Source of the DNA: Ardenticatena maritima
GTDB lineage: Bacteria; Chloroflexota; Anaerolineae; Ardenticatenales; Ardenticatenaceae
Length of the DNA: 64,000 nt
Reading direction: 5' to 3'
Assembly: GCF_001306175.1 (NCBI RefSeq)
Contig: NZ_LGKN01000004.1
Location: 558,001 to 622,000, forward strand
Shown: positions 1 through 64,000 of the stretch, one piece after another
How positions within the stretch are numbered: position 1 is the stretch's first letter
Layout of the letters: each line of letters opens with the position of its first letter
Notes under the pieces: generated by a model
The model's input: only the letters and a program-made list of their open reading frames with translations
Told to the model about the DNA's origin: nothing
The model's database searches: none
Made by a program: the position numbers and the translations under genes

Positions 1-671
1 CCGGTCATGGCGTCGGCCACAAGCAAAATCTCGCGCGGATTGACGCGCGCCTTGATCTCTTCCAGCTCCTGCATGAGGGCTTCGTCAATTTGCAAGCGCC
101 CCGCCGTGTCAATAATCACGACATCGTAGGCTTTGTGTTTGGCTTCGCGCACGCCACGCTCGGCAATATCGGGGGGCGGCGGTTCGGTCCCCTCGCTATG
201 CACAGGAATGCCCAGCTGCTCGCCCAGCACTTCCAGCTGTTTGACAGCCGCCGGGCGGTAGGTGTCGGCCGCCACCAACATGGGACGATGCCCCTGCTTG
301 CGCAGCCAGTTCGCCAGCTTCCCCGCGGTGGTCGTTTTCCCCGACCCCTGCAAGCCCACCAGCATAATCACCGTCGGCGGCGGTCCCGACAGGTCCAGAC
401 GGCCGGCTTCACCCAACAGGTCAATCAGCTCGTCATGAACAATCTTCACCACCACCTGCGCGGGCGTCAGGCTTTTCAGCACTTCGGCGCCAATCGCCTT
501 TTCCTTCACCCGCTTGACAAAGTCGCGCACCACCTTGAAGTTGACATCGGCTTCCAGCAGCGCGATTTTGACCTCGCGCATGGCGATATCAACATCTTTT
601 TCGGTCAGCTGCCCTTTGCCCGCCAGGCGGTCGAACGTACTTTGAAGTTTTTCGCTCAGTTCATCAAACAT
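1..671 (-). CDS. ffh: Signal recognition particle GTPase Ffh (C-terminal part outside window)
   Basis: Ffh binds SRP RNA and signal peptides and targets nascent membrane proteins to FtsY and the translocon. The visible 223 residues begin with MFDELSEKLQ, the helical N domain. They continue into the G domain with the P-loop GLQGSGKTTTAGKLA near residue 105, the VAADTYRPAAV stretch and the DTAGR motif near residue 190, all in typical order. The start at 671 is the first Met of the usual N domain. The gene runs off the left edge in the middle of the G domain, so the rest of the G domain and the methionine-rich M domain are not seen. It lies downstream of rodA, separated by a terminator. Confidence 0.95.
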   Translation of the reverse strand, partial: MFDELSEKLQSTFDRLAGKGQLTEKDVDIAMREVKIALLEADVNFKVVRDFVKRVKEKAIGAEVLKSLTPAQVVVKIVHDELIDLLGEAGRLDLSGPPPTVIMLVGLQGSGKTTTAGKLANWLRKQGHRPMLVAADTYRPAAVKQLEVLGEQLGIPVHSEGTEPPPPDIAERGVREAKHKAYDVVIIDTAGRLQIDEALMQELEEIKARVNPREILLVADAMT

Positions 672-756
672 CTCAACCCACCTATTCCTTCCCTGAAGTC
701 TCGGTGCGCGGATTGTAGCCCAGACAAGAATGAGCGTCAATCACTTCCGACAAAAG

Positions 757-786
757 AAAAAAGCCCGGCAAGGAAAATCACCGGGC
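757..786 (-). terminator. Intrinsic terminator after rodA
   Basis: Reading the minus strand, GCCCGG (786-781) and CCGGGC (768-763) form a 6-bp GC stem followed by TTTTTTC. It lies 20 bases past the rodA stop and closes the shape/division cluster before ffh. Confidence 0.75.
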
Positions 787-805
787 GCCGCCAAACGGCG
801 ATGGC

Positions 806-1897
806 TTACTCGAACGTAAAACGCTTGTAGCGCATGGCCACATTCTGCACCAGCCCCAACCCAATGAGCATGGTGATGAGATTGCTGCCCCCGTAGGAAA
901 AGAGCGGCAACACAACGCCCGTGGGCGGCACCAGCCCCACATTGACGCCAATGTTGACGACCACTTGAAAGAAAATCATGGTCATCACACCCACCACGAT
1001 AAACCGCCCGTAGCGGTCGGTGGCACGCTGGGCAATGTTCAGCAAGCGCCACAGCAGGAACACAAAGAGCGCCATCAGCAGGAGCGCGCCCACAAAGCCC
1101 AGTTCTTCAGCCACCACGGTGAAAATGAAGTCGGTGTGGCGCACGCGCAAATAACCCAACTGGCTTTGCGAACCGTGCATGTAGCCTTGCCCCCACAAGC
1201 CGCCCGACCCAATGGCGATGCGGCTTTGCACCAGGTTGTAGCCTTCACCCAGGGGGTCTGCCAGCGGGTTGAGGAAAATCATCACCCGCTGACGCTGGTA
1301 CTCTTGCAGCACCTGCGTCCAGATGAGGGGCGCGGCCGCCCCCACAGCCGCCGCCGCCCCGACCATGTACCGCCAGGGCAGCCCGGCCACAAACACCATG
1401 CCGCCCCAAATGGCGAACAGCGACAACGCCACGGAGAGGCTGGGTTGCAAAAAGACCAACACCGCCGGAATGGCGGTCAGGATGAAGGAGCCAATGAGGG
1501 CTTTCCAATCGAAAGGGCGATGCCCAAGGTAGTGCGCCAGCGTCAGGATGAGCACCAACTTGGACAATTCGGAAGGTTGAATGGTGAAGAACATGATGCT
1601 GAACCAGCGCTGCGCCCCGAACGAGGTCGAGCCGAGCGCCAACACCACCGCCAGCGCCGCCACGATGCCTACATACAAAACACGCACAAAATATCCCAGT
1701 AAGCGGTAATCCACGGCGCTGGCGAGCAACATCCCCACCAGCCCAATCGCAATCCAAATCAACTGGCGGGTGACGAAAGGCATTTGCCCATCTTCCGGGG
1801 CGGGCTGGGCGCTGTAAATCATCAAGACCCCAAAGGTCATGATGACGAGCACCACCCCCAGAAGGGCGTAATCAAACGCATTGAGTGCGCGTCGCAT
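806..1897 (-). CDS. rodA: RodA/FtsW-type SEDS peptidoglycan glycosyltransferase
   Basis: SEDS proteins polymerise lipid II glycan chains with a partner class B PBP. The 363 residues are almost entirely hydrophobic, with about ten membrane segments. Family motifs include IQPSELSKL near 107, the loop FLNPLADPLGEGYN, VVAEELGFVG and the C-terminal FSYGGSNLI. The cluster also holds mreBCD and a PBP2, so elongation-type RodA is more likely than FtsW, but sequence alone does not separate them. The ATG at 1897 is nine bases past minE. The gene is the last of the operon, just before the terminator. Confidence 0.92.
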   Translation of the reverse strand: MRRALNAFDYALLGVVLVIMTFGVLMIYSAQPAPEDGQMPFVTRQLIWIAIGLVGMLLASAVDYRLLGYFVRVLYVGIVAALAVVLALGSTSFGAQRWFSIMFFTIQPSELSKLVLILTLAHYLGHRPFDWKALIGSFILTAIPAVLVFLQPSLSVALSLFAIWGGMVFVAGLPWRYMVGAAAAVGAAAPLIWTQVLQEYQRQRVMIFLNPLADPLGEGYNLVQSRIAIGSGGLWGQGYMHGSQSQLGYLRVRHTDFIFTVVAEELGFVGALLLMALFVFLLWRLLNIAQRATDRYGRFIVVGVMTMIFFQVVVNIGVNVGLVPPTGVVLPLFSYGGSNLITMLIGLGLVQNVAMRYKRFTFE

Positions 1898-1906
1898 GAG
1901 CCCCGC

Positions 1907-2185
1907 CTACTCCTGTGTGTGTGGTGGCGCTGTTTTGACGCGCCCCCGAAAGGGGATATTCGCCACGAGCATTGCCTCGCGCCCTTCTTGCGCCAGGTGC
2001 AACTCAATGCCGTCGCGCTCAATCTCAATGTAGCGCGAGAGCACATCCACAATCTCGCTACGCAGCGTTTCAAGCAATTCCGGCGAGAGACCGGCGCGGT
2101 CGTAAATGAGCACCAATTGCAGGCGCTCTTTGGCAATGTCGCGGCTGGAAGGGCGTTTACCAAAGAGTCTTTCAAAGATTCCCAA
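1907..2185 (-). CDS. minE: Cell division topological specificity factor MinE
   Basis: MinE stimulates MinD ATPase activity and drives MinCD relocation so that the division septum forms at midcell. The product of about 92 residues starts with a short amphipathic segment (GIFERLFGK), followed by the conserved AKERLQLVLIYDR anti-MinCD helix and a C-terminal dimerisation half with VDVLSRYIEIERD. Two starts are possible. A TTG at 2185 has a perfect AAAGGAGGG five bases upstream. A GTG at 2203 overlaps the minD stop but has no ribosome site; the Shine-Dalgarno favours TTG. It sits between minD and rodA. Confidence 0.88.
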   Translation of the reverse strand: MGIFERLFGKRPSSRDIAKERLQLVLIYDRAGLSPELLETLRSEIVDVLSRYIEIERDGIELHLAQEGREAMLVANIPFRGRVKTAPPHTQE

Positions 2186-2199
2186 GAATGCCCTCCTTT

Positions 2200-2991
2200 T
2201 CACGAACGCATGAATTTCAACAAGCGGTCAATCAACCCCTCCTCGCGCAACGGCTCGAAGGGGACTTGTTCGCCACGCAAACGCCGCGCAATGTTCAAAA
2301 ATGCGCGGGCGGCCGGTTGGCGTTCATTGAACACAACCGGTGTCCCCCGGTTCGTGCTCACGATGATGGCCTCATCGTCCGGCACAATGCCAATCAGGTC
2401 AATCGCCAGAATTTCCAGCACATCGCTCACATCGAGCATATCGCCGCGCCGCACCATATCCGGTTTGACGCGGTTGAGAATCAACGCCAGGGGGCCTTTT
2501 TCGGCCGCTTCCAACAAGCCGATGATGCGGTCAGCGTCACGGACGGCGCTCACTTCGGGCGTGGTGACGATGAGCACGCGGTCCGCTCCGGCGATGGCGT
2601 TGCGAAACCCCTGCTCAATCCCCGCCGGCGAATCCACCAGCACGTAATCGAAGTGGGGGCGCAAAGCGTCGCAAATTTCGGCCATCTGGCGGGGTGAAAC
2701 CGCCGATTTGTCGCGCGTTTGGGCGGCCGGCAGCAAATGCAGTTCGGGCAGGCGCTTGTCGCGAATCAGGGCTTGCCGCAAGCGGCACCGCCCTTCCACA
2801 ACGTCCACGATATCGTACACAATGCGGTTTTCCAACCCCATGACGACGTCAAGGTTGCGCAAGCCAATGTCGGCGTCAATGGCAACAACCGAATGCCCCA
2901 AAAGCGCCAACGCCGCCGCCAGGTTGGCGGTGGTGGTTGTTTTGCCGACACCACCTTTCCCAGACGTGATGGTTATGACAGTTCCGGCCAT
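2200..2991 (-). CDS. minD: Septum site-determining ATPase MinD
   Basis: MinD is the membrane-cycling ParA-type ATPase that recruits MinC. The 263 residues open with VITITSGKGGVGKTTTTAN, the deviant Walker A with its signature lysine. DADIGLRNLDVVMGL (switch I), VLVDSPAGIEQG (Walker B/switch II) and LILNRVKPDMV (nucleotide pocket) follow. The C-terminus, EEGLIDRLLKFMRS, is an amphipathic membrane-targeting helix. A 116-base gap separates it from minC, and its stop overlaps the alternative GTG of minE. Confidence 0.96.
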   Translation of the reverse strand: MAGTVITITSGKGGVGKTTTTANLAAALALLGHSVVAIDADIGLRNLDVVMGLENRIVYDIVDVVEGRCRLRQALIRDKRLPELHLLPAAQTRDKSAVSPRQMAEICDALRPHFDYVLVDSPAGIEQGFRNAIAGADRVLIVTTPEVSAVRDADRIIGLLEAAEKGPLALILNRVKPDMVRRGDMLDVSDVLEILAIDLIGIVPDDEAIIVSTNRGTPVVFNERQPAARAFLNIARRLRGEQVPFEPLREEGLIDRLLKFMRS

Positions 2992-3071
2992 ACCTGCTCC
3001 TCTTGTGTATCCCTCAATCCCTGAGTGGTGCGTATGCTAACGTGGCTTACGCAAACTGGCAAAGATGGCTC

Positions 3072-3090
3072 GCAAAAAGGCGCTTTTTGC
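3072..3090. repeat. Perfect inverted repeat in the minC-minD gap
   Basis: GCAAAAAG and CTTTTTGC, separated by GCG, form an 8-bp AT-rich hairpin in the 116-base gap between minC and minD. There is no T-run after it on the minus strand, so it does not look like a terminator. It could be an mRNA processing or stability element, or chance. Confidence 0.45.
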
Positions 3091-3107
3091 ACACCTTTGT
3101 TGAAGAT

Positions 3108-3818
3108 TCAACGGTCCATGCGCACGGCTTCCACCACAATCATGCCATCTACCGCACGGGCGATTTCAGGCTGGGGGCGCTGTCGTTTCCAGAAGCGCCA
3201 GCGTGGGCGCTGGTGTTCATCCGGTGCGCGGGCAATCAGCCCGCCAATGCGCAGTTGGGTTGGTTCCAGCCGCAACGCAGCGACGACAGCCGTTTCATCA
3301 CCAAACGCGCCGGCATGCACCACGCCGCGCAACGCCCCCCAGACGAAGATATCCCCGCCGGCGATGATTTCCGCCCCGGCGTTGACATCGCCCCACACGA
3401 CCACGCTCCCTTCGTATTCGACCCGCTGACCACTGCGCAGTGTGCGGCGCACAATCAGCGCGGGGGCGCCCTCATCAACCGCCGACGCCATGGTGTCGGT
3501 GGGGTGCGCCGTGGGCACAAAAGGCAGTTCCAGCCCCAACGCATGGGCGGCGGCGCGCGTTTCGGGATGATGACCGCGGAGCGCCACGGTGCGCAAGGCG
3601 TGGGCGTGCAGGGTGTCAATCACGCGCTGCAAAAACTCGCGGTCGAACGCCTCTTCGCCTGTTTCAAGGATGACATGCCCGCCGCGGAAAAAAGCGCCAT
3701 GCTGTTCGAGGTACGCTTGCAAAGCGGCGATCGTCTCATCCGGCGAAGCCGTTTCGACGTACAGCGCATCCAGCGCCAGCACCAGCCCATCGCGCTCGCC
3801 TTTGATGGGAATCGGCAT
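3108..3818 (-). CDS. minC: Septum site-determining protein MinC
   Basis: MinC inhibits FtsZ polymerisation away from midcell and is recruited by MinD. The 236-residue product has the usual layout: an N-terminal alpha/beta domain (about 1-110), then the right-handed beta-helix domain beginning at RRTLRSGQRVEYEGSVVVWG. That domain contains the repeated glycine turns VNAGAEIIAGGDIFVWGAL, RGVVHAGAFGD and IARAVDGMIVV. The ATG at 3818 follows AGGAGAG; an in-frame start eight codons earlier lacks a ribosome site. It lies directly downstream of the PBP2 gene. Confidence 0.9.
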   Translation of the reverse strand: MPIPIKGERDGLVLALDALYVETASPDETIAALQAYLEQHGAFFRGGHVILETGEEAFDREFLQRVIDTLHAHALRTVALRGHHPETRAAAHALGLELPFVPTAHPTDTMASAVDEGAPALIVRRTLRSGQRVEYEGSVVVWGDVNAGAEIIAGGDIFVWGALRGVVHAGAFGDETAVVAALRLEPTQLRIGGLIARAPDEHQRPRWRFWKRQRPQPEIARAVDGMIVVEAVRMDR

Positions 3819-3855
3819 CGGGTCTCTCCTCGCGTGTGGCATGCGTTTGGCCTTC

Positions 3856-6297
3856 TCAGTTCGTGAATTCTACCACATATTGTTGAGAAGGCTCAACACG
3901 CAAGGTCAATTCCGGCGCGCCCGGTATGTCGGGCGCGGCGACACGCCAAACGGAGGAGATGGAGGGGGAGAGGAAATCGTAGTAAAATGTTCCGTTCGCG
4001 TCGGTCATCAGGTACGTCGCGGGGGTGTCGCTCTCTTCCGGCGTCAACAGAATGCGCGCATTGGCAACGGGGCGTCCGCTCACATCGCGCACCGTCCCGC
4101 GCAGAACGCTCAGTTCCGCCTGGTTGGGCAAGGTTTGCACAAGTTGCCCGTGGAAGGGGCGCGTTGCCGACAAGTTGCTGGGTTGCAAGGGGGGCAGGAG
4201 TGTTTGCACCACTTCGTCGGTCGTCTCAGCGGGTCCCGTTTCGACGGCGGGGGTCGCTACCGGCAGGGGAGCGCCTTCCGCCTGCTTGGGGCGAATTTCA
4301 AACCAGTAGCGCAAAATGTCCGCGGCGATGGGGGCGGCCACTTTGGAACCTTCCAGAACATCGCGCCCATTGCCATGCACGAAAACCACCAGGGCAATCT
4401 CTGGGTTGTCGTAGGGCGCAAACGCCACGAACCAGGCATGCGTCACCAGGTTGCCTTCTTCATCGCGCTTACAATCGCTCAGGTCGGGCAACGGTTCGCA
4501 ATACTCCGCCGTCCCCGTCTTGCCGGCAATCGCCACACTGGTGGGCAAGCCGGCGTAGTGCGCCGTCCCGTCCGAACGCTGAACAACCGCCAACATCCCT
4601 TCGCGCACCGTTTCCAGGTGCTGGGGGTCAACCGGAATGTTGCGAATGACATCGGGCATGAAGCCCTGCACCACGTTGCCGTCGGCGTCCTGAATTTGAT
4701 AGACCAATTGGGGGCGGTAGAGCGTGCCGCCGTTCGCCACAGCGGCGGTGACATTCACCATTTGCAAGGGCGTCGTCGTCAAGAACCCCTGCCCAATGGC
4801 CATGTTGTAGGTATCGCCGGTTGTCCAGGTTTCGCCCCACGTGCGGCGCTTCCAATCGGGGGTCGGCACCAACCCGGCCGACTCGCCCGGCAAGTCAATG
4901 CGGGTCGGTTGCCCCAAGCCAAACAATTCAGCATACTGGGCTAACTTTTCAATGCCCAAGCCTTCAATTTCTCCGGGGAAACCGCCGGCCACTTTGTAGA
5001 AGAAAACGTCCGATGAACGCGCCAGGGCATCAATCACATTGACGCGCCCATGTCCACTGCGCAGCCAGTCGTAGAAGGGTTGCGCCAATTCCTTGTTGTC
5101 GGGGTCATACTTGTTCGGCAAGTAGATGATGCCGGGCGCATCGAGGCGAGTTTCGCGCGTAATCACACCCTCTTGCAACGCAGCGGCGGCGGTCACGAGT
5201 TTGAAAATCGAGCCGGGCGGGAAGCCGTAGGCGCTGACAGCCATGTTCAGCATGGGTGTGCGGGGGTCGTTCAGCAACTGTTCGTAGGCGGATTGTGAGA
5301 TGCCCCCCACAAAGACGTTGTTATCGTAACTGGGCAATGAAACCAGCGCCAGCACTTGCCCATCGCGCGGGTCAATCGCCACCACAGCACCGCGCGGACT
5401 ATTGACGGCTTCCATGCCCTTGCGCAGGGCTTCGGTGGCGTACCGCTGCAAGTCCATGTCAATCGTGAGAAACACATTGTGCCCTGGTTCGGGCGGTGTT
5501 TGTTCCAGAACACGCACCTCGCGCCCAATCACATCTTTTTCCACCAGGCGCACGCCTTTTTTCCCGCGCAATTCGCGTTCCAGGCTGGCTTCGATGCCGC
5601 TCATGCCCGCTTCATCATTCAATTCGTAGTTGTCGCTGGCGGACGCCTGCGCCAAAAACGTCTCGTTCACGGGCAACACAAAACCGAGAATGTGGCTAAA
5701 CAGCGGTCCGTAGAGGTAATGCCGCCGTGCGCGCGATTCAACCATCACGCCGGGCAAAAAGGCGGCGTCTTGTTTCAACTGGAACGCTACCCGCTCATCC
5801 ACATCTTTTTTGACCACGATGGGACGATAGGGCGCGTAAAGCGCACCCGCCTCAAAGCACTCTTTCAAGCCCGGTTCACCACATTGCGGGTCGAGCGGCA
5901 GAACCGCATCGGCGGGCTGGGTTGCGCTTGCCTGCGCCAACGCAATCTGGTTGGTGAGCGGCACGCCCACCACGCTGGCGACAGTCGTCAGCACGCGGTC
6001 AACAGACTCTTCGGGCACTGCGCCGGGGACAATGAGCACGTCAAACGTGGCTTCATTGCGCACGAGGATATGCCCCTCGCGGTCATACACAACGCCCCGC
6101 GGGGCGGGAATGGTTTCAATCCGCAGGCGATTGCCGGCGGCTTGGAGGCGATACCGTTCACCTTCGATGAACTGCAACTGCCAGAGGCGCACCACAAGAA
6201 TGAAGAAGACGAGCACCAGTACGCCACGCAACACAAAAAGGCGCACTGTTTCGCGACGTACGTTTTGGATTGGCTCGTCGTGATAGACCGGTTTCAT
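3856..6297 (-). CDS. mrdA: Penicillin-binding protein 2 (elongasome transpeptidase) with C-terminal extra domain
   Basis: This class B PBP cross-links peptidoglycan with RodA during side-wall growth. It is about 813 residues: a short cytoplasmic part, one membrane helix (VLVLVFFILVVRLWQLQF), the dimerisation/pedestal region, then the transpeptidase domain. Active-site motifs are PPGSIFKL (SxxK), SSDVFF (SxD, typical of PBP2) and AGKTGTAEY (KTG). After the catalytic domain and a linker, residues 727-813 resemble a carboxypeptidase regulatory-like beta-sandwich (GTVRDVSGRPVANARI, DANGTFYYDF), which ordinary PBP2 lacks. The ATG at 6297 is preferred over a TTG at 6309 that overlaps mreD. Confidence 0.93.
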   Translation of the reverse strand: MKPVYHDEPIQNVRRETVRLFVLRGVLVLVFFILVVRLWQLQFIEGERYRLQAAGNRLRIETIPAPRGVVYDREGHILVRNEATFDVLIVPGAVPEESVDRVLTTVASVVGVPLTNQIALAQASATQPADAVLPLDPQCGEPGLKECFEAGALYAPYRPIVVKKDVDERVAFQLKQDAAFLPGVMVESRARRHYLYGPLFSHILGFVLPVNETFLAQASASDNYELNDEAGMSGIEASLERELRGKKGVRLVEKDVIGREVRVLEQTPPEPGHNVFLTIDMDLQRYATEALRKGMEAVNSPRGAVVAIDPRDGQVLALVSLPSYDNNVFVGGISQSAYEQLLNDPRTPMLNMAVSAYGFPPGSIFKLVTAAAALQEGVITRETRLDAPGIIYLPNKYDPDNKELAQPFYDWLRSGHGRVNVIDALARSSDVFFYKVAGGFPGEIEGLGIEKLAQYAELFGLGQPTRIDLPGESAGLVPTPDWKRRTWGETWTTGDTYNMAIGQGFLTTTPLQMVNVTAAVANGGTLYRPQLVYQIQDADGNVVQGFMPDVIRNIPVDPQHLETVREGMLAVVQRSDGTAHYAGLPTSVAIAGKTGTAEYCEPLPDLSDCKRDEEGNLVTHAWFVAFAPYDNPEIALVVFVHGNGRDVLEGSKVAAPIAADILRYWFEIRPKQAEGAPLPVATPAVETGPAETTDEVVQTLLPPLQPSNLSATRPFHGQLVQTLPNQAELSVLRGTVRDVSGRPVANARILLTPEESDTPATYLMTDANGTFYYDFLSPSISSVWRVAAPDIPGAPELTLRVEPSQQYVVEFTN

Positions 6298-6305
6298 CTG
6301 GTTGC

Positions 6306-6806
6306 TCAATACTGCCGCTGCTCGATGCGTTCCAGAACACGATGCACACGTAGGCTCAACACATAGACGAACGGCATGAGCAGGGTATTATACAGTGCGG
6401 CGCGCCCCCCCGTTTGCAACGCAAATGTGATGCTTATGTTCCATTGCAACGTTCGGAGCATCACAAATGCAAGTATATAGTACAAAAGTGTTGCCAAAAA
6501 GCCAACCAAAAGCGGCAAAATGAATGTCATGCGCAAAATGTTGATTTCCCCCAAACCGGTGATGAACGCCACCAACAACAAGGAGATTGTGAAAACGCCA
6601 AACGGCGCCGCCGAAAGCGAATCAAGAAAGAAGCCGCCTAAAAACGCCAGGATGACGCCTTCGCGCGTGCCACGGAGCAAACTCCACGCGACAACGATGA
6701 GCAACACCAGGTCGGGATGCACGCCGCCAATGGCGAAATGGTGCAACCAGGTTGCCTGGATAAGCGCGGCAACCAGCATCACCAGAATCGGCATCCACCA
6801 TTTCAT
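6306..6806 (-). CDS. mreD: Rod shape-determining membrane protein MreD
   Basis: MreD is an integral membrane component of the elongasome that works with MreC and RodA-PBP2. The 166 residues are very hydrophobic, with five to six membrane segments. The conserved LVLLIVVAWSLLRG, the GFFLDSLSAAPFG stretch (an FxxGxxxD-like element) and a basic C-terminus are visible. The start overlaps the mreC stop and the stop overlaps the upstream alternative start of mrdA, so translation is probably coupled. Identification rests on position and topology as well as sequence, because MreD diverges quickly. Confidence 0.9.
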   Translation of the reverse strand: MKWWMPILVMLVAALIQATWLHHFAIGGVHPDLVLLIVVAWSLLRGTREGVILAFLGGFFLDSLSAAPFGVFTISLLLVAFITGLGEINILRMTFILPLLVGFLATLLYYILAFVMLRTLQWNISITFALQTGGRAALYNTLLMPFVYVLSLRVHRVLERIEQRQY

Positions 6807-7657
6807 CGCATCTCTTCCTCGGTGAGAGGGCGGAAGTCGCGCACGACGAAGACGTATTCAACGTTGTTGAAGTCCACCGGGGAGTCAATCATGGCTTCCT
6901 GATAGGGGTTGACGTCTTTGCGGATAACTTCACGCACCGTACCAATCACCAACCCTTTGGGGAATTGTCCACCAAGCCCCGACGTGAGGATGATATCCCC
7001 CGGCTCAACGCTTTGGTCGTTGTCAATGTAGCGCATGACAAGCCCGGTGCCGGTGCCTTCAACAATGCCGCCAGCGCGGCTCTGCTGGTCGAGCGCGGCG
7101 ACGGCGCTGGTTTCATCAATGATGAGCATGACTTCCGCCCAATGCTCGCCCACTTCCACAACGCGCCCCAACAAACCGCGCGCCGTCACTACGGGCATCC
7201 CCGGTTCAACACCATCGGCGCGCCCCTGGTTGATACGCAACGCCCGCACCAGGTTGTTGGGGTCGGTGCTCACCACACGGGCGGGCGTCTGGTTGCGTGT
7301 GACTTCGGCGACCAGGAGCAAGTAGTTGGGGTGGGCGTTCTTGAATTCGAGCAACGCCCGCAATTGGCGGTTCTCATTTTCAAGTTCGATGAGGCGCGCG
7401 TTGAGCAAAGCGAGGTCTTCCAACTGGCGGCGCAATTGCTCGTTCTCGGCTTTCAAAGTGGAAAAATGCGTCAGCGCAAAGCGCCACTCGCCCAGGAAGT
7501 CCACGCTTTCGGTGAAAAAGCCGCTGAGACCAGCCAACCAGCCTCTGCCGGTACGCTCATTCCCCCGCAGAAGACCACTGCGATCCACAAAAATCAGCAC
7601 AATGGTCACGACGAGCAAAATGAGAATCGGTGTCGATTGACGCCGCAGTTGAAACAT
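6803..7657 (-). CDS. mreC: Rod shape-determining protein MreC
   Basis: MreC links cytoplasmic MreB to the periplasmic PBP machinery. The 284 residues contain an N-terminal anchor (PILILLVVTIVLIFVD), a coiled-coil dimerisation region (FSTLKAENEQLRRQLEDLALL through about 115) and the beta-barrel domain. Family hallmarks include VVSTDPNNLVRALRINQG, GMPVVTARGLLGRV and GDIILTSGLGGQFPKGLVIG. The ATG at 7657 lies 12 bases past the mreB stop and the gene overlaps mreD by four bases. Confidence 0.95.
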   Translation of the reverse strand: MFQLRRQSTPILILLVVTIVLIFVDRSGLLRGNERTGRGWLAGLSGFFTESVDFLGEWRFALTHFSTLKAENEQLRRQLEDLALLNARLIELENENRQLRALLEFKNAHPNYLLLVAEVTRNQTPARVVSTDPNNLVRALRINQGRADGVEPGMPVVTARGLLGRVVEVGEHWAEVMLIIDETSAVAALDQQSRAGGIVEGTGTGLVMRYIDNDQSVEPGDIILTSGLGGQFPKGLVIGTVREVIRKDVNPYQEAMIDSPVDFNNVEYVFVVRDFRPLTEEEMR

Positions 7658-7669
7658 GACGCTCAGCGA

Positions 7670-8728
7670 TTAGTGCGGTGTGACTGGTCGGTGTGGTGGC
7701 GCTTGCACCTGTTTCAGCAAATCGGGGCGCTCCAGGGCGTGCGCACACCCACGCACCACACAGCTCAGCGGGTCGTCAGCCACATAGACGCGCATGCGCG
7801 TTTCATCCGTCAAGCGTTGCGCCAGCCCTTTCAACAACGCCCCACCGCCGGCAAGCGCAATCCCGTTTTCCATCAGGTCGGCAACCAATTCGGGCGGGGT
7901 CTGGTCAATGGCGGCGCGCGTTGCTTCGACAATGGCGCCCACCGGCCCGCTGATGGCTTCGCGAATTTCGATGCTCGTCACCGTGACGGCTTCGGGCAGC
8001 CCTGTAATCAAGTTGCGCCCGCGGATTTCCATCGTCATTTCGTCTTCAAGCGGGTAGGCGGAGCCAATTTGCACCTTGACACGTTCCGCCATGCGTGGGC
8101 CAATGAGCAAGTTGTAGCGTTGGCGGGCGTAGTCAATAATAGCCTCGTCCAACTCATCGCCTGCAATACGAATGGAATTGTTGACCACAATGCCCCCCAT
8201 GGAGATGACGGCAATCTCGGTCGTTCCGCCGCCAATGTCCACAACCATGCTCCCCACGCTTTCGGTCACCGGCAAGCCTGCGCCGATAGCAGCCGCCATC
8301 GGCTGTTCAATGAGATGCACCTCACGCGCCCCCGCGCTGAGAGCCGCGTCACGCACGGCGATACGTTCCACTTCCGTGACGCCCCCCGGAATACCAATGA
8401 CGATGCGGGGTGAAACCGGCAAAATCGTGCGCTCATGCACCTTTTTGATGAACTCCGAAATCATGGCGTGGGTGACATCGAAGTCGGAGATAACGCCGTC
8501 GCGCAAGGGGCGCACAGCCACAATGTGCGCGGGCGTCCGCCCCACCATCTCTTTGGCGTCGGCGCCAACGGCAAGCACGCGCCCGTTGCGTTTATCAACC
8601 GCCACTACGGACGGCTCGTTGATGACAATTCCCTGCCCACGCACAGCCACCACCGTGTTGGCTGTGCCCAAGTCCATCGCAATATCGCGCGAAAACAGAC
8701 CAAACAGTTTACTCAGTGGGCTAATCAC
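7670..8728 (-). CDS. mreB: Rod shape-determining actin homologue MreB
   Basis: MreB forms membrane-associated filaments that orient side-wall synthesis. The 352-residue product has the actin-fold nucleotide motifs: MDLGTANTVVAVRG (phosphate 1), VVDIGGGTTEIAV (phosphate 2) and ALAGGGALLKGL (adenosine). IAVRDAALSAGAREVHLIEQ is typical of MreB. Translation begins at a GTG (8728) preceded by GAGGAG at good spacing. It is the first gene of the shape cluster, with its own promoter inside the rplY terminator region. The final 15 or so residues are proline- and histidine-rich. Confidence 0.97.
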   Translation of the reverse strand: MISPLSKLFGLFSRDIAMDLGTANTVVAVRGQGIVINEPSVVAVDKRNGRVLAVGADAKEMVGRTPAHIVAVRPLRDGVISDFDVTHAMISEFIKKVHERTILPVSPRIVIGIPGGVTEVERIAVRDAALSAGAREVHLIEQPMAAAIGAGLPVTESVGSMVVDIGGGTTEIAVISMGGIVVNNSIRIAGDELDEAIIDYARQRYNLLIGPRMAERVKVQIGSAYPLEDEMTMEIRGRNLITGLPEAVTVTSIEIREAISGPVGAIVEATRAAIDQTPPELVADLMENGIALAGGGALLKGLAQRLTDETRMRVYVADDPLSCVVRGCAHALERPDLLKQVQAPPHRPVTPH

Positions 8729-8739
8729 GATTCGCTCCT

Positions 8740-8755
8740 CATCTGTTTACAGATG
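8740..8755. repeat. Inverted repeat around the mreB transcription start
   Basis: CATCTGT-TT-ACAGATG (7-bp arms) lies between the predicted -10 box and the GAGGAG ribosome site of mreB. It could be an operator or a small 5' hairpin affecting the ribosome site. Confidence 0.4.
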
Positions 8756-8761
8756 GCTTAC

Positions 8762-8789
8762 ATTCTAGGCATTTCCATAACACAAGCAA
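8762..8789 (-). promoter_or_regulatory. Sigma-70-type promoter of the mreB cluster
   Basis: On the minus strand TTGCTT (8789-8784), a 16-base spacer and TAGAAT (8767-8762) precede mreB. The -35 box lies in the T-rich tail of the rplY terminator. Confidence 0.6.
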
Positions 8790-8811
8790 AGCCCGGCCAT
8801 AGCGACCGGGC
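8784..8811 (-). terminator. Intrinsic terminator of rplY
   Basis: Reading the minus strand, GCCCGG (8811-8806) and CCGGGC (8796-8791) with a 9-base loop are followed by TTTGCTTGTGTT. The T-run is interrupted, so termination may be partial and allow some read-through into mreB. Confidence 0.6.
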
Positions 8812-8839
8812 TTCGGTATTGCGAGAAAAGCGGGAAACT

Positions 8840-9493
8840 CTATTCTTCCTCTTCTTCGCGCTCGCCAATGACTTCGACGTCGCCCGCGGCGGCTGGCGCT
8901 TCGGTGCTTTCGGCTTCCACGGCTTCTTCGGCGCGCAACGGTTCCAGCACGGCAACCGCAATGTCGCCTTCGGTAATGATTTCGACGCCTTCGGGAACCG
9001 GCAAGTCCGCCACCGTCAACACATCGCCCACTTCTTTGAGCAAGTCAGTGACGTCCACTTCAATTTCCGAGGGCAAATGCGCCGGCAGGGCTTCGACCTC
9101 AATTTCTTCCAGCACCTGGCTCACCAGGGCGATATTCTGCGCCACCGGTGCGGGCTCACCCGTCAGGTGGATCGGCACTTCGATGCGCACCGGCTCATCC
9201 ATGCGCACCGCCAAAAAATCAACGTGCAACAGCGTTTGGCGCACAGGATCACGCTGCACATCACGCACCAGCACATTCACAGGACGCGAGCGACCTTCAA
9301 TGCGCAAATCAATCAAGTGCGAGACGCCGGCTTGTTGCAACACCTTGCGCAATTCGCGAGCGTCCACCTGCACAGAAATGGGTTCTTCCAACGCAGCGCC
9401 ATACACAACGCCGGGGATGAACCCTTCGCGGCGCAACTGTTTGACCTTCTTTCCAAGCACCGTGCGGGGTGCGGCTTTCAGTTCAATTCCCAT
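8840..9493 (-). CDS. rplY: 50S ribosomal protein L25 (TL5/CTC type)
   Basis: L25/TL5 binds 5S rRNA on the large subunit. The 217 residues show the N-terminal 5S-binding domain (MGIELKAAPRTVLGKKVKQL, PGVVYGAALEEPISV, VNVLVRDVQRDPVRQTLLHVDFLAV) and the C-terminal beta domain (EVEALPAHLPSEIEVDVTDL). An acidic Glu-rich tail ends the protein. This is the long CTC form rather than the short E. coli form. It is a single-gene unit with its own promoter and terminator. Confidence 0.96.
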   Translation of the reverse strand: MGIELKAAPRTVLGKKVKQLRREGFIPGVVYGAALEEPISVQVDARELRKVLQQAGVSHLIDLRIEGRSRPVNVLVRDVQRDPVRQTLLHVDFLAVRMDEPVRIEVPIHLTGEPAPVAQNIALVSQVLEEIEVEALPAHLPSEIEVDVTDLLKEVGDVLTVADLPVPEGVEIITEGDIAVAVLEPLRAEEAVEAESTEAPAAAGDVEVIGEREEEEE

Positions 9494-9563
9494 AACGCTA
9501 CCCTCTTCCTTGCTTCTTGCACCAGCAAGCGCCGATGCGTCATCTGCATGTGTTCATAAGGAA

Positions 9564-9581
9564 TGGGCGCAGAAGCGCCCA
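9564..9581. repeat. Hairpin in the rplY 5' leader
   Basis: TGGGCGC-AGAA-GCGCCCA forms a perfect 7-bp stem with a 4-base loop near the start of the predicted rplY transcript, about 70 bases upstream of the ATG. A role in L25 autoregulation is possible but unproven. The rest of the 253-base gap up to 9746 holds the rplY promoter and, on the plus strand, a weak TTGTCT (9695) / TAGAAT (9716) pair upstream of the next gene. Confidence 0.4.
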
Positions 9582-9594
9582 CAGTCGGCGTGCC

Positions 9595-9622
9595 ATTGTA
9601 CAGAAAAGCACAAAAAGGTCAA
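9595..9622 (-). promoter_or_regulatory. Sigma-70-type promoter of rplY
   Basis: On the minus strand TTGACC (9622-9617), a 16-base spacer and TACAAT (9600-9595) are close to consensus. The transcript leader is about 95 bases. Confidence 0.75.
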
Positions 9623-9746
9623 ACGTCTTGAAAGAAAAGGCGTTTTGCCGGAAAATGGCAAGCGGATAACGCATTTTGTAAAACTTCCTTCGGTTGTCTC
9701 CGTATTTTGCTCCGTAGAATTCACGCACCAAAAGGAGGTGAACGCC

Positions 9747-10670
9747 ATGCGCCGTTCGACGCTTGTTCAACCCACACCATCCATGCCATCGGAAGTACCG
9801 AACCTGCCCCCAGCGTACCGTCGCACCGCTTTCGTCAAGCCCGCCATGTCCCATCTCTTGCTCGCCGGCACACTTGCGTTTCCTGTCTGGTTGCTCATCT
9901 TTCACACCATCAGCACTTTTCTGACAGGCAATACGTTTTCACTCACCCTTCATTTCACCCCCGCTGGCCTCTCGGATTGGCTTCGTCTCCTCTTCGGTTT
10001 TTTCGTTGCCGGTCCGCTTCTCATTGTTCTGCACGAAGGTTGCCACGGGCTTTTGTTTCGCCTCAACGGCTTTCAACCACGTTATGGGTTTCGCTGGTTG
10101 TACGCCTATGCCACAGCCCCCAATGCGCTCATGACACGTCGTCAGGCGCTCAGTGTGACCCTCGCCCCCTTGGTACTGCTTACCCTGATGGGCCTGCTCC
10201 TCCTCCCATTCGCCCCCACAGCGGTTGTGCCTTACATTATTCTCTTTCTCACGGCAAATGCGGCTGGTGCGATAGGGGACTTGTGGTTGAGTGTCGTCCT
10301 TTTGCGGCTTCCAGACGAGGTGCGTATTGTGGATCAGGCTGACCAGTGGGAGGTGTATGCCCCCGTTGATAGCGACGTTCCCGTCACGACGATCACGAGC
10401 GGATTTGTTTTGCGCTGGTTCGGCATGACCGCACTGGTTTTTCTCATCATCACCGTTCTACTTAATTTTTTACCGCTCCTTGCGGTTCAATTGGATATGG
10501 ACGCGCTCCGCATTGGCCCCGCCGGCATATGGTATCTGATTGAATTTGAACGAACGCCAGATGGCGGCTTCCAAACGTCGCTTGGTTTGCCCGCCACATT
10601 GGTCGTCAGTATTGTGTTGGGTGGGGGGCTAGCGGTGCTTCTTCCTCAGCGACCCGCAGAGACAACTTGA
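9747..10670 (+). CDS. Membrane DUF3267-like putative metallopeptidase
   Basis: The 307-residue protein has about six membrane segments. A zinc-type HEGCH motif at residues 96-100 lies in the second hydrophobic region (LLIVLHEGCHGLLFRLNG). A second conserved-looking element, LTANAAGAIGDLWLSVVLL, could supply the third ligand. This layout matches DUF3267 putative intramembrane zinc proteases (site-2-protease-like); the activity and substrate are unknown. The ATG at 9747 follows AAAGGAGGTG. An upstream in-frame extension is antisense to rplY and is not real. The gene stands alone. Confidence 0.7.
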   Translation: MRRSTLVQPTPSMPSEVPNLPPAYRRTAFVKPAMSHLLLAGTLAFPVWLLIFHTISTFLTGNTFSLTLHFTPAGLSDWLRLLFGFFVAGPLLIVLHEGCHGLLFRLNGFQPRYGFRWLYAYATAPNALMTRRQALSVTLAPLVLLTLMGLLLLPFAPTAVVPYIILFLTANAAGAIGDLWLSVVLLRLPDEVRIVDQADQWEVYAPVDSDVPVTTITSGFVLRWFGMTALVFLIITVLLNFLPLLAVQLDMDALRIGPAGIWYLIEFERTPDGGFQTSLGLPATLVVSIVLGGGLAVLLPQRPAETT

Positions 10671-10688
10671 AGCGTGCGCACACCTTCA

Positions 10689-10725
10689 ATTTTTCACCCA
10701 AAAGGCGCTTTGGCCTGTGAAAAAT
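10689..10725. repeat. Long dyad abutting the SAM-operon promoter
   Basis: ATTTTTCAC (10689-10697) and GTGAAAAAT (10717-10725) are perfect inverted copies, with an inner CCAAA/TTTGG pair. The right arm ends at the base before the -35 box. It may be a weak terminator for the preceding gene or an operator. Confidence 0.55.
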
Positions 10726-10754
10726 TTGACAAAAGCGCCACTTCCTTCTATCCT
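10726..10754 (+). promoter_or_regulatory. Sigma-70-type promoter of the SAM-cycle operon
   Basis: A perfect TTGACA (10726-10731), a 17-base spacer and TATCCT (10749-10754) place the transcription start near 10761, about 24 bases before the riboswitch. Confidence 0.75.
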
Positions 10755-10784
10755 GCCGTGGTTGAACAACCGTAGATACGGACG

Positions 10785-10890
10785 CTCATCAAGAGGGGTG
10801 GAGGGACCGGCCCTGTGAAGCCCCGGCAACCAGCGGCAACATGCCGCCAGGTGCCAAGTCCGGCAGCCCCTGTGGGGCTGGAAGATGAGA
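10785..10890 (+). ncRNA. SAM-I riboswitch (S-box)
   Basis: The core is textbook: P1 arms CTCATC and GATGAG, then AGAGGGGTGGAGGGA, CCCTGTGAAGCCCCGGCAAC and GGTGCCAAGTCC. It lies upstream of an intrinsic terminator and an operon for SAM synthesis and recycling. Binding of SAM should stabilise P1 and allow the terminator to form, switching the operon off. The 306-base gap before mtnA is filled by the dyad, the promoter, this aptamer and the terminator. Confidence 0.96.
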
Positions 10891-10905
10891 GGAGTCAGAT
10901 GTACG

Positions 10906-10930
10906 GCCTCTCAGTATGAGAGGCTTTTTT
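10906..10930 (+). terminator. Riboswitch-controlled intrinsic terminator
   Basis: GCCTCTCA-GTA-TGAGAGGC gives a perfect 8-bp stem followed by six T residues, placed 15 bases after the SAM-I aptamer. This is the expression platform. Confidence 0.9.
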
Positions 10931-10976
10931 GATGAAGCGAGCCGGCGATTCATGAATGGGACAGAAGGAGGCACAC

Positions 10977-12056
10977 ATGCGCACAGTCTGGTGGGAAGAC
11001 GGCGTCGTCAAGATGATTGACCAGCGATTGTTGCCGCATCAATTTGAAATTGTCGCCTTCGATAACGAGCACGATGTGGCGCGCGCCATTCGCGAGATGT
11101 ACATCCGCGGTGCGCCGGCCATTGGCGCCGCCGCCGGCTTTGGCATGGCGTTGGCGGCGCAACGCAGCCAGGCCGCGACCACAGAGGATTTGCTGAACGA
11201 CTTGCGCACCGCCTACGATGTACTCTATGCGTCGCGCCCCACCGCCGTCAACCTGCGCTGGGCGCTGGACCGCATGATGGCGCTAGCAACGTCCTTGCGC
11301 GAGCAGCCCCACCAGGTTGTGCGTGACGCCCTGGTTGCCGAAGCGCAACGCATTGCCGACGAAGACATTGAAACCAACCAACGCATGGCGCGCTACGGCG
11401 CTGAATTGGTGCCCGAAGGCGCGAATATTCTGCACCATTGCAACACGGGCGGGCTTGCCACGGTGGACTGGGGCACGGCGTTGGGCGTCATCCGTATGGC
11501 GCACGAACAGGGCAAAAACATCCATGTCTGGGTTGATGAAACCCGCCCACGCCTGCAAGGCGCCCGCCTGACCGCTTGGGAACTCATGCAGTGGGGCGTT
11601 CCCATGACGCTGATTGCCGATAACGCTGCGGGGTATCTCATGTGGAGTGGGCAGGTGGATTTGGTGACGGTTGGCGCAGACCGTATCGCTGCCAATGGTG
11701 ACGTGGCCAACAAAATCGGCACGTACAAACTGGCGGTCGTCGCCAAAGAAAACAACATCCCCTTCTACGTTGTCGCGCCCACCTCGACGATTGACCTGCA
11801 AACCCCCACCGGTCGCGATATTCCCATTGAAGAGCGCGACCCGCGCGAAGTCACGCATGTGTTGGGGCAGTGCAACATCGCGCCGGAAGGTGTGAACGCC
11901 TACAATCCGGCTTTCGACATCACACCGCACGAACTGGTGACGGCGATCATCACCGAGTACGGCGTGGTGCGCCCACCGTATGAGGAAAACCTGCGCCGGG
12001 TGGTTGAACAAGCCGAAGCCGACCGCAAAGCCCGCCAGGCATCGGGCAGTGTGTAA
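10977..12056 (+). CDS. mtnA: S-methyl-5-thioribose-1-phosphate isomerase
   Basis: MtnA converts methylthioribose-1-phosphate to methylthioribulose-1-phosphate in methionine salvage. The 359 residues contain [19 protein letters not shown], the catalytic cysteine in [34 protein letters not shown], and the catalytic aspartate region [38 protein letters not shown] is near the C-terminus. The ATG at 10977 follows GAAGGAGGC. The gene is first in the riboswitch operon. Other salvage enzymes (mtnBCD, mtnP) are not in the window. Confidence 0.95.
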
Positions 12057-12093
12057 TGCGGTCGAGATGGAACATGAGTGAGGTTGAGAAACA

Positions 12094-14357
<2,264 letters not shown>

Positions 14358-14396
14358 TGCTAACTCGTTTGATTGAGAAGTGATGGAGGAAGACTC

Positions 14397-15629
14397 ATGA
14401 GTACAACATTTATGTCCAGCCCCAAACTCTATTTCACCTCGGAATCGGTGACAGAGGGGCACCCTGACAAAATTTGCGACCAGATTAGCGACGCCATTCT
14501 GGACGCCATTCTGGCGCAAGACCCGGACGCGCGCGTGGCGTGTGAAACCGCCACCACCACCGGCTTGATTGCCATCATCGGCGAGATTACCACGAGCGCC
14601 AATGTGGACTACACCGAAATTGCGCGCGAAACCCTGCGCCAAATCGGCTACACCAGCAGCGAATACGGTTTTGACGCCGACACCTGCGCCGTCATTGTCT
14701 CGATCAAGAAGCAGTCGGCCGATATTGCGATGGGCGTGGACAAGGCGCTGGAAGCCAAAACCGGCGAAATGAGCGACGCCGAAATCGAAGCCATCGGCGC
14801 CGGCGACCAGGGCATGATGGTCGGGTTTGCGTGCAACGAAACCCCCGAACTCATGCCGCTCAGCATCAGCCTGGCGCACCGCCTGACGCGCCGCCTGACC
14901 GAAGTCCGCAAGAGCGGCTTGCTGGGCTACCTGCGCCCCGACGGCAAGAGCCAGGTGACGGTTGAATACGCCTACGGCAAGCCGGTGCGCGTGGATACCG
15001 TCCTCATCTCCACGCAGCACGCGCCCGACGTTACGCAAGAGCAAATTCGCGCCGACATTATCGAACACGTCATCCGCCCGGTGGTCGGCGAAAAATTGCT
15101 GGATGAGAACACCAAAATTTACGTCAACCCGACGGGGCGTTTCGTCGTTGGCGGTCCCATGGGCGACGCCGGCCTGACGGGGCGCAAAATCATTGTGGAC
15201 ACCTACGGCGGCGTTGCTCGCCACGGTGGCGGCGCTTTCTCCGGGAAAGACCCCACGAAGGTGGACCGCTCGGGTGCGTACATGGCGCGCTATGTGGCCA
15301 AGAACATTGTGGCGGCGGGTATCGCCGACCGCTTTGAAGTGCAAATCTCCTACGCCATTGGTGTGGCGCGCCCGCTCTCGATTAGCGTGGAAACGTTCGG
15401 CACGGGACGCATCCCCGATGACAAGATTGTGGACCTCATCAACCAGTTCTTCGACCTGCGCCCGGCGGCTATCATCCGCGACCTGGACCTGCGCCGCCCG
15501 ATTTACAAGCAAACCGCGGCATACGGGCACTTTGGCCGCGAGGACGTAGACCTGCCTTGGGAACGCACCGACAAGGCGGACGCCTTGCGCGCCGCCGCCG
15601 GGTTGGACACGGTTCCCAGCCAGGCGTAA
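14397..15629 (+). CDS. metK: S-adenosylmethionine synthase
   Basis: MetK makes SAM from methionine and ATP. The 410 residues contain all signatures: [61 protein letters not shown] and the P-loop-like [34 protein letters not shown] is near the C-terminus. The ATG at 14397 follows GGAGGA; an upstream in-frame Met has no site. It is the last gene before a strong terminator, so SAM represses its own synthesis through the riboswitch. Confidence 0.97.
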
Positions 15630-15645
15630 TTCCCACTGTTGAAGC

Positions 15646-15680
15646 AAAAAGCCGCACGCGCATTGCGTGCGGCTTTTTTT
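15646..15680. terminator. Bidirectional intrinsic terminator between metK and the convergent small-gene operon
   Basis: GCCGCACGC and GCGTGCGGC form a 9-bp stem flanked by AAAAA on the left and TTTTTTT on the right. It can stop metK transcripts on the plus strand and the opposing operon on the minus strand. Confidence 0.85.
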
Positions 15681-15700
15681 ATACAAGCCAGCCAGGCGGG

Positions 15701-15973
15701 TTAGACGTTTTGCGCGCCTTCTCCATCGGGAGCGGGCAAATTCAACTCCGCCCACAATTCACGCTGGCGGCGTTCCGCAGCACGCCGACCGGCTTCAATT
15801 GCGGCTGCCAGGCGGCGGCGTTGCTCGGCCAGTTCCTCTTCAACGCGCAACTTGATGGCTTCCACAGGGTCGTCGCTGCGGTCCAAAACGCCGCTTTCTT
15901 CCAATTCACGCATCATCAGCGCCACAACACCCGCCGCAGCGCCCAGCATCAACCCCAGCATGACTTTGCGCAT
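15701..15973 (-). CDS. YtxH-like small membrane-anchored protein
   Basis: The 90-residue product starts with a glycine-rich membrane segment (MLGLMLGAAAGVVALMM) followed by a charged helical region (IKLRVEEELAEQRRRLAAAIEAGRRAAERRQRELW). This is the layout of YtxH-type envelope or stress proteins with a membrane anchor and a cytoplasmic coiled coil. The ATG at 15973 sits behind AGGAGG, which decides against an ATG six codons earlier. It follows a DUF948-like gene, a frequent YtxH partner. Molecular function unknown. Confidence 0.65.
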   Translation of the reverse strand: MRKVMLGLMLGAAAGVVALMMRELEESGVLDRSDDPVEAIKLRVEEELAEQRRRLAAAIEAGRRAAERRQRELWAELNLPAPDGEGAQNV

Positions 15974-15987
15974 GGCATTCCTCCTCT

Positions 15988-16281
15988 TCACACACGTGGT
16001 TGGCGGCGGCTCTCACGTACCGTGCGCACGGCTTCACGCAGGCCGGCCGCCCACGCCTGCGCCTTGACGAAGGGAGCGGCGACTGAGCGCCCCACAAATT
16101 GGGTTGTGTGTGTGATTTCTTCAACCGACTCTTTGGTCGTATCCAAGAGCGGCGTGACTTCTTCACGAATCAATTTGACCAGTTTCCAGATTTGCCAGAG
16201 CACCAGCCCCAGGAAAATCCCCAAGGCGATGGATTCCAGCGCCAGCACAATGATCAAGATATCCCGAACGGTTTGCACCAT
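15988..16281 (-). CDS. DUF948-like single-pass membrane protein
   Basis: The 97 residues have an N-terminal membrane helix (ILIIVLALESIALGIFLGLVLWQIW), then an amphipathic tail with a TTKESVEEITHTTQFVG stretch similar to DUF948 proteins. Function is unknown. It is followed 14 bases later by the YtxH-like gene, and a promoter overlaps the end of the gene upstream, so the two form a small transcription unit. Confidence 0.6.
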   Translation of the reverse strand: MVQTVRDILIIVLALESIALGIFLGLVLWQIWKLVKLIREEVTPLLDTTKESVEEITHTTQFVGRSVAAPFVKAQAWAAGLREAVRTVRESRRQPRV

Positions 16282-16337
16282 AGACAAGCCTCGGCTCTCT
16301 GTTCGTTTCGGGCGGGTGCATGCAGCGCACCGCCGCG

Positions 16338-16366
16338 ACTATATCACACCTTCAACACGTTGGCAA
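16338..16366 (-). promoter_or_regulatory. Internal promoter for the DUF948-like/YtxH-like pair
   Basis: On the minus strand TTGCCA (16366-16361), 17 bases, TATAGT (16343-16338) with an extended -10 TGA lie across the end of the preceding gene. Confidence 0.65.
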
Positions 16367-16589
16367 CGGCTATTCCGCTCAAACACCCCAGGACGGCGGG
16401 GATAATGTGGACAACGCCAAGCGTAGGCAGGGGCACCGCGTAAAGCGCCCCCAGCCAATGCCCCAGCAGAAAACCGACGCTCCCCGCCACCCAATAGGCG
16501 AACAGTTCCAACACGCTGTCCCCAACAAAGAGATGAAACAGCGCCGACGCGATACCGGCAATCAGCACTGCCATGATGAGCGGAATCAT
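16344..16589 (-). CDS. Small hydrophobic membrane protein
   Basis: The 81 residues are nearly all hydrophobic, with about three membrane segments (MAVLIAGIASALFHLFVG, LFAYWVAGSVGFLLGHWLGAL, VHIIPAVLGCLSGIAVANVL). No enzyme motif is seen and I do not recognise the family. The ATG at 16589 lies two bases after the mnmA stop, indicating translational coupling to mnmA. Confidence 0.65.
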   Translation of the reverse strand: MIPLIMAVLIAGIASALFHLFVGDSVLELFAYWVAGSVGFLLGHWLGALYAVPLPTLGVVHIIPAVLGCLSGIAVANVLKV

Positions 16590-16591
16590 CG

Positions 16592-17743
16592 TCAAACAAT
16601 CAACCCACCGCCCAGACACTCATCGCCGTCGTAAAAGACCAGCCCCTGCCCGGGGGTGACGGCTTGTTGCGGAATGGGGAACGTCACCCGTGCACGCGCA
16701 CCGGGCAACGGTTCCACAATCGCCGGTACTTCGGGCGCTTTGTAGCGGATACGCACTTCAATATCAAGCGCGCCGTCCGGCTCGCCCAAAATCCAGTTCA
16801 CCTGTTCGATTTCCACCGTCTCAGTGCGCAGGGCGTCACGCGGTCCCACAATCAGCGCATTGCGTGCGTGGTCTTTGGCGACGACGTAGAGCGGTTCATG
16901 CCAGGGAATGCCCAACCCGCGGCGCTGCCCCAACGTGTAGAACGGCAACCCCTCGTGGCGTCCCAATTCGCGGCCATCCACATGCACAATTGGCCCCGGT
17001 TTGAGCGCGCCCGGCGGCGCATGACGGCGCAAAAATTGCCGGTAATCGCCCGTGGCAATGAAGCAAATTTCCTGGCTTTCGGGCTTCTCCGCCAGCGGCA
17101 TCCCATACTGTCGCGCCAATTCGCGCACCTGGGGCTTCGTCAAATGCCCGACCGGGAACATCAAATGCGCCAACTTTTCCTGCGTGAGCGAATAGAGCAC
17201 GTAGGATTGGTCTTTGTTGGCGTCAACCCCCTTGTACAGGTGGTAAAGCCCATCATCCCCTTTGACGACACGCGCATAGTGTCCCGTCGCCAGGTAGTCT
17301 GCGCCCAAGCCGCGCGCAATGTTCAGCAAGTGGGTGAAGCGCACCGTGCGGTTACAATGCAAGCATGGGTTCGGCGTTTTGCCGTGCAGATAGGCGTCAA
17401 TGAACGGCTCCACCACGGCTTCGCGGAACGGTTCTTCCAGGTTCTTCAAGAAGAAGGGCGCGCCAATCGCATCACACAGCGCCCGCGCATCTTCGACCGC
17501 GTCGGGCGTACAGCACCGATTGTGGACGAACCCTGTGCGCTCGTCCACCACGCCTTGCTCGCCCGCCCAGAGGCGCAGCATGACGCCCACCACCTCATAG
17601 CCTTGTTCATGCAGCATCAGCGCCGCGACGGATGAATCCACACCGCCGCTCATCGCCACCACCACACGCTTGCCGTTGCGCGGCGCGGGCTTGATATTGA
17701 GTTGTGTCCAATCGCGAATCTCACAAACCGGAATTGTTGTCAT
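16592..17743 (-). CDS. mnmA: tRNA-specific 2-thiouridylase MnmA
   Basis: MnmA thiolates the wobble uridine of Lys, Glu and Gln tRNAs, using sulfur relayed from a cysteine desulfurase. The 383 residues include the PP-loop VVVAMSGGVDSSVAALML, the first catalytic cysteine in TPNPCLHCNRTVRF, LATGHYARV, KDQSYVLYSL and the second cysteine in ESQEICFI. The C-terminal beta domain has YTLGQRRGLGIPWHEPLYV and GQGLVFYDGDECLGGG. It lies 24 bases downstream of the desulfurase gene, matching its sulfur source. Confidence 0.96.
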   Translation of the reverse strand: MTTIPVCEIRDWTQLNIKPAPRNGKRVVVAMSGGVDSSVAALMLHEQGYEVVGVMLRLWAGEQGVVDERTGFVHNRCCTPDAVEDARALCDAIGAPFFLKNLEEPFREAVVEPFIDAYLHGKTPNPCLHCNRTVRFTHLLNIARGLGADYLATGHYARVVKGDDGLYHLYKGVDANKDQSYVLYSLTQEKLAHLMFPVGHLTKPQVRELARQYGMPLAEKPESQEICFIATGDYRQFLRRHAPPGALKPGPIVHVDGRELGRHEGLPFYTLGQRRGLGIPWHEPLYVVAKDHARNALIVGPRDALRTETVEIEQVNWILGEPDGALDIEVRIRYKAPEVPAIVEPLPGARARVTFPIPQQAVTPGQGLVFYDGDECLGGGLIV

Positions 17744-17767
17744 GCGCTATCCTGAAAAACGTCTCAT

Positions 17768-18928
17768 CTATGTGCGGGCGTACTGCCGCAAGCGCTGAAT
17801 CACACGCGGCACGGCTTCGGCGGCATACGCCACTTCTTCTTCTGTGTTATCGTCACCCAATGTCAGGCGCAGGGCGCTCATCGCCTCGCGTTTGGTGGCG
17901 CCAATGGCGCTCAGCACATGGCTGGGCGTAATCGCCCCGCTTGAACATGCACTGCCACTACTCGCGGCGACGCCTTCCAAATCTAGCCCTAGCAGGAGCG
18001 AATCGGCGTCCACATTGCTAACGACGAAACTGGCGTGCCCAGGCAACCGCTCGGTGGGGTGGCCGGTGAGTTGCACATCGTCCACCTGTTCCAAAATCGA
18101 GCCGACCAGGTGGTCGCGCATGGCACGCAAGCGGGCGTTTTTGGCTTCGCGGTCGGTATGCGCGATTTCAATGGCGGCGCCAAGCCCCACAATGCCGGCA
18201 ACGTTCTGTGTGCCGGAGCGCATACCATGTTCCTGCCCGCCGCCCGTCATCATGCTTATCCAAGGTGTGCGGCGGCGCACATAAAGCACGCCAACGCCTT
18301 TCGGCGCGTGGAATTTGTGCCCACTGAGCGCCATCAGGTCCACATTGAGCGCATCCACATCCAGCGGCAAGTAGCCGCCGGCCTGCACAGCGTCGGTGTG
18401 GAAGACAACACCGCGCTCGCGGCAGAGCGCCCCAATGTCCGCAATGGGCTGAATGGTGCCAATTTCGTTATTCGCGTACATGACGCTGACCAAAATCGTA
18501 TCAGGGCGAAGCGCGCGCGCTACATCATCCACCGAAACGCGCCCATACTCATCCACGGGCAGATACGTCACCTCGAACCCAAAGTGTTCTTCCAGTTGCT
18601 TCACCGTCTGCAAGACGGCTTTGTGCTCGATGGGCGTCGTGATAATGTGGCGTCCCTTGTCGCGCAGGGCAAACGCCACGCCGCGAATAGCCAGATTGTC
18701 GCTTTCTGTGCCGCATCCAGTAAAGGCGATTTCGCGCGGCGAACAGTTGAGCACCGCCGCCACCTGGCGGCGCGCCTTTTCAATAGCGCGTTGCGCCCGC
18801 TGTCCATAGCGGTGCAGGCTGTTCGGGTTGCCGTACTCGTCGGTGAGATACGGCATCATCGCTTCGAGCACATCCGGATGAATGGCCGTTGTGGCGCTGT
18901 GATCGAGATAGACGTACCGCTTCTCCAT
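17768..18928 (-). CDS. Cysteine desulfurase (NifS/IscS family)
   Basis: This PLP enzyme takes sulfur from cysteine for Fe-S clusters and tRNA thiolation. The 386 residues contain VYLDHSATTAIHPDVLEAM, FTGCGTESDNLAIRGVA, HTDAVQAGGYLPLDV, the PLP lysine in ALSGHKFHAPKGVGVLY, RSGTQNVAGIVGLGAA and the mobile-loop catalytic cysteine in SSGSACSSGAITPSHVL. The ATG at 18928 follows AAGGAGCG and gives the usual N-terminus; an upstream extension would run through a terminator-like hairpin. No iscU or iscA is adjacent; mnmA is the partner here. Confidence 0.94.
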   Translation of the reverse strand: MEKRYVYLDHSATTAIHPDVLEAMMPYLTDEYGNPNSLHRYGQRAQRAIEKARRQVAAVLNCSPREIAFTGCGTESDNLAIRGVAFALRDKGRHIITTPIEHKAVLQTVKQLEEHFGFEVTYLPVDEYGRVSVDDVARALRPDTILVSVMYANNEIGTIQPIADIGALCRERGVVFHTDAVQAGGYLPLDVDALNVDLMALSGHKFHAPKGVGVLYVRRRTPWISMMTGGGQEHGMRSGTQNVAGIVGLGAAIEIAHTDREAKNARLRAMRDHLVGSILEQVDDVQLTGHPTERLPGHASFVVSNVDADSLLLGLDLEGVAASSGSACSSGAITPSHVLSAIGATKREAMSALRLTLGDDNTEEEVAYAAEAVPRVIQRLRQYART

Positions 18929-18946
18929 TGAAACGCTCCTTTCGTC

Positions 18947-18973
18947 AAAAAAGAACGCGCCGGTCGGCGCGTT
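18947..18973 (-). terminator. Terminator-like attenuator in the cysteine desulfurase leader
   Basis: Reading the minus strand, AACGCGCC (18973-18966), loop GACC and GGCGCGTT (18961-18954) form an 8-bp stem, then C and six T residues. It sits between a consensus promoter (start near 18994) and the ribosome site, so it should stop a share of the operon's own transcripts. Confidence 0.75.
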
Positions 18974-19000
18974 GTGTGCCTGAATTGCATGACTGCCTGG

Positions 19001-19028
19001 ATTATAGCCGCCCACGTAGGGGTGTCAA
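19001..19028 (-). promoter_or_regulatory. Consensus sigma-70 promoter of the desulfurase-mnmA operon
   Basis: On the minus strand perfect TTGACA (19028-19023), a 16-base spacer and perfect TATAAT (19006-19001). This is the best promoter match in the window. Confidence 0.85.
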
Positions 19029-19053
19029 TGCTGTTTGGGTGCTCTATCCCCCG

Positions 19054-19869
19054 CTACGCGAGTTGAACGCCCGGCTGTTCACCGCGCCAAAAACTTTCCA
19101 CCGTCTGGTTGAACCGGTTGGGTGAATCAATGGGCGTGGCGTGCCCTGAGTTGGCGATTGTTTTCAGGCGGGCGTTGGGGATACGTTGCGCCAGTTGCTG
19201 ACAGAGCACGTAGGGCACGGTGGTATCTTCTTCCCCGTGAATGACCAGGGTTGGCACGCGCAGGGTGGGCAACCGGTCGAAGGTGTCGAACGCCAGAATA
19301 GCACGCCACGCATACGCCACCGAGCGGCGATCATTGCGGGCAATCAGCGCAGCGGCTTGCGTGCGCAGAGCGGCTTGTTCGGGTTTGGGGAACATGCGGC
19401 GCGCCACTTGCCGGGCGTAGACGCGCATCGGCGCCACACGGAGCAGCCATGAACGCCACCACAGGCGCAGACGGTCGCGCAGAGAGCGAGGGCGCGGCAA
19501 GCGGGCGAAGGTGTTGACCAGTACCAAATCGCGCACCAGGTCGGGATGGCGCAGGGCGAATTCTTGCGCCACCATGCCCCCCATGGACAACCCCACTCCA
19601 TGCACCGGCCCAACGCCCAAATGGCGCACCAGCGCGGCGACCTGGTCTGCCATTTCGGCGATGGTAATGGGGGCGCGGAGCGGGGGCGAATCGCCGTGCC
19701 CCGGCAAGTCGGGCACAATCAAAAAATAGCGCGACCGCCACGCTTCGACCTGGAGCCGCCACATGTCGCGGCTTGCGCCCAAGCCATGCAGCAGCAACAC
19801 CGGTTCGGCTTCCGGGTTGCCATGCACTTCATAAAAAAGGCGTATCCCGTTCTGTTCAAAAAGCGGCAT
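19054..19869 (-). CDS. Alpha/beta-fold hydrolase
   Basis: The 271-residue protein has the alpha/beta hydrolase layout: oxyanion strand LLLHGLGASRDMWRLQ, LIVPDLPGHGDSPPL, the nucleophile elbow GVGLSMGGMVAQEF (Ser), the acid region VPTLVIHGEEDTTVP (Asp) and the catalytic histidine in ANSGHATPIDSPNRF. Substrate is not predictable; relatives include lipases, haloperoxidase-like enzymes and 3-oxoadipate enol-lactonases. The ATG at 19869 follows GGCGAGGAGGG. It is transcribed away from the histidine kinase gene next door. Confidence 0.85.
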   Translation of the reverse strand: MPLFEQNGIRLFYEVHGNPEAEPVLLLHGLGASRDMWRLQVEAWRSRYFLIVPDLPGHGDSPPLRAPITIAEMADQVAALVRHLGVGPVHGVGLSMGGMVAQEFALRHPDLVRDLVLVNTFARLPRPRSLRDRLRLWWRSWLLRVAPMRVYARQVARRMFPKPEQAALRTQAAALIARNDRRSVAYAWRAILAFDTFDRLPTLRVPTLVIHGEEDTTVPYVLCQQLAQRIPNARLKTIANSGHATPIDSPNRFNQTVESFWRGEQPGVQLA

Positions 19870-19967
19870 GGTATGTTTCCCTCCTCGCCAAAGATGTGTA
19901 CCATAATGCAAGTAGAGGTGGACGGGCGGCGTCCAAGTCAAGCAATCTCTATGCAGAGGAGCATAGC

Positions 19968-20648
19968 ATGACCGACAAGAACACACTCGCTTCACGTCGC
20001 ATTCTCTCAGTGACCGAAGAAGAGTTGAGCCGCATTGTGCTTGACATTCACGACGGCCCCGTCCAATACATGTTTGCCGCACTTTCACTTCTCACGCAAC
20101 TTCAACACCAACTTGAACAAGAAAACGCTTCGCCCAAAGCATTAGAGCGTGTCGAGCGCATCACGCGCCTGGTTGAGTCATCGTTGCGCGAAATCAAATC
20201 ATTCCTCGGGACGTTCCGCCCACCAGAATTCCACAAACGCTCGCTTCTTTCAATCGTCCAAGGGCTGGTCATTCAGCACGAAGAATGGACGGGCAACACG
20301 GTCACGCTGGAAGTTGAAGAGCCGCTCCCTGAGGTGACCTTGCCCGTCAAAATTGCGCTCTACCGCATTCTGCAAGAAGCGCTGTCCAACTCCTATCGCC
20401 ATGCGGGCGTCAAGGAGCATTGGGTCACACTCTGGGCGGAAGACGATTGGGTCTGCATGGAAGTGGTTGACCGCGGGCGCGGTTTTGAGCCGCCGCCGCT
20501 GGAAGGCCCCGGTGCAACTGAACGTGAGGAACATATCGGCTTGCGCGGCATGCGCGACCGTGTGGCATTGCTTGGCGGTGTTTTTGAACTGTACAGCAAA
20601 CCCGGTGAAGGAACACGAATCAAAGTAAAGGTGCCCAGCAATGGCTGA
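19968..20648 (+). CDS. Soluble NarX/DegS-type sensor histidine kinase
   Basis: The 226-residue kinase has no membrane segment or recognisable sensor. It starts with the HisKA_3 dimerisation helix, phospho-acceptor histidine 28 in IVLDIHDGPVQ, and continues with a HATPase domain: LYRILQEALSNSYRHAG (N box), VVDRGRGFEPP (G1) and HIGLRGMRDRVALLGG (G2). The ATG at 19968 follows AGAGGAGC. It overlaps the response regulator gene by eight bases, so the two form a pair. The stimulus is unknown and must come from a partner protein or an internal cue. Confidence 0.88.
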   Translation: MTDKNTLASRRILSVTEEELSRIVLDIHDGPVQYMFAALSLLTQLQHQLEQENASPKALERVERITRLVESSLREIKSFLGTFRPPEFHKRSLLSIVQGLVIQHEEWTGNTVTLEVEEPLPEVTLPVKIALYRILQEALSNSYRHAGVKEHWVTLWAEDDWVCMEVVDRGRGFEPPPLEGPGATEREEHIGLRGMRDRVALLGGVFELYSKPGEGTRIKVKVPSNG

Positions 20649-21279
20649 CATCATCAAAGTCATCCTCGCAGACGATCACGCGCTCGTTCTGGAAGGATTA
20701 CGCGGCTTACTCGAAGAAGAGCCGGATATCGAAGTGGTCGGCGTCGCCCAAAGCGGCGACGAACTGCTGAACCTGCTGGAAACCCAAGAAGCCGACGTGG
20801 TTGTGCTCGACCTGCAAATGCCCTACCACGGGCTCAGTGCGCTGGAAGAAATCCGTCGCCGCAACCTGCCCGTGCGTGTGCTGGTGCTGACGGCTTTCGG
20901 CGACGGGGAGAGCATTCAATCGGCTATCGAACGCGGGGCGGAAGGGTTTGCCCTCAAAACCGAACCCCCGCGCCAAACCGTCGAAGCCATCCGCCAGATT
21001 GCCGCGGGGCGGCTGGTGTTCCCCCGCGCCGCACAACGCTGGCTTTTGGCTTCGCTCCAACCGCAACGCCAACCCCAACCATCGCAGCAATCCATCCTCT
21101 CACCACGCGAGTGGGATGTGCTGGCACTGGTGGCGCGCGGGCTCACCAATCCCGAAATTGCCAATGAACTCCATCTGAGTGAAAATACAGTGCGCTTTCA
21201 TTTGAAAAACATCTACGAGAAACTGGGTGTGAGCAACCGCACGGAAGCCGCCGCCTGGTATTTCCGGCACTCCGGCTGA
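20641..21279 (+). CDS. NarL/LuxR-type response regulator
   Basis: The 212 residues consist of a receiver domain (DDH acidic pocket near 11-13, phospho-acceptor Asp57 in VVVLDLQMP, Thr in VLVLTAFGD, and a lysine in FALKTEPPRQ) and a C-terminal LuxR helix-turn-helix. The latter contains LSPREWDVLALVARGLTNPE, IANELHLSENTVRFHLKNIY and EKLGVSNRTEAAAW. It is translated by overlap with the kinase gene. Target genes are unknown, but a set of direct repeats lies 25 bases downstream of its stop, in front of the CRISPR-associated operon. Confidence 0.93.
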   Translation: MADIIKVILADDHALVLEGLRGLLEEEPDIEVVGVAQSGDELLNLLETQEADVVVLDLQMPYHGLSALEEIRRRNLPVRVLVLTAFGDGESIQSAIERGAEGFALKTEPPRQTVEAIRQIAAGRLVFPRAAQRWLLASLQPQRQPQPSQQSILSPREWDVLALVARGLTNPEIANELHLSENTVRFHLKNIYEKLGVSNRTEAAAWYFRHSG

Positions 21280-21304
21280 GCAGTTCATCCCCTCTGACAA
21301 GCCA

Positions 21305-21345
21305 ATCACCAAAATATCACCAAAACATCACCACCAGTTGGTGAT
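21305..21345. repeat. Three 11-bp-spaced direct repeats plus one inverted copy upstream of the cmr operon
   Basis: ATCACCAAA occurs at 21305 and 21316, a third partial copy ATCACC at 21327, and the inverted GGTGAT at 21340. The 11-base period equals one helical turn, as in operator arrays. About 20 bases downstream lies an extended -10 element TGCTATGCT (21365-21372). This suggests a regulator-binding region for the following operon. Confidence 0.55.
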
Positions 21346-21457
21346 GCTTTTCCCTATCGCTTTTGCTATGCTGTAGATGACAACAGAAAAGTGAAGCCGC
21401 TGCTTCATCGGCTCCGTTCTTTCCACCAGCGCCTTCCGTGTAGAAGGAGGGTTTTTC

Positions 21458-22096
21458 ATGATTGCTTTTATTCTCTTTGGTACGCGTGGGGTAACAACAA
21501 CAAAAGCCTCCGGGGATTTTTTCTGTCCCGCATGTGAAAGCCGACAACCATACAAACATCAAATAGTCCGGCGCTATTTCACACTCTACTTCATTCCGCT
21601 CTTACCGCTTGAAACATTAGGGGAATACATTGAATGTCAGACATGCAAAGGCACATACAAACTCAATGTTCTCAATTATGATCCCGATCAAGCCGCAAAG
21701 CGTTTTTGGCAAAAATTCCAACAGGTCACGCGCGATGTCCTGTTCTTGATGGCTCGTACAAACGATCGTATCTATTTGGAACAAATCCGAACCATTTGCG
21801 CGTTCTCTGAACATGCCCTCGGACTTTCTTCTACACCACAAGAAACCCAGCGCGAAATTCTTGCAATGGAGACAAGCCCACGCGCTGTTGTTGACGCACT
21901 CACTGAGATTGCAACAGACCTTAATGACAAAGGCAAAGAACTCATTCTCAGAGGAGCATTTCTGGTTGCATTAGCCGATGGTGACTTGAGTGAAGAAGAA
22001 ATGAAATTTATTACGGCTATTGGGCTTGCACTTCAAATGTCCCAATACCATGTTCGTGCTGTCCTCGACGAGGTTATTGAAAAGTTGAATGAATGA
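21458..22096 (+). CDS. Zinc-ribbon/TerB-like protein, first gene of the cmr operon
   Basis: The 212-residue protein begins with a zinc ribbon (Cys23/Cys26 in FFCPACES and Cys60/Cys63 in IECQTCKG) separated by a hydrophobic strand (RYFTLYFIPLLPLETLGEYI). The C-terminal third (about 150-210) resembles TerB-type helical domains, with GAFLVALADGDLSEEEMKFI as the acidic metal-site-like motif. TerB-like domains occur in stress and phage-defence settings. Only 18 bases separate it from cmr2 and both share orientation, so co-transcription is likely. Base composition is visibly AT-richer than the flanking genes, which suggests transfer. Function is not known. Confidence 0.6.
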   Translation: MIAFILFGTRGVTTTKASGDFFCPACESRQPYKHQIVRRYFTLYFIPLLPLETLGEYIECQTCKGTYKLNVLNYDPDQAAKRFWQKFQQVTRDVLFLMARTNDRIYLEQIRTICAFSEHALGLSSTPQETQREILAMETSPRAVVDALTEIATDLNDKGKELILRGAFLVALADGDLSEEEMKFITAIGLALQMSQYHVRAVLDEVIEKLNE

Positions 22097-22114
22097 AAAA
22101 TAGGGAGCCTGCAC

Positions 22115-23830
22115 ATGAGCACCAAATACCTCTTCATCTGTTCCATCGGTCCCGTGCAAGACTTCATCGCCGCCGCCCGCAGTAGCCGCGACCTCACCTA
22201 CGGGTCGCACTTGCTGAGCGAATTAGCCAAGACGGCCGCACGCACCATTGCTGACAAAGAGAGCTTCGACGCACTCATCTTTCCAGCGCCAAAGAGCAAA
22301 AAAGACCTTGATGAAAATAGCGCTCTCTCGGTCGCCAACAAGGTGGTGGCGGTGGTGTCAGGCGAACCGCAGGGCTTGGCGGACACTATCGAAGAGGCGC
22401 TGCGTGCATTCATCCTAAACGCCTGGCACCCCATCGAAGACAAGTTGCAAAACGACGTGGATAAAGCACTGGCACGCTGGCAACTCAAAGACCTGCTCGA
22501 ATTCTACTGGGTGGCGGCGCCACTTGAGGGGAAGTACGAAGAGGTGCGCGCTACGTGCGAAGCCGCCCTCAGTGCCCGCAAAGCCACGCGCGATTTCCGG
22601 CGGTACACGGGCAAACCGCGCTTCAAGTCGTCTATTGACGGCTGGCGCGAGCATGTGCTGGAGCAACTCCCCAACACGGCTTCCAGCCCGACCGACAAGC
22701 AGATGAAGCGCTACAAGATGCGCAATGGGGAACTGCTTTCAGGGGTGGACCTGCTGAAGCGCTGGGGCGGGTTGGAACTCAGTGCTACGTACAAGAGCAC
22801 AGGGCACATGGCGGCATTGCCGTTCGCCGAAGGACTGGCGCAAAACGGCGTCAATGTCCATGAGTTGTATCAAGCCCTCGAGGACCTCATAACTGACAAT
22901 GATGGCAACCTTTTTGCGAAAGACGACTACAGCGTCTTCTTCCCGGCAGAAGTGCGCGCCGCATTCGATGACAAAGAGAAGGCCAAAACTGTTTTAGAGA
23001 AACATGAACGCCTGCTGAGCCAGTATGCGGGCACACGCCGCCCATCGCCATACTACGCCCTCCTCCTGGCCGACGGTGACTCTATGGGCAAGGCGATTGA
23101 CGCCCAAACATCGCCGGCAGCGCACCGCGCGCTTTCGCAAAAGTTGAGCGAATTTGCGCAGGAAGTCCCCAAGATTGTGAGACAGTACCGCGGCGTGCCC
23201 GTGTATGCCGGCGGCGACGACATCCTGGCCTATCTGCCACTTCACACGGCGCTGGAATGCGTGCGTGAATTAGCCGAAACGTTCCAAGAGATGATGAGCG
23301 CATTCACATTCGATGAGAATGGTCAGCAGAAATCGCCCACGCTCTCAGCCGGTTTGGTGATCACACACCACCTGGAACCGCTGCGCGATGCGCTGGCGCT
23401 CGTGCGGGCGGCTGAAAAAAGCGCCAAGACCGTTGCGGGCAAAAATGCGCTCGCCATCACGCTCAACAAACGCAGCGGCGCCGACCGCACGGTGAAAGGC
23501 AACCTGTTTGCATTGATCGAACGCCTGCAAACGATGCGAGGATGGTGGTTGAATGAGACGTTGAGCAAGGGCACCGCCTATGAACTGGAACGACTGGCGC
23601 GTGATATGGAAGGCGTTCTGCCTGCTGAGGCGCTTGCCGCCGAAGCTGTGCGCATTTTGAAACGTAAGCGAGAATCAGGCGGGAAAGAAAAGGTCAAGCA
23701 AGAGGTGATTGACCAAATCGAAAACTGGCTGAAGAAGGAGCAAATCAAATTGCACGAACTGGCGCAAGAGATGATTGTCGCCAACGAATTGGCGCGAGCC
23801 AGCAAACAGGCGCAAGGAAAGGAGGCGTGA
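22115..23830 (+). CDS. cmr2: Type III-B CRISPR Cas10 subunit Cmr2, HD domain absent
   Basis: Cmr2 is the large subunit of the type III-B RNA-targeting complex and makes cyclic oligoadenylates on target binding. The 571 residues start directly with the first palm motif (GPVQDFIAAARSSRDLTYGS, near 12-31). They contain LLLADGDSMGKAID near 317-329 and the second-palm cyclase motif YAGGDDILAYLP, with GGDD at 366-369. No N-terminal HD nuclease domain precedes palm 1, so target-activated DNA cleavage is not expected. The cysteines of the usual zinc finger are not seen either. It begins the core of the operon; its stop overlaps cmr3. Confidence 0.92.
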   Translation: MSTKYLFICSIGPVQDFIAAARSSRDLTYGSHLLSELAKTAARTIADKESFDALIFPAPKSKKDLDENSALSVANKVVAVVSGEPQGLADTIEEALRAFILNAWHPIEDKLQNDVDKALARWQLKDLLEFYWVAAPLEGKYEEVRATCEAALSARKATRDFRRYTGKPRFKSSIDGWREHVLEQLPNTASSPTDKQMKRYKMRNGELLSGVDLLKRWGGLELSATYKSTGHMAALPFAEGLAQNGVNVHELYQALEDLITDNDGNLFAKDDYSVFFPAEVRAAFDDKEKAKTVLEKHERLLSQYAGTRRPSPYYALLLADGDSMGKAIDAQTSPAAHRALSQKLSEFAQEVPKIVRQYRGVPVYAGGDDILAYLPLHTALECVRELAETFQEMMSAFTFDENGQQKSPTLSAGLVITHHLEPLRDALALVRAAEKSAKTVAGKNALAITLNKRSGADRTVKGNLFALIERLQTMRGWWLNETLSKGTAYELERLARDMEGVLPAEALAAEAVRILKRKRESGGKEKVKQEVIDQIENWLKKEQIKLHELAQEMIVANELARASKQAQGKEA

Positions 23831-25005
23831 TGAGCAACAGCATGAAGACATGGCGGGTGGTTCCCCACGACCCGCTCATCTTCCGAGACGGCAAACCGTT
23901 CACGGCAACGCCGGGCGCACGCGCAACGTCCGTGCCCTTCCCGTTTCCCTCCACATTGGCCGGGGCGGTGCGCACATTGAGCGGAGCACTGGAAAATGGT
24001 GGTATTTTCCCAAAGAAAAACAACGACGCGCTTGTCCAAAAGGTGCTGGCGTATCCGGTGGCGGGGCCCTTTCTCTTCGACACACGACGGCAACAGGTGC
24101 TCTTCCCCGCCCCGCAAGACGCCCTGTTGGTCAAACTTGAACCGCACGACGAAACCAAGGCGCAACAAGTACCCTTGCACCCCACAACGCGCTTCTCGAA
24201 TGTGCTAACAAACATGCCGGATGGCTTGCAATTGGTTGCGCCGGTTGAAACCGTCAAGGCCAAGCGCCATCCCAACGCGCCTGCCTTTTGGTACTGGGAG
24301 AAGATCGAAGCATGGTTGAAGCACCCGACGCCGGCAACGGTCACGTTGAGCGCTCTTGGCATTCACACCCTGCCAACGGATTACCGCACGCACGTGAGCA
24401 TTCAGCACCAAAGCGGCACCGCAGAAGAGGGCGCGCTCTTCCAGACGGCGGGGCTCACTTTCGTGCATGCGCCGCGCAAGGAGAAACGCCCCGACTTGGA
24501 TGAAGCCGCCGAGTTAGCGCTCCTGCTGCAAACAGACGCGCCGATTGGGGCCACCATGTGGACACTGGGCGGGGAGCGCCGCCTCGCCGCGTGGGAAGAG
24601 CAGAACGATACATTGCCCACGTGCCCGGAGGAGGTGCAAACCGCCATTCAGCAGAGACGGCGGGGGCGGCTCATTCTGGCAACACCGGCGCATTTCACGG
24701 GCGGTTTTCTGCCCACGTGGGTGTGCGAACATCCAAGCGGGGTGAAACTGCGCATTGTGGGGGCAGCCGTGGGGCGGCCGGTGCATGTGTCAGGCTGGGA
24801 TTACCAGAAAGGCAAACCCAAAATTACGCGCCGCCTGGCGCCCGCCGGAAGTGTCTATTTCTTCGAGATTGTCGAGGGGGATGAAGCAGCCATCACGCAA
24901 TTCATCAATGCCGTCTGGCTGCGCCCTATCAGTGATGAAGAGCAAGATCGCCGCGACGGCTTTGGCGTTGCCCTGCTGGGCACGTGGAACGAGAAGGAGG
25001 CATGA
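23830..25005 (+). CDS. cmr3: Type III-B CRISPR subunit Cmr3 (Cas5 family)
   Basis: Cmr3 caps the crRNA 5' end in the Cmr complex. The 391-residue protein begins with the family signature VVPHDPLIFRDGKPF, then PFPFPSTLAGAVRTLSG, a typical Cas5-type RAMP start. Later come FQTAGLTFVHAPR and the glycine-rich VGRPVHVSGWDYQKGKPK, characteristic of Cmr3 C-termini. The ATG at 23830 overlaps the cmr2 stop (TGATG), with AAAGGAGGC upstream. Length agrees with the family. Confidence 0.9.
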   Translation: MSNSMKTWRVVPHDPLIFRDGKPFTATPGARATSVPFPFPSTLAGAVRTLSGALENGGIFPKKNNDALVQKVLAYPVAGPFLFDTRRQQVLFPAPQDALLVKLEPHDETKAQQVPLHPTTRFSNVLTNMPDGLQLVAPVETVKAKRHPNAPAFWYWEKIEAWLKHPTPATVTLSALGIHTLPTDYRTHVSIQHQSGTAEEGALFQTAGLTFVHAPRKEKRPDLDEAAELALLLQTDAPIGATMWTLGGERRLAAWEEQNDTLPTCPEEVQTAIQQRRRGRLILATPAHFTGGFLPTWVCEHPSGVKLRIVGAAVGRPVHVSGWDYQKGKPKITRRLAPAGSVYFFEIVEGDEAAITQFINAVWLRPISDEEQDRRDGFGVALLGTWNEKEA

Positions 25006-25006
25006 G

Positions 25007-26317
25007 ATGCTGAGCAACCGCAAACCACCAGCGTTTTCACCACCTGGGGTTCACCCCAAAGATGGCCGAATCACACAGGTGCGCACATACAAACTCATCA
25101 CCCCGCTGTACGGCGGTGGGGCTGAAACGCAAAAACCCGACGAAGTGACTGTGGTGCGCGCCAGTGAAATTCGCGGGCTGCTGCGCTTCTGGTGGCGCGC
25201 TACTCGCGGCGGGCAGTTCGACGGATCGCTGGCCAAAATGCGCGCTGCCGAGGAGGCTATTTGGGGCTCGGCCGCCGGAGAGAGCAAGGCGGGGCCGTCG
25301 CCGGTGGCGCTGGCTGTGCGTATTCTCAAACGTGGGCAGAAAATGGAAGATGTTTCCATACGAACACGGAGAGGCAACCAGCGCGTCAACATTGGCGACC
25401 CTCGATCTCCTTACGGATATGTTGCGTTTCCATTGCGCGACAGCCGAGGAAGTGTCTGGAAAGACGTTGAATTTGAGTTGCACATCACCATCAATCGCAC
25501 CAATGTTCAAGGCGGCGGTAAAACGCTCAATGTGCAAGAAGAGGTCGAAGCCGCGCTCTGGGCGTGGGAGACATTTGGCGGCGTGGGCGCTCGTACGCGC
25601 CGCGGGTTTGGGGCGTTGCAGTTGACCAAAATTGATGGTCAATCTGTCCATGAACCCACAGCCAAAGAAGTCGAATCATATGTACGGAATGGGTTGCACA
25701 AATATGTGCGTGGCACGCAATGGCCCTGCGGTGTTGCCCATCTTACATCTGACATGATGTGGAAAATTACCAATCGCCACAACGATGCAGACGCAGCATG
25801 GCAGTATTTGTTCAAAAGCCTCAAGGATTTTCGTCAGGCACGCTATCCAGACAGCAAAAACCGCCCATTTGGCCGCAGTAAATGGCCAGAACCAGACGCC
25901 ATTCGGCGGATTACAGGCACTTCTTCGCCAGGGCATGCGCCCCAGCATCCAGTTCGAGATAAGTTTCCACGCGGTCAATTTGGGCTTCCAATCATCTTTC
26001 AGTTCAAGGAAGATGATGAGAAAAACGGCGACCCACCCAAAACGGTACTTGAAGGCGCACAACACGACCGTTTCGCCAGCCGACTGATTCTACGTCCCCT
26101 CGCCTGCCAAGGTGGAGCCGTCGGCTTGGCTTGTGTACTGGAAGGACCCAAAGACCCGCCCGGCGGGTATGTATTGAAACAACAAAGCAATGGGCAAGTC
26201 CTTGCGCGGCCGAATGTTGACCTGACGAGGCAAGACGCACTGAAAATTGGACCACTCAACGGCGAACCCGATGTTCTGAAAGCCTTTCTGAAAACCCTTG
26301 GATGGAAAGAGGAGTGA
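25007..26317 (+). CDS. cmr1: Type III-B CRISPR subunit Cmr1 (Cas7-like RAMP)
   Basis: Cmr1 sits at the crRNA 3' end of the complex and assists target recognition. The 436 residues contain KLITPLYGGGAETQKPDEVT and VVRASEIRGLLRFWWRATRG, the diagnostic Cmr1 start, and the glycine-rich loop WAWETFGGVGARTRRGFGAL. The C-terminal half (AWQYLFKSLKDFRQARYP, RFASRLILRPLACQ) completes a tandem RAMP layout. The ATG at 25007 lies one base after the cmr3 stop. Confidence 0.92.
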   Translation: MLSNRKPPAFSPPGVHPKDGRITQVRTYKLITPLYGGGAETQKPDEVTVVRASEIRGLLRFWWRATRGGQFDGSLAKMRAAEEAIWGSAAGESKAGPSPVALAVRILKRGQKMEDVSIRTRRGNQRVNIGDPRSPYGYVAFPLRDSRGSVWKDVEFELHITINRTNVQGGGKTLNVQEEVEAALWAWETFGGVGARTRRGFGALQLTKIDGQSVHEPTAKEVESYVRNGLHKYVRGTQWPCGVAHLTSDMMWKITNRHNDADAAWQYLFKSLKDFRQARYPDSKNRPFGRSKWPEPDAIRRITGTSSPGHAPQHPVRDKFPRGQFGLPIIFQFKEDDEKNGDPPKTVLEGAQHDRFASRLILRPLACQGGAVGLACVLEGPKDPPGGYVLKQQSNGQVLARPNVDLTRQDALKIGPLNGEPDVLKAFLKTLGWKEE

Positions 26318-26321
26318 AATC

Positions 26322-27173
26322 ATGCAAGCCAAACTGATCTTCTTACACGCGTTGTCCCCCTTGCACGCCGGCACCGGCCAGGGCGTTGGTGCCATTGACC
26401 TGCCCATCGCCCGCGAAAAAGGCACTGAAATCCCCATCGTACCCGGTTCCAGCCTGAAAGGTGTGCTGCGCGATGCTTGTCAGGCGCTCCACGGCAATGG
26501 CACCTGCACGCGCATTTTCGGTCCCGACACGGACAACGCCTCTGCGCACGCCGGCGCCGTCATCCTCACCGACTTGCGCCTGGTGGCTCTGCCGGTCCGC
26601 TCGCTGGCGGGCGTCTTCGCCTGGGTGAGTTCGCCCTTTCTGTTGCAACGCCTGGCCCGTGACGCGCAGATGGCGGGCTTAAGCGATGCCCCCAAAGAGC
26701 CGTCGGTGGCAAATGCTCAAACCGTGCTGGTCAGCAGCACCAGCACCATCCAGGTCAACAATGCTGAGGTGGTGCTGGAAGATGTGAAGTTGAATGCGCA
26801 AACGCAAGCCGATACGTGGGCGAATTGGCTTGCGCCCAAGGTCTTCGCTGACGAAGGCTGGCAAGCCAGCTTCAAAGCCCGCTTTGCCATCGTCCACGAC
26901 GATGTGATGGCCTACCTGCTCCAAGTCGCAACCGACGTCACGGCCCGCATCCGTCTGGAAGATGACACGAAGACGGTTGCTCAAGGTGCGCTCTGGTACG
27001 AAGAAGCCTTGCCCGCCGAGAGCATTCTGGCCGGGTTGGTGGCTGCGCAGCCGAATGGAGAAGCCCAACCCGATGAAGTGTTCGAGAAGGTGAGCGAACT
27101 CGCCCAGCATCCGCTGCAAGTGGGCGGCAACGCCACCGTGGGACGCGGCCTGTGCCGCTTGAGCCTTGCGTAG
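26322..27173 (+). CDS. cmr4: Type III-B CRISPR subunit Cmr4 (Cas7 backbone, target RNase)
   Basis: Cmr4 forms the backbone along the crRNA and cuts target RNA every six nucleotides. The 283 residues open with LHALSPLHAGTGQGVGAIDL. The aspartate at residue 26 sits at the same position as the catalytic Asp26 described for Pyrococcus Cmr4. IPIVPGSSLKGVLRDAC is the standard RAMP motif, and the C-terminus has PLQVGGNATVGRGLCRL, the glycine-rich loop. The ATG at 26322 follows AAGAGGAGTG. Intact active-site geometry predicts RNA cleavage. Confidence 0.94.
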   Translation: MQAKLIFLHALSPLHAGTGQGVGAIDLPIAREKGTEIPIVPGSSLKGVLRDACQALHGNGTCTRIFGPDTDNASAHAGAVILTDLRLVALPVRSLAGVFAWVSSPFLLQRLARDAQMAGLSDAPKEPSVANAQTVLVSSTSTIQVNNAEVVLEDVKLNAQTQADTWANWLAPKVFADEGWQASFKARFAIVHDDVMAYLLQVATDVTARIRLEDDTKTVAQGALWYEEALPAESILAGLVAAQPNGEAQPDEVFEKVSELAQHPLQVGGNATVGRGLCRLSLA

Positions 27174-27183
27174 GAGGGACACC

Positions 27184-27555
27184 ATGCGCACATTGGAACA
27201 AGAATTGGCCGCAACCATTTACGAGCAAGTATCACGTCTGCAAACCGACGAAGAACGCGCTAAGGAGTATGGTGGCATGGCGCATAAACTGCCGGTGCTC
27301 ATCCGCCAGGCGGGGCTGGTACAGGCGCTGGCCTATGTGGCGGCGCGGGGCAAACCGGGCGCCAAGCAACTGTTGGAAGACCTCGCGGCGGCGCTTGGAG
27401 AGGATTCAACAGACGATTTGTTGCAGCGATCACGCGAAGACAACCTGCTCGAATACATGCGTCTGACGCGCGAAGCCACCATCGCGCTCACCTGGTACAA
27501 GCGCTTCGCCCAATCGGTGCTGGGTGTGGAGTCGACAGAGGAGGTTCGAGAATGA
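27184..27555 (+). CDS. cmr5: Type III-B CRISPR small subunit Cmr5 (Cas11)
   Basis: Cmr5 is the small alpha-helical subunit that forms the belly filament of the complex and contacts target RNA. The 123 residues are predicted all-helical, with GGMAHKLPVLIRQAGLVQAL AYVAARG as the family hallmark and TREATIALTWYKRFAQSVLG at the C-terminus. The ATG at 27184 follows GGAGGGACACC. The stop overlaps cmr6 by four bases. Confidence 0.88.
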   Translation: MRTLEQELAATIYEQVSRLQTDEERAKEYGGMAHKLPVLIRQAGLVQALAYVAARGKPGAKQLLEDLAAALGEDSTDDLLQRSREDNLLEYMRLTREATIALTWYKRFAQSVLGVESTEEVRE

Positions 27556-28637
27556 GCATCTCTGAACGAAGCTTCTTTTTTGCACGGCGTCAGACCCTCG
27601 CAAACGTCCAATTGAATCAAGCACGCTTCCCACATGCAGGTCTCTGGCTGGATAAATTCTTGCCCAAGCAGTTCGCACAAGGTAAATCAGAGGGGGAAGG
27701 CGCTTACCGCGATCACTTTGAACAAGCCGTCAAAATTCCTGTCGCGGACGTTTACACCTCCGCCTTCAACCGCTGGAAGCATACACTCGAAGCAAGCGGC
27801 ATCAAAACCAAGGTGGCAACCACGCAAGGGCGGCTCGTGGTCGGCTTGGGGGCGGAGAGCGTGCTCGAAAACGCCATCACCCTGCACCGCACCTACGGCG
27901 TACCTGTCATTCCAGGCAGTGCGCTCAAGGGGCTTGCCGCAGCGTATGCCCGCAACCGCCTGGCTGAGCCGGCTTGGCAGAAGGGCGGCGAAGCGTACAA
28001 AACCCTTTTCGGCGACACCGAGTCGGCCGGCTACGTCACCTTTTTCGACGCGCTGTATGTGCCTGATAGCGTCAAAGATAACCGCCCCCTCGCGTTGGAT
28101 GTCGTGACCGTTCACCACCAAGAGTACTACCGGGGCGAGAAGAGCCCACCAGCCGACTGGGACAGCCCCAACCCGGTGCCCTTTGTCAGCGTACGCGCCG
28201 GGGTGAAGTTCCTGGTGGCGCTTGCCGGGCCGGAAGAATGGGTCGAAGCCGCGTTCCAGATTTTGGGGCTGGCGCTGGCCGAGGAAGGCATTGGCGCGAA
28301 GACCAACAGCGGCTATGGGCGGATGGTGCTGGAAGGGTATGCGAAAGGGGTAGCGAAAACAGCAGAGCCACGCGAAACATATCACCTGGCAAAATTGCGC
28401 CTTCTCAAACAAGAAACACCCCCCCCTGGACGATCTCGTGGCGAAGTTGTCGAAGTACGTGGCCGATATGGGTTTATCAATCCCGCTCAAGGTGGCGGCA
28501 AAATCTTTGTCCACGTAAGTCAACTTCAATCAGGGGCTACATCCTTGCAAGTTGGCCAAGTGGTTGAATACAGCTTAGGAAAATATAAAGGTCAAACACA
28601 AGCCCAGAAAGTTGATGTGTTGTTAGAACCAGATTGA
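27552..28637 (+). CDS. cmr6: Type III-B CRISPR subunit Cmr6 fused to a cold-shock domain
   Basis: Cmr6 is the terminal Cas7-like subunit. Residues 1 to about 280 have the RAMP features GVPVIPGSALKGLAAAYARN, LFGDTESAGYVTFFDALY, LDVVTVHHQEYYRGE and the loop GIGAKTNSGYGRMVLEG. After a short linker, residues 297-358 match a cold-shock/OB fold: GEVVEVRGRYGFINP (RNP1-like GRYGFI at 304-309), GGGKIFVHVSQL (RNP2-like IFVHVS at 318-323) and LQVGQVVEYSLGKYKGQTQA. Cold-shock domains bind single-stranded nucleic acid, so the tail may add RNA binding at the crRNA 3' end. The reading frame is continuous, without a stop between the parts. It overlaps cmr5. Confidence 0.88.
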   Translation: MSISERSFFFARRQTLANVQLNQARFPHAGLWLDKFLPKQFAQGKSEGEGAYRDHFEQAVKIPVADVYTSAFNRWKHTLEASGIKTKVATTQGRLVVGLGAESVLENAITLHRTYGVPVIPGSALKGLAAAYARNRLAEPAWQKGGEAYKTLFGDTESAGYVTFFDALYVPDSVKDNRPLALDVVTVHHQEYYRGEKSPPADWDSPNPVPFVSVRAGVKFLVALAGPEEWVEAAFQILGLALAEEGIGAKTNSGYGRMVLEGYAKGVAKTAEPRETYHLAKLRLLKQETPPPGRSRGEVVEVRGRYGFINPAQGGGKIFVHVSQLQSGATSLQVGQVVEYSLGKYKGQTQAQKVDVLLEPD

Positions 28638-28663
28638 TACAAGATGAAAAAGAGGAGGTTGCG

Positions 28664-29815
28664 ATGAACAATCAATCTAAACTGATTGTTTCACCTGTAG
28701 GCATCAGTCTGCTTTTGAACTATGCATCGCAAATTCGCCAAGATGGTAATCTGAGAAAGCAATTCCTGGATTGCAGTAACGAGAAAAATTTGCCACAGGA
28801 ATTAGCAGGTCAGGTAGAAGAATTGTCTGAGGAAATTTTAACTTACCTCATTGACGCAAATGTCGAGACGCGTCGAAAACTAAGTGCAGAGCTGAATGGC
28901 TTATATGGTTTGTTTCCCAACGGTCAGTTTTCCAAATCCGATACGCATATCCTCATTGCGACCGATACCGAGTTAGGGCAAACGACTGCCCGGATTCTGG
29001 AAGAATTTTTGCGTGAGCATGGTGTACAAAACATTCAAATCATTTGCCCGTCAGGTTTGCAAACAAAAGACGAAGTACAGTTCCGAAGGGCTATCCGAGA
29101 ATTGTTCGCCGACTTAGAAAGTATTTTACCTGAATATAAAAACAAGGTGTACCAGATTACTTTCAATCTGACGGGAGGTTTCAAAAGCCTGTATAGCTAT
29201 CTCAGCATTGTGGGGATGTTTTATGGCGATAAAATCGTGTACATTTTTGAAAACGGAAAATTGCTTTCCATTCCCAGGCTCCCACTAAGAATTGACGATT
29301 CGCAACTACGCCAACCAGAACAAGCCGTACAACTTGCCTTGCTAGCGGCAGGGCACATCTACCGCCGAAGCGACATTCAATTGCCAGGAGCGCTTTGGGA
29401 AGAAGATGAAAAGGGAGACGTGACGATCTCGGAATGGGGGCAACTGATTTGGGACCAGGTGAAAAACGACATCCTTTCCAAGGGTTTACTTCCATTTCCT
29501 TACTTAGAATATGAGAGCACTTTTCGGAAAGATTTTGAAAAGGCCACGCCAGAACAACGAATCCGTCTGCAAGAAACATTGGCAAAGGTCAGCAAAATAC
29601 TCCTTGAACACCAAGGAAATATAAAAGCACTCAAGGAACACGGAGGACTTCAGTATGACAATTATACAAATAAATCACTTCCAGATGGTACTCCTATTGG
29701 CCATTTCCGAATCAATGAAGGTGACCGAGTGACATGCATCGCTGTTGGTGGTAAATTGTATTTACGTCATTTTGGTTCTCATGATTATACCGAAAGTAAA
29801 GAGGGAGTTCGATGA
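28664..29815 (+). CDS. CARF-RelE fusion: cyclic-oligoadenylate-activated toxin (Cami1-like)
   Basis: The 383-residue protein starts with a CARF domain of the APE2256/Csm6 type: [12 protein letters not shown] (8-19), [17 protein letters not shown] (96-112) and [16 protein letters not shown] (167-182). The middle is helical. Residues from about 285 to 376 look like a RelE/HigB-type RNase: [20 protein letters not shown], then [18 protein letters not shown] and [15 protein letters not shown]. The characterised CARF-RelE protein Cami1 is a ribosome-dependent mRNase switched on by cOA, so a similar role is inferred here. The ATG at 28664 follows AGAGGAGG. It is AT-richer than the cmr genes and overlaps csx15 by four bases. 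Confidence 0.78.
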
Positions 29816-30207
29816 TTGTTCTTAACTTTTCTCACCCCATCACAGATGAGCAAAAGTCACAAATCGAGGCGCTTACCGGCCAATCTGTTGAGCGCATCGT
29901 TGCGATTAACAGTCAGATTGATACCGAACAACCTTTAGCCCCCCAAATCGTTGCTATGGCCGACGCATGTGGGCTGTCACAAGAAGAATGGCAAACCCTG
30001 CCTCTCCTCATCAACCCACCCGCCCTCAATTTCAGCGCCGTGGCGTTGCTGGCCGAACTGCACGGCCGCATGGGCTACTTCCCCCCCGTCCTGCGGCTCA
30101 AGCCCGTTCTGGGGCCCGACGGCCAGCGTGTCGTCCCCCCTCGCTTCGCCGTTGCAGAAATCCTCAACCTCCAAGCCATCCGCGACGAAGCGCGCGCACG
30201 GCGCTGA
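29812..30207 (+). CDS. csx15: CRISPR-associated protein Csx15
   Basis: The 131 residues begin with [20 protein letters not shown] and contain [20 protein letters not shown] and [20 protein letters not shown], the pattern of Csx15 proteins found beside type III loci. Csx15-like proteins have been proposed to bind or degrade cyclic oligoadenylates, which would damp the signal; no catalytic residue can be assigned from sequence. Start and stop overlap as ATGA with the CARF-RelE gene, so the two are co-translated as an effector-modulator pair. The first half is AT-rich like its neighbour and the second half GC-rich like the genome. Confidence 0.7.
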
Positions 30208-30212
30208 ACCCT

Positions 30213-30234
30213 GGCGGGGGCGTGGTCCGCCCCC

Positions 30235-30250
<16 letters not shown>
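30213..30250. repeat. 13-bp GC hairpin between csx15 and thiE
   Basis: GGCGGGGGCGTGG (30213-30225) and CCACGCCCCCGCC (30238-30250) are perfect inverted copies with a 12-base loop that includes the thiE stop codon. A competing pairing, GGGGGCG (30216-30222) with CGCCCCC (30228-30234), is also possible. There is no T-run on either strand. It probably separates the two convergent operons. Confidence 0.6.
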
Positions 30251-31718
<1,468 letters not shown>

Positions 31719-31931
31719 TCAACCACCTGCAACCGCCTGCACAATTTCCACCCGGTCGTTGGGATTGAGGCGGTGGGTGCGCCACGCCTCGCGCGGCACA
31801 ATTTCGGCATTGACGGCGACCGCAATACCCGGTTTTTCAGGCGGAAGCCCGATGCTTTGCAACAATTCGGCCACAGTTTCCTCACGCAAAGGACGGGCTT
31901 CGCCGTTCACATAGACCACATGTTGGGTCAT
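31719..31931 (-). CDS. thiS: Sulfur carrier protein ThiS
   Basis: ThiS carries sulfur as a C-terminal thiocarboxylate to ThiG. The 70-residue beta-grasp protein has VYVNGEARPL, TVAELLQSIGL, IAVAVNAEIVPREAW, RVEIVQAVAGG and ends in the required Gly-Gly. An adenylating ThiF is not in the window and must be encoded elsewhere. It sits between thiO and thiG. Confidence 0.92.
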   Translation of the reverse strand: MTQHVVYVNGEARPLREETVAELLQSIGLPPEKPGIAVAVNAEIVPREAWRTHRLNPNDRVEIVQAVAGG

Positions 31932-31952
31932 TGGACACCTCCTTCAACTGCA

Positions 31953-33077
31953 TCATGCCGGTTGCGAAAGAAACCGCGCCAACGTGAACGGTTGCGCCAG
32001 CGGATCGAGTTCGCCCGTCAGCACAAAGCGGCTCACCACGTCAGCCGTGAGCGGCGCCAGCAAAATACCGTTGCGGTGGTGGCCGGTCGCCATCACCAGC
32101 CCCTCCACAGGCGTGGGGCCCAAAATGGGCGCATCGTCGCGGCTGGTGGGGCGGAAGCCCACGGCGATTTCGGTCAGCGGCAAATCGTACACAGCAGGCA
32201 ACAACTCCCACGCCCCGCGCAACAGGTGGAACACGCCCCCCGCCGTCGGTGTGGCATCGAACCCCATCTCCTCGACGGTCGCGCCAATCAGCAACTGCCC
32301 GTTGCTCCGCGGCACAAGGTAAGCATCCATACACCAGACCACATGGTGCAACAACGGGGCTTCGGGCGGCATTTGCAGAATGACCACCTGCCCGCGCACG
32401 GGGCGCACAGGCGGCCGAATGTCGGGCGGCAACCCTTCAATCTCACGCGACCACGCGCCCGCAGCCAGCACAACCGTCTCGGCTTCAAACACCCCCTCAT
32501 CCAGACGCACGCCGCGCACACGCCCGCCTTCAATGACAATTTCGCGCACGGGCGTTTCTTCGCGCAATGCGCCGCCCGCCTGCACAAAAACCCTCTTCAA
32601 CGCTTCCACGACGCGGCGGTTGTCAACGTGGTAATCATGCCCGCTCCAAATGGCGGCAACGGCTTCGCGCGAAAGGTGCGGTTCGCGCTTGCGTACCTCG
32701 TAGCCGCTCAGCCATTCCACAGGCTGCCCCATCCCGCGCAGGTACTCATACCAGAAGCGGAATTTGCGGGCATCGTCGGCGTCCAGCGCCACCACCAGCG
32801 TGCCATCGGTGCGGTAATCCAGCGAGACGCCGGCGGCTTCTTCCAACGCTTCGACGAAAGCCGGCCATTGCTTGTGCCCCTCAATGAGGAGCGGCAACAG
32901 CCGTTCTTCCCCCGGCTCTGCTTCGGCGTGGGGCGCCAGCATGCCCCCCGCCACCCATGACGCGGCGCGACCGGCGCGCCCCCGGTCGAACACCGTCACG
33001 TCGGCGCCTTCGCGCGCCAAATACCAGCCAATCCCCAATCCCATGATACCGCCGCCAACAATCGCAATGCGTGACAT
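31953..33077 (-). CDS. thiO: Glycine oxidase ThiO
   Basis: ThiO oxidises glycine to the imine used by ThiG in aerobic thiazole synthesis. The 374 residues start with the FAD-binding motif IAIVGGGIMGLGIGWYLARE and contain ADVTVFDRGRAGRAASWVAG, the DAO fold AETVVLAAGAWS, and a C-terminal AVGFRPTSRDDAPILGPT plus ATGHHRNGILLAPLTADV. The ATG at 33077 follows GGGAGGAACCT. Use of ThiO rather than the radical-SAM ThiH indicates an oxygen-using lifestyle. Confidence 0.93.
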   Translation of the reverse strand: MSRIAIVGGGIMGLGIGWYLAREGADVTVFDRGRAGRAASWVAGGMLAPHAEAEPGEERLLPLLIEGHKQWPAFVEALEEAAGVSLDYRTDGTLVVALDADDARKFRFWYEYLRGMGQPVEWLSGYEVRKREPHLSREAVAAIWSGHDYHVDNRRVVEALKRVFVQAGGALREETPVREIVIEGGRVRGVRLDEGVFEAETVVLAAGAWSREIEGLPPDIRPPVRPVRGQVVILQMPPEAPLLHHVVWCMDAYLVPRSNGQLLIGATVEEMGFDATPTAGGVFHLLRGAWELLPAVYDLPLTEIAVGFRPTSRDDAPILGPTPVEGLVMATGHHRNGILLAPLTADVVSRFVLTGELDPLAQPFTLARFLSQPA

Positions 33078-33146
33078 AGGTTCCTCCCTTTCGTCACTAT
33101 TTGGTTGAAGAAACAAGGGCGCGGCTCGCGCCACGCCCTTGTGCGT

Positions 33147-34475
33147 TCAGACCACGGGAATATCCGCCGAGATCACCTGTTCAAATGACTTTCCTTGCTT
33201 CAACACCGCTTCCACCAGGTTCATCGGGCAGAATGGACCGCACATGCTGCACGCCTTGGTGCGCGTGCCCCGCTCATGATAGAGGCGGCGGGCTTCGTCG
33301 GGGTAGAGCGCCAGGGCAAACTGACGTTCCCAATCAAGGCGGTAGCGCGCTTCGCTCATGGCGCGGTTGCGTTCCAAATCCGCCTGGCGACCACGCGCCA
33401 CGTCGGCGATGTGCGCCGCCAGTTTGAACGCGATGACGCCCTCGCGCACGTGTTCGGGTGTAGGCAAGCCCAGGTGCTCGGCGGGCGTCAGGTAGCAGAG
33501 CATGTCCGCCCCATGCCAACCCGCCAGCGCGCCGCCAATCGCGCCGACGATGTGGTCGAAGCCCGCCCCTGTGTCAATGGGGAGCATGCCCAGGATGTAG
33601 AACGGGGCATGGTTGGTCAGTTTCTTCTGAATCTGCACGTTCGTCTGAATCTCGTTCAGCGGAATGTGACCGGGACCCTCCACCATCGCCTGCACGCCGG
33701 CTTTGCGTGCCCGTTCCACCAGTTCACCAATCAGCAACAGTTCTTGAATTTGGGCGCGGTCGGTGCTGTCGGCGAGACTTCCGGGGCGCAAACCATCACC
33801 CAGCGAAAGCGTCATGTCGTAAGTGCGGGCAATCTCCAAAAGGTCGTCGTAGCGTTCCCACAGCGGGTTTTCGCGTTCGTTTTTGAGCATCCACGCCGCC
33901 ATCAGCCCGCCACCACGCGAGACGATCCCCGTCACACGTTCGCTGTGGCGGTAGCGCCGCAAGGTTTCCAGCGTGACGCCGGCGTGGACGGTGATGTAGT
34001 CCACCCCCTGGCGTCCATGTTCTTCAATCACCTCGAACAACTCATCGGCGGTCATGTCGAAGAAACTCTTGCGTGCCGCGGCGCGGAATTCGGCTTCGTA
34101 GATGGGCACCGTCCCCAGCGGAACCGTCGCCACGTCGAGAATGCGCTGGCGGATGGCGCGCAAATCGCCCCCGGTGGAAAGGTCCATGATGGTATCCGCG
34201 CCGTACTGGATGGCGACGCGCGCCTTTTCGACTTCTTCATCGGGGTTCACGTAGTCGTAAGACGTGCCCAGATTGGCGTTGACTTTGACACGCATCCCTT
34301 CACCAATGGCGGTGAAGTGCGTCAGCGTTGTGTGGTTCGGGTTGGCGGGAATCACCACCCGACCAGCGGCGACAAGGTCGCGCACCGTTTCGGGGTCAAG
34401 CCCTTCTCGCGCGGCGACATACGCCATTTGTTCGGTGATTTTTCCCTGGCGAGCGGCTTCAAGTTGTGTGGGCAT
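33147..34475 (-). CDS. thiC: Phosphomethylpyrimidine synthase ThiC
   Basis: ThiC converts aminoimidazole ribotide to HMP-phosphate by radical SAM chemistry. The 442 residues carry NPNHTTLTHFTAIGEGMRVK, STGGDLRAIRQRIL, DYITVHAGVTLETLRRY, SLGDGLRPGSLADSTDRAQ, VEGPGHIPLNEIQTNVQI, and the C-terminal cluster motif CSMCGPFC (CxxCxxxxC). The ATG at 34475 follows GGGAGGTGCC. It is the first gene of the operon, under TPP riboswitch control. Confidence 0.97.
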   Translation of the reverse strand: MPTQLEAARQGKITEQMAYVAAREGLDPETVRDLVAAGRVVIPANPNHTTLTHFTAIGEGMRVKVNANLGTSYDYVNPDEEVEKARVAIQYGADTIMDLSTGGDLRAIRQRILDVATVPLGTVPIYEAEFRAAARKSFFDMTADELFEVIEEHGRQGVDYITVHAGVTLETLRRYRHSERVTGIVSRGGGLMAAWMLKNERENPLWERYDDLLEIARTYDMTLSLGDGLRPGSLADSTDRAQIQELLLIGELVERARKAGVQAMVEGPGHIPLNEIQTNVQIQKKLTNHAPFYILGMLPIDTGAGFDHIVGAIGGALAGWHGADMLCYLTPAEHLGLPTPEHVREGVIAFKLAAHIADVARGRQADLERNRAMSEARYRLDWERQFALALYPDEARRLYHERGTRTKACSMCGPFCPMNLVEAVLKQGKSFEQVISADIPVV

Positions 34476-34548
34476 CTGGCACCTCCCTGGTTTGGTTGGT
34501 TGGCGCCGTCTCAGTGGGGGCGAACCGGTAGGGGCGTGCTGGGGCAAC

Positions 34549-34574
34549 AAAAAACCGCCCCAGCGAGGGCGGTT
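34549..34574 (-). terminator. TPP-riboswitch expression-platform terminator
   Basis: On the minus strand AACCGCCC (34574-34567), a 6-base loop and GGGCGGTT (34560-34553), running into six T residues (34554-34549). It stands between the aptamer and the thiC ribosome site. Confidence 0.88.
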
Positions 34575-34596
34575 GCAGACCAAACGTCAGGACTGC

Positions 34597-34697
34597 CTCC
34601 GTTTCCCTGCGCTGGCATGACCCAGATCAGGTTCGTAGGGTCGGTGGCGGATACGGCCACCCTCTCAGCCCGGCTCCCCGGACTCCCCTAACGGAGA
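34597..34697 (-). ncRNA. TPP riboswitch (THI element)
   Basis: On the minus strand the conserved CCGGGCTGAGAGGG, GACCCTACGAACCTGATC and TGGGTCATGCCAGCGCAGGG elements appear in order, closed by P1 arms CTCCGTT and AACGGAG. With TPP bound, the terminator at 34549-34574 should form and reduce thiC-operon transcription. Confidence 0.97.
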
Positions 34698-34725
34698 CGG
34701 CATATACAGTTGTCAAGGCAGGAGA

Positions 34726-34753
34726 ATTGTAAACAAAGCCGACGCGCGGGCAA
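34726..34753 (-). promoter_or_regulatory. Promoter of the thi operon
   Basis: On the minus strand TTGCCC (34753-34748), a 16-base spacer and TACAAT (34731-34726). The predicted start near 34719 lies about 20 bases before the riboswitch. Confidence 0.6.
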
Positions 34754-34764
34754 ATTCGGCCTGT

Positions 34765-36066
34765 CTAGCGCTTCTCCGGTTGAGTGGCTTCCCCAAACAC
34801 CAAAAGGCGCACGTCCGCCACGGGGGCGGGGGCTTTGGCGGCAAAGAGGAGTTGCACGGTGGCGATGTCGCCCGGCGGCACCGCCTCATGCGTGGTCAAC
34901 GTTTCGACGGCCAGCGGACGCCCTTCGGCATCGTAGAGCGCTCCCACCACCCAAAGCGTGCCCAGCGGCGTTGCGGTTGCGTTGCGCACCTCGGCTTGCA
35001 CGGCATACGCGCCAAACGTTGGGGGTTCTTGCGCGACTGTGATGGTGTAGGGCAAGGGTCCCTGCACGGCAGGCTCGGCGGCTCGCCCCGTGAACGTCAC
35101 ATCCCACGTAGTCCACTCAGGCGGCGGGGACGGCACCAACACTTCCAGCGGCATCTCGGCGGCGGCGGGCAAAAAGGGCAATGGGAGCGGCCATTCGGTT
35201 TCGGCAAGCACCGCGCCCTCGGCATCACGCAAGCGCACATGCGCCAGCACGTCGGCATAGGCGCGGTCATCAGTCGCCTGCACAACGCCGAGCAGATACA
35301 GCGTGCCGGTGGGGGCTGTGTAGGTGGTGGTGCGGGTGACGGTCAACGTGGCGAGCGCCGTATCCTCAGACGGTGCGGCGGCGGGCACGTGCGCGGCGGC
35401 ATCGGGCGAGAGGCGAAAACTGGCAGCGATACTGTCCAGCACCGGTTCGACGGCTTCCCAATGCACGCTGGTGCTTTCTTGCACCAGCACCACCAGCAAA
35501 GGCCCCTGCACATCGAACAGGAGCCGCAAGCGCGCCTGTTGTTGGGGGTCGGGCACGGGAGAGGCGACTTCGACCGTGTACAAGCCGTTATGCGTGGTGA
35601 TGGTAGGTTCCACCAGGGGGTAGAGCGTTTGCAAGAAGGCTTGCAGGTACGCGTCCGCCAGGGCGGGCAGATGGTCAGCGGCAAGCGGCGCACCCGTATT
35701 GATGATATTGACCAGGAAGCGCGCGGAGTGCAACGCTGTGGCGGGCGAATCGAAGCGCACCAGCACCTCGCGTTCATCGGAGAGGTCCTGCGCGAGCCAG
35801 CCAACCGGCAAGCGTAGCGAAAAGAGCCCGTCGGGATGGGTGTATGTTTCGGGCACCAGTTGAACATTGGGCGTGGGCGTCGGTGCGCGCGGCGTCGGCG
35901 AGGGGGTTGCCGTGGGCAAAGGGAACGGCGACGCGGTGGGCGTCGCCGTGGGCAACGGGCGTGATGTTGGTGAGGGTGTCGGCGTGGGCGATGGCGTCGG
36001 CGTACAGGCGGCCATCAGCCAGGCGAGTACAACCGCCAACACCGTCCAGAGGGCAGAACGGTTCAT
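34765..36066 (-). CDS. Lipoprotein with Pro/Thr linker and FxLYD-like domain
   Basis: The 433-residue protein has a lipoprotein signal: hydrophobic [17 protein letters not shown], with the Cys as lipidation site. A low-complexity linker rich in TP, SP and PT repeats to about residue 85 is a common surface-tether style in Chloroflexota. The outer part has a globular domain ([20 protein letters not shown] onward, similar to PsbP-like envelopes) and a C-terminal beta region resembling FxLYD domains ([20 protein letters not shown]). Ligand and role are unknown. Its ATG overlaps the stop of the preceding gene as ATGA. Confidence 0.75.
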
Positions 36067-36527
36067 TCTTTGAGCGTGCGTGATGTTCGGGTTTGGATGG
36101 AGAGCGCCCCCATTTGGCGGCATTGGGCTTCAAACTCGGCAATCTGGTCATCGCGGTCGAGTTTGACCACCACCTTGTAGCGAACTTCTTCCGGCTCAAC
36201 TTCGACCACAGGGGGCGGCCCAATCAGCGCGTTGCGTATGCGTTGCCATACCGAAAGTTTGGGACGCGCGGCACTGGCGCGCGGCACTTCATACAACAAA
36301 ATCGCGTCAGAACGGGAGAGATTGAGCGTGCGAGCATGCGCCACAAGGGCTTCCGCCTTCTCTTTGTCATCAAATTCGGCCGTAATCACAGGCGGGTAGC
36401 GGTGTGTCAGATGGAGTAAGGCGTCGCCCACTTCGTCTTTGCCTTCCACAGTGTGTAAAGGCGGCAAAGCAAACGAATCAGGCGGTGTAGGGCGTCCCGG
36501 CAGAATGGTTTCCATTTCGGTTGGCAT
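36063..36527 (-). CDS. Hypothetical soluble protein
   Basis: The 154-residue product has no signal peptide or membrane segment. It contains two similar alpha/beta stretches, [20 protein letters not shown] and [20 protein letters not shown], each a beta strand followed by a helix, which hints at an internal duplication. I do not recognise a family. The ATG at 36527 follows AGGGGGAGA. It is the first gene of a two-gene unit with the lipoprotein, to which it is translationally coupled, under a strong promoter. Confidence 0.65.
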
Positions 36528-36569
36528 ACGTTCTCCCCCTTGAGTGAGCAATCGGCGACCGGTTTTTTC

Positions 36570-36598
36570 ATTTTACCTGCGCCAAAAAGCCGCGTCAA
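36570..36598 (-). promoter_or_regulatory. Promoter of the hypothetical-lipoprotein operon
   Basis: On the minus strand TTGACG (36598-36593), 17 bases, TAAAAT (36575-36570), five of six matches in each box. Confidence 0.78.
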
Positions 36599-36613
36599 AG
36601 CCACGCGCGCCTT

Positions 36614-36641
36614 TTGTTTTTCCGCCGGAGCCCCATAGAAT
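36614..36641 (+). promoter_or_regulatory. Probable promoter of the ECF ATPase gene
   Basis: TTGTTT (36614-36619), 16 bases, TAGAAT (36636-36641), back-to-back with the divergent minus-strand promoter. Confidence 0.45.
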
Positions 36642-36672
36642 GCGCACCAGGTCAATCGCACGAGGAGCAACC

Positions 36673-38289
36673 ATGCTACGCATAGAACACCTTGCGTTCA
36701 CCTACCTGGGCGCCAAAGCGCCGGCGCTCAACGGTCTCGACGCCACGTTCCAACGTGGTGCAAAAGTGCTGGTGATTGGTGCGAACGGCGCCGGCAAAAG
36801 CACGTTTTTGGCGGCGGTGGCCGGCTTTGTGCCCCATTTCTTCCGCGGGGAGATGCACGGCGACATCCTGTTTGAAGGGCGCTCCCTGCGCGAAACGCCG
36901 CTGGCTGAGTGGGTAATGCGCGTGGGGCTTGTCTTCGCCAACCCATTCAACCAACTGAGCGGCGTTCGGCTGACGGTGTTTGAAGAAGTGGCGTTTGGGC
37001 TGGAAAACCTGGGCGTGCCCCCCGATGAGATTCGCCGCCGTGTTGCCGCAACACTCGAACACCTGGGGCTGAGCGACCTTGCCGAGCGGTCGCCTTTTGC
37101 TCTGAGCGGCGGACAACAACAGCGTGTGGCGATTGCCACCATTTTGGCGATGAACCCCCACGCGCTGGCGCTGGACGAACCCACCGCCCAACTCGACCCC
37201 CAAGGGGCGCGTGATGTCTTCGCCCTGCTTGCCGCGCTCGCCGAAGAAGAGCGGTATGTCCTCGCGGCAACCCAGCGGCTGGAATACGCCACGCCTGTGT
37301 TGCATGAGATGCTGGCGCTTCGTGAGGGGCGTTTGGCGGCGCACGCTCCGCTTCCGTCGGGAATGCACGCCGCCCCCGATGATGGGTGGGGGGTGCTTCT
37401 CCCCTTGCGCGTGCGCGCAGAGCGCCCAGGGTGGCGTCCCTGGCCGCACGACGCCCCGACGCTTGCCGATGAGGCGGTTGCCGCCGCCCCGCCCATGGGG
37501 ATAGAAGCCCACGCTGTGCACTACACCTACCCCACGGGCGTGGAGGCGCTACGCGGCGTTTCCGTGCACGCCCAACCGGGGGAAGTGGTGGCGCTGATGG
37601 GGCAAAACGGCGCAGGGAAAACCACGCTCAGCAAGATGTTCATCGGGCTGTTGCGCCCCGACAATGGAACAGTGCGCGTGGGCGAGTGGGACGCCACAGC
37701 ACGCGCCGCACACGAATTGGCGCACCGCGTGGGGTACGTGTTTCAGAACCCACATGACCAAATCTTCCACCGCCGCATTTGGGACGAAGTCGCCTATGGA
37801 CCGCGCAATCTCGGGTTTCCCCCCGAACGCTTGCGGAGCGCGGTTGAGCGCGCCCTGGCGTTGTGCGGGTTGAGCGAGTACGCCGAGGTACACCCCTACG
37901 ATATGCCGCTCAACCGCCGCCGCTGGGTGACCATTGCTGCCGCGCTGGCAATGGAAACACCCGTGCTCATCTTCGACGAACCGTCCGGCGGGTTCGACCG
38001 TGAAGACCTGTTGCGGCTCTATGCGCTCTTGCAGGCGTTGCGGCGGGCGGGGCGCACCGTGCTCCTCATCTCGCACGATGTCGGTTTTGTGGCGGAAATC
38101 GCCGACCGGGTCGTGGTCATGGCGCAAGGGCGCGTGCTTGCCGACGGCGCGCCGCATGAGGTGCTGACGGATGAAACGGTGCTCACCGCCGCCGCGCTGG
38201 ACTGGCCGCCGGCAACTGCGCTCGCGCGGGAGATGGGATTCACAACACCAGTCGTGCGCGAGGCGGAGTTGCATACACTGATGCAGTAA
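36673..38289 (+). CDS. ECF-type ABC transporter double ATP-binding protein
   Basis: The 538-residue protein carries two ABC ATPase halves, as in energy-coupling-factor vitamin or metal importers. First half: Walker A IGANGAGKST, the ECF-style Q-loop FANPFNQLSGVRLTVFEEVAFG, signature LSGGQQQR and Walker B ALALDEPTAQLD. Second half: Walker A MGQNGAGKTT, VFQNPHDQIFHRRIWDEVAYGP and Walker B VLIFDEPSGGFD. The second signature is degenerate (DMPLNRRRWVTIAAAL replaces LSGGQ). The matching S and T membrane subunits are probably those at 50975-52350. The ATG at 36673 follows GAGGAGC. Substrate unknown. Confidence 0.88.
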   Translation: MLRIEHLAFTYLGAKAPALNGLDATFQRGAKVLVIGANGAGKSTFLAAVAGFVPHFFRGEMHGDILFEGRSLRETPLAEWVMRVGLVFANPFNQLSGVRLTVFEEVAFGLENLGVPPDEIRRRVAATLEHLGLSDLAERSPFALSGGQQQRVAIATILAMNPHALALDEPTAQLDPQGARDVFALLAALAEEERYVLAATQRLEYATPVLHEMLALREGRLAAHAPLPSGMHAAPDDGWGVLLPLRVRAERPGWRPWPHDAPTLADEAVAAAPPMGIEAHAVHYTYPTGVEALRGVSVHAQPGEVVALMGQNGAGKTTLSKMFIGLLRPDNGTVRVGEWDATARAAHELAHRVGYVFQNPHDQIFHRRIWDEVAYGPRNLGFPPERLRSAVERALALCGLSEYAEVHPYDMPLNRRRWVTIAAALAMETPVLIFDEPSGGFDREDLLRLYALLQALRRAGRTVLLISHDVGFVAEIADRVVVMAQGRVLADGAPHEVLTDETVLTAAALDWPPATALAREMGFTTPVVREAELHTLMQ

Positions 38290-38311
38290 GCAACACCAAA
38301 GGAGGCGAACG

Positions 38312-39190
38312 ATGAGACTGCAAGGCGCTGTGGTCGTGATAACCGGTTCGACGCGCGGGTTTGGCAACACATTGGCGCGCATGCTCCTTGAAAAAGGGGC
38401 GCGTGTTGTCATTTCGGGGCGTTCACAAGAGACAGTGGATACCGTCGTCGCCACGCTTGCACAGCATGGTGACGTGAGCGGGCTGGCGTGCGACGTGCGC
38501 CACGCCGAGCAGGTGTACGCTCTGGCGAGGCATGCGCGCACCCACTTCGGGCGCATTGATGTGTGGGTCAACAACGCCGGCATTGCCACGTCCGCGGCGG
38601 GCGGCATTCTTGACTTTCCGCCGGACGTTGCCGAAACCATCTTTCAGGTCAACTGTCTGGGCACACTCCACGGCACACAAGCCGCAGTCGCCGTGATGAA
38701 ACGCCAGGGCGGCGGCACAATCGTCAATCTCTACGGGCGCGGGAGCGATTTGCGCCCCGCCACCCCTTCGGGGCTTTACGGCGCCAGCAAGGCGTGGATT
38801 ACCTCTTTTACACGCACCGCCGCCGCCGAATACAAACACGTGCCCATTCGGTTCATCGGGTTTAGTCCGGGGATGATGCTCACAGACATGCTCGACGTGC
38901 ATGAAATTGTCGGCGATACCGTCGCCCCACAGATGCGCAACTACCCGCTTGTGCTGCAAGCCCTCGCCCATCCCCCCGAACGCCCGGCGGCGGAACTGGT
39001 GCGCCTTCTGGAAACGAACACCAAGCGCTTCGTTGAATATCGCTACATGAGCGGCTTGCGGCTGGCGCGCATGTTGGCGCACCTGGCATGGCTCCGTCTC
39101 ACGCAAAAGGGGCGCACAACGCCCCCCACATGGCGACAACAACCCGCATTCGACCCGTGGCCGCACATTGCCGAAGAAGAGAGCGCCTGA
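38312..39190 (+). CDS. Short-chain dehydrogenase/reductase
   Basis: The 292 residues have a classical SDR fold: NAD(P)-binding VVITGSTRGFGNTLARMLLE, the acidic/adenine region ACDVRHAEQ, the strand motif DVWVNNAGIA, and the catalytic pair in LYGASKAWITSF (Tyr-x-x-x-Lys). The arginine after strand 2 (ISGRSQET) suggests NADP preference. A C-terminal extension of about 70 residues is rich in Arg and Trp. Substrate is unknown. It is preceded by AAAGGAGGCG, 22 bases after the ECF ATPase gene. Confidence 0.88.
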   Translation: MRLQGAVVVITGSTRGFGNTLARMLLEKGARVVISGRSQETVDTVVATLAQHGDVSGLACDVRHAEQVYALARHARTHFGRIDVWVNNAGIATSAAGGILDFPPDVAETIFQVNCLGTLHGTQAAVAVMKRQGGGTIVNLYGRGSDLRPATPSGLYGASKAWITSFTRTAAAEYKHVPIRFIGFSPGMMLTDMLDVHEIVGDTVAPQMRNYPLVLQALAHPPERPAAELVRLLETNTKRFVEYRYMSGLRLARMLAHLAWLRLTQKGRTTPPTWRQQPAFDPWPHIAEEESA

Positions 39191-39204
39191 CAAAAACGTG
39201 CGAC

Positions 39205-39232
39205 TTGCGATGCCAACGGCTCATGCTATGCT
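39205..39232 (+). promoter_or_regulatory. Promoter of tpiA-scpA
   Basis: TTGCGA (39205-39210), 16 bases, TATGCT (39227-39232) with an extended -10 TGC. The same TGCTATGCT element occurs before the cmr operon at 21365. Confidence 0.55.
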
Positions 39233-39293
39233 GAGCGCCGTCAAAAAGCGAACAGCACAACTGCTTGACCAACCCGATGAAGAAGGAGGGCTC

Positions 39294-40052
39294 ATGCGAA
39301 CACCGCTCATCGCCGCCAACTGGAAGATGCACAAAACCGTGCCCGAAGCCGTTGCCATGTTGCGCGACTTGCTCGACCGGCTGGGTGGACAAGCCCCCAC
39401 CGACCGCCGCGTGCTGATTTGCCCCCCCTTCACGGCACTGAGCGCCGTGCGGGATGTGCTCGACGGCACCGGCATTTTCTGGGGCGCGCAAAACATGCAC
39501 CCCGCCGAAGAAGGGGCTTTCACAGGGGAAATTTCCGCCCGCATGCTCACCGATTTGGGATGCTCCTACGTCATCATTGGGCACTCGGAACGCCGCCACA
39601 TTTTCGGCGAAAGCGACGCCTTCATCAACCAAAAAGTGCACGCCGCGTTCGCCCACGGGTTGACCCCCATTCTGGCTGTTGGCGAAAAAATCGAACAACG
39701 CCGCGCCGGCGAGCATGAAGCCGTTGTCGAAGCGCAATTGGCGCAAGGGCTGGAAGGCGTGAGCGCCGAGCAAGCCCGCACGCTCGTCATTGCGTATGAA
39801 CCTGTCTGGGCAATCGGCACCGGCGAAACCGCCACCCCCGAAGACGCCCAAGCCATGCACGCTTTTATCCGTGGCTGGCTGGCGGCGCGCTTCGGCGACG
39901 ATGTCGCCCAACAGGTCATCATCCAGTACGGCGGCTCCGTCAAGCCCAACAACGTGGACGCGCTCATGGCGCAACCCGACATTGACGGCGCCCTTGTTGG
40001 CGGCGCATCATTGCACGCCGAAAGTTTTGCGCGTATCATCCAATTCCAGTAA
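39294..40052 (+). CDS. tpiA: Triosephosphate isomerase
   Basis: TpiA interconverts dihydroxyacetone phosphate and glyceraldehyde-3-phosphate in glycolysis. The 252 residues start with TPLIAANWKMHKTVPEA and contain WGAQNMHPAEEGAFTGEISA, YVIIGHSERRHIFGE (catalytic His), IAYEPVWAIGTGETATPE (catalytic Glu, loop 6) and IIQYGGSVKPNNVDALM. The ATG at 39294 follows GAAGGAGGG. It is followed 22 bases later by scpA. Confidence 0.97.
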   Translation: MRTPLIAANWKMHKTVPEAVAMLRDLLDRLGGQAPTDRRVLICPPFTALSAVRDVLDGTGIFWGAQNMHPAEEGAFTGEISARMLTDLGCSYVIIGHSERRHIFGESDAFINQKVHAAFAHGLTPILAVGEKIEQRRAGEHEAVVEAQLAQGLEGVSAEQARTLVIAYEPVWAIGTGETATPEDAQAMHAFIRGWLAARFGDDVAQQVIIQYGGSVKPNNVDALMAQPDIDGALVGGASLHAESFARIIQFQ

Positions 40053-40074
40053 AGCGCAAAGGCAAAGCCATTCG

Positions 40075-40857
40075 ATGACCGAAGAATTCACCGTCCAACT
40101 TCCCTTCTTTGAAGGACCGCTCGACCTGCTGTTGCACCTCATCGAGCGGCGCGAACTGGATATTACCAAAGTCTCACTCGCCATGGTCACCGACGAGTAC
40201 ATGGCGTACCTGGCGGCGCTTGAACGCGTTGACCCGGGGCGCGTTGCCGATTTTCTCGTCGTCGCGGCGCGTTTGTTGTTGCTGAAAAGCCGCATGTTGC
40301 TCCCACAGGAACGCCAGGAAGAAGAAGAGGAAGAAGACGACGGCGAAGCCCTTGCGCGGGCGCTGGAAGCCTATCGCCAATTCAAGCAGATTGCCGAACT
40401 CCTTGCCGAACGTGAAGCGGCGGGGTTGCGCGCCTACGTCCGCGAAGCCCCGCCGCCCGACCTTGAACCCCGTTTGTCGCCCAACGGCGTCTCGGTGAAC
40501 GATTTGCTCGCCGCCCTGCGCGATATTTTGCGCCAAAAACCCCCGCCGCCCGAATCTGTGGACAAGGTTGTGCGCCCTCTGCGCGTGACCGTCCGCCAAC
40601 GCATTCGCACCCTGGCGGCGCGCCTGCGCCAGGGGGGGCGTTTCCGCTTCGAGGAACTGTTTGCCGGCGATGTTGACCGGCAAGACGTCATCGCCACGTT
40701 TCTGGCGTTGCTGGAAACGCTCAAACTCGGCTGGGCGCGTGTCGAACAAGAAAAGCCCTTTGCGCCCATTTACATTGAGCCGATTGTCGAAAACGTGCCC
40801 GCCGAGGGTGAAGAACCCGAATTCACCTCGGAATTTGACGAGCCGCCTGCGGAATAA
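40075..40857 (+). CDS. scpA: Segregation and condensation protein A
   Basis: ScpA is the kleisin that bridges SMC heads with ScpB in chromosome condensation. The 260 residues show the N-terminal helix-turn motif FEGPLDLLLHLIERRELDIT and VTDEYMAYLAALERVDPGRV, ADFLVVAARLLLLKSRMLLP, then an acidic linker (EEEEEEDDGE), and a C-terminal winged-helix part (FEELFAGDVDRQDVIATFLA LLETLKLG). ScpB and SMC are not in the window. Confidence 0.94.
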   Translation: MTEEFTVQLPFFEGPLDLLLHLIERRELDITKVSLAMVTDEYMAYLAALERVDPGRVADFLVVAARLLLLKSRMLLPQERQEEEEEEDDGEALARALEAYRQFKQIAELLAEREAAGLRAYVREAPPPDLEPRLSPNGVSVNDLLAALRDILRQKPPPPESVDKVVRPLRVTVRQRIRTLAARLRQGGRFRFEELFAGDVDRQDVIATFLALLETLKLGWARVEQEKPFAPIYIEPIVENVPAEGEEPEFTSEFDEPPAE

Positions 40858-40917
40858 CCGCGACGGCTTCCCCTCGCCTGCATTTTTCCTCGCCCTGTTC
40901 CTTTCTGCACACTGCTC

Positions 40918-40946
40918 TTGCGTTGCGTCTCATTTGTTGCCATAAT
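40918..40946 (+). promoter_or_regulatory. Promoter of the TPM-domain protein operon
   Basis: TTGCGT (40918-40923), 17 bases, CATAAT (40941-40946), about 60 bases before the start codon. Confidence 0.55.
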
Positions 40947-41004
40947 CGCCATTGATTGAAACGCCACATCATCCAACCCCAAGAATTGATGAAGGATGCG
41001 ACTT

Positions 41005-43992
41005 ATGCGCACAATCGTTTCATTTTTTGCGTGGCTTCTCGCTCTTGGCTTGATATTTTCACTCACGTTGACAGCCACAGCGCAAACCGAATGCCCCTAT
41101 GCCGTCATTCGCCTGGAGATCACCCCGCCGCCCGACACCAACGCCATCTGCACCGCCGCCCGTCCCCTTTCCGAAGCGGGGTATCGCGTGTTCGTCCTGC
41201 TCACCGACCGCACCTTCAACAGCGAAGCGGAGTGGTTCGCCTATCTGGACCAGGTCGAAGCCGAAGCCGGCTTGCGCGACCCACGTGTCGAAGACGGCTT
41301 TGCACGCAACGCCATTGCGCTTGAAGTCACCACCCAAAACGCGCCGTGGAACGTCGTCATCACCTACGGCGAACGCCTGTTTGGCACGCCGCTCGACAAC
41401 GACGCGACCATTGACCAACTCAAAGAAACCGTGCGCCGCGGCCTCGCCGAGAACCGCCCCGAAACGGGCGTTGCGCAGGCACTCGCGCGCCTCGCCGCGA
41501 CCGTCGGCGCGGTGCAAATGGCGACGGGTGAAGAACCCACCGCCCCCACCCCCGCCATCGCCCCCGAAGCCGAGCAATCCGCTTCTTCATGGGTGCGCTG
41601 GCTGGTGGGGCTTGGTCTGCTAGGTGGGGCGGGCGCTTTGGGGTGGAAAATGTCCGAGCCCGTGCGCGCCCGCCGCCGCGAAGAAGCCCGCCTGCGCGCC
41701 CACTTGCGCGCTGTGCAAAACGCCACCGCCACCATTCTCGCCGCGCTCGACACACTCCTGAGCGGTATACGTCCCGAAGACACCCCGCTCTACCAAATGT
41801 TCCAGGCGTACCACGGGCATCTCTACGATGACCTCGACGCCGAAGTGCACGACCTGCTCCGTCAGGCGCAAGCCGCCCTGCGCGACGCGTTCGATGTCTA
41901 TCACGCGCTCAGCGACGCCGCCGCACAACGCCAACGCCCCCTGGAAGACCAGATACGCGATTGGGAACTGCTCTACCTCACCCTCGTCGGCACGGACGAG
42001 CGCGTGCGGAACCTCACCGACGACCAGGTGCGCGAACTGCTGGACCCGCTCTCCATCACCGAGAACACGCCCCCCGAAGAGGGGCAACTCGCCCGCCAAC
42101 TCGACGCCCTGCGCGCCGACCTACGCGGCAAAACCATGCGCGTTCCCCTGCAATTTGTGGACCCCGAGCGGGTTGACCAGGCGGGCATTCTTGGGCTGAT
42201 TGACCGCGTCAAAGCCCACATCGCCCACCTCTACCATGCCCGCCAACAAGCGCCGCAAGAAATTGACGCCCTGCGCGCCCGCCGCGACGCCCTTGCCGCC
42301 GCCATTCCCGACGACTTTGTCATGCCCCCCGAAGACCTGCTCGCCCCCATTGACCAACACCTGACACACGCCGACGACCTGCTGCGCGAACACCGCTACC
42401 TTGACGTGCTCGACCTTGCCGAAGACCTCGACGCAATGCTCGACGCCGCCGAAGCCTTCCTCGAAGCCGTGGAATTGCACCGCGAACACCTGAAACTCGT
42501 GGAAGAAGCCGCCGCCGAAGGCTACCGTCCCCCCGAACTGCCCAACGCACTCCGCGCCGCCGACGACGCCCTTTCGCGCGCCATGCACGCCCTTTCACAG
42601 CCCGAAGGCGTCGCCGCCCAAAACGCCGTGGACGCCTTCATCGCCGCGACAACGCACGTGCGCAACGTGGTGAACGACTGGCGCACCCTGCATCAAACCA
42701 ACGCCGCCCGTTTCGAGAACCTGAAACAGCGCGCCGAACAGGTGCGCACCACGTGGGAAACCCGCACCCGCCCCGAATGGGAAGCCCTGCAAGCCTACCC
42801 CAGCGCCAATTGGGACGACATCGCGCCGCGAGTGCGTGAAGCCGAACACGCCTTCGAGACCATCACCGACGCGCTCACCGAAGCCGACCGCTTCAATGCG
42901 CTCCACGTGCAAGACTTCACTCGCGCCGCCCAACGACTCACCGACGCCGCGCACGCCCTCACACTCGTGCAAAACGTGCAACAACTCATCAGCGACCGCC
43001 TGCAAGCCGTTCGCAACGCGGAGCAATACATCGAAACCAGCCTGCAAAAAGCCATCGCCGACCTGCACGCGCTGGAAGAACTGCACACGCGCGAAGACCG
43101 CCGCTTGGGCGAGGATATCAAAGAACACCTGCACGAACTGCATACCATGTTCGACACCGTGCGCCGCCTCATCGGCAAACGCCATTACGCCCCCGCCCAG
43201 CAAACCCTCAACGAAGCCCTTGCCCTGCTCAGCGAGACCCAACAACGCGCGCACCAACAACTCGAAGCCACCCGCATCGCCGAACAGGAAATCGCTGCCC
43301 AAGCCATCGAAGCCCAAAAGCTCCGCACCGCCCTTGAAGCCGCCCTGGACACGCTCCCCGAATCCGCGCGCACACCCGAACTCATCACACAAGCCAACAC
43401 CGCCCGCCGCCTGCTGAACGAAGCCGAAGAAGCGCGCGCCGCCCTGCCCACCCTGGCTGATGAAGCATTGCACGCCACCCTTGAAGAAACACGCCGGCAC
43501 TACACCCAAGCCCTCGACGCCCTGCGCGCCGCCCAGGAACAAGTGCAAATCGCCGCCAGCCTCTACCAACAAACCCTGGAAGAAACGCGGCAACTCATCG
43601 AAGAAACCGCCCAAGCACTCGCCGAAGCCGAAACCCTTGCCAACCACCCCATGATTGCCACCACCGACCTGCAAACGCTGGAAGAAGCCCGCCGCATGTT
43701 CGCCAACCTGCGCCGCATCCCGCTCGAAGGGGCTTCACTCGACACATTGCGCCGCATCCAAAAAGAAGCCGCCCATGTGCGCACCTACACGGAAAGCGCT
43801 TTGCAGCAATTTCGGCGCGTGCTTAGCCAAGTTGAACGACAACGCCGTTCGCGCACGATTGCCCCGACCAGCCTGGGACTCACATCATCCATTCCGCACG
43901 CCGCGCCCAGCCATCGTGTCAGCCGTCCACGCGCCTCACGGTCACGCCCCGCCTCACGTTCCAGCAGCATGGGGCGCAGCAAACGGCGCTAA
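41005..43992 (+). CDS. Large TPM-domain membrane protein with long coiled coil
   Basis: The 995-residue protein has a signal peptide (FFAWLLALGLIFSLTLTATAQ), an exported region resembling the TPM/YgcG-Psb32 domain (VFVLLTDRTFNSEAEWFAYLDQ, WNVVITYGERLFGTPLDN, about 40-160), a short linker, one membrane helix (SWVRWLVGLGLLGGAGALGW, about 190-215), then about 780 cytoplasmic residues that are Ala/Glu/Leu-rich and strongly helical, probably a long coiled coil. The tail is Ser/Arg-rich and basic. TPM proteins occur in envelope and photosystem repair contexts, with phosphatase activity reported for some. Role unknown here. The ATG at 41005 follows GAAGGA. The small zinc-finger gene follows after 12 bases. 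Confidence 0.75.
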   Translation: MRTIVSFFAWLLALGLIFSLTLTATAQTECPYAVIRLEITPPPDTNAICTAARPLSEAGYRVFVLLTDRTFNSEAEWFAYLDQVEAEAGLRDPRVEDGFARNAIALEVTTQNAPWNVVITYGERLFGTPLDNDATIDQLKETVRRGLAENRPETGVAQALARLAATVGAVQMATGEEPTAPTPAIAPEAEQSASSWVRWLVGLGLLGGAGALGWKMSEPVRARRREEARLRAHLRAVQNATATILAALDTLLSGIRPEDTPLYQMFQAYHGHLYDDLDAEVHDLLRQAQAALRDAFDVYHALSDAAAQRQRPLEDQIRDWELLYLTLVGTDERVRNLTDDQVRELLDPLSITENTPPEEGQLARQLDALRADLRGKTMRVPLQFVDPERVDQAGILGLIDRVKAHIAHLYHARQQAPQEIDALRARRDALAAAIPDDFVMPPEDLLAPIDQHLTHADDLLREHRYLDVLDLAEDLDAMLDAAEAFLEAVELHREHLKLVEEAAAEGYRPPELPNALRAADDALSRAMHALSQPEGVAAQNAVDAFIAATTHVRNVVNDWRTLHQTNAARFENLKQRAEQVRTTWETRTRPEWEALQAYPSANWDDIAPRVREAEHAFETITDALTEADRFNALHVQDFTRAAQRLTDAAHALTLVQNVQQLISDRLQAVRNAEQYIETSLQKAIADLHALEELHTREDRRLGEDIKEHLHELHTMFDTVRRLIGKRHYAPAQQTLNEALALLSETQQRAHQQLEATRIAEQEIAAQAIEAQKLRTALEAALDTLPESARTPELITQANTARRLLNEAEEARAALPTLADEALHATLEETRRHYTQALDALRAAQEQVQIAASLYQQTLEETRQLIEETAQALAEAETLANHPMIATTDLQTLEEARRMFANLRRIPLEGASLDTLRRIQKEAAHVRTYTESALQQFRRVLSQVERQRRSRTIAPTSLGLTSSIPHAAPSHRVSRPRASRSRPASRSSSMGRSKRR

Positions 43993-44004
43993 CAGGAGCA
44001 GACC

Positions 44005-44397
44005 ATGGGCCGACGCAAAAAAGAATTTCCATGTGGGCACAAAGGGTTTGGCTCTTTCTGCCACCGTTGCGCCCAAGAAGAAAAAGAACGCCAAAAACGC
44101 GCCCAGAAACGCGCCGCGTGGGAAGCCACGTTTGAGCACGACCCCATCGAACTGCGCCATCTCCCGCGCGATGTGGTCATCCGCGCCCGTGAAATCCTCG
44201 CCCTGCTGGCGGACGGCGTGACCTGGAACGCCCCGCGCATCAAGGGCAAACTCATGCAATTCGACAACACCCTCATCAGCATTCCCGTCACCTACCGCTA
44301 CCGCATGCTGGCGCGCAAAACCGACAGTGGCGTCATCCCGCTGGAAGTCATCTCGCATGAGGAATACAACAAGCGTTACAGGCACTTCAAGCAGTGA
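44005..44397 (+). CDS. Small zinc-finger protein with RelE-like C-terminal half
   Basis: The 130-residue product begins with EFPCGHKGFGSFCHRCAQEE, a likely zinc site made of Cys/His ligands, then a basic helix. The C-terminal part, LRHLPRDVVIRAREILALL, then APRIKGKLMQFDNTLISIPV and YRYRMLAR to EVISHEEYNKRYRHF, recalls the RelE/HigB toxin superfamily in strand order and in its final His-Glu-x-Tyr. That link is weak and needs structure prediction. No antitoxin gene is adjacent; it follows the coiled-coil protein by 12 bases and shares its terminator. Confidence 0.65.
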   Translation: MGRRKKEFPCGHKGFGSFCHRCAQEEKERQKRAQKRAAWEATFEHDPIELRHLPRDVVIRAREILALLADGVTWNAPRIKGKLMQFDNTLISIPVTYRYRMLARKTDSGVIPLEVISHEEYNKRYRHFKQ

Positions 44398-44416
44398 ACA
44401 TGGCGAGCAAGAAAGC

Positions 44417-44448
44417 AAAAAGCCCCGCACATGCGGGGCTTTTTTTTT
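44417..44448. terminator. Strong bidirectional terminator
   Basis: AGCCCCGC and GCGGGGCT around ACAT form an 8-bp stem, with AAAAA on the left and eight T residues on the right. It ends the plus-strand operon and also the minus-strand tRNA cluster. Confidence 0.9.
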
Positions 44449-44453
44449 GAAGA

Positions 44454-44526
44454 AGCCACCGGTCGGACTCGAACCGACGACCTGCTCATTACGAGTGAGC
44501 TGCTCTACCGACTGAGCTACGGTGGC
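44454..44526 (-). tRNA. tRNA-Thr (anticodon CGT)
   Basis: 73 nucleotides with a complete cloverleaf: acceptor GCCACCG/CGGTGGC, D-arm GCTC/GAGC, anticodon stem GCTCA/TGAGC with loop CTCGTAA, and T-loop TTCGAGT. CCA is not encoded. Confidence 0.97.
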
Positions 44527-44532
44527 ATCCAG

Positions 44533-44604
<72 letters not shown>

Positions 44605-44609
44605 TTGAG

Positions 44610-44682
44610 TGCTGAGGCCCAGACTCGAACTGGGGACCCCCGCGTTTTCAGCGCGGTGCTCTACCAACTGAGCTACCTCAGC
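44610..44682 (-). tRNA. tRNA-Phe (anticodon GAA)
   Basis: 73 nucleotides, acceptor GCTGAGG/CCTCAGC, anticodon stem CCGCG/CGCGG with loop CTGAAAA, T-loop TTCGAGT. It is the first tRNA of a Phe-Gly-Thr cluster transcribed on the minus strand. CCA is not encoded. Confidence 0.97.
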
Positions 44683-44767
44683 GCGTTACAGCGCCGCCAA
44701 TTATATGGCGCCGTGGGCTTTTGTCAAATGTTTGTTGCTCGTTGCAACCATACGTGGAAAAGCAGAA

Positions 44768-44793
44768 CGCCCTACACGCACATGTGCAGGGCG
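44768..44793 (-). terminator. Possible terminator of the ftcD-CPBP operon
   Basis: On the minus strand CGCCCT (44793-44788) and AGGGCG (44773-44768) enclose a 14-base partly self-pairing loop, followed by TTCTGCTTTTCC. The T-run is imperfect. Confidence 0.4.
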
Positions 44794-44823
44794 CTGACGG
44801 CTTTTCTGGCACACCATCCTTTT

Positions 44824-45726
44824 TTATTGCGATTCCTGCTCCTGAGATCTGCGCCACTTCCACACCAACTTCAAAAGCTCCAAACGTGCCTCTACGGCTT
44901 TATACAATTGTTCGTACTTGATGATACGAATCCGTTGCCAGGCATAGGTGAGCAGAACCATGATGATGAGACCTCGCGAGACCGGGAAGAGGGGGGCAAC
45001 AATTGCCGCCTTGAGCCAGGCCGTCCACACCAGGTTGCGTGATGTCGCAAAAACCCATCCCAAAAGCACGGCCAAGCCGGTATGAAACAAGAGCGCAACT
45101 GTTGTGAGTGACAGCGCATCAGGCTGAGATTGGCGAGGCAAATAGACCTGCCCCTGCAAAAACAGGATGTAAAGCAACGTGCTCACAACGACAGGCGCCC
45201 CGCTCGCCCATCGTTTGCCCTCGGTCATGCGTTCTATCACGCTGAACACATAGCCGCGGAAGAAAACCTCCTCAGAAACACTGATGAAGCACCACACAAG
45301 AACCCAATATACCCAAACTGATGGTTTCGTGAAGAGGACAAACAATTTTCCGAAGGGGATACCGATAAGCCGGAGAAAGAGAGCAATTGACGCCCAGGCA
45401 ATACACATCCAAACCACTGCTTGCAAGAGTTTCTGACGCGACAAGCCAAGAGCCCCCAACGAGATACCACTCACACGAATGCCAACATAGCCGAGTACAA
45501 ACAGGCCAAGCGCATATACCAATGCCTGGACAGTGCTCAGGCTGGTATAGGTATATGCCACCCCAAACGTCGTCGTCAACAACCAAAACTCTGCACGACT
45601 GGAAACAATGAGCCTATCAGACGGATGAATAGGCTTAGCGAGGGCTATGTTGATAAACACCAGCGGCCACACAAAAGCACAAACGGCCAGGACGACAAAA
45701 AGGAGTTTCACCCCCCACGAACGCAT
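44824..45726 (-). CDS. CPBP-family intramembrane metalloprotease homologue
   Basis: The 300-residue protein has about eight membrane segments and the CPBP/CAAX-protease motif VSEEVFFRGYVFSVIE (EExxxR) near residue 185. A histidine in LLFHTGLAVLLGWVFA matches the later motif position. CPBP proteins cleave prenylated proteins or act in bacteriocin self-immunity; the substrate here is unknown. The ATG at 45726 follows GAAGGAGG. It lies 27 bases after ftcD in the same direction. Composition is AT-richer than the neighbours, which suggests acquisition. Confidence 0.75.
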   Translation of the reverse strand: MRSWGVKLLFVVLAVCAFVWPLVFINIALAKPIHPSDRLIVSSRAEFWLLTTTFGVAYTYTSLSTVQALVYALGLFVLGYVGIRVSGISLGALGLSRQKLLQAVVWMCIAWASIALFLRLIGIPFGKLFVLFTKPSVWVYWVLVWCFISVSEEVFFRGYVFSVIERMTEGKRWASGAPVVVSTLLYILFLQGQVYLPRQSQPDALSLTTVALLFHTGLAVLLGWVFATSRNLVWTAWLKAAIVAPLFPVSRGLIIMVLLTYAWQRIRIIKYEQLYKAVEARLELLKLVWKWRRSQEQESQ

Positions 45727-45753
45727 TGCAACCTCCTTCGCCATGTATGTTGG

Positions 45754-46677
45754 TTATCCTTCTGGCAACGCGCACCGATAGCGCCAGACATGCGTCTCGA
45801 TAAGATCTTCGGCGGTCAGCGTGTCCAGTTGCAAATACCACGCCGCCGTATCCAGCACTGCATCCAGCGGGAGCAGCCCCACCAACTCGCTTCGCTCAAC
45901 CAGCACGCCATAACGCGCGGCTTCGCGCCGTATCATCTCCATCACGCGCGGCAAAGGGGTATGGCGGAAGTCGGTCAAGTTCATTGAGACTTGCGCGCGC
46001 CCATCCACCAACATGCCCAACGCCTGAACACCCCGCAGTCCACCTGAGGAATGGCGCACCGCACGGGCAATTCGTTGGGCAATGCTCACGTCGGATGTCG
46101 TCAAAAAGACGTTCCAGGCAATCAGAAAATCGCGCGCGCCAACCGCTGTTGCGCCCGCCGGTCCCAGCGCCGCTGGTCCAAAATCAGGGGCGCGCGCGGG
46201 GTCGTGCTGAATGGCGTCAACCAAGGCTTCGTAGCCGCCACGGCGGATGTCCGCCAGCCGCCGCCGCTCAGGGCGCTGCGCCGCTGCACCATACAGGTAG
46301 GTGGGGATTCCCACTTCCTCGGCAAGCCGACGCGCCACACGCCGCGCCAGGTGGACGGCGTCGTCGAGCGTTGCCGCTTCCAGCGGGATGAAGGGGATGA
46401 CGTCCGTTGCGCCAATGCGGGGATGTTCGCCCTGGTGCTGGCGCAAATCAATCAGGGCGGCGGCTGTTTTGGCGGCTTGCAGAGCCGCTTCCTCAACCGC
46501 TTCCGGCGTGCCGATAAACGTGATGACCGAGCGATTGTGGTCGGCATCCATGTGCAGATTGAGGACGCGCACCCCCGGCACCGCCGCAATAGCGTTCCAA
46601 ATGGCTTGCACCACTTCCGCCCGGCGTCCTTCGCTGAAATTGGGCACGCACTCGAACAAAGGTGTTGCTTCTGTCAT
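45754..46677 (-). CDS. ftcD: Glutamate formimidoyltransferase
   Basis: FtcD moves the formimino group of formiminoglutamate (from histidine breakdown) to tetrahydrofolate. The 307 residues include FECVPNFSEGRRAEVVQAIW, LNLHMDADHNRSVITFIGTP, EHPRIGATDVIPFIPLEA, VPTYLYGAAAQ-type segments and VQALGMLVDGRAQVSMNLTD. The transferase part is present; there is no fused cyclodeaminase domain as in the mammalian enzyme. The ATG at 46677 follows GGAAGGAAG. Other hut genes are not in the window. Confidence 0.92.
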   Translation of the reverse strand: MTEATPLFECVPNFSEGRRAEVVQAIWNAIAAVPGVRVLNLHMDADHNRSVITFIGTPEAVEEAALQAAKTAAALIDLRQHQGEHPRIGATDVIPFIPLEAATLDDAVHLARRVARRLAEEVGIPTYLYGAAAQRPERRRLADIRRGGYEALVDAIQHDPARAPDFGPAALGPAGATAVGARDFLIAWNVFLTTSDVSIAQRIARAVRHSSGGLRGVQALGMLVDGRAQVSMNLTDFRHTPLPRVMEMIRREAARYGVLVERSELVGLLPLDAVLDTAAWYLQLDTLTAEDLIETHVWRYRCALPEG

Positions 46678-46754
46678 GGCTTCCTTCCTTGCATGATTTT
46701 TCCCTGCATACGCCCTACGCATCGTTGTTGTTGCATGGGCGTTTTTTCATATCA

Positions 46755-46772
46755 TGTAGAAACAAAACTACA
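46755..46772. repeat. Small inverted repeat between divergent ftcD and aminotransferase genes
   Basis: TGTAG-AAACAAAA-CTACA lies 25 bases before the aminotransferase start, in the 119-base divergent region. The arms are only 5 bp, so chance is possible. No clear promoter boxes are seen in this gap. Confidence 0.25.
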
Positions 46773-46796
46773 CATCGCATCAGACGGAGAACGAGA

Positions 46797-47972
46797 ATGA
46801 ACGAGCACTATCTGGCAACGCGCATTCACGGCATGGGGACCACCATTTTCACAGAGATGAGCGCGCTTGCCGCCCAGTATGGGGCGGTCAATTTGGGGCA
46901 AGCCTTCCCGGATTTTGCCGGTTTTGACGTGGCAAAAGAGGCGGCGCGCACCGCCATCGCCAACGACCTGAACCAGTACGCCCCCATGACCGGGCAACCT
47001 GCGTTGCGCCAGGCGCTTGCCGAACATGCGGCGCGTTTCTACAACATGACGATTGACCCCCAAGCCCATATCACCATCACCGCGGGCGCAACCGAGGCGA
47101 TTTTCGCTACACTGCTCGGTCTCGTCAATCCCGGTGATGAAGTGGTACTCTTTGAACCCTTCTACGATTCCTACCGCCCAGCCGTCGAGATGGCGGGCGG
47201 CAACGTGCGGGTGGTGACCCTGCGCCCCCCCACCTTCGCCCCCGACCCTGACGAATTGCGGGCGGCTTTTTCGGCGCGCACCAAAGCCATCGTCGTCAAC
47301 ACGCCCCACAACCCGACGGGGCACGTCTTCACCGAAGAAGAACTGCGCCTCATCGCCGAGTTGTGCCAAGAGCACGATGTTGTCGCCATCACTGATGAAG
47401 TGTATGAGCACATTGTCTTTGAGGGACACCGCCATGTGCGGCTGGCGACCTTGCCCGGTATGTGGGAGCGCACCATCACCATCAGCAGCGCCGGCAAAAC
47501 ATTCAGCCTGACGGGGTGGAAAATCGGCTGGGCAATCGCCCCCGAACACCTCACCGCCGCAGTACGCCGCACGCACCAATTCATCACCTTTGCTGTGGCG
47601 ACACCCCTGCAAGAAGGGATTGCCGCCGCGTTGCGCGAAGCCGAAGCCCGCGGCTACTATGCGCACCTGGTCGCCGATTACACCGCCCGCCGCGATTTCC
47701 TCTGCACCGTCTTGCGCGAGGCGGGGTTGCGCGTTTTCGAGCCGCAAGGCACCTACTTCGTCCTGACGGACATCACGCCACTGGGCTTTGATGATGACGT
47801 TGCCTTTTGCCGCTTCTTGACGACCGAGATTGGCGTTGCGGCCATTCCACCATCCGCGTTTTACGTCAACAAAGAAGAAGGGCGGCGGCTGGCGCGGTTC
47901 ACCTTCTGCAAAACCTGGCAAACCCTGGAAGCCGCCGCCGAACGGCTGCGCAAACTGCGGGAGCGGGTATAG
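46797..47972 (+). CDS. PLP-dependent class I/II aminotransferase
   Basis: The 391-residue fold-type I enzyme has VNLGQAFPDFAGFDVAKEAA, NQYAPMTGQPALRQALAEH, ITAGATEAIFATLLGLVNPG, VVNTPHNPTGHVFTEEE, DEVYEHIVFEGH and the PLP lysine in TISSAGKTFSLTGWKIGW. C-terminal RLARFTFCKTWQTLEAAAER matches kynurenine-aminotransferase/methionine-aminotransferase (YbdL-like) relatives. The exact amino-acid substrate is not certain. The next gene starts two bases after the stop. Confidence 0.9.
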   Translation: MNEHYLATRIHGMGTTIFTEMSALAAQYGAVNLGQAFPDFAGFDVAKEAARTAIANDLNQYAPMTGQPALRQALAEHAARFYNMTIDPQAHITITAGATEAIFATLLGLVNPGDEVVLFEPFYDSYRPAVEMAGGNVRVVTLRPPTFAPDPDELRAAFSARTKAIVVNTPHNPTGHVFTEEELRLIAELCQEHDVVAITDEVYEHIVFEGHRHVRLATLPGMWERTITISSAGKTFSLTGWKIGWAIAPEHLTAAVRRTHQFITFAVATPLQEGIAAALREAEARGYYAHLVADYTARRDFLCTVLREAGLRVFEPQGTYFVLTDITPLGFDDDVAFCRFLTTEIGVAAIPPSAFYVNKEEGRRLARFTFCKTWQTLEAAAERLRKLRERV

Positions 47973-47974
47973 CC

Positions 47975-49582
47975 ATGCGGCGCATTCGCCGACTGGTGCT
48001 TGTTTTCGCTCTCATTGGCGTTCTCGCCACGGGGTGGGCGTTGGTCACCATGCGCCCGCGCCTGAGCACGTTTCTGCGCCACCAAACCGGCGAGGAAGAT
48101 TGGCGCGCCCAAGTGCGTGGGGTTGGGCACTTGCTTAGCGGCATGTTGCGCCCCCAACCAGACGCTGCACCGTATGAACCGGTTGCCCACGCGGGGTTGT
48201 ACCCCTTCGGCGTCAACACCTTTCTGCAAACCGAAGCCGACCCTGGGCGCGTGGAGCGCACGCTGCAGATGATTGAAGAAGCCGGCTTCCGGTGGATTCG
48301 TCAAGAATTCCCGTGGGAAGACCTTGAAATTCACCGCAAAGGCTGGTTTGTGGATTTACGCAATCACGAAATCCGCAACGCCTGGCGCAAATACGATTAC
48401 ATTGTCGAACGCGCCGAGGCGCATAACATCGCCATCATCGCCCGCTTGTCCAACCCGCCGGCATGGAGCCGCGCCGCTGGGAATGAGGTTGGTCCACAAG
48501 CGCCGCCTGACAGGCTGGAAGATTACTGCGATTACGTGCAAGCAGTTGCCGCACGCTACAAAGGGCGCATCCGCTACTACCAGATTTGGAACGAGCCCAA
48601 CATTTTCCCCGAATGGGGCACATACGCCATCAGCCCGGAACAGTACGCCCGCCTGTTGCACACCGGCTACACGTGCATCAAAGCCGTTGACCCCGACGCG
48701 GTGGTGCTGACCGCACCGCTCGCCCCCACTATCGAACTCACGCAACGCGATTTCAACGATTTTCTGTTCCTGCAACGCCTCTACGACGCCGGCGCGGCGC
48801 AATCGTTCGACGTGCTCGCCGTGCAAGATTATGGACTGTGGAGCGGTCCTTATGACCGCCGCATGCGCCCCCGTGTGCTCAACTTCTCGCGCCCCATCTA
48901 CATTCGCGACATCATGCGCCGCAACGGGGACGGGCAAAAAGCCATCTGGTTGAGCGAAATGGGCTGGAACAGTACGCCTGAGGGGATTTTGCCCGTGTTC
49001 GGTCGCACACCGGAAGAAATGCGCGCACGCTACGCGGTGGAAGCGTTCGAGCGCGTCCAGCGCGAATGGCCATGGACCGGCGTCATGACGTATTGGTTTT
49101 TCAAGCAGGCCGATGAGAGCGAAAAAGACCAGCCGCAATACTACTTCCGCCTGGTTGAACCGGATTTTACGCCCACCGCCGCGTATGACGCCATCAAAGC
49201 GTATCTGACCACGCTTCAACCAACCCTCTATCGCGGCTATCATCAAGAAAACCATTGGGCGCTGACGTACAACGGCGAATGGCACACCGTGAACGATGCG
49301 CGCGCCGTGTTGGGCGCTTATCGCCGCGGCGAAGCGGGCGCGACGCTCACGTTTGGCGTGGAAGGGCGGCGTGTGCTTCTCATGGTGCGACCGGAGACGC
49401 AAGCCACCATCGAAATACGCCTTGACAACGGCGAACCACGCCGCATTGACATTCACCCCGCCGGCGCCGACCCATTGCCGATTCTGCTGGCGGACAACCT
49501 GGACGACCACCGCCATACGCTGCACATTTCCGTTGTGAATGGGCAATTGCAGGTGGACGGCGTGCTGGTGTATGCCCCTTGA
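47975..49582 (+). CDS. Membrane-anchored glycoside-hydrolase-like TIM-barrel protein
   Basis: The 535 residues start with one membrane anchor (LVLVFALIGVLATGWALVTM), then an extracellular TIM barrel of the clan A type: GVNTFLQTEADPGRVERTL, IARLSNPPAWSRAAGNEVGP, RYYQIWNEPNIFPEWGTYA (acid/base Glu in NEP) and AIWLSEMGWNSTPEGILP (nucleophile Glu). A beta-sandwich-like C-terminus follows. It resembles GH39/GH5-type proteins found in Chloroflexota; the substrate is unknown. It starts two bases after the aminotransferase gene, so the two are probably coupled. Confidence 0.78.
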   Translation: MRRIRRLVLVFALIGVLATGWALVTMRPRLSTFLRHQTGEEDWRAQVRGVGHLLSGMLRPQPDAAPYEPVAHAGLYPFGVNTFLQTEADPGRVERTLQMIEEAGFRWIRQEFPWEDLEIHRKGWFVDLRNHEIRNAWRKYDYIVERAEAHNIAIIARLSNPPAWSRAAGNEVGPQAPPDRLEDYCDYVQAVAARYKGRIRYYQIWNEPNIFPEWGTYAISPEQYARLLHTGYTCIKAVDPDAVVLTAPLAPTIELTQRDFNDFLFLQRLYDAGAAQSFDVLAVQDYGLWSGPYDRRMRPRVLNFSRPIYIRDIMRRNGDGQKAIWLSEMGWNSTPEGILPVFGRTPEEMRARYAVEAFERVQREWPWTGVMTYWFFKQADESEKDQPQYYFRLVEPDFTPTAAYDAIKAYLTTLQPTLYRGYHQENHWALTYNGEWHTVNDARAVLGAYRRGEAGATLTFGVEGRRVLLMVRPETQATIEIRLDNGEPRRIDIHPAGADPLPILLADNLDDHRHTLHISVVNGQLQVDGVLVYAP

Positions 49583-49599
49583 CACGCAGGTAGGTGCTT

Positions 49600-50880
49600 A
49601 TGACTTTCAAAAAACAGACCACCCCCAATGTGAAGCCCCCCGAACGCACAGGCTACCACGTTTCGTGGGCAAGCGCGGTGCTCTTTTTCGGTATGTTGTT
49701 CGTGGTGGTCGGTGTCCCGCTTATCTGGTTGAATTGGGAGCGCATGCCGGCGCGTGTGCGCTACCTTCCACGCTACATTGAAACCGAGTGGCGCAAACAC
49801 CAGCCGCACCCTGAATTTGTGCCCACACCCGTCCTCGCCGCACTCGTCCAAACACCAGACGCGGCACCGCCGACCGCCACGCCCCCCACACCGCCTCCCC
49901 CCACGCCCAGCGCCGCACACGCCACCCCGACGCCCACCTGGCCGCCGCTCCCCACGCACGTCATGCTGTCGGGTGTGCGCCATGAATACCAGCGCTGGAA
50001 CAACTGCGGACCTGTCACGATTGGCATGGCGCTCAGTTTCTTCGGGCGACCGGATACACAAGACCAAACCGCCCCCTTTCTGAAACCCAACCCCGACGAC
50101 AAAAACGTCAGCCCCGAAGAGTTGGCGGCATACGCCGAGCGGGTGGGATTTGTGGCGCATGTGGGTGTAGCCGGCGACCTTCCTCTGTTGAAACGGCTGC
50201 TCGCCGCGCAATTTCCCGTGATTATCGAAACATGGTTTCTGCCAGAACCGGACGACGGCATGGGGCATTATCGCCTGCTCATCGGCTATGACGACGCCGA
50301 AGGTGTCTTCATCGCCAACGACTCATACAATGGGCCAAACCTGCGCTTGCCCTACGCGGAAACCGACGCGCTCTGGCGCGTCTTCAACCGCACCTACGTG
50401 GTGGTGGCACCGCCGGAGCGCGCCGATGCGTTGCGCGCAGTCCTCGGACCGCTCTCCGATTCGGCGAACATGTGGGCGCACTCGCTCGCTCAGGCAGAAG
50501 CCGCGGTTACCGCCGCGCCCGATGATGCGTTCGCCTGGTTCAACCTGGGCACCAGCCGCTTGCGAACAGGAGACATTGCGGGCGCTGTTGAAGCCTACGA
50601 CCGGGCGCGGGTGCTTGGCTTGCCGTGGCGCATGCTCTGGTATCAATTTGGCCCGTTTGAAGCCTATTATGCCGCGGGGCGCTACGAAGATGTGCTCGCG
50701 CTTGCCGACGCCAACCTGAAAACCAGCAACGACCTCGAAGAATCGTGGTACTGGCGCGGGATGGCGCGTACGGCGCTGGGCGATATTGACGGGGCGCGCG
50801 CCGATTTTGAGCGTGCGCTACGATTGCGTCCCACCTATCACGAAGCCGAGCAGGCCTTGCAACACGTGTCCACACCATGA
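49600..50880 (+). CDS. Membrane-anchored C39-like cysteine peptidase with TPR repeats
   Basis: The 426-residue protein has an N-terminal membrane anchor (AVLFFGMLFVVVGVPLIWL), a Pro/Thr-rich linker (about 80-118), a Peptidase_C39_2-like domain with Cys136 in YQRWNNCGPVTIGMALSFFG and the His/Asp pair in MGHYRLLIGYDDAEGVFI, and then tetratricopeptide repeats (WFNLGTSRLRTGDIAGAVEA, SWYWRGMARTALGDIDGARA). C39 domains process leader peptides or act as extracellular cysteine peptidases. It is third in an aminotransferase/glycosidase operon, after a 17-base gap. Confidence 0.82.
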   Translation: MTFKKQTTPNVKPPERTGYHVSWASAVLFFGMLFVVVGVPLIWLNWERMPARVRYLPRYIETEWRKHQPHPEFVPTPVLAALVQTPDAAPPTATPPTPPPPTPSAAHATPTPTWPPLPTHVMLSGVRHEYQRWNNCGPVTIGMALSFFGRPDTQDQTAPFLKPNPDDKNVSPEELAAYAERVGFVAHVGVAGDLPLLKRLLAAQFPVIIETWFLPEPDDGMGHYRLLIGYDDAEGVFIANDSYNGPNLRLPYAETDALWRVFNRTYVVVAPPERADALRAVLGPLSDSANMWAHSLAQAEAAVTAAPDDAFAWFNLGTSRLRTGDIAGAVEAYDRARVLGLPWRMLWYQFGPFEAYYAAGRYEDVLALADANLKTSNDLEESWYWRGMARTALGDIDGARADFERALRLRPTYHEAEQALQHVSTP

Positions 50881-50918
50881 CAACAAAAAGTTGTCAAATC
50901 GCCACTTTTACGTATCTT
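50878..50918 (+). promoter_or_regulatory. Candidate promoter/operator of the ECF S-T operon
   Basis: TGACAAC-AAAAA-GTTGTCA (50878-50896) is a perfect 7-bp inverted repeat starting in the stop codon of the preceding gene. Its right arm contains TTGTCA (50891-50896), which with a 16-base spacer and TATCTT (50913-50918) could be the promoter. Confidence 0.4.
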
Positions 50919-50974
50919 TGCGCCGCCTCTAACTTTGCTATTTGATCAACTTTCCACAAGAGGGAGGGTCGCAT

Positions 50975-51550
50975 ATGACACGCTTTGATTCGCGCACGCT
51001 GGCTTTGATGGTTGTCGGTGTTGTCATCAACTTTGTCGGTGGGAAACTCATCGCGGCGCTCAAACTGCCACTCTACCTTGACAGCATTGGGACGGTGTTG
51101 ACGGGCGTCCTTGCCGGTCCCATTCCCGGCGCACTGACGGGCGTCATCAACAACGTGTTGCTTGGCGTTCTGGACAGCCCCACGTGGATTCCATTCGCCC
51201 TGACGGCGGCGGCCATTGGTCTGCTGGCGGGCTATTTTGGCGCCAATGGGTGGATGAAATCTCCGGCGCGGGTGGCGCTGGCCGGCCTGATTACGGGTGT
51301 CGTGGCGGCGCTCATCAGCGCCCCGATTGCCACGATTGTCTTTGGCGGCGTCACCGGCGGCGGCACCGATGCGCTGGTGGCGTTCTTCCGCAGCACCGGC
51401 TTGGGGCTCTGGCAATCGGTGATTGGGCAAGGCATTGTGAGCGACCCGCTGGATAAACTCATTACCTACCTGATTGTTTTTGCCATTGTGCGCGCCCTGC
51501 CGCGTCAACAAGTGCTCCAATTCCCACAAGGCGACAAAGTGGTGGACTAA
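50975..51550 (+). CDS. ECF transporter substrate-binding (S) subunit
   Basis: The 191-residue membrane protein has about six helices and the S-component pattern MVVGVVINFVGGKLIAALKL, LPLYLDSIGTVLTGVLAGPI and GALTGVINNVLLGVL. S subunits bind the vitamin or metal, and dock with the T subunit and ATPases. The ligand cannot be read from sequence. The ATG at 50975 follows GAGGGAGGG. The T subunit gene follows after five bases; the ATPases are probably those at 36673-38289. Confidence 0.82.
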   Translation: MTRFDSRTLALMVVGVVINFVGGKLIAALKLPLYLDSIGTVLTGVLAGPIPGALTGVINNVLLGVLDSPTWIPFALTAAAIGLLAGYFGANGWMKSPARVALAGLITGVVAALISAPIATIVFGGVTGGGTDALVAFFRSTGLGLWQSVIGQGIVSDPLDKLITYLIVFAIVRALPRQQVLQFPQGDKVVD

Positions 51551-51555
51551 CCGCA

Positions 51556-52350
51556 ATGCAAACCGGCCTGTACCTACCCGGAAACGGGTTCTTGCACCGC
51601 CTGCACCCGCTTACGAAAGTGAGCGGGTGCCTTGCTCTTCTGGTGCTGGCCGGTTTGCCATGGCAACGCATGCCCCACGCCTGGCTCTGGGCGGTGCTCC
51701 TGTTGGGCATACTGGCACTGGCGGCGCGCACCGACGGCGATATGACGTTTCGCACATGGGCGCGCCGCCTTTTGCTCATCTCAGCCCCCTTCCTGCTTTC
51801 CATGTTCCTCATCAACGGCTTTCTCTGGCCCAACACCACCAACGTTCTGTGGGAATGGGGGCTGCTGCGCCTGAGCGCCGACGGGCTGGCTTTTTCGGCG
51901 GTCATCGCCACACGGTTAGTGCTTGCGGTCGCCGCGTTCTTGCTGCTGTTCCTCACCACGCATCCTGCGGACTTTGTACTGGGGTTGGAGCAACTGGGGC
52001 TTTCGCACGAACTCGCCTACCTGCTGCTTGCGGTGCTTTCGCTTCTGCCGCGCATGTACGACCGCTTGCAAACCATTATGATGGCGCAACAAGCGCGCGG
52101 CTTGCAGACCAGCGGCACGCTCATTCAGCGCATGCGTGCCCTCTTACCGCTGTTCGGGCCGCTGGTCATCAGCGCCCTGCAAGACGTGGAAGAACGCGCC
52201 ATGGCGCTCGAAGCGCGCGCCTTTCGCGCCCCGACACCCAAGACGACGATTCGCACCTTGCACGACACCTCAGCCCAACGTATCGCCCGCTGGGGCATGG
52301 TGCTCGCGGCACTTCTGCTTGTCCTCTTCATGCGTTGGCGTTTCCGCTAA
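51556..52350 (+). CDS. ECF transporter transmembrane (T) subunit
   Basis: The 264 residues have five to six membrane helices and the T-component start GNGFLHRLHPLTKVSGCLAL. The coupling-helix motifs MMAQQARGLQTSGTLI and MALEARAFRAPTPKT (Ala-Arg-Gly and Ala-Arg-Ala signatures that contact the ATPases) are clear. It forms an operon with the S subunit. No terminator follows on the plus strand; the convergent gene's terminator lies between. Confidence 0.88.
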   Translation: MQTGLYLPGNGFLHRLHPLTKVSGCLALLVLAGLPWQRMPHAWLWAVLLLGILALAARTDGDMTFRTWARRLLLISAPFLLSMFLINGFLWPNTTNVLWEWGLLRLSADGLAFSAVIATRLVLAVAAFLLLFLTTHPADFVLGLEQLGLSHELAYLLLAVLSLLPRMYDRLQTIMMAQQARGLQTSGTLIQRMRALLPLFGPLVISALQDVEERAMALEARAFRAPTPKTTIRTLHDTSAQRIARWGMVLAALLLVLFMRWRFR

Positions 52351-52397
52351 AAGACGCACCTTGCCCACAGCCCCCTCACGCCTTGTGGCTTGACAAC

Positions 52398-52420
52398 AAA
52401 AACGGGGGGCGCGCCCCCCG
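52398..52420 (-). terminator. Intrinsic terminator of the Tat-exported protein gene
   Basis: An 18-base perfect palindrome CGGGGGGCGCGCCCCCCG (52403-52420) is followed on the minus strand by TTTTTGTTG. It lies 20 bases after the stop codon. Confidence 0.75.
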
Positions 52421-52439
52421 AAGGCATTGACGGCTCTGC

Positions 52440-53216
52440 TTACCACTCCCAACGCCAGTCTCTCACTTCAACCGCGTGCATGGCACCCGTCCCGGTTTCG
52501 CCGGGGTAGAGGCTAATCACCTCAAATTGCAAACGAGCGGCAATTTCGGTTCCCCACTGTTCGTTTTTGGGTGTAGCGGCGACGGGTAATTCAAACATGT
52601 GCTGATCAATCCGCAAACGAGCGACGCCAGACGGAATATCCAGCCAGTAGCGCACACGGTGCCAGCGGGTATCGGGCGCGAGTGAACCGATAGGCACCCA
52701 CATCCCCCCATTTTCACCCGACCACGCCCGCAATTCGCCAAACGACGGCGACCATGGGTTGATAACCCACTGAAACGCCAGCCCATAGTCCATGCGCGTA
52801 TTGGCGCCGTCCCACACGAACAAGCCGCCCTCGACCGTTTCCCCGTTCATTTCGGGCGCTTCAATTGAAGGCGTGAACGGCAAACGGAACGTGTAGCGGC
52901 ATTCGTGGGCTGCGTGCAGTGTGCGGTCATCCACCACGCGCAAGAAGGTGATGTTATGCGCCATGATGCGGCGGTGGTGGATATTTGCCTGCACAAGCGA
53001 GGAACGGCGCGAGTGCGTGGTGGCGATATCATCCAGGCTGACCGGCGCTTCGCCCGGCGCGGCATACACACCGTCTCCCACAACCACCGACCAACCTTCC
53101 AGTGTTTTGCCATGCAAACGTGATGTGGGACGTGCATCTGCGTTGAATGTTGTCTTCCAGGGCTGTGCAAGCGCCAGAGCGGCAACGGCTTTGAGGAATG
53201 TGCGGCGTGTCAACAT
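52440..53216 (-). CDS. Tat-exported protein of unknown function, beta-sandwich-like
   Basis: The 258-residue product starts with a twin-arginine signal (LTRRTFLKAVAALALAQP), so it is probably exported folded. The mature part is rich in beta strands and tryptophans (GLFVWDGANTRMDYGLAFQW, RWHRVRYWLDIPSGVARLRI, AVEVRDWRWEW), similar in style to concanavalin-like carbohydrate-binding folds. No catalytic motif is recognised. The ATG at 53216 follows GGGGGGAG; a longer in-frame start would put the signal inside the protein. The 147-base gap up to 53363 shows only a weak TTGAAA/TATGGT pair. Confidence 0.7.
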   Translation of the reverse strand: MLTRRTFLKAVAALALAQPWKTTFNADARPTSRLHGKTLEGWSVVVGDGVYAAPGEAPVSLDDIATTHSRRSSLVQANIHHRRIMAHNITFLRVVDDRTLHAAHECRYTFRLPFTPSIEAPEMNGETVEGGLFVWDGANTRMDYGLAFQWVINPWSPSFGELRAWSGENGGMWVPIGSLAPDTRWHRVRYWLDIPSGVARLRIDQHMFELPVAATPKNEQWGTEIAARLQFEVISLYPGETGTGAMHAVEVRDWRWEW

Positions 53217-53363
53217 GGCTCCCCCCCATAAACTCGATACTGTCGGCGATGTCAGGCATGTATACCATACGCCCATCCCCACCATGATTTCAATAAACCA
53301 ATATGGCTATTTTGGGGGGACAAAACTCCTTCACAGAGGGGAAGAATGCATCAACAATCACAA

Positions 53364-54461
53364 TCAGGAAGAGGGAGAAGCCCGCAAGGCGGTCAATTCA
53401 TACACCAAAATAGGCTCACGGCGTTTCTTGACCATGTGTTGCGCAACGAAACGCGCTTCTACCTGTGTGCCCAACAACGCCCACGTGGTATGGCTGGCGT
53501 AAATAGCGCCCGGCGGTGCTTGTGTACACAAGTAAAAGGCGACATTGGTTGTATCACCAATAGTGGCGTATTGATAAAAATCACCGCCCCCCACATATCC
53601 CGCCATAATGCTTCCTGTGTGCAAGCCAAACCCAAAGCGCAATGGCGGCAACCCGCTTTCGGCGATTTGCGCCGCGAACGTTTCCAGCGCCGCGCGCGCC
53701 TTGAATGCTGCACGCGCCGCGCGCAGGGCATGGTCGGACATGGGGTCGGGCACGTTGAACGCAGCCATAATCATGTCGCCGGCATATTGCACAACAGTGC
53801 CCCCCTCGGCACGAATTTCGCGCACCAGGATAGCCCAATGGGCGTTGAGCATGTCGAACAATTCCTCAACCGTGCACGTTTCGGCGACAGCAGTGAAGCC
53901 ACGTGCATCGGCAAAAAACATGGTGGCGGTCTGTTTTTCGCCCACGGGGGCTGGTGTATGTGTGCCTTCGATGAGCGCATCAGCGACTGAGGAAGGCACA
54001 AAACGGCGCAGCACATAATCAAGATGATCACGAGCACGGCGCAATGCCGCGCGTTGCATCATCAATTCATTGCGCTGCTGCCGCCATTCTTGCTCAATGC
54101 GGGCGCGGTCTGTGACATCGTGGAGTGTGACCAGCAAGAGCGGTTCTTCATCAGCCCCCAGGTGGTGCACCGGCTCGATGGTGAGATCAAAAACGCGCCC
54201 ATTGTGCGCCACATAGGGCAAGGTGTAGGGTGTTCCACCTTCTGTTGCCAAACGGAACAAGTGTTGTTCAAGCCCCACCAATACCGGCAACAATTCGGGA
54301 AGCGCTACCTGCTCGACGGATACACACTCATCACCTACCCAGGCGCAAAACGTGGCGTTGGCATGCTGGATACGCAAATGCGCATCAGTCAATGCCAACG
54401 CCAAACGGGGGTGGTGATGAACGATTTGGAGCAAGACATCAGCATAGCGGTAAGCATGCAT
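53364..54461 (-). CDS. PAS-domain class III adenylate/guanylate cyclase
   Basis: Class III cyclases make cAMP or cGMP. The 365-residue protein has an N-terminal PAS/PAC sensor (ALALTDAHLRIQHANATFCAW through TLHDVTDRARIEQEW), a short linker helix and the cyclase domain: TATMFFADARGFTAVAET (first metal Asp), VVQYAGDMIMAAFNVPDP (second metal Asp), RFGFGLHTGSIMAGYVG and ATIGDTTNVAFYL. Both metal aspartates are present. Substrate choice is not certain. It ends the kinase operon. Translation may start at ATG 54461 or, overlapping the receiver gene, at GTG 54476. Confidence 0.85.
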   Translation of the reverse strand: MHAYRYADVLLQIVHHHPRLALALTDAHLRIQHANATFCAWVGDECVSVEQVALPELLPVLVGLEQHLFRLATEGGTPYTLPYVAHNGRVFDLTIEPVHHLGADEEPLLLVTLHDVTDRARIEQEWRQQRNELMMQRAALRRARDHLDYVLRRFVPSSVADALIEGTHTPAPVGEKQTATMFFADARGFTAVAETCTVEELFDMLNAHWAILVREIRAEGGTVVQYAGDMIMAAFNVPDPMSDHALRAARAAFKARAALETFAAQIAESGLPPLRFGFGLHTGSIMAGYVGGGDFYQYATIGDTTNVAFYLCTQAPPGAIYASHTTWALLGTQVEARFVAQHMVKKRREPILVYELTALRASPSS

Positions 54462-54462
54462 C

Positions 54463-54858
54463 TTAGCTATTTGCACCTTCAGGGTCGCTCAACAGGCGCT
54501 CCACCAATGTGACCAGCGAGCTTAATTCAACCGGTTTCACCAAAAAGAAATGGGCGCCCAATTCCTCGGCAAGGTCGGCGTATTGGGATTCAGCGGAGAT
54601 AACGATGATATAGGTGCCTTTTTTGCGCAATTCTTGTGCACGCGCACGCAAAATATCCGTCGAACGCTCACCTTCCAGGCGAATATCGAAGAAGACGACA
54701 TCAAAATGCTCGTTATCAATGAAGCGGTTGGCGTCGGCAAGCGTCGCCGCTTCCCGCACCTCAAATCCAGCGCGGCGCATCGTGCGGGCATAAATAAATC
54801 GCAAGTCTTCATCATCTTCCAGAACAAGAATACGTCGCTTGGGTTGGGTCGCGTTCAT
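54463..54858 (-). CDS. Stand-alone response-regulator receiver protein
   Basis: The 131 residues are a single CheY-like domain: ILVLEDDEDLRFIYARTM (acidic pocket), FDVVFFDIRLEGERSTDI (phospho-acceptor Asp), YIIVISAESQ (Ser) and FFLVKPVELSSLVTLVERLL (Lys-Pro). There is no output domain. The sequence overlaps the preceding kinase by four bases and ends two bases before the cyclase ATG, so it probably relays phosphate between these partners. Confidence 0.9.
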   Translation of the reverse strand: MNATQPKRRILVLEDDEDLRFIYARTMRRAGFEVREAATLADANRFIDNEHFDVVFFDIRLEGERSTDILRARAQELRKKGTYIIVISAESQYADLAEELGAHFFLVKPVELSSLVTLVERLLSDPEGANS

Positions 54859-57383
54859 TGCTCAATGCTCCTTTTTCCTTCATACGATTGTTGTGCTGTT
54901 TTGACGACTGCCGGGACACGTACCGTGAAAACCGAGCCTTTCCCCACTTCGCTGGAGACAGTAATACGCCCTCCCATCAGTTGCGCGTACCGCTGGCTAA
55001 TTGCCAAGCCAAGCCCAGTACCGCCGTGTTTGCGGTTGCGGTCGGTATGGACCTGGTAGAATGGGTCAAACAGGTTTTGCAAGTGTTCACTCGGAATACC
55101 AATACCGGTGTCATGCACCTCAAATGAGAGCATCTCCCGTTCGCCATCGTTTTCACGCCATACCCGCAACGTAATCGTACCCTCATCAGTAAACTTGATG
55201 GCATTACTGAGCAAATTGAGCAAGATTTGGCGCAATTTGACGACATCGCCCACAAATTCACCAACGTTATCGTTCACTTCCAGGGCAAATGTATTGGTGC
55301 TGGCGGCAATGAGTGGTTCGATATGCTGTTCAAGAGAGACCAACAGGTCAGTGACGGCTACGGTCTGGACATCTATCTCGGAGATGCCCGCTTCGATTTT
55401 GGCCAGGTTGAGCAAATCATTCACCACACTCAAAAGGTGTTGTGCCGCATTCAACACTCGCTCCAAGCCGCGTATCAAATGCGAATCGCCCAAATCCTGA
55501 GCGTCTTCGAGGAGCATTTCCGCATAGCCAATGATGACAGTGAGCGGCGTCCGCAGTTCGTGGCTGATGTTGGCCAGAAAAGCGCTTTTGGCACGGCTGG
55601 CGGCTTCCGCAGCATCGCGCGCCAGCTCCAAATCATGAATGAGTTGTCGCTGTTCTTCATACAATTGGGCGTTGCGCACCGCCAACGCCATCTGGTCGGC
55701 GGCTGCCTGCATCAATGCCACATCCTCCTCATCAAAGAAATGGGGTTGCCCAGCGAGGAGTGTCATCACACCAAGCACTTCCTCATCATGCGAGATGGGG
55801 ACGGCCAGCGCCGAGCCTTCCATAAAGGGCGCATTGGGGAATTTTTCCCAGCGGGGGTCGTTGGCGATATCGTCAATCCGAATCACCCGCTTTTCACGCA
55901 CCGCCAACCCAGCCACACCGCTCTTGACGGCGCGCGTTGCCAGGCGGATTTTCTCCTCTTCATCGGCTTGTTCGCGCGCCAGGATGCTGTGTGTAACGCG
56001 CCCATTGCGGTCGAGCAAAAAGACACTGCCACGCGCTGCGCCCGTGACCGAACAAGCCACATCGAGCATATCATGCAATGTCGCTTCCAGAGATGGGCGT
56101 TGGCTTGTCACGCGAGCAATTTCCACCAAATTGCGGAAGAGTTCGCGTTGAGAGCGTAGCTCCTGTTCAATGGCAATGCGCTGGGTAATATCGCGTGCAA
56201 TGCCATGGTAAATAACAATCTGGTCCTCAGCATGTTCAGGAGCAGCCGTAACTTCAGCGAAGAGATACGTGCCATCGCGCCGCTTCAAGCGTACATCGGT
56301 CCGAATAATCTGGCGCCGGCGTGCTTGTTCGCGTGCTGTCGTCAGCAAGTGTGCATCCTCTTCATGCACAAGTTCCAACACATTACGCCCAAGCCATTCC
56401 TCGCGCGTCCAGCCGGTTAGTCGCTCGAAGGCCGGGTTGAGTGTCAACAGTGTGCCATCACTTTGCATAGCGAAGATAATGTCAGGGGCATGCTCCACCA
56501 GTGCACGATAGCGGTTTTCACTTGCACGCAACCGCTCAAAAGCGCGCGCGACATCGCTCACATCTTCCGCCACCACCAAAATATGGGTGTTCCCCGCCTC
56601 GTGCTCCAAAGGAACAGCCGTCGCCTCCAAAATAATGACTGAACCATCAGTACGCCGCGCCTCAAAACGCCGAATCCAACGCCCAATGCGCTGCAATGTT
56701 TTCTGAATTTCTTGCCACTGAATGGCGGCGGCAGCAGGCGGCAATCCCCACGCTTGGGAAAGATGGCGACCAGGCAATGCTTCACTCGACACGCCCAAAA
56801 GCGTGGCCGCCGTCAAGTTGGCGTCCAGAATAACGCCATCTTGGTCGCACAGAAAGAGCGCATCGGCGATATTGGCGTACATATGGAGCTGGTGCGCCAG
56901 GTCGGGGATATCCTGACGCAACATCTTCCAGCGCTCTGTCAATGTGAGGCGACGGCGGTTTTCAGATTCCGCCAGCATACGCGCAACATGCTCAGCAAAG
57001 GTCAAGGCTTCCAGGTCGAACTCGGCCTGCTCAGGCGCTGCCAATGCGAGCGTACCAATCCAACGTTCATGCAGAGTGATGGGAAGAAAAGCATAACGCC
57101 CCTCACGCCAGATCGCGCCACGCTCAAGCGTCGCGGCTATTTCCGGTGGAAGCGAAGCACGCCAAGGCCAAGCATCATGTTCAGGCCCGTAATGTGCCGC
57201 ATATGCGCCACGCCATGCATGCGTTTCATCATACTGATTGAGCACGATCGTCACGGTCTCAGCGCCGGACACCTCGGCGAGTGTATTGGCAACGTCGGCC
57301 GCAACATCACCCCACCGCGCCGTACGTATCAATTGTGTGGCGATATGCCCCAATGCCTCGACATACTTTTGAACAGGCTGCAT
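54855..57383 (-). CDS. Soluble multi-sensor histidine kinase (GAF-PAS-PAS-GAF)
   Basis: The 842-residue kinase has no membrane segment. The order is GAF-like (about 10-150), PAS ([15 protein letters not shown], about 165-285), PAS ([20 protein letters not shown], about 290-405), GAF (about 430-585), HisKA with His608 in [20 protein letters not shown], and HATPase with [13 protein letters not shown] (N), HDTGIGIP (G1) and [11 protein letters not shown] (G2). Multiple GAF/PAS domains point to redox, light or small-ligand sensing in the cytoplasm. It lies 21 bases after a receiver gene and overlaps another. Confidence 0.92.
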
Positions 57384-57404
57384 CCTCTGCGCTCCCTGTG
57401 CGTC

Positions 57405-57779
57405 TTATGAACGGTTCTTCTGCAAGAGCATCTCTATTTTCTGCAAAAGCCGCTGAAAATCGACGGGTTTGGTTTCATATTCATCACAGCCGACCTCTAA
57501 AGCGCGCTCGCGGTCGCCAATCATGGCATGCGCTGTCAACGCCAACACCGGAATATGCGCCGTCTGCGGATCTGTCTTGATGTGTTTGGTTGCGGTCCAA
57601 CCGTCCATTTTGGGCAAGCTCATATCCATGAGCACAATATCAGGCATCTCACTGCGCACGAGTGCGAGGGCTTCTTCGCCATCCACCGCGGTGAACACCT
57701 CAAAGCCGCGTCGTTTCAGTCGGCGTGCCAGCATATCGCGGTTCAATTCGTTATCTTCCACAAGCAATATTCGGGTCAT
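57405..57779 (-). CDS. DivK-like stand-alone receiver protein
   Basis: The 124-residue CheY-like protein has RILLVEDNELNRDMLARRLK, IVLMDMSLPKMDGWTATKHI (phospho-acceptor Asp), IPVLALTAHAMIGDRERAL (Thr) and DEYETKPVDFQRLLQKIEML (Lys-Pro). The LTAHAM and KPVD motifs are typical of DivK/phosphorelay receivers rather than transcription factors. It overlaps the hybrid kinase gene by four bases. Confidence 0.92.
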   Translation of the reverse strand: MTRILLVEDNELNRDMLARRLKRRGFEVFTAVDGEEALALVRSEMPDIVLMDMSLPKMDGWTATKHIKTDPQTAHIPVLALTAHAMIGDRERALEVGCDEYETKPVDFQRLLQKIEMLLQKNRS

Positions 57780-60748
57780 TCTTCCCGCTCCTCTTCTGAT
57801 TGTTCGGCAGTTCGGGCAGTTGATGACTGCAAAGCATGATGCACAATGTTTAGAAACTGAGAGCGATCAAAGGCGCCTTTTTGGATGATTTCTTGCGTCG
57901 AGCGACGCAGTTGTTCGCGCTCCGCCGGCGAAAGGTCACGCGCAGTGACCACGATAACGGGAATGCCTGCTAAGCCTGGGTCTGCACGAAGATGCTTCAA
58001 GAATTCAAAGCCATCCATCTCAGGCATCATCAAGTCCAAAAGGATCAGCACAGGAGGATGCGCACGCACATACTCCAGGGCTTCACGCCCATTTTGGGCT
58101 TCATCAGCCCGAATATCCATGCGTCCCAACAAGCGCACCAATAACTCACGCATTGAGGCATCATCTTCCACGACCAACACGCGCGGCGCGCCGCCATCTT
58201 CGCCCTGACTTTTGCCCACATAATAGCGAACACGGCGCGCCAGTTCTTCGTATTCCACCGGCTTTTGGATGAATTCAGCCGCACCAAGCGCCAGGGCAAG
58301 TTCCCGCTCAGTCGCCACTGTACACAAAATGACAGGAATATCGGCGGTTGTTCGATCCTGTTTGAGCGACTGCAACACCATCCATCCGTCCGTTTCCGGC
58401 ATGAAGACATCGAGCACAATGACATCCGGCACAATTTCTTGTGCCAGGCGAATACCGGCTGCGCCGCTTGCCGCTTCAACAACCGCAAACCCTTCTTTAC
58501 GCAGCACACGCGCCATCAATTCACGCGCCTTGCGATCATCATCAATTACCAGCACAACCGGCATGTCGGGATGAATCACCGGCAACACATTCGTATCATC
58601 TTCGAGGGTCTCTGGCAGCGTCAATGCTTCTTCTACCAAGGTCGAAACAACAGGCAACCGTACAAGGAATGTTGTCCCTTTACCCACCTCACTTTGCACT
58701 TCAATCGTTCCACCAAGCATATCCACATACGCTTTGGTAATCGCCAGCCCCAAGCCGGTTCCTCCATACTTGCGCGTTGGGCTGGGGTCCACCTGAGTAA
58801 ACGGCTGGAACAGCGTCGGCAATTTCTCTTCGGGAATACCAATCCCCGTATCACTGATTTCAAACACAATTTCGTCGTTGGGCTTCCCTCGCTCACGCCA
58901 AATGCGTAACGCCACTTTCCCTTGTTCGGTAAATTTGGCCGCATTGCCTAACAAATTCAGCAAAATCTGGCGCAATTTTGTGGCATCAGTGCGTATCACG
59001 CCCACATTTTCATCCACGACACACTCAAATGTATTGCCATTCTGCTCAATCAAGCCACTGACAGTATACACGACCGAATCAATTACATCGCGTATCGCCA
59101 CCTCTTCAAGCGAAACCTGCATGCGCCCAGCCTCAATCTTGGAAATGTCGAGCACATCGTTGATCAAAGTCAACAAATGGCGTCCGGCGCTATGTATCTT
59201 CTTCAAGTCACTCGCCATATCTTTATCGCCGGCATCTATGGCGTCTTCATACAACAGCTCGCTGTATCCAATAATCGCGTTGAGGGGTGTGCGGAGTTCA
59301 TGGCTCATATTGGCCAAAAAGGCGCTTTTTGCACGGTTTGCTGCTTCAGCTTCATCCCGTGCACGGCGCAACTCTTCTTCATAGAGATACCGCTCTGTGA
59401 CATCTTCAATCAACAGTGCAAAAATGGGTTCATCTGTAGGGGCGGAAACGCTCATAAACCGATAGAGCAAGCGGCGATTGAGTATCTCGTCCTGCACTTC
59501 GTATTCCCAATAATTCCCGGCGGCCAATGATTTTTGAGCGTCACGCCACAGGGCTTCTACATAGCAAACAGAAGCGGTGCATTGCGGGTGGAGTGCCGTA
59601 TGAAGCGCAGTCCCACTTGGGCAGGCGTGCCCTGTCCACTCCGTCAATGTTTGGTTGGCGCGAATCACACAGCCACACTCATCGAGCAACGCGATAACCT
59701 GCGGGAGTTCATTAATCACTGTCTCCCACTGTTTTTGCAAGCGCTCCATTTCACGTTGAGCACGTTCCAGCGCTTCTTGCATCCGCCGGGAATGCGTCAC
59801 ATCCGTCAGAATCAAGGCACGCCACTCTTCATTCCCAAATGGTGAGGGCAAGACCGATTCATTTGCCGCCCATAGCCGCTCTTTCATCTCAAAGCGAGTT
59901 TCGACTGTAATGCCCAATTCAAGCACTTCTGCAAGCGTCGGGCAGACCTCCTCGATGGGACGCCCCAAGATCTCGCCTAAAGGCATTCCCAACCCACGAA
60001 CCACAGCCGGGTTTACCTCAACAATTTCGTTTTTGGCGTTCAAAATGAGGACCGGGTTGGGCAAGTTATCGAGAACGAACTCAGCGGCAAAAGTCGTTAT
60101 GCGCCGATCAAGAACAAAGAAGGCGACGGCCACCAATAAATACGCCAGTGATTGAATCGTATTGGATGCCAATATGCCAAAGCGCGCCGCCATAGGCATT
60201 GAAAGGAAGGTGAGAACCAGAAGCATGCCCAATGAAAACAGCCGCCAACGCGCTTGTGAAACACGCCGCCAAAGTGGCGGTGCGAGTAGCGCTGCCGCCG
60301 CCAACGTCGGCAAAATGACATACACGAGTGAGAAAGCGACCAACGGCAGCGGTAGGGCTAAACGGAGTGAAAGGAGGGGGCTTGGCTGCCAGAGCGTTTG
60401 CGCCGGCATGTCCCGGATTGCCCACACCCACACGGCATACGGGAGAAAATACAAAGGCAAGCGCCTGGAAGCCCCCGGCCGAAAACGCCCGACATAGGAA
60501 GTGGCAAATGCGACTAAAAAGACCCCACTCACAGCAATGCCGGCACCAAACAGCAGTACTCCCACACGCTCGAAAAACGTACCGGCGGCCCATACGCCCA
60601 ACACAGCCCCCAAAAAGGCGGCAGCACGCCCAAATAAAGCAATCGCAAAGAAACGCCCTGCTTGTCCATTCCGTTCACCCCACAATGGGATGCCGGCAAT
60701 GAAGAGCAAAAACGCCATTGCAAGTGGAAGCAAGACATTCTCTTGCAT
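57776..60748 (-). CDS. Membrane hybrid histidine kinase with two C-terminal receivers
   Basis: The 990-residue protein begins with about seven membrane helices (1 to about 215), then two PAS domains (VLDNLPNPVLILNAKNEIVE, TVINELPQVIALLDECGCVI), HisKA with [20 protein letters not shown], HATPase ([40 protein letters not shown]), and two receivers: one with VIVLDVFMPETDGWMVLQSL and one with LILLDLMMPEMDGFEFLKHL. This composition suits a phosphorelay hub. The start overlaps the stop of the upstream kinase as TAATG. The membrane part may be a MASE-type or 7TM sensor. Confidence 0.92.
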   Translation of the reverse strand: MQENVLLPLAMAFLLFIAGIPLWGERNGQAGRFFAIALFGRAAAFLGAVLGVWAAGTFFERVGVLLFGAGIAVSGVFLVAFATSYVGRFRPGASRRLPLYFLPYAVWVWAIRDMPAQTLWQPSPLLSLRLALPLPLVAFSLVYVILPTLAAAALLAPPLWRRVSQARWRLFSLGMLLVLTFLSMPMAARFGILASNTIQSLAYLLVAVAFFVLDRRITTFAAEFVLDNLPNPVLILNAKNEIVEVNPAVVRGLGMPLGEILGRPIEEVCPTLAEVLELGITVETRFEMKERLWAANESVLPSPFGNEEWRALILTDVTHSRRMQEALERAQREMERLQKQWETVINELPQVIALLDECGCVIRANQTLTEWTGHACPSGTALHTALHPQCTASVCYVEALWRDAQKSLAAGNYWEYEVQDEILNRRLLYRFMSVSAPTDEPIFALLIEDVTERYLYEEELRRARDEAEAANRAKSAFLANMSHELRTPLNAIIGYSELLYEDAIDAGDKDMASDLKKIHSAGRHLLTLINDVLDISKIEAGRMQVSLEEVAIRDVIDSVVYTVSGLIEQNGNTFECVVDENVGVIRTDATKLRQILLNLLGNAAKFTEQGKVALRIWRERGKPNDEIVFEISDTGIGIPEEKLPTLFQPFTQVDPSPTRKYGGTGLGLAITKAYVDMLGGTIEVQSEVGKGTTFLVRLPVVSTLVEEALTLPETLEDDTNVLPVIHPDMPVVLVIDDDRKARELMARVLRKEGFAVVEAASGAAGIRLAQEIVPDVIVLDVFMPETDGWMVLQSLKQDRTTADIPVILCTVATERELALALGAAEFIQKPVEYEELARRVRYYVGKSQGEDGGAPRVLVVEDDASMRELLVRLLGRMDIRADEAQNGREALEYVRAHPPVLILLDLMMPEMDGFEFLKHLRADPGLAGIPVIVVTARDLSPAEREQLRRSTQEIIQKGAFDRSQFLNIVHHALQSSTARTAEQSEEEREE

Positions 60749-61950
60749 TATTTCCCCCCCTCATACACCATCGGCAAGCGCACAAAAAACGTTGTCCCTT
60801 GCCCTGGTGCGCTTTGCACACGAATATCCCCCCCCAACAGATTGACGAGACGTTGAGTCAAGGGCATACCCAAACCTGTGCCACGCATCTCACGAGCAGA
60901 TGTGAGCCGCGTAAAGGGGACAAAGAGCATTTGCAAATCCTCTTCGCTCATGCCAATTCCCGTGTCGCGCACCGTGAGAGTAAGCCACTCTTTACCGTCG
61001 TGCGATTCAACTTTCGCAGAAAGATGAATCGCGCCATTTTGCGTGAATTTGGCGGCATTGCTCAGCAAGTTATACAAAATTTGTCGCACTTTTACCGGGT
61101 CATTTTCCATTTTGGGCAGGTGCTGCGGGACCTCAACCGTCAATGTGTTGTTGTTTCGTGCCACCAACGGCCGGATCGTTTCAACCACTGTTTGTATTTC
61201 TTTTTTCAGGTCAAACGCTGCCACATGGATGTCTACTTCTGCGGCATCAATGCGTGCCAGGTCCAGAGTTTCGTTGACGAGATTTAGCATATGCTGTCCG
61301 GCATTGTACGTCTTGCGCAAAATATCAGCGACTTCACCATCAGAGGCGAGCGTGGCATCTTCCAACAGATATTCAAGATATCCCAACATGGCGCTCAATG
61401 GCGTGCGCAGTTCATGGCTAAAATGCGCCAAAAACGTCGCACGCGCCTCAGCCATTTGACGTAATTGGGCTTGTGATTCTTCGAGGTCGCTGGAAATCTT
61501 AACGAGTTCCGCCACACGCTGTGCCAATTCACGGTTCGTCGCTTCTAATTGCGCCGCATTTTGGTCGCGCCAGCGTGCCAGGACGAAAATAGAAACCAAC
61601 AAGAGGAGCAATGGTGGGCGCTCGATAAACGCATCAGCCGACATCTCACCAATGCTGATTTTTTGCATCATCAATACAAACGAAATCAGCACCCAGAAGA
61701 GACCTCGCACCGCGAATGAGCGCCATGTCCAGAAGAAAGCCCCAATCCCCAACCAGGCATAAATCAAGTACAACCAGAACTCGAATTCATCATGCAGCGC
61801 CCACGTTAAAAAACTGCTAAGAAGGAGCAAAGCGTCAATCAGCCCAACATCACCGATGAGGGGTACACGCATCAAACGCACAGCCCAGCGTTCAAGTGTT
61901 TCCATACGCACAGGCAATGTTGTTTGTGTTGTTTCTGTTTGGTTATGCAT
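60748..61950 (-). CDS. Membrane histidine kinase
   Basis: The 400-residue kinase has four or so membrane helices between residues 30 and 126, a coiled-coil linker (LEATNRELAQRVAELVKISS), HisKA with His179 in [20 protein letters not shown], and a HATPase domain (ILYNLLSNAAKFTQNG, RDTGIGMSEEDLQ, RGTGLGMPLTQRLVNLLGGD). No receiver is attached. The ATG at 61950 follows AGAGGAGAC and overlaps the upstream kinase by eight bases. Confidence 0.92.
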   Translation of the reverse strand: MHNQTETTQTTLPVRMETLERWAVRLMRVPLIGDVGLIDALLLLSSFLTWALHDEFEFWLYLIYAWLGIGAFFWTWRSFAVRGLFWVLISFVLMMQKISIGEMSADAFIERPPLLLLLVSIFVLARWRDQNAAQLEATNRELAQRVAELVKISSDLEESQAQLRQMAEARATFLAHFSHELRTPLSAMLGYLEYLLEDATLASDGEVADILRKTYNAGQHMLNLVNETLDLARIDAAEVDIHVAAFDLKKEIQTVVETIRPLVARNNNTLTVEVPQHLPKMENDPVKVRQILYNLLSNAAKFTQNGAIHLSAKVESHDGKEWLTLTVRDTGIGMSEEDLQMLFVPFTRLTSAREMRGTGLGMPLTQRLVNLLGGDIRVQSAPGQGTTFFVRLPMVYEGGK

Positions 61951-63355
61951 GTGCCGTCTCCTCTCTGGCCTGCATCTGTTGGGTATTCGCGCGCACATGC
62001 GGCGGTCCATGTTGCGGGAAAAGAACCGTTACAATCGTTCCCTCGCCAGGTGTACTCTCAATAGAGAAAGTAGCGCCAAGCATATCGCAGAACGTTTTGA
62101 CGATCGTCAATCCGATCCCCATGCCGCCTTCTTCACGCCTCCAAACGTCTTGCGCCTGCATAAACGGTTGTAAAATGCGCTCCATATGCTCCGGCGCAAT
62201 GCCGATACCTGTATCACGCACGCGGAACAAGACAGACGGTTCCCCTTCAACCTCCGTTTGCTCGATCGAAATTGTAATGCGCCCATTGCGTGTAAACTTG
62301 ATCGCATTGCTCACAAGCTGGCGCACAATCACGCTCACCTTTTCATGGTCGCTGAGTATTTCAATCGGCGTATCACATTGCATTTGCACGTCATTCGCAC
62401 GTCGTTGTGCACGCGGCATCTGGCGCTCAACCTCACCAGCAACGAGGGCACACAGGTCAAAACGGCTCAATGAAAGGGCGTCGGCATCGGCGCCGGTATT
62501 GGCGAGCAACAACACATCACTCACCATTTGCAACAATTCATGTGCAGCACGCCGAATACGCCGCAAGGCCGGAGCAATAATACCATCTTGCTGAATATGC
62601 GGCTCTTCCAAAAGCATCTCCGCATACCCCAAAATCGCCGTCAGCGGCGTGCGCAACTCATGGCTCATATTCGCCAAAAAAGCGCTTTTCGCCTGATTGG
62701 CAACTTCAGCAGCCGCCAAGGCCGCACGCAGCTGCGCCTTGCGCTCTTGGTCACGCAGGTGCATATACTCCAATGAATAGGATTGCCGCAGGCGAATCCA
62801 CTGAATAATCGCCCCCACAAACGTAGCTTCAATCATCATAAAGAAGAAGTGATCCCAGGGTGGTTGCATGCCCGCTGGAAGAGCCAAAGCCAGCCAGGAA
62901 ATCCAGACAAAGGCCACTGTCGCCCAAAACCAGCGCCATGAAAGATAGAAAACCCCTACACCGATGATGAGAATCGCCAAATTCGTCGTGAGTTGGGGCT
63001 GGTCATTCAACAAATACAAATGAACCCACGAGTTGAGCCATACCAGCATGGCAACCCCAAACGCCAAAGGGTGCGCCCAGCGTGGGTCAAGCGCAGGAAG
63101 ACGAGCACGCACCCACCACGCCATGCCCAGCAACAACAGGACAGAGCCAAACGCGATAGGCGCCATAATGCGTTTGACGTCGGGCGGCAGGACGAAAACA
63201 TGCCCAATCCCCAAAATCAAGTATAACAGCGCCAGCCCAACGCCAACCACCGGCAAAGTGAGTAATACCCGCTCATCCAGGGCGCGCCGAATCGTTGCCG
63301 GCGCAATATGAATATCATCATCATATTTGCGGCGATCTTGATCTCTAGTAAGCAC
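61943..63355 (-). CDS. Membrane histidine kinase
   Basis: The 470 residues contain six or so membrane helices (about 30-185), a linker, HisKA with His232 in [20 protein letters not shown] and a HATPase (IVRQLVSNAIKFTRNGR, RDTGIGIAPEHME, GGMGIGLTIVKTF). The G2 box reads GGMGIGL, slightly different from its paralogues. It starts at GTG 63355 with GAGGGGGA upstream and overlaps the preceding kinase stop by 11 bases. Confidence 0.92.
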   Translation of the reverse strand: MLTRDQDRRKYDDDIHIAPATIRRALDERVLLTLPVVGVGLALLYLILGIGHVFVLPPDVKRIMAPIAFGSVLLLLGMAWWVRARLPALDPRWAHPLAFGVAMLVWLNSWVHLYLLNDQPQLTTNLAILIIGVGVFYLSWRWFWATVAFVWISWLALALPAGMQPPWDHFFFMMIEATFVGAIIQWIRLRQSYSLEYMHLRDQERKAQLRAALAAAEVANQAKSAFLANMSHELRTPLTAILGYAEMLLEEPHIQQDGIIAPALRRIRRAAHELLQMVSDVLLLANTGADADALSLSRFDLCALVAGEVERQMPRAQRRANDVQMQCDTPIEILSDHEKVSVIVRQLVSNAIKFTRNGRITISIEQTEVEGEPSVLFRVRDTGIGIAPEHMERILQPFMQAQDVWRREEGGMGIGLTIVKTFCDMLGATFSIESTPGEGTIVTVLFPQHGPPHVRANTQQMQAREETAHA

Positions 63356-64000
63356 TGTTATCCCCCTCTTCTACGACTTGCGGCGACGCCTGCCCCTCCT
63401 GGTTCATTGCATCATTCTTCCGTTGAGGCACAATAAGCGGCAACACCACTGTAAAGGCGCTTCCCTTACCTGGTTCACTCAACACATGAATGCTCCCCCC
63501 CAGCAATTCACAAAAGTGCCGTGTAATCGGAAGTCCTAAGCCCGTGCCACCAAATGCGCGTGTTGGCGAATTATCTGCTTGTTCAAATGGGCGAAAGATT
63601 GATTCAAGTTTTTCCGGGGGAATGCCTACCCCGGTATCACTGACCCGCAAACGCAACAACTCCTGGTTGTTTTCGGGGTGTTGCGTCAGGGAAATTTCCA
63701 GGCGCACTGTGCCATTCTGCGTAAATTTGGCGGCATTGCTCAGCAAGTTATAGAGAATTTGCCGCACCTTGGCACGGTCACTGTACATGCGTGTCCCTAT
63801 CGGGAGCTGGTTCACATACTCAAATGTGTTTTCATTCTCGCGCATTAGAGGGCGCACTGTGCCTACCACTTCATCCAACACCAATTGCAGATCGAACCAA
63901 TCCAGGTCAACTTGCATCTTGCCGGCTTCGATTTTGGACATATCAAGAATTTCACCGATGATTTCAAGCAAATGCCGCCCGGCAATCTGGATACGTTCTA
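63345..64000 (-). CDS. Histidine kinase, C-terminal part (runs off right edge)
   Basis: About 217 residues are visible: the second HisKA helix (IAGRHLLEIIGEILDMSKIE) and a full HATPase domain with ILYNLLSNAAKFTQNGTVRL, VSDTGVGIPPEKLESIFRPF and FGGTGLGLPITRHF. The phospho-acceptor histidine and any sensor lie beyond position 64000. It is the first kinase seen of the operon. Confidence 0.92.
   Translation of the reverse strand, partial: ERIQIAGRHLLEIIGEILDMSKIEAGKMQVDLDWFDLQLVLDEVVGTVRPLMRENENTFEYVNQLPIGTRMYSDRAKVRQILYNLLSNAAKFTQNGTVRLEISLTQHPENNQELLRLRVSDTGVGIPPEKLESIFRPFEQADNSPTRAFGGTGLGLPITRHFCELLGGSIHVLSEPGKGSAFTVVLPLIVPQRKNDAMNQEGQASPQVVEEGDNSAY

What the first reader, a model, noticed from the sequence alone, without database searches (positions are those of the whole stretch)
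21458..30207. Compact signalling-type III-B CRISPR operon with CARF-RelE effector, Csx15 and a TerB-like leader gene
Eight CRISPR-associated genes run without a break, from an HD-less but GGDD-bearing Cas10 to a CARF-RelE toxin and Csx15, preceded by a zinc-ribbon/TerB-like gene 18 bases upstream. The layout predicts RNA-triggered cOA synthesis, ribosome-directed mRNA cleavage by the effector, and signal damping by Csx15. The combination of all these parts in one transcript looks unusual.
Basis: partly seen in the sequence, partly recalled or inferred. Interest (0 to 1): 0.85.

Follow-up and report, generated by a model that had tools for sequence, protein, structure and literature searches.

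The report
Type III-B CRISPR operon, Cami1-like effector
A bacterium related to a described thermophile carries a compact RNA-sensing CRISPR operon whose alarm signal should switch on a ribosome-dependent RNA-cutting toxin and then be mopped up by Csx15; these parts are known, and the odd details are a cold-shock domain on one subunit and an extra TerB-like gene in front.

Summary
Window 22115-30207 encodes a complete type III-B (Cmr) complex, a CARF-RelE effector and Csx15; a zinc-ribbon/TerB gene precedes it by 18 bases. The effector is Cami1-like: PADLOC CARF_RelE model (6e-117), and a predicted structure (pLDDT 84) whose best Foldseek matches are Cami1 chains, with YafQ/RelE toxins among the weaker matches. 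Csx15 passes its curated model (1.6e-51) and keeps both histidines needed for cleavage in CliCsx15. Cas10 has GGDD; no HD domain was found. The window holds no array, and the cas1 and cas6 matches lie on other contigs; crRNAs probably come from arrays elsewhere whose repeats end ATTGAAAC. The genome also has a III-A system with Csx1. Not supported: that the combination is unusual. Of 7 Chloroflexota genomes with a near-full-length CARF-RelE, 4 have Csx15 within 4 kb. The TerB gene precedes the operon in both sampled genomes of the genus and was not found in four others of the family; its role is unproven. New member of a known kind.

The parts
21458..22096 (+). zinc-ribbon + TerB-domain protein (212 aa), leader gene; link to CRISPR unproven
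   Evidence: Pfam Zn_ribbon_15 31.1 bits (cut-off 28.9), TerB 27.6 bits (24.4); same position and 55% identity in L001
22115..23830 (+). Cas10/Cmr2, 571 aa, no HD domain found, GGDD cyclase motif at 23210-23221
   Evidence: TIGR02577 7.2e-64; Pfam palm2 1.7e-38 and Cmr2_N; GGDD
23827..25005 (+). Cmr3 (Cas5-like)
   Evidence: PF09700 5.2e-80
25007..26317 (+). Cmr1 (first ATG at 25007)
   Evidence: TIGR01894 4.4e-16; translation
26322..27173 (+). Cmr4 (Cas7 backbone); Asp26 present, which I recall as the target-RNA cleavage residue
   Evidence: TIGR02580 4.3e-75; Asp26 seen, its role recalled
27184..27555 (+). Cmr5 (Cas11)
   Evidence: PF09701 3.5e-26
27552..28637 (+). Cmr6 with a C-terminal cold-shock domain
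   Evidence: TIGR01898 2.1e-47; PF00313 CSD 9.5e-13 at residues 303-355
28458..28616 (+). cold-shock domain of Cmr6; RNP1-like GRYGFI and RNP2-like IFVHV
   Evidence: motif names recalled
28664..29815 (+). CARF-RelE effector, Cami1-like (TTG start possible at 28634)
   Evidence: PDLC01934 6.4e-117; AF2 model and Foldseek match to Cami1 8phb 2.7e-16
29812..30207 (+). Csx15, predicted cA4 ring nuclease or sponge; His8 and His84 align to His13 and His90 of CliCsx15
   Evidence: NF040560 1.6e-51; PDB 9teu 2.2e-17 with alignment; 9TEU is CliCsx15; numbering offset 7 checked

Best explanation
It is a type III-B interference and signalling operon. Inferred steps, in order. (1) The Cmr complex (Cmr1-6) loads crRNAs made elsewhere in the genome, because the window has no array, cas1 or cas6. 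(2) When an invader transcript pairs with the crRNA, Cmr4 cuts it and Cas10, through its GGDD palm, makes cyclic tetra-adenylate (cA4). (3) cA4 binds the CARF domain of the Cami1-like protein and frees its RelE domain to cut mRNA at the ribosome, slowing growth. (4) Csx15 binds cA4 between stacked dimers and sequesters it or slowly cleaves it, ending the response. What is shown here is sequence and predicted structure only; steps 2-4 are established for relatives and inferred for this operon. The cold-shock domain on Cmr6 probably holds single-stranded RNA near the 3' seed end of the crRNA (inference). The TerB gene is an optional, lineage-specific passenger or accessory (inference).
For: All six Cmr subunits, over their curated NCBIfam cut-offs, in overlapping or closely spaced genes. 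CARF-RelE: whole-length PADLOC model; its C-terminal 109 residues alone match the same model at 1e-24; predicted structure pLDDT 84.3 with Cami1 8phb/8phj as the top four Foldseek matches, and YafQ, YoeB and RelE toxins among weaker ones (E 0.002-0.02, 93-106 columns). Csx15: curated model 1.6e-51, catalytic histidines and Arg124, Arg128, Arg131 kept (PMC13148439 Results section read). [quoted passage not shown] Csx15 is cA4-specific. Trans crRNA supply: no array in the window; cas1 (PF01867) and cas6 (PF10040) matches lie on other contigs; at least four arrays whose repeats end ATTGAAAC. The operon is conserved in a second genome of the genus, with pN/pS 0.13-0.38 in the seven operon genes tested (synonymous sites near saturation).
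Against: No activity can be tested here. The second messenger (cA4, other cAn, SAM-AMP) is inferred from effector families only. Pfam does not recognise the RelE domain (best relevant match YafQ_toxin 0.18); a profile of that domain alone finds no significant PDB match; and a profile without the Cami1 sequence itself reaches only the CARF and linker part of 8phb. The superposition on Cami1 is loose (Foldseek rmsd 7.4-11.2; VIA-align 8.6 and 10.5). Foldseek's table gives no residue ranges, so that the toxin matches fall on the C-terminal domain is inferred. The promoter scan found no site upstream of the operon. Other Cas6 families and cas2 were not searched.
Confidence: 0.86

Rival explanations
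1. The TerB/zinc-ribbon gene is a true working part of the system, for example a regulator or stress sensor that controls the operon or ties it to a membrane process.
For: 18 bases upstream of cas10, with the same GGGAGCCTGC stretch just before the cas10 ATG in L001; present with the operon in 2 of 2 genomes of the genus and not found in 4 of 4 other genomes of the family, two of which have the upstream kinase-LuxR pair with neither TerB nor these cas genes on the 5.5 and 9.7 kb of contig downstream; zinc ribbon well conserved (alignment, by eye). TerB domains are reported fused to WYL domains of defence systems (PMC4012209, passage).
Against: TerB half diverged (55% identity overall, highest pN/pS of the genes tested, 0.38); not found upstream in the seven other Cmr operons whose start lies inside the stretch read (L063, L065, L112, L113, L115; L149, L151); G002 of the same family has a Cmr6 match (39%) but no TerB match; the best relative elsewhere (G330) sits among genes that match none of the operon proteins and shows only the zinc ribbon in Pfam; only 2 genomes of one genus.
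Confidence: 0.25
2. The operon is a degraded remnant without function, since it lacks cas1, cas6 and an array.
For: No array in the window; cas1 and cas6 matches only on other contigs.
Against: Reading frames open, GGDD kept, nonsynonymous change well below synonymous in each of the seven operon genes tested; type III-B operons often use crRNAs in trans (recalled), and the genome has arrays with the ATTGAAAC end.
Confidence: 0.05
3. The C-terminal domain of the effector is not a RelE nuclease but another small fold.
For: Pfam does not call RelE; profile search of the domain alone gives no significant PDB match; profile without Cami1 stops before the RelE part of 8phb.
Against: PADLOC CARF_RelE model covers it; AF2 blocks of residues 281-380 have pLDDT 80-96; VIA-align pairs the model with Cami1 from residue 16 to 393; Foldseek lists YafQ and RelE toxins (M. 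jannaschii RelE TM-score 0.71 by target length).
Confidence: 0.05

Closest known systems
Cami1 of Allochromatium vinosum (PDB 8phb, 8phj)
   Same: CARF domain, linker and C-terminal RelE-like domain; encoded beside a Cmr operon on a plasmid
   Different: 24% identity in the alignment; there the gene lies before cmr1 and no Csx15 is listed in the stretch read, whose gene table is incomplete; here it follows cmr6 and precedes csx15
CliCsx15 (PDB 9teu), type III-linked cA4 ring nuclease
   Same: whole-length similarity, catalytic His13/His90 equivalents and C-terminal arginines
   Different: C. limnaeum locus is type III-A (PMC13148439, Figure 5 legend); here III-B with a Cami1-like effector
Thermus thermophilus Cmr complex (TtCmr)
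   Same: III-B; Cas10 without HD domain (PMC8376896, passages); T. thermophilus Cmr6 about 49% identical over our residues 10-261
   Different: the Thermus Cmr6 match stops at our residue 261, so no aligned cold-shock tail
CSD domain-containing protein Cmr6 (PDB 9arw and 3 further entries)
   Same: Cmr6 fused to a cold-shock domain
   Different: the cold-shock part aligns to residues 15-66 of 376 there (weak stretch, i-Evalue 3.8, but supported by the molecule name and by the RAMP part starting at 162), at the C-terminus here
CARF-RelE plus Csx15 loci of Chloroflexota G014, G377, G155
   Same: near-full-length CARF-RelE with Csx15 within 4 kb; G014 has the same order Cmr6, CARF-RelE, Csx15
   Different: no TerB match in the stretches read (the G014 stretch ends inside cas10); the G014 Cmr6 has no cold-shock match

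Membership tests
Type III-B (Cmr) CRISPR-Cas | Cas10/Cmr2 with Cmr1, Cmr3, Cmr4, Cmr5, Cmr6 | tested here: met
   each of the six passes its curated NCBIfam cut-off
Type III-B (Cmr) CRISPR-Cas | cyclase palm with GGDD | tested here: met
   residues 366-369
Type III-B (Cmr) CRISPR-Cas | cOA synthesis on target RNA binding | not testable with these tools
   needs purified complex
Cami1 (CARF-RelE) | N-terminal CARF domain | tested here: met
   PF09651 1.3e-31; structural matches to CARF proteins
Cami1 (CARF-RelE) | C-terminal RelE-fold nuclease domain | tested here: met
   PDLC01934 on the domain alone 1e-24; Foldseek and VIA-align to full-length Cami1; against: Pfam alone not significant, profile searches do not reach it
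Cami1 (CARF-RelE) | cA4 activation, ribosome-dependent mRNA cleavage, capture by the ribosomal stalk | not testable with these tools
   known for the family from PMC11229360 passages and, for the stalk, from the title of the Science 2023 paper, which was not read
Csx15 | NF040560 profile over cut-off | tested here: met
   173.8 bits, cut-off 35
Csx15 | conserved His pair and Arg cluster of the cA4 site | tested here: met
   His8, His84, Arg124, Arg128, Arg131; arginines matched to CliCsx15 by alignment and to PfCsx15 by spacing only
Csx15 | cA4 binding, filament formation, cA4 cleavage | not testable with these tools
   of two members studied, one only sequesters cA4; the conserved histidines occur in both
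TerB family | TerB domain over Pfam cut-off | tested here: met
   27.6 bits against 24.4; exactly at the cut-off in the relative L001 (24.4), whose zinc ribbon falls just below its cut-off (27.4 against 28.9)
Cmr6 with cold-shock domain | RAMP and CSD in one reading frame, conserved between species | tested here: met
   also G448 and G609 over the Pfam cut-off

The most novel reading that the evidence does not exclude
Chloroflexota Cmr complexes carry interchangeable extra domains on the C-terminus of Cmr6 (cold-shock/OB-type in some, a helical tail in others). The cold-shock version acts as a built-in RNA chaperone at the seed end of the complex, opening folded invader transcripts so that they can be sensed. 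The TerB/zinc-ribbon leader is a second, lineage-specific accessory of the same operon.
Probability: 0.25. Interest if true: 0.5.

Novelty: new member of a known kind. Interest (0 to 1): 0.33.

Why it matters
It is a clean, compact example of the cA4-Cami1-Csx15 circuit from a genome whose nearest named relative is an Ardenticatena record; A. maritima is described as thermophilic (PMC4653789, start of abstract in the listing), so a stable complex for biochemistry is plausible. The testable new points are small: does a cold-shock domain fused to Cmr6 help target capture, and does a TerB-like gene take part in type III immunity.

Tried and rejected
Unusual combination: rejected after surveying 400 Chloroflexota genomes. 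CSD-Cmr6 as unprecedented: rejected after PDB 9arw turned up and after finding further C-terminal cases in the class. The 3.6e-95 match of profile A1 to Cami1 8phb is circular, because A1 contained the A. vinosum protein, which is 8phb itself. I repeated it without that row (A3), and then only the CARF and linker part matched. A profile of the RelE part alone found no significant PDB match, and hhalign of that profile against the A. vinosum protein gave nothing. AlphaFold of Cmr6 without relatives failed (pLDDT 34) and is not used. A scan of viral contigs with the CARF-RelE profile found no relative. The tblastx part was noise; only its blastn and tblastn lines are used. Searches of the held open-access library for Cmr6 with cold-shock terms: searches gave no paper; two searches listed three papers in all, of which I opened one (PMC8376896, passages), whose cold-shock mention is a culture step; PMC5438186 and PMC4605624 were not opened. 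9ARW with Cmr6 gave no paper. Type III CRISPR with TerB listed five papers, of which I opened one (PMC4012209, passages). PMC11980606 was opened and mentions CARF only in its reference list. Two distant rows of A1 (L130, L112) were dropped from A3 and A4: L130 to avoid the circular match, L112 because its C-terminal part did not align well.
Full report
What is there. HMM searches name Cas10/Cmr2, Cmr3, Cmr1, Cmr4, Cmr5, Cmr6, a CARF-RelE protein and Csx15 in that order, all on the + strand. From cas10 on, genes overlap or follow within about 30 bases. The first gene, 18 bases before cas10, has a zinc ribbon and a TerB domain, both just over Pfam's cut-offs. Cas10 (571 aa) starts at the Cmr2_N region; no HD family was reported for it, and GGDD is at residues 366-369. 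HD-less Cas10 is common: in one survey 437 of 1113 type III loci had an HD domain (PMC11229360, passages).

The effector. The PADLOC model CARF7--CARF_RelE covers residues 15-384 at 6.4e-117, and the last 109 residues alone match it at 1e-24. Pfam sees CARF but not RelE, a profile of the C-terminal part alone finds no significant PDB match, and a profile made without Cami1 itself reaches only the CARF and linker region of Cami1 8phb. The structure predicted from an alignment of eight sequences has mean pLDDT 84.3. Its four best Foldseek matches are Cami1 chains (best 2.7e-16), followed by the CARF ring nucleases Sis0811 and SSO1393; YafQ, YoeB and RelE toxins appear lower (E 0.002-0.02, 93-106 columns). 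The table gives no residue ranges, so their placement on the C-terminal domain is inferred. VIA-align gives Cami1 Z 21.9 over 316 residues at rmsd 8.6 and Sis0811 Z 22.0. So it is Cami1-like. [quoted passage not shown] the original Science 2023 paper was not read).

Csx15. NF040560 matches at 1.6e-51, and CliCsx15 (PDB 9teu; identity of the entry) at 2.2e-17. His13 and His90 of CliCsx15, each needed for full cA4 cleavage (PMC13148439, Results section read), are residues 20 and 97 of the chain (offset 7) and align to His8 and His84 here; the C-terminal arginines are kept. PfCsx15, which has the equivalent histidines, mainly sequesters cA4, so the sequence does not decide between ring nuclease and sponge.

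How unusual is it? In 400 Chloroflexota genomes 14 match the CARF-RelE model and 66 match Csx15. Seven have the CARF-RelE model over nearly its whole length (G000, G014, G081, G091, G155, G279, G377), and four of these seven have Csx15 within 4 kb on the same contig (G000, G014, G155, G377). In G091, G279 and G081 Csx15 is absent or on another contig; the G091 gene lies at a contig end. G014 has the same Cmr6, CARF-RelE, Csx15 order; G377 is in a locus without Cmr matches, which I did not type. A partial match, G121, shows the same gene order, but its RelE part is unclear. Both loci brought by the search for related loci have the pair, one of them with the effector cut by the contig end. In the literature Cami1 loci carry a ring nuclease in 30% of cases, and Csx15 was seen in 18 loci (PMC12409355, passages). 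The pairing is therefore recurrent.

The missed feature. Cmr6 continues past its RAMP domain into a cold-shock domain (CSD 48.3 bits, residues 303-355) with RNP-like motifs. The second genome of the genus has it too (51.3 bits), and the tail looks at least as conserved as the rest of Cmr6 (alignment, by eye). Of the 30 Cmr6 loci kept from the 400-genome phylum survey, only our own aligns through the cold-shock domain; weaker matches without a kept locus were not read, except G174, whose tail resembles a cold-shock domain by eye but gives no Pfam CSD match. The others end in what looks by eye like a helical tail, an OB-like tail or nothing; the four such tails scanned gave no Pfam match. In 371 genomes of the class, the tails of G448 (52.3 bits) and G609 (33.0 bits) also pass the Pfam cut-off, G437 falls below it (17.8), and G485 and G569 give no CSD match. 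That is four genomes in three families, counting G000 and G001; not every Cmr6 of the class was scanned. PDB entry 9arw has a Cmr6 called CSD domain-containing; its cold-shock part aligns weakly to the N-terminus. [quoted passage not shown]

The leader gene. The TerB gene is in the same place in the second genome of the genus, 55% identical, against 67-87% for the six other operon genes tested and 94% for the LuxR regulator upstream. It was not found in four other genomes of the family. In two of these the kinase-LuxR pair is present with neither TerB nor these cas genes on the rest of the contig. So TerB and this operon occur together in a small sample. Against a link: one of those four, G002, has a more distant Cmr6 (39%) without TerB, and TerB was not found at the start of the seven other Cmr operons that I could read. 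In 400 phylum genomes 15 match the protein, 14 of them only within residues 3-106, mostly the zinc ribbon. G001 and L001 appear to be the same genome (equal contig length, 49938 bases), so the genus counts as two genomes.

Guide RNA supply. The window has no array. cas1 matches (3, PF01867) and cas6 matches (3, PF10040) lie on other contigs of the genome; cas2 and other Cas6 families were not searched. At least four arrays exist: three with a 37-base repeat (11, 11 and 14 spacers read; one runs to a contig end) and one with a 30-base repeat (38 spacers read); the repeats end ATTGAAAC. ATTGAAAC occurs 284 times in the genome against 26 for the reversed control; the list of places was capped. 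One array sits beside a III-A system with an HD-type Cas10, Csm2, Csm4, Csm5 and Csx1 (CARF-HEPN) and with cas6 and cas1. The Cmr complex may share those crRNAs, and Csx15 may damp signals of both systems; both are inference.

Verdict. Observation confirmed, mechanism well supported by homology, claim of rarity rejected. New member of a known kind, with two modest oddities.

Noticed in passing
   Followed up: yes
L058 8789-18100 (G000:C3 about 632.8-642.1 kb): Second type III system in the same genome: III-A with HD-type Cas10 and Csx1, with cas6 and cas1 and beside an array.
   Followed up: partly
L014-L042 and L154, C-termini of Cmr6: Many Chloroflexota Cmr6 proteins have extra C-terminal stretches of different kinds (helical-looking or OB-like by eye) without a Pfam match in those scanned.
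   Followed up: partly
19773-21279: Histidine-kinase-like protein (by eye) and LuxR-type response regulator directly upstream of the operon; the pair is also present in two related genomes without TerB or these cas genes downstream.
   Followed up: partly
10783-10891 (+), 34587-34699 (-), 44454-44682 (-): SAM riboswitch, TPP riboswitch (upstream of what looks like thiC) and three tRNA genes; ordinary.
   Followed up: no
PDB 9ylu (CbCash), residues 168-290: A solved 297-residue protein named Cash has a Csx15-like C-terminal part (1.7e-14), so Csx15 domains also occur in larger proteins.
   Followed up: no

Follow-up and report, generated by a model that had tools for sequence, protein, structure and literature searches.

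A C-terminal cold-shock domain on Cmr6 of a type III-B CRISPR system in Ardenticatena maritima, and exchange of Cmr6 tails in Chloroflexota

Within the type III-B complex, Cmr6 is located at the crRNA 3' end (PMC8376896). In the T. thermophilus Cmr complex, the seed for target binding is the exposed crRNA 3' end near Cmr1 and Cmr6, and this seed is needed for target binding (PMC8376896). Csm5, the III-A counterpart of Cmr6, affects target affinity and has a divergent capping domain that contacts the target RNA (PMC10289348). The described type III-B Cmr6 proteins (TIGR01898; A. fulgidus, 3x1l/9l7c; P. furiosus, 4w8v; T. thermophilus) share RAMP core, operon and fold with the protein reported here, and the T. 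thermophilus protein shares 49% identity with it over residues 10-261. In contrast to our protein, no cold-shock domain (CSD) was found in the A. fulgidus, P. furiosus and T. thermophilus proteins: the matches reported for them stop at about residue 262 of the window protein, and the C-terminal tail of about 95 residues on T. thermophilus Cmr6 is unrelated.

One deposited structure does hold Cmr6 and a CSD in one chain. PDB 9arw_H, named 'CSD domain-containing protein Cmr6', is a chain of a solved III-B complex (also 9z7q, 9z7v and 9z7x); unlike the order described below, its CSD precedes the RAMP core and lies at the N-terminus (residues about 15-66). Because 9arw_H already holds a CSD on Cmr6, the bare fusion is present in databases (PDB, UniProt-style name) and is not new to them. 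In the open-access literature, we found no paper on the 9arw CSD-Cmr6 and none describing a Cmr6-CSD or Csm5-CSD fusion; the C-terminal order, its recurrence in III-A and III-B systems and the exchange of cassettes appear undescribed in the literature searched. Cold-shock-like OB folds also occur in CoCoNuT Type I CnuB, which are predicted RNA-targeting defence proteins (PMC11090510), but these are McrB-type GTPases with an N-terminal fusion and belong to unrelated machinery.

The DNA analysed here (the window) is a stretch of 64,000 nucleotides from A. maritima. It contains a type III-B operon with the following genes and gene parts in order:

22115-23830, plus strand, Cas10/Cmr2 (TIGR02577, 216.5 bits; PF22335 and PF12469)
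23827-25005, plus strand, Cmr3 (PF09700, 270.1 bits)
24998-26317, plus strand, Cmr1 (TIGR01894, 59.5 bits, cut-off 28.65)
26298-27173, plus strand, Cmr4, the Cas7 backbone (TIGR02580, 253.2 bits)
27166-27555, plus strand, Cmr5 (Cas11) (PF09701, 92.2 bits)
27552-28637, plus strand, cmr6-CSD fusion, a single frame of 361 amino acids with an ATG start and its stop within the range
27552-28331, plus strand, Cmr6 RAMP core of the fusion, residues 1-260 (TIGR01898, 161.8 bits at residues 90-258)
28332-28421, plus strand, linker of the fusion, residues 261-290, with a short helix at 277-286 ('ETYHLAKLRLL')
28422-28625, plus strand, C-terminal CSD of the fusion, residues 291-358 (PF00313, 48.3 bits at residues 303-355, E 9.5e-13)
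28634-29815, plus strand, CARF7-RelE-type ancillary effector (PADLOC CARF7--CARF_RelE, 388.6 bits; PF09651, 109.7 bits)
29812-30207, plus strand, Csx15 (NF040560, 173.8 bits, cut-off 35)

Pfam reports no HD domain in the window Cas10, and no CRISPR array was detected within the 64 kb. Elsewhere, the genome encodes Cas1 and Cas6, with two arrays close to Cas1 genes, as well as stand-alone cold-shock proteins (L002). Directly upstream of Cas10 lies a low-GC gene with a GC3 of 0.40 (21458-22096), which is also found upstream of Cas10 in a second Ardenticatena genome (L003/G425).

The first-pass annotation had described a single-frame Cmr6 with a C-terminal CSD at 27552-28637, and the profile searches bear this out. 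The protein scores well above the Cmr6 equivalog cut-off of TIGR01898 (161.8 bits versus 51.1, NCBIfam), its residues 90-258 match the Pfam RAMPs family (63.3 bits, cut-off 22.1), and the CSD exceeds the PF00313 gathering cut-off (48.3 bits versus 27, Pfam). Both quoted motifs, the RNP1-like GRYGFI and the RNP2-like IFVHVS, are present in the tail. In the AF2 model, the core fold is closest to solved Cmr6 (VIA: 9l7c_I, Z 19.1 over 250 residues; 3x1l_H, Z 18.8), while 9arw is absent among the fold matches listed for the model.

A steep fall in GC3 at the join, from 0.70 in the Cmr6 core to 0.32 in the CSD, is what might be expected if a frameshift, an assembly join or a pseudogene had joined cmr6 to an adjacent cold-shock gene, a sequencing frameshift being a possibility that the earlier annotation had itself named. 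We consider the chance of such an artefact to be negligible: because the fusion also reads as a single frame in the second Ardenticatena genome, where the gene is 77% identical, a sequencing frameshift is excluded, and independent genomes with further fusions together with purifying selection on the domain dispose of the other forms.

More specifically, the CSD of the two Ardenticatena genomes is 90% identical at the amino acid level with a pN of 0.065 despite a pS of 0.91, that is near-saturated synonymous change, which indicates strong purifying selection on the domain. The Cmr6 core is 78% identical (pN 0.136, dN/dS 0.094), so the CSD is conserved more strictly than the core to which it is attached.

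The tail is confidently predicted to form a five-stranded OB barrel. The AF2 model, a kind of check that the first-pass annotation had proposed for residues 285-361, places strands at residues 295-303, 306-311, 318-321, 337-345 and 348-358 with a pLDDT of about 88-95 across residues 291-358, and the linker is weakly predicted at residues 261-276 (pLDDT about 64 at residues 261-280). Searched alone with phmmer, the tail matches solved cold-shock domains (best E 4e-11), the best ones being domains of Unr/CSDE1. Fold and RNP1/RNP2 motifs are those of bacterial cold-shock proteins and CSDE1/Unr; the window domain differs from cold-shock proteins in being fused to a CRISPR subunit and in its contact residues. 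Four of the seven classical aromatic or histidine RNA-contact positions are kept (Tyr/Phe, Phe, Phe, His; alignment A3), and equivalents of CspB W8, F30 and F38 are missing by our own mapping on that alignment. With three of seven positions lost, binding is expected to be weak and tethered, below the affinity of a stand-alone cold-shock protein, and it is probably the tethering that would make such weak binding useful.

Genome searches covered Chloroflexota; one scan was made across a species collection. Further Cmr6 proteins with a C-terminal CSD were found in an Anaerolineales genome (L006, 42.3 bits), in G444 (L090, 52.2 bits) and in G609 (L095/L123, 32.9 bits). The Cmr6 of G569 (L092) has a degenerate CSD tail that falls under the Pfam reporting limit and scores 25.1 bits (E 3.8e-6) with a profile that was not trained on it. 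In Chloroflexota, at least four lineages of Cmr6 thus carry CSD tails, and the one-off fusion implied by the first-pass annotation turns out to be a recurrent one. The RNP1/RNP2 core YGFI...FVH is retained in the window, L003 and L090, and L006 and L095 differ at one RNP1 position. The core of L090 belongs to a different clade from that of the window; linker and CSD are common to both, and the L090 linker, GETYELARLRLLRREAPPPGRYRG, resembles that of the window. At the L006 locus, a frame of 215 amino acids follows cmr6 (6914-7558), reverse-transcriptase-like and Cas1-like ORFs were seen by eye at 8408-10410, and a CRISPR array lies at about 11014.

The remark in the first-pass annotation that no standard Cmr6 with this tail was known needs qualification: a CSD-bearing Cmr6 is deposited (9arw_H), and what stands is that its CSD is at the other terminus. 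The two domains show weak similarity (15.8 bits). The plasmid Cmr6 proteins closest to the 9arw Cmr6 are from Bacteroidota, with no CSD by profile, and plasmid matches to the window protein all end at or before residue 262, none with a CSD tail. A viral origin was considered and rejected, as no relatives turned up among viral contigs or phage records.

A second type of tail, found on seven Cmr6 proteins (e.g., L112, L105 and L101), is modelled as a CSD fold that has lost its RNA-binding aromatics. Its AF2 model (pLDDT 91.2) has cold-shock domains as top PDB matches (YBX2, 7f3l; CspA, 2l15) at a TM of about 0.8, and all seven proteins lack the RNP1 aromatics and the RNP2 histidine. No Pfam match was found in the member tested (L040). 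A profile-profile comparison with CSDs gives a weak match (probability 14%); the assignment is therefore based on the match of the structure models.

Tails are common on Cmr6 in general. Among 92 distinct Cmr6 cores, 55 carry a tail of at least 75 residues, of several unlike kinds, and 37 are tail-free. Apart from the CSD and the divergent type that was modelled, tails were assigned to classes by eye. Only about 20 of the 30 tails in the helical class fit the helical-tail profile well; the class also takes in looser matches, which were grouped by their length and general look. On a tree of the 92 cores, the kind of tail changes 29 times, where the minimum is 8 and the shuffled mean 46.4. The CSD label needs four changes, each forced by well-supported (starred) branches, support being that of a quick search and gain and loss being indistinguishable in direction.

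The helical tail, of about 70 residues with conserved Trp residues, forms the Cmr6 C-terminus of L004, L007, L030, L034, L039, L047, L098 and others (alignment A5). It has no convincing Pfam or PDB match and may merit a family of its own. Another tail, beta-rich and S1/OB-like by eye, occurs in L046, L067, L051 and L055 ('FAGEV...IPPEVAIGVI...ARVEIV').

The clearest case of exchange comes from two genomes of one genus, G569 and G501. Their DNA is 94.0% identical over 3742 bases, stopping within cmr6 at the codons for GYGRVK, the end of the RAMP core. Past this breakpoint, the degenerate CSD tail of G569 and the helical tail of G501 are unrelated, as is the spacer that follows; identity resumes, at 95.6%, near the start of the next gene and continues for 158 bases until the contig ends. 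The replaced segments are:

L121, 5256-5842 in reverse complement, replaced Cmr6 tail of G569 (degenerate CSD)
L120, 3734-4136, replaced Cmr6 tail of G501 (helical)

Because DNA of about 94-96% identity flanks the replaced tail on both sides, we conclude that the Cmr6 tail is a swappable cassette.

A matching step in composition separates core and CSD in the window, where the drop in GC3 (-0.34) is the largest among the 55 tails. Many Cmr6 tails of any kind lie below their core (mean -0.078, control 0.014); since low GC3 is common across tail kinds, the drop was rejected as proof of transfer and is only supportive of it. The downstream CARF7-RelE effector gene (28634-29815) also has a low GC3 (0.41), and joint acquisition with the adjacent CSD is possible.

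These exchanges bear on whether the CSD acts through RNA at all. The tail might instead be a surface for protein docking or for evading anti-CRISPR proteins, swapped in an arms race, in which the CSD would be used for its shape. The interchange of several unrelated folds on near-identical cores would fit this explanation, as would the seven proteins that keep the fold without the RNP1 aromatics and histidine and the low GC3 shared by the CSD and the CARF-RelE gene. We nonetheless hold it to be unlikely, given that the RNP1/RNP2 residues are retained in the fusions nearest to the window and that, unlike an arms-race surface, the CSD is conserved beyond the core between the two Ardenticatena genomes.

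The CSD is also found on other type III RAMP proteins. In G640 (L119/L170), a Csm5 with a C-terminal CSD (TIGR01899, 98.4 bits; CSD, 63.6 bits) closes a complete csm1-csm5 operon, and two TIGR03986 RAMPs carry the domain:

L170, 5510-7081, Csm5-CSD of G640
L118, 2791-5079, minus strand, TIGR03986 RAMP with C-terminal CSD of G650
L155, 1492-3855, minus strand, TIGR03986 RAMP with C-terminal CSD of G134

As in the window, the domain is a C-terminal plug-in on a type III RAMP; unlike in the window, the subunits and type III subtypes are others and the linkers are not alike. Because Csm5 takes the place of Cmr6 at this end of the III-A complex, the same domain is found on the 3' cap in two subtypes. 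This recurrence on Cmr6 and Csm5, together with the linker common to two lineages, argues for a role within the complex. It leaves very little probability for a CSD that works outside the effector, for instance by chaperoning RNA or by acting on the mRNA of its own operon, and whose attachment to Cmr6 serves expression alone, although stand-alone cold-shock proteins act in this way and the A. maritima genome encodes them.

As the first-pass annotation suggested, the CSD would most likely bind either the tail of the crRNA or the target RNA, an idea that fits both the exposed 3' seed of T. thermophilus and the CSD tails on Csm5. We put at an even chance the more specific proposal that it is a tethered RNA-binding or chaperone module which, placed at the crRNA 3' (seed) end, would aid capture or unfolding of the target RNA. 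By homology, Cmr6 would be the Cas7-like subunit at the crRNA 3' end, from which the CSD would hang on its flexible linker and could bind single-stranded RNA weakly close by. Target pairing would start at this end, where the target RNA would enter by its 5' side, and the CSD could concentrate target RNA locally or melt its structure by RNA-chaperone action, leading to faster seed pairing. As a plug-in part, it could be replaced by other tail types.

The same position fits equally well with a role on the guide: the CSD might bind the protruding crRNA tail, limit or steer its trimming by host nucleases, and so set the length of the complex instead of capturing targets. Host nucleases trim the crRNA 3' end, where Cmr6 and Csm5 are found (PMC10289348, PMC8376896), and Csm5 recruits PNPase and RNase R (PMC10289348). 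Against this, many Cmr6 and Csm5 proteins are tail-free; crRNA binding and target binding are not separable from sequence, and overall we judge this role to be improbable.

Target capture, which we favour, has points against it as well. Most Cmr6 proteins examined do without a CSD, and the domain is also on TIGR03986 proteins, which these data do not place at the 3' end. Furthermore, since CSD-type (degenerate) and helical tails interchange within one genus, the role of the tail may not be RNA binding as such, and the swap speaks against all tails having a role in RNA binding or handling. Somewhat tentatively, the 3' cap formed by Cmr6 in III-B and Csm5 in III-A might be a hypervariable docking point for swapped tail cassettes, of which the CSD version would be a built-in RNA chaperone that speeds the capture of structured targets by the seed.

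With a natural complex that carries a tethered CSD, the way in which type III complexes locate their target RNA and open it at the crRNA 3' seed becomes directly testable, and near-isogenic natural complexes differing in their Cmr6 tail also allow a direct test. Should the tail prove to speed target capture, type III RNA-detection tools such as SCOPE (PMC8376896) would gain a ready-made module. The tail swap reveals an exchangeable site in Cmr6 that is not described in the literature searched.

Other cold-shock proteins were noted in the course of the searches. Large or tandem cold-shock-domain proteins with no obvious CRISPR link are encoded at L169 395-3253 (G044), L168 1435-2637 (G295) and L173 984-1613 (G034). 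Two Chloroflexota loci (L124 and L125) encode small proteins that combine a putative zinc ribbon with a cold-shock domain and are apparently not CRISPR-related.
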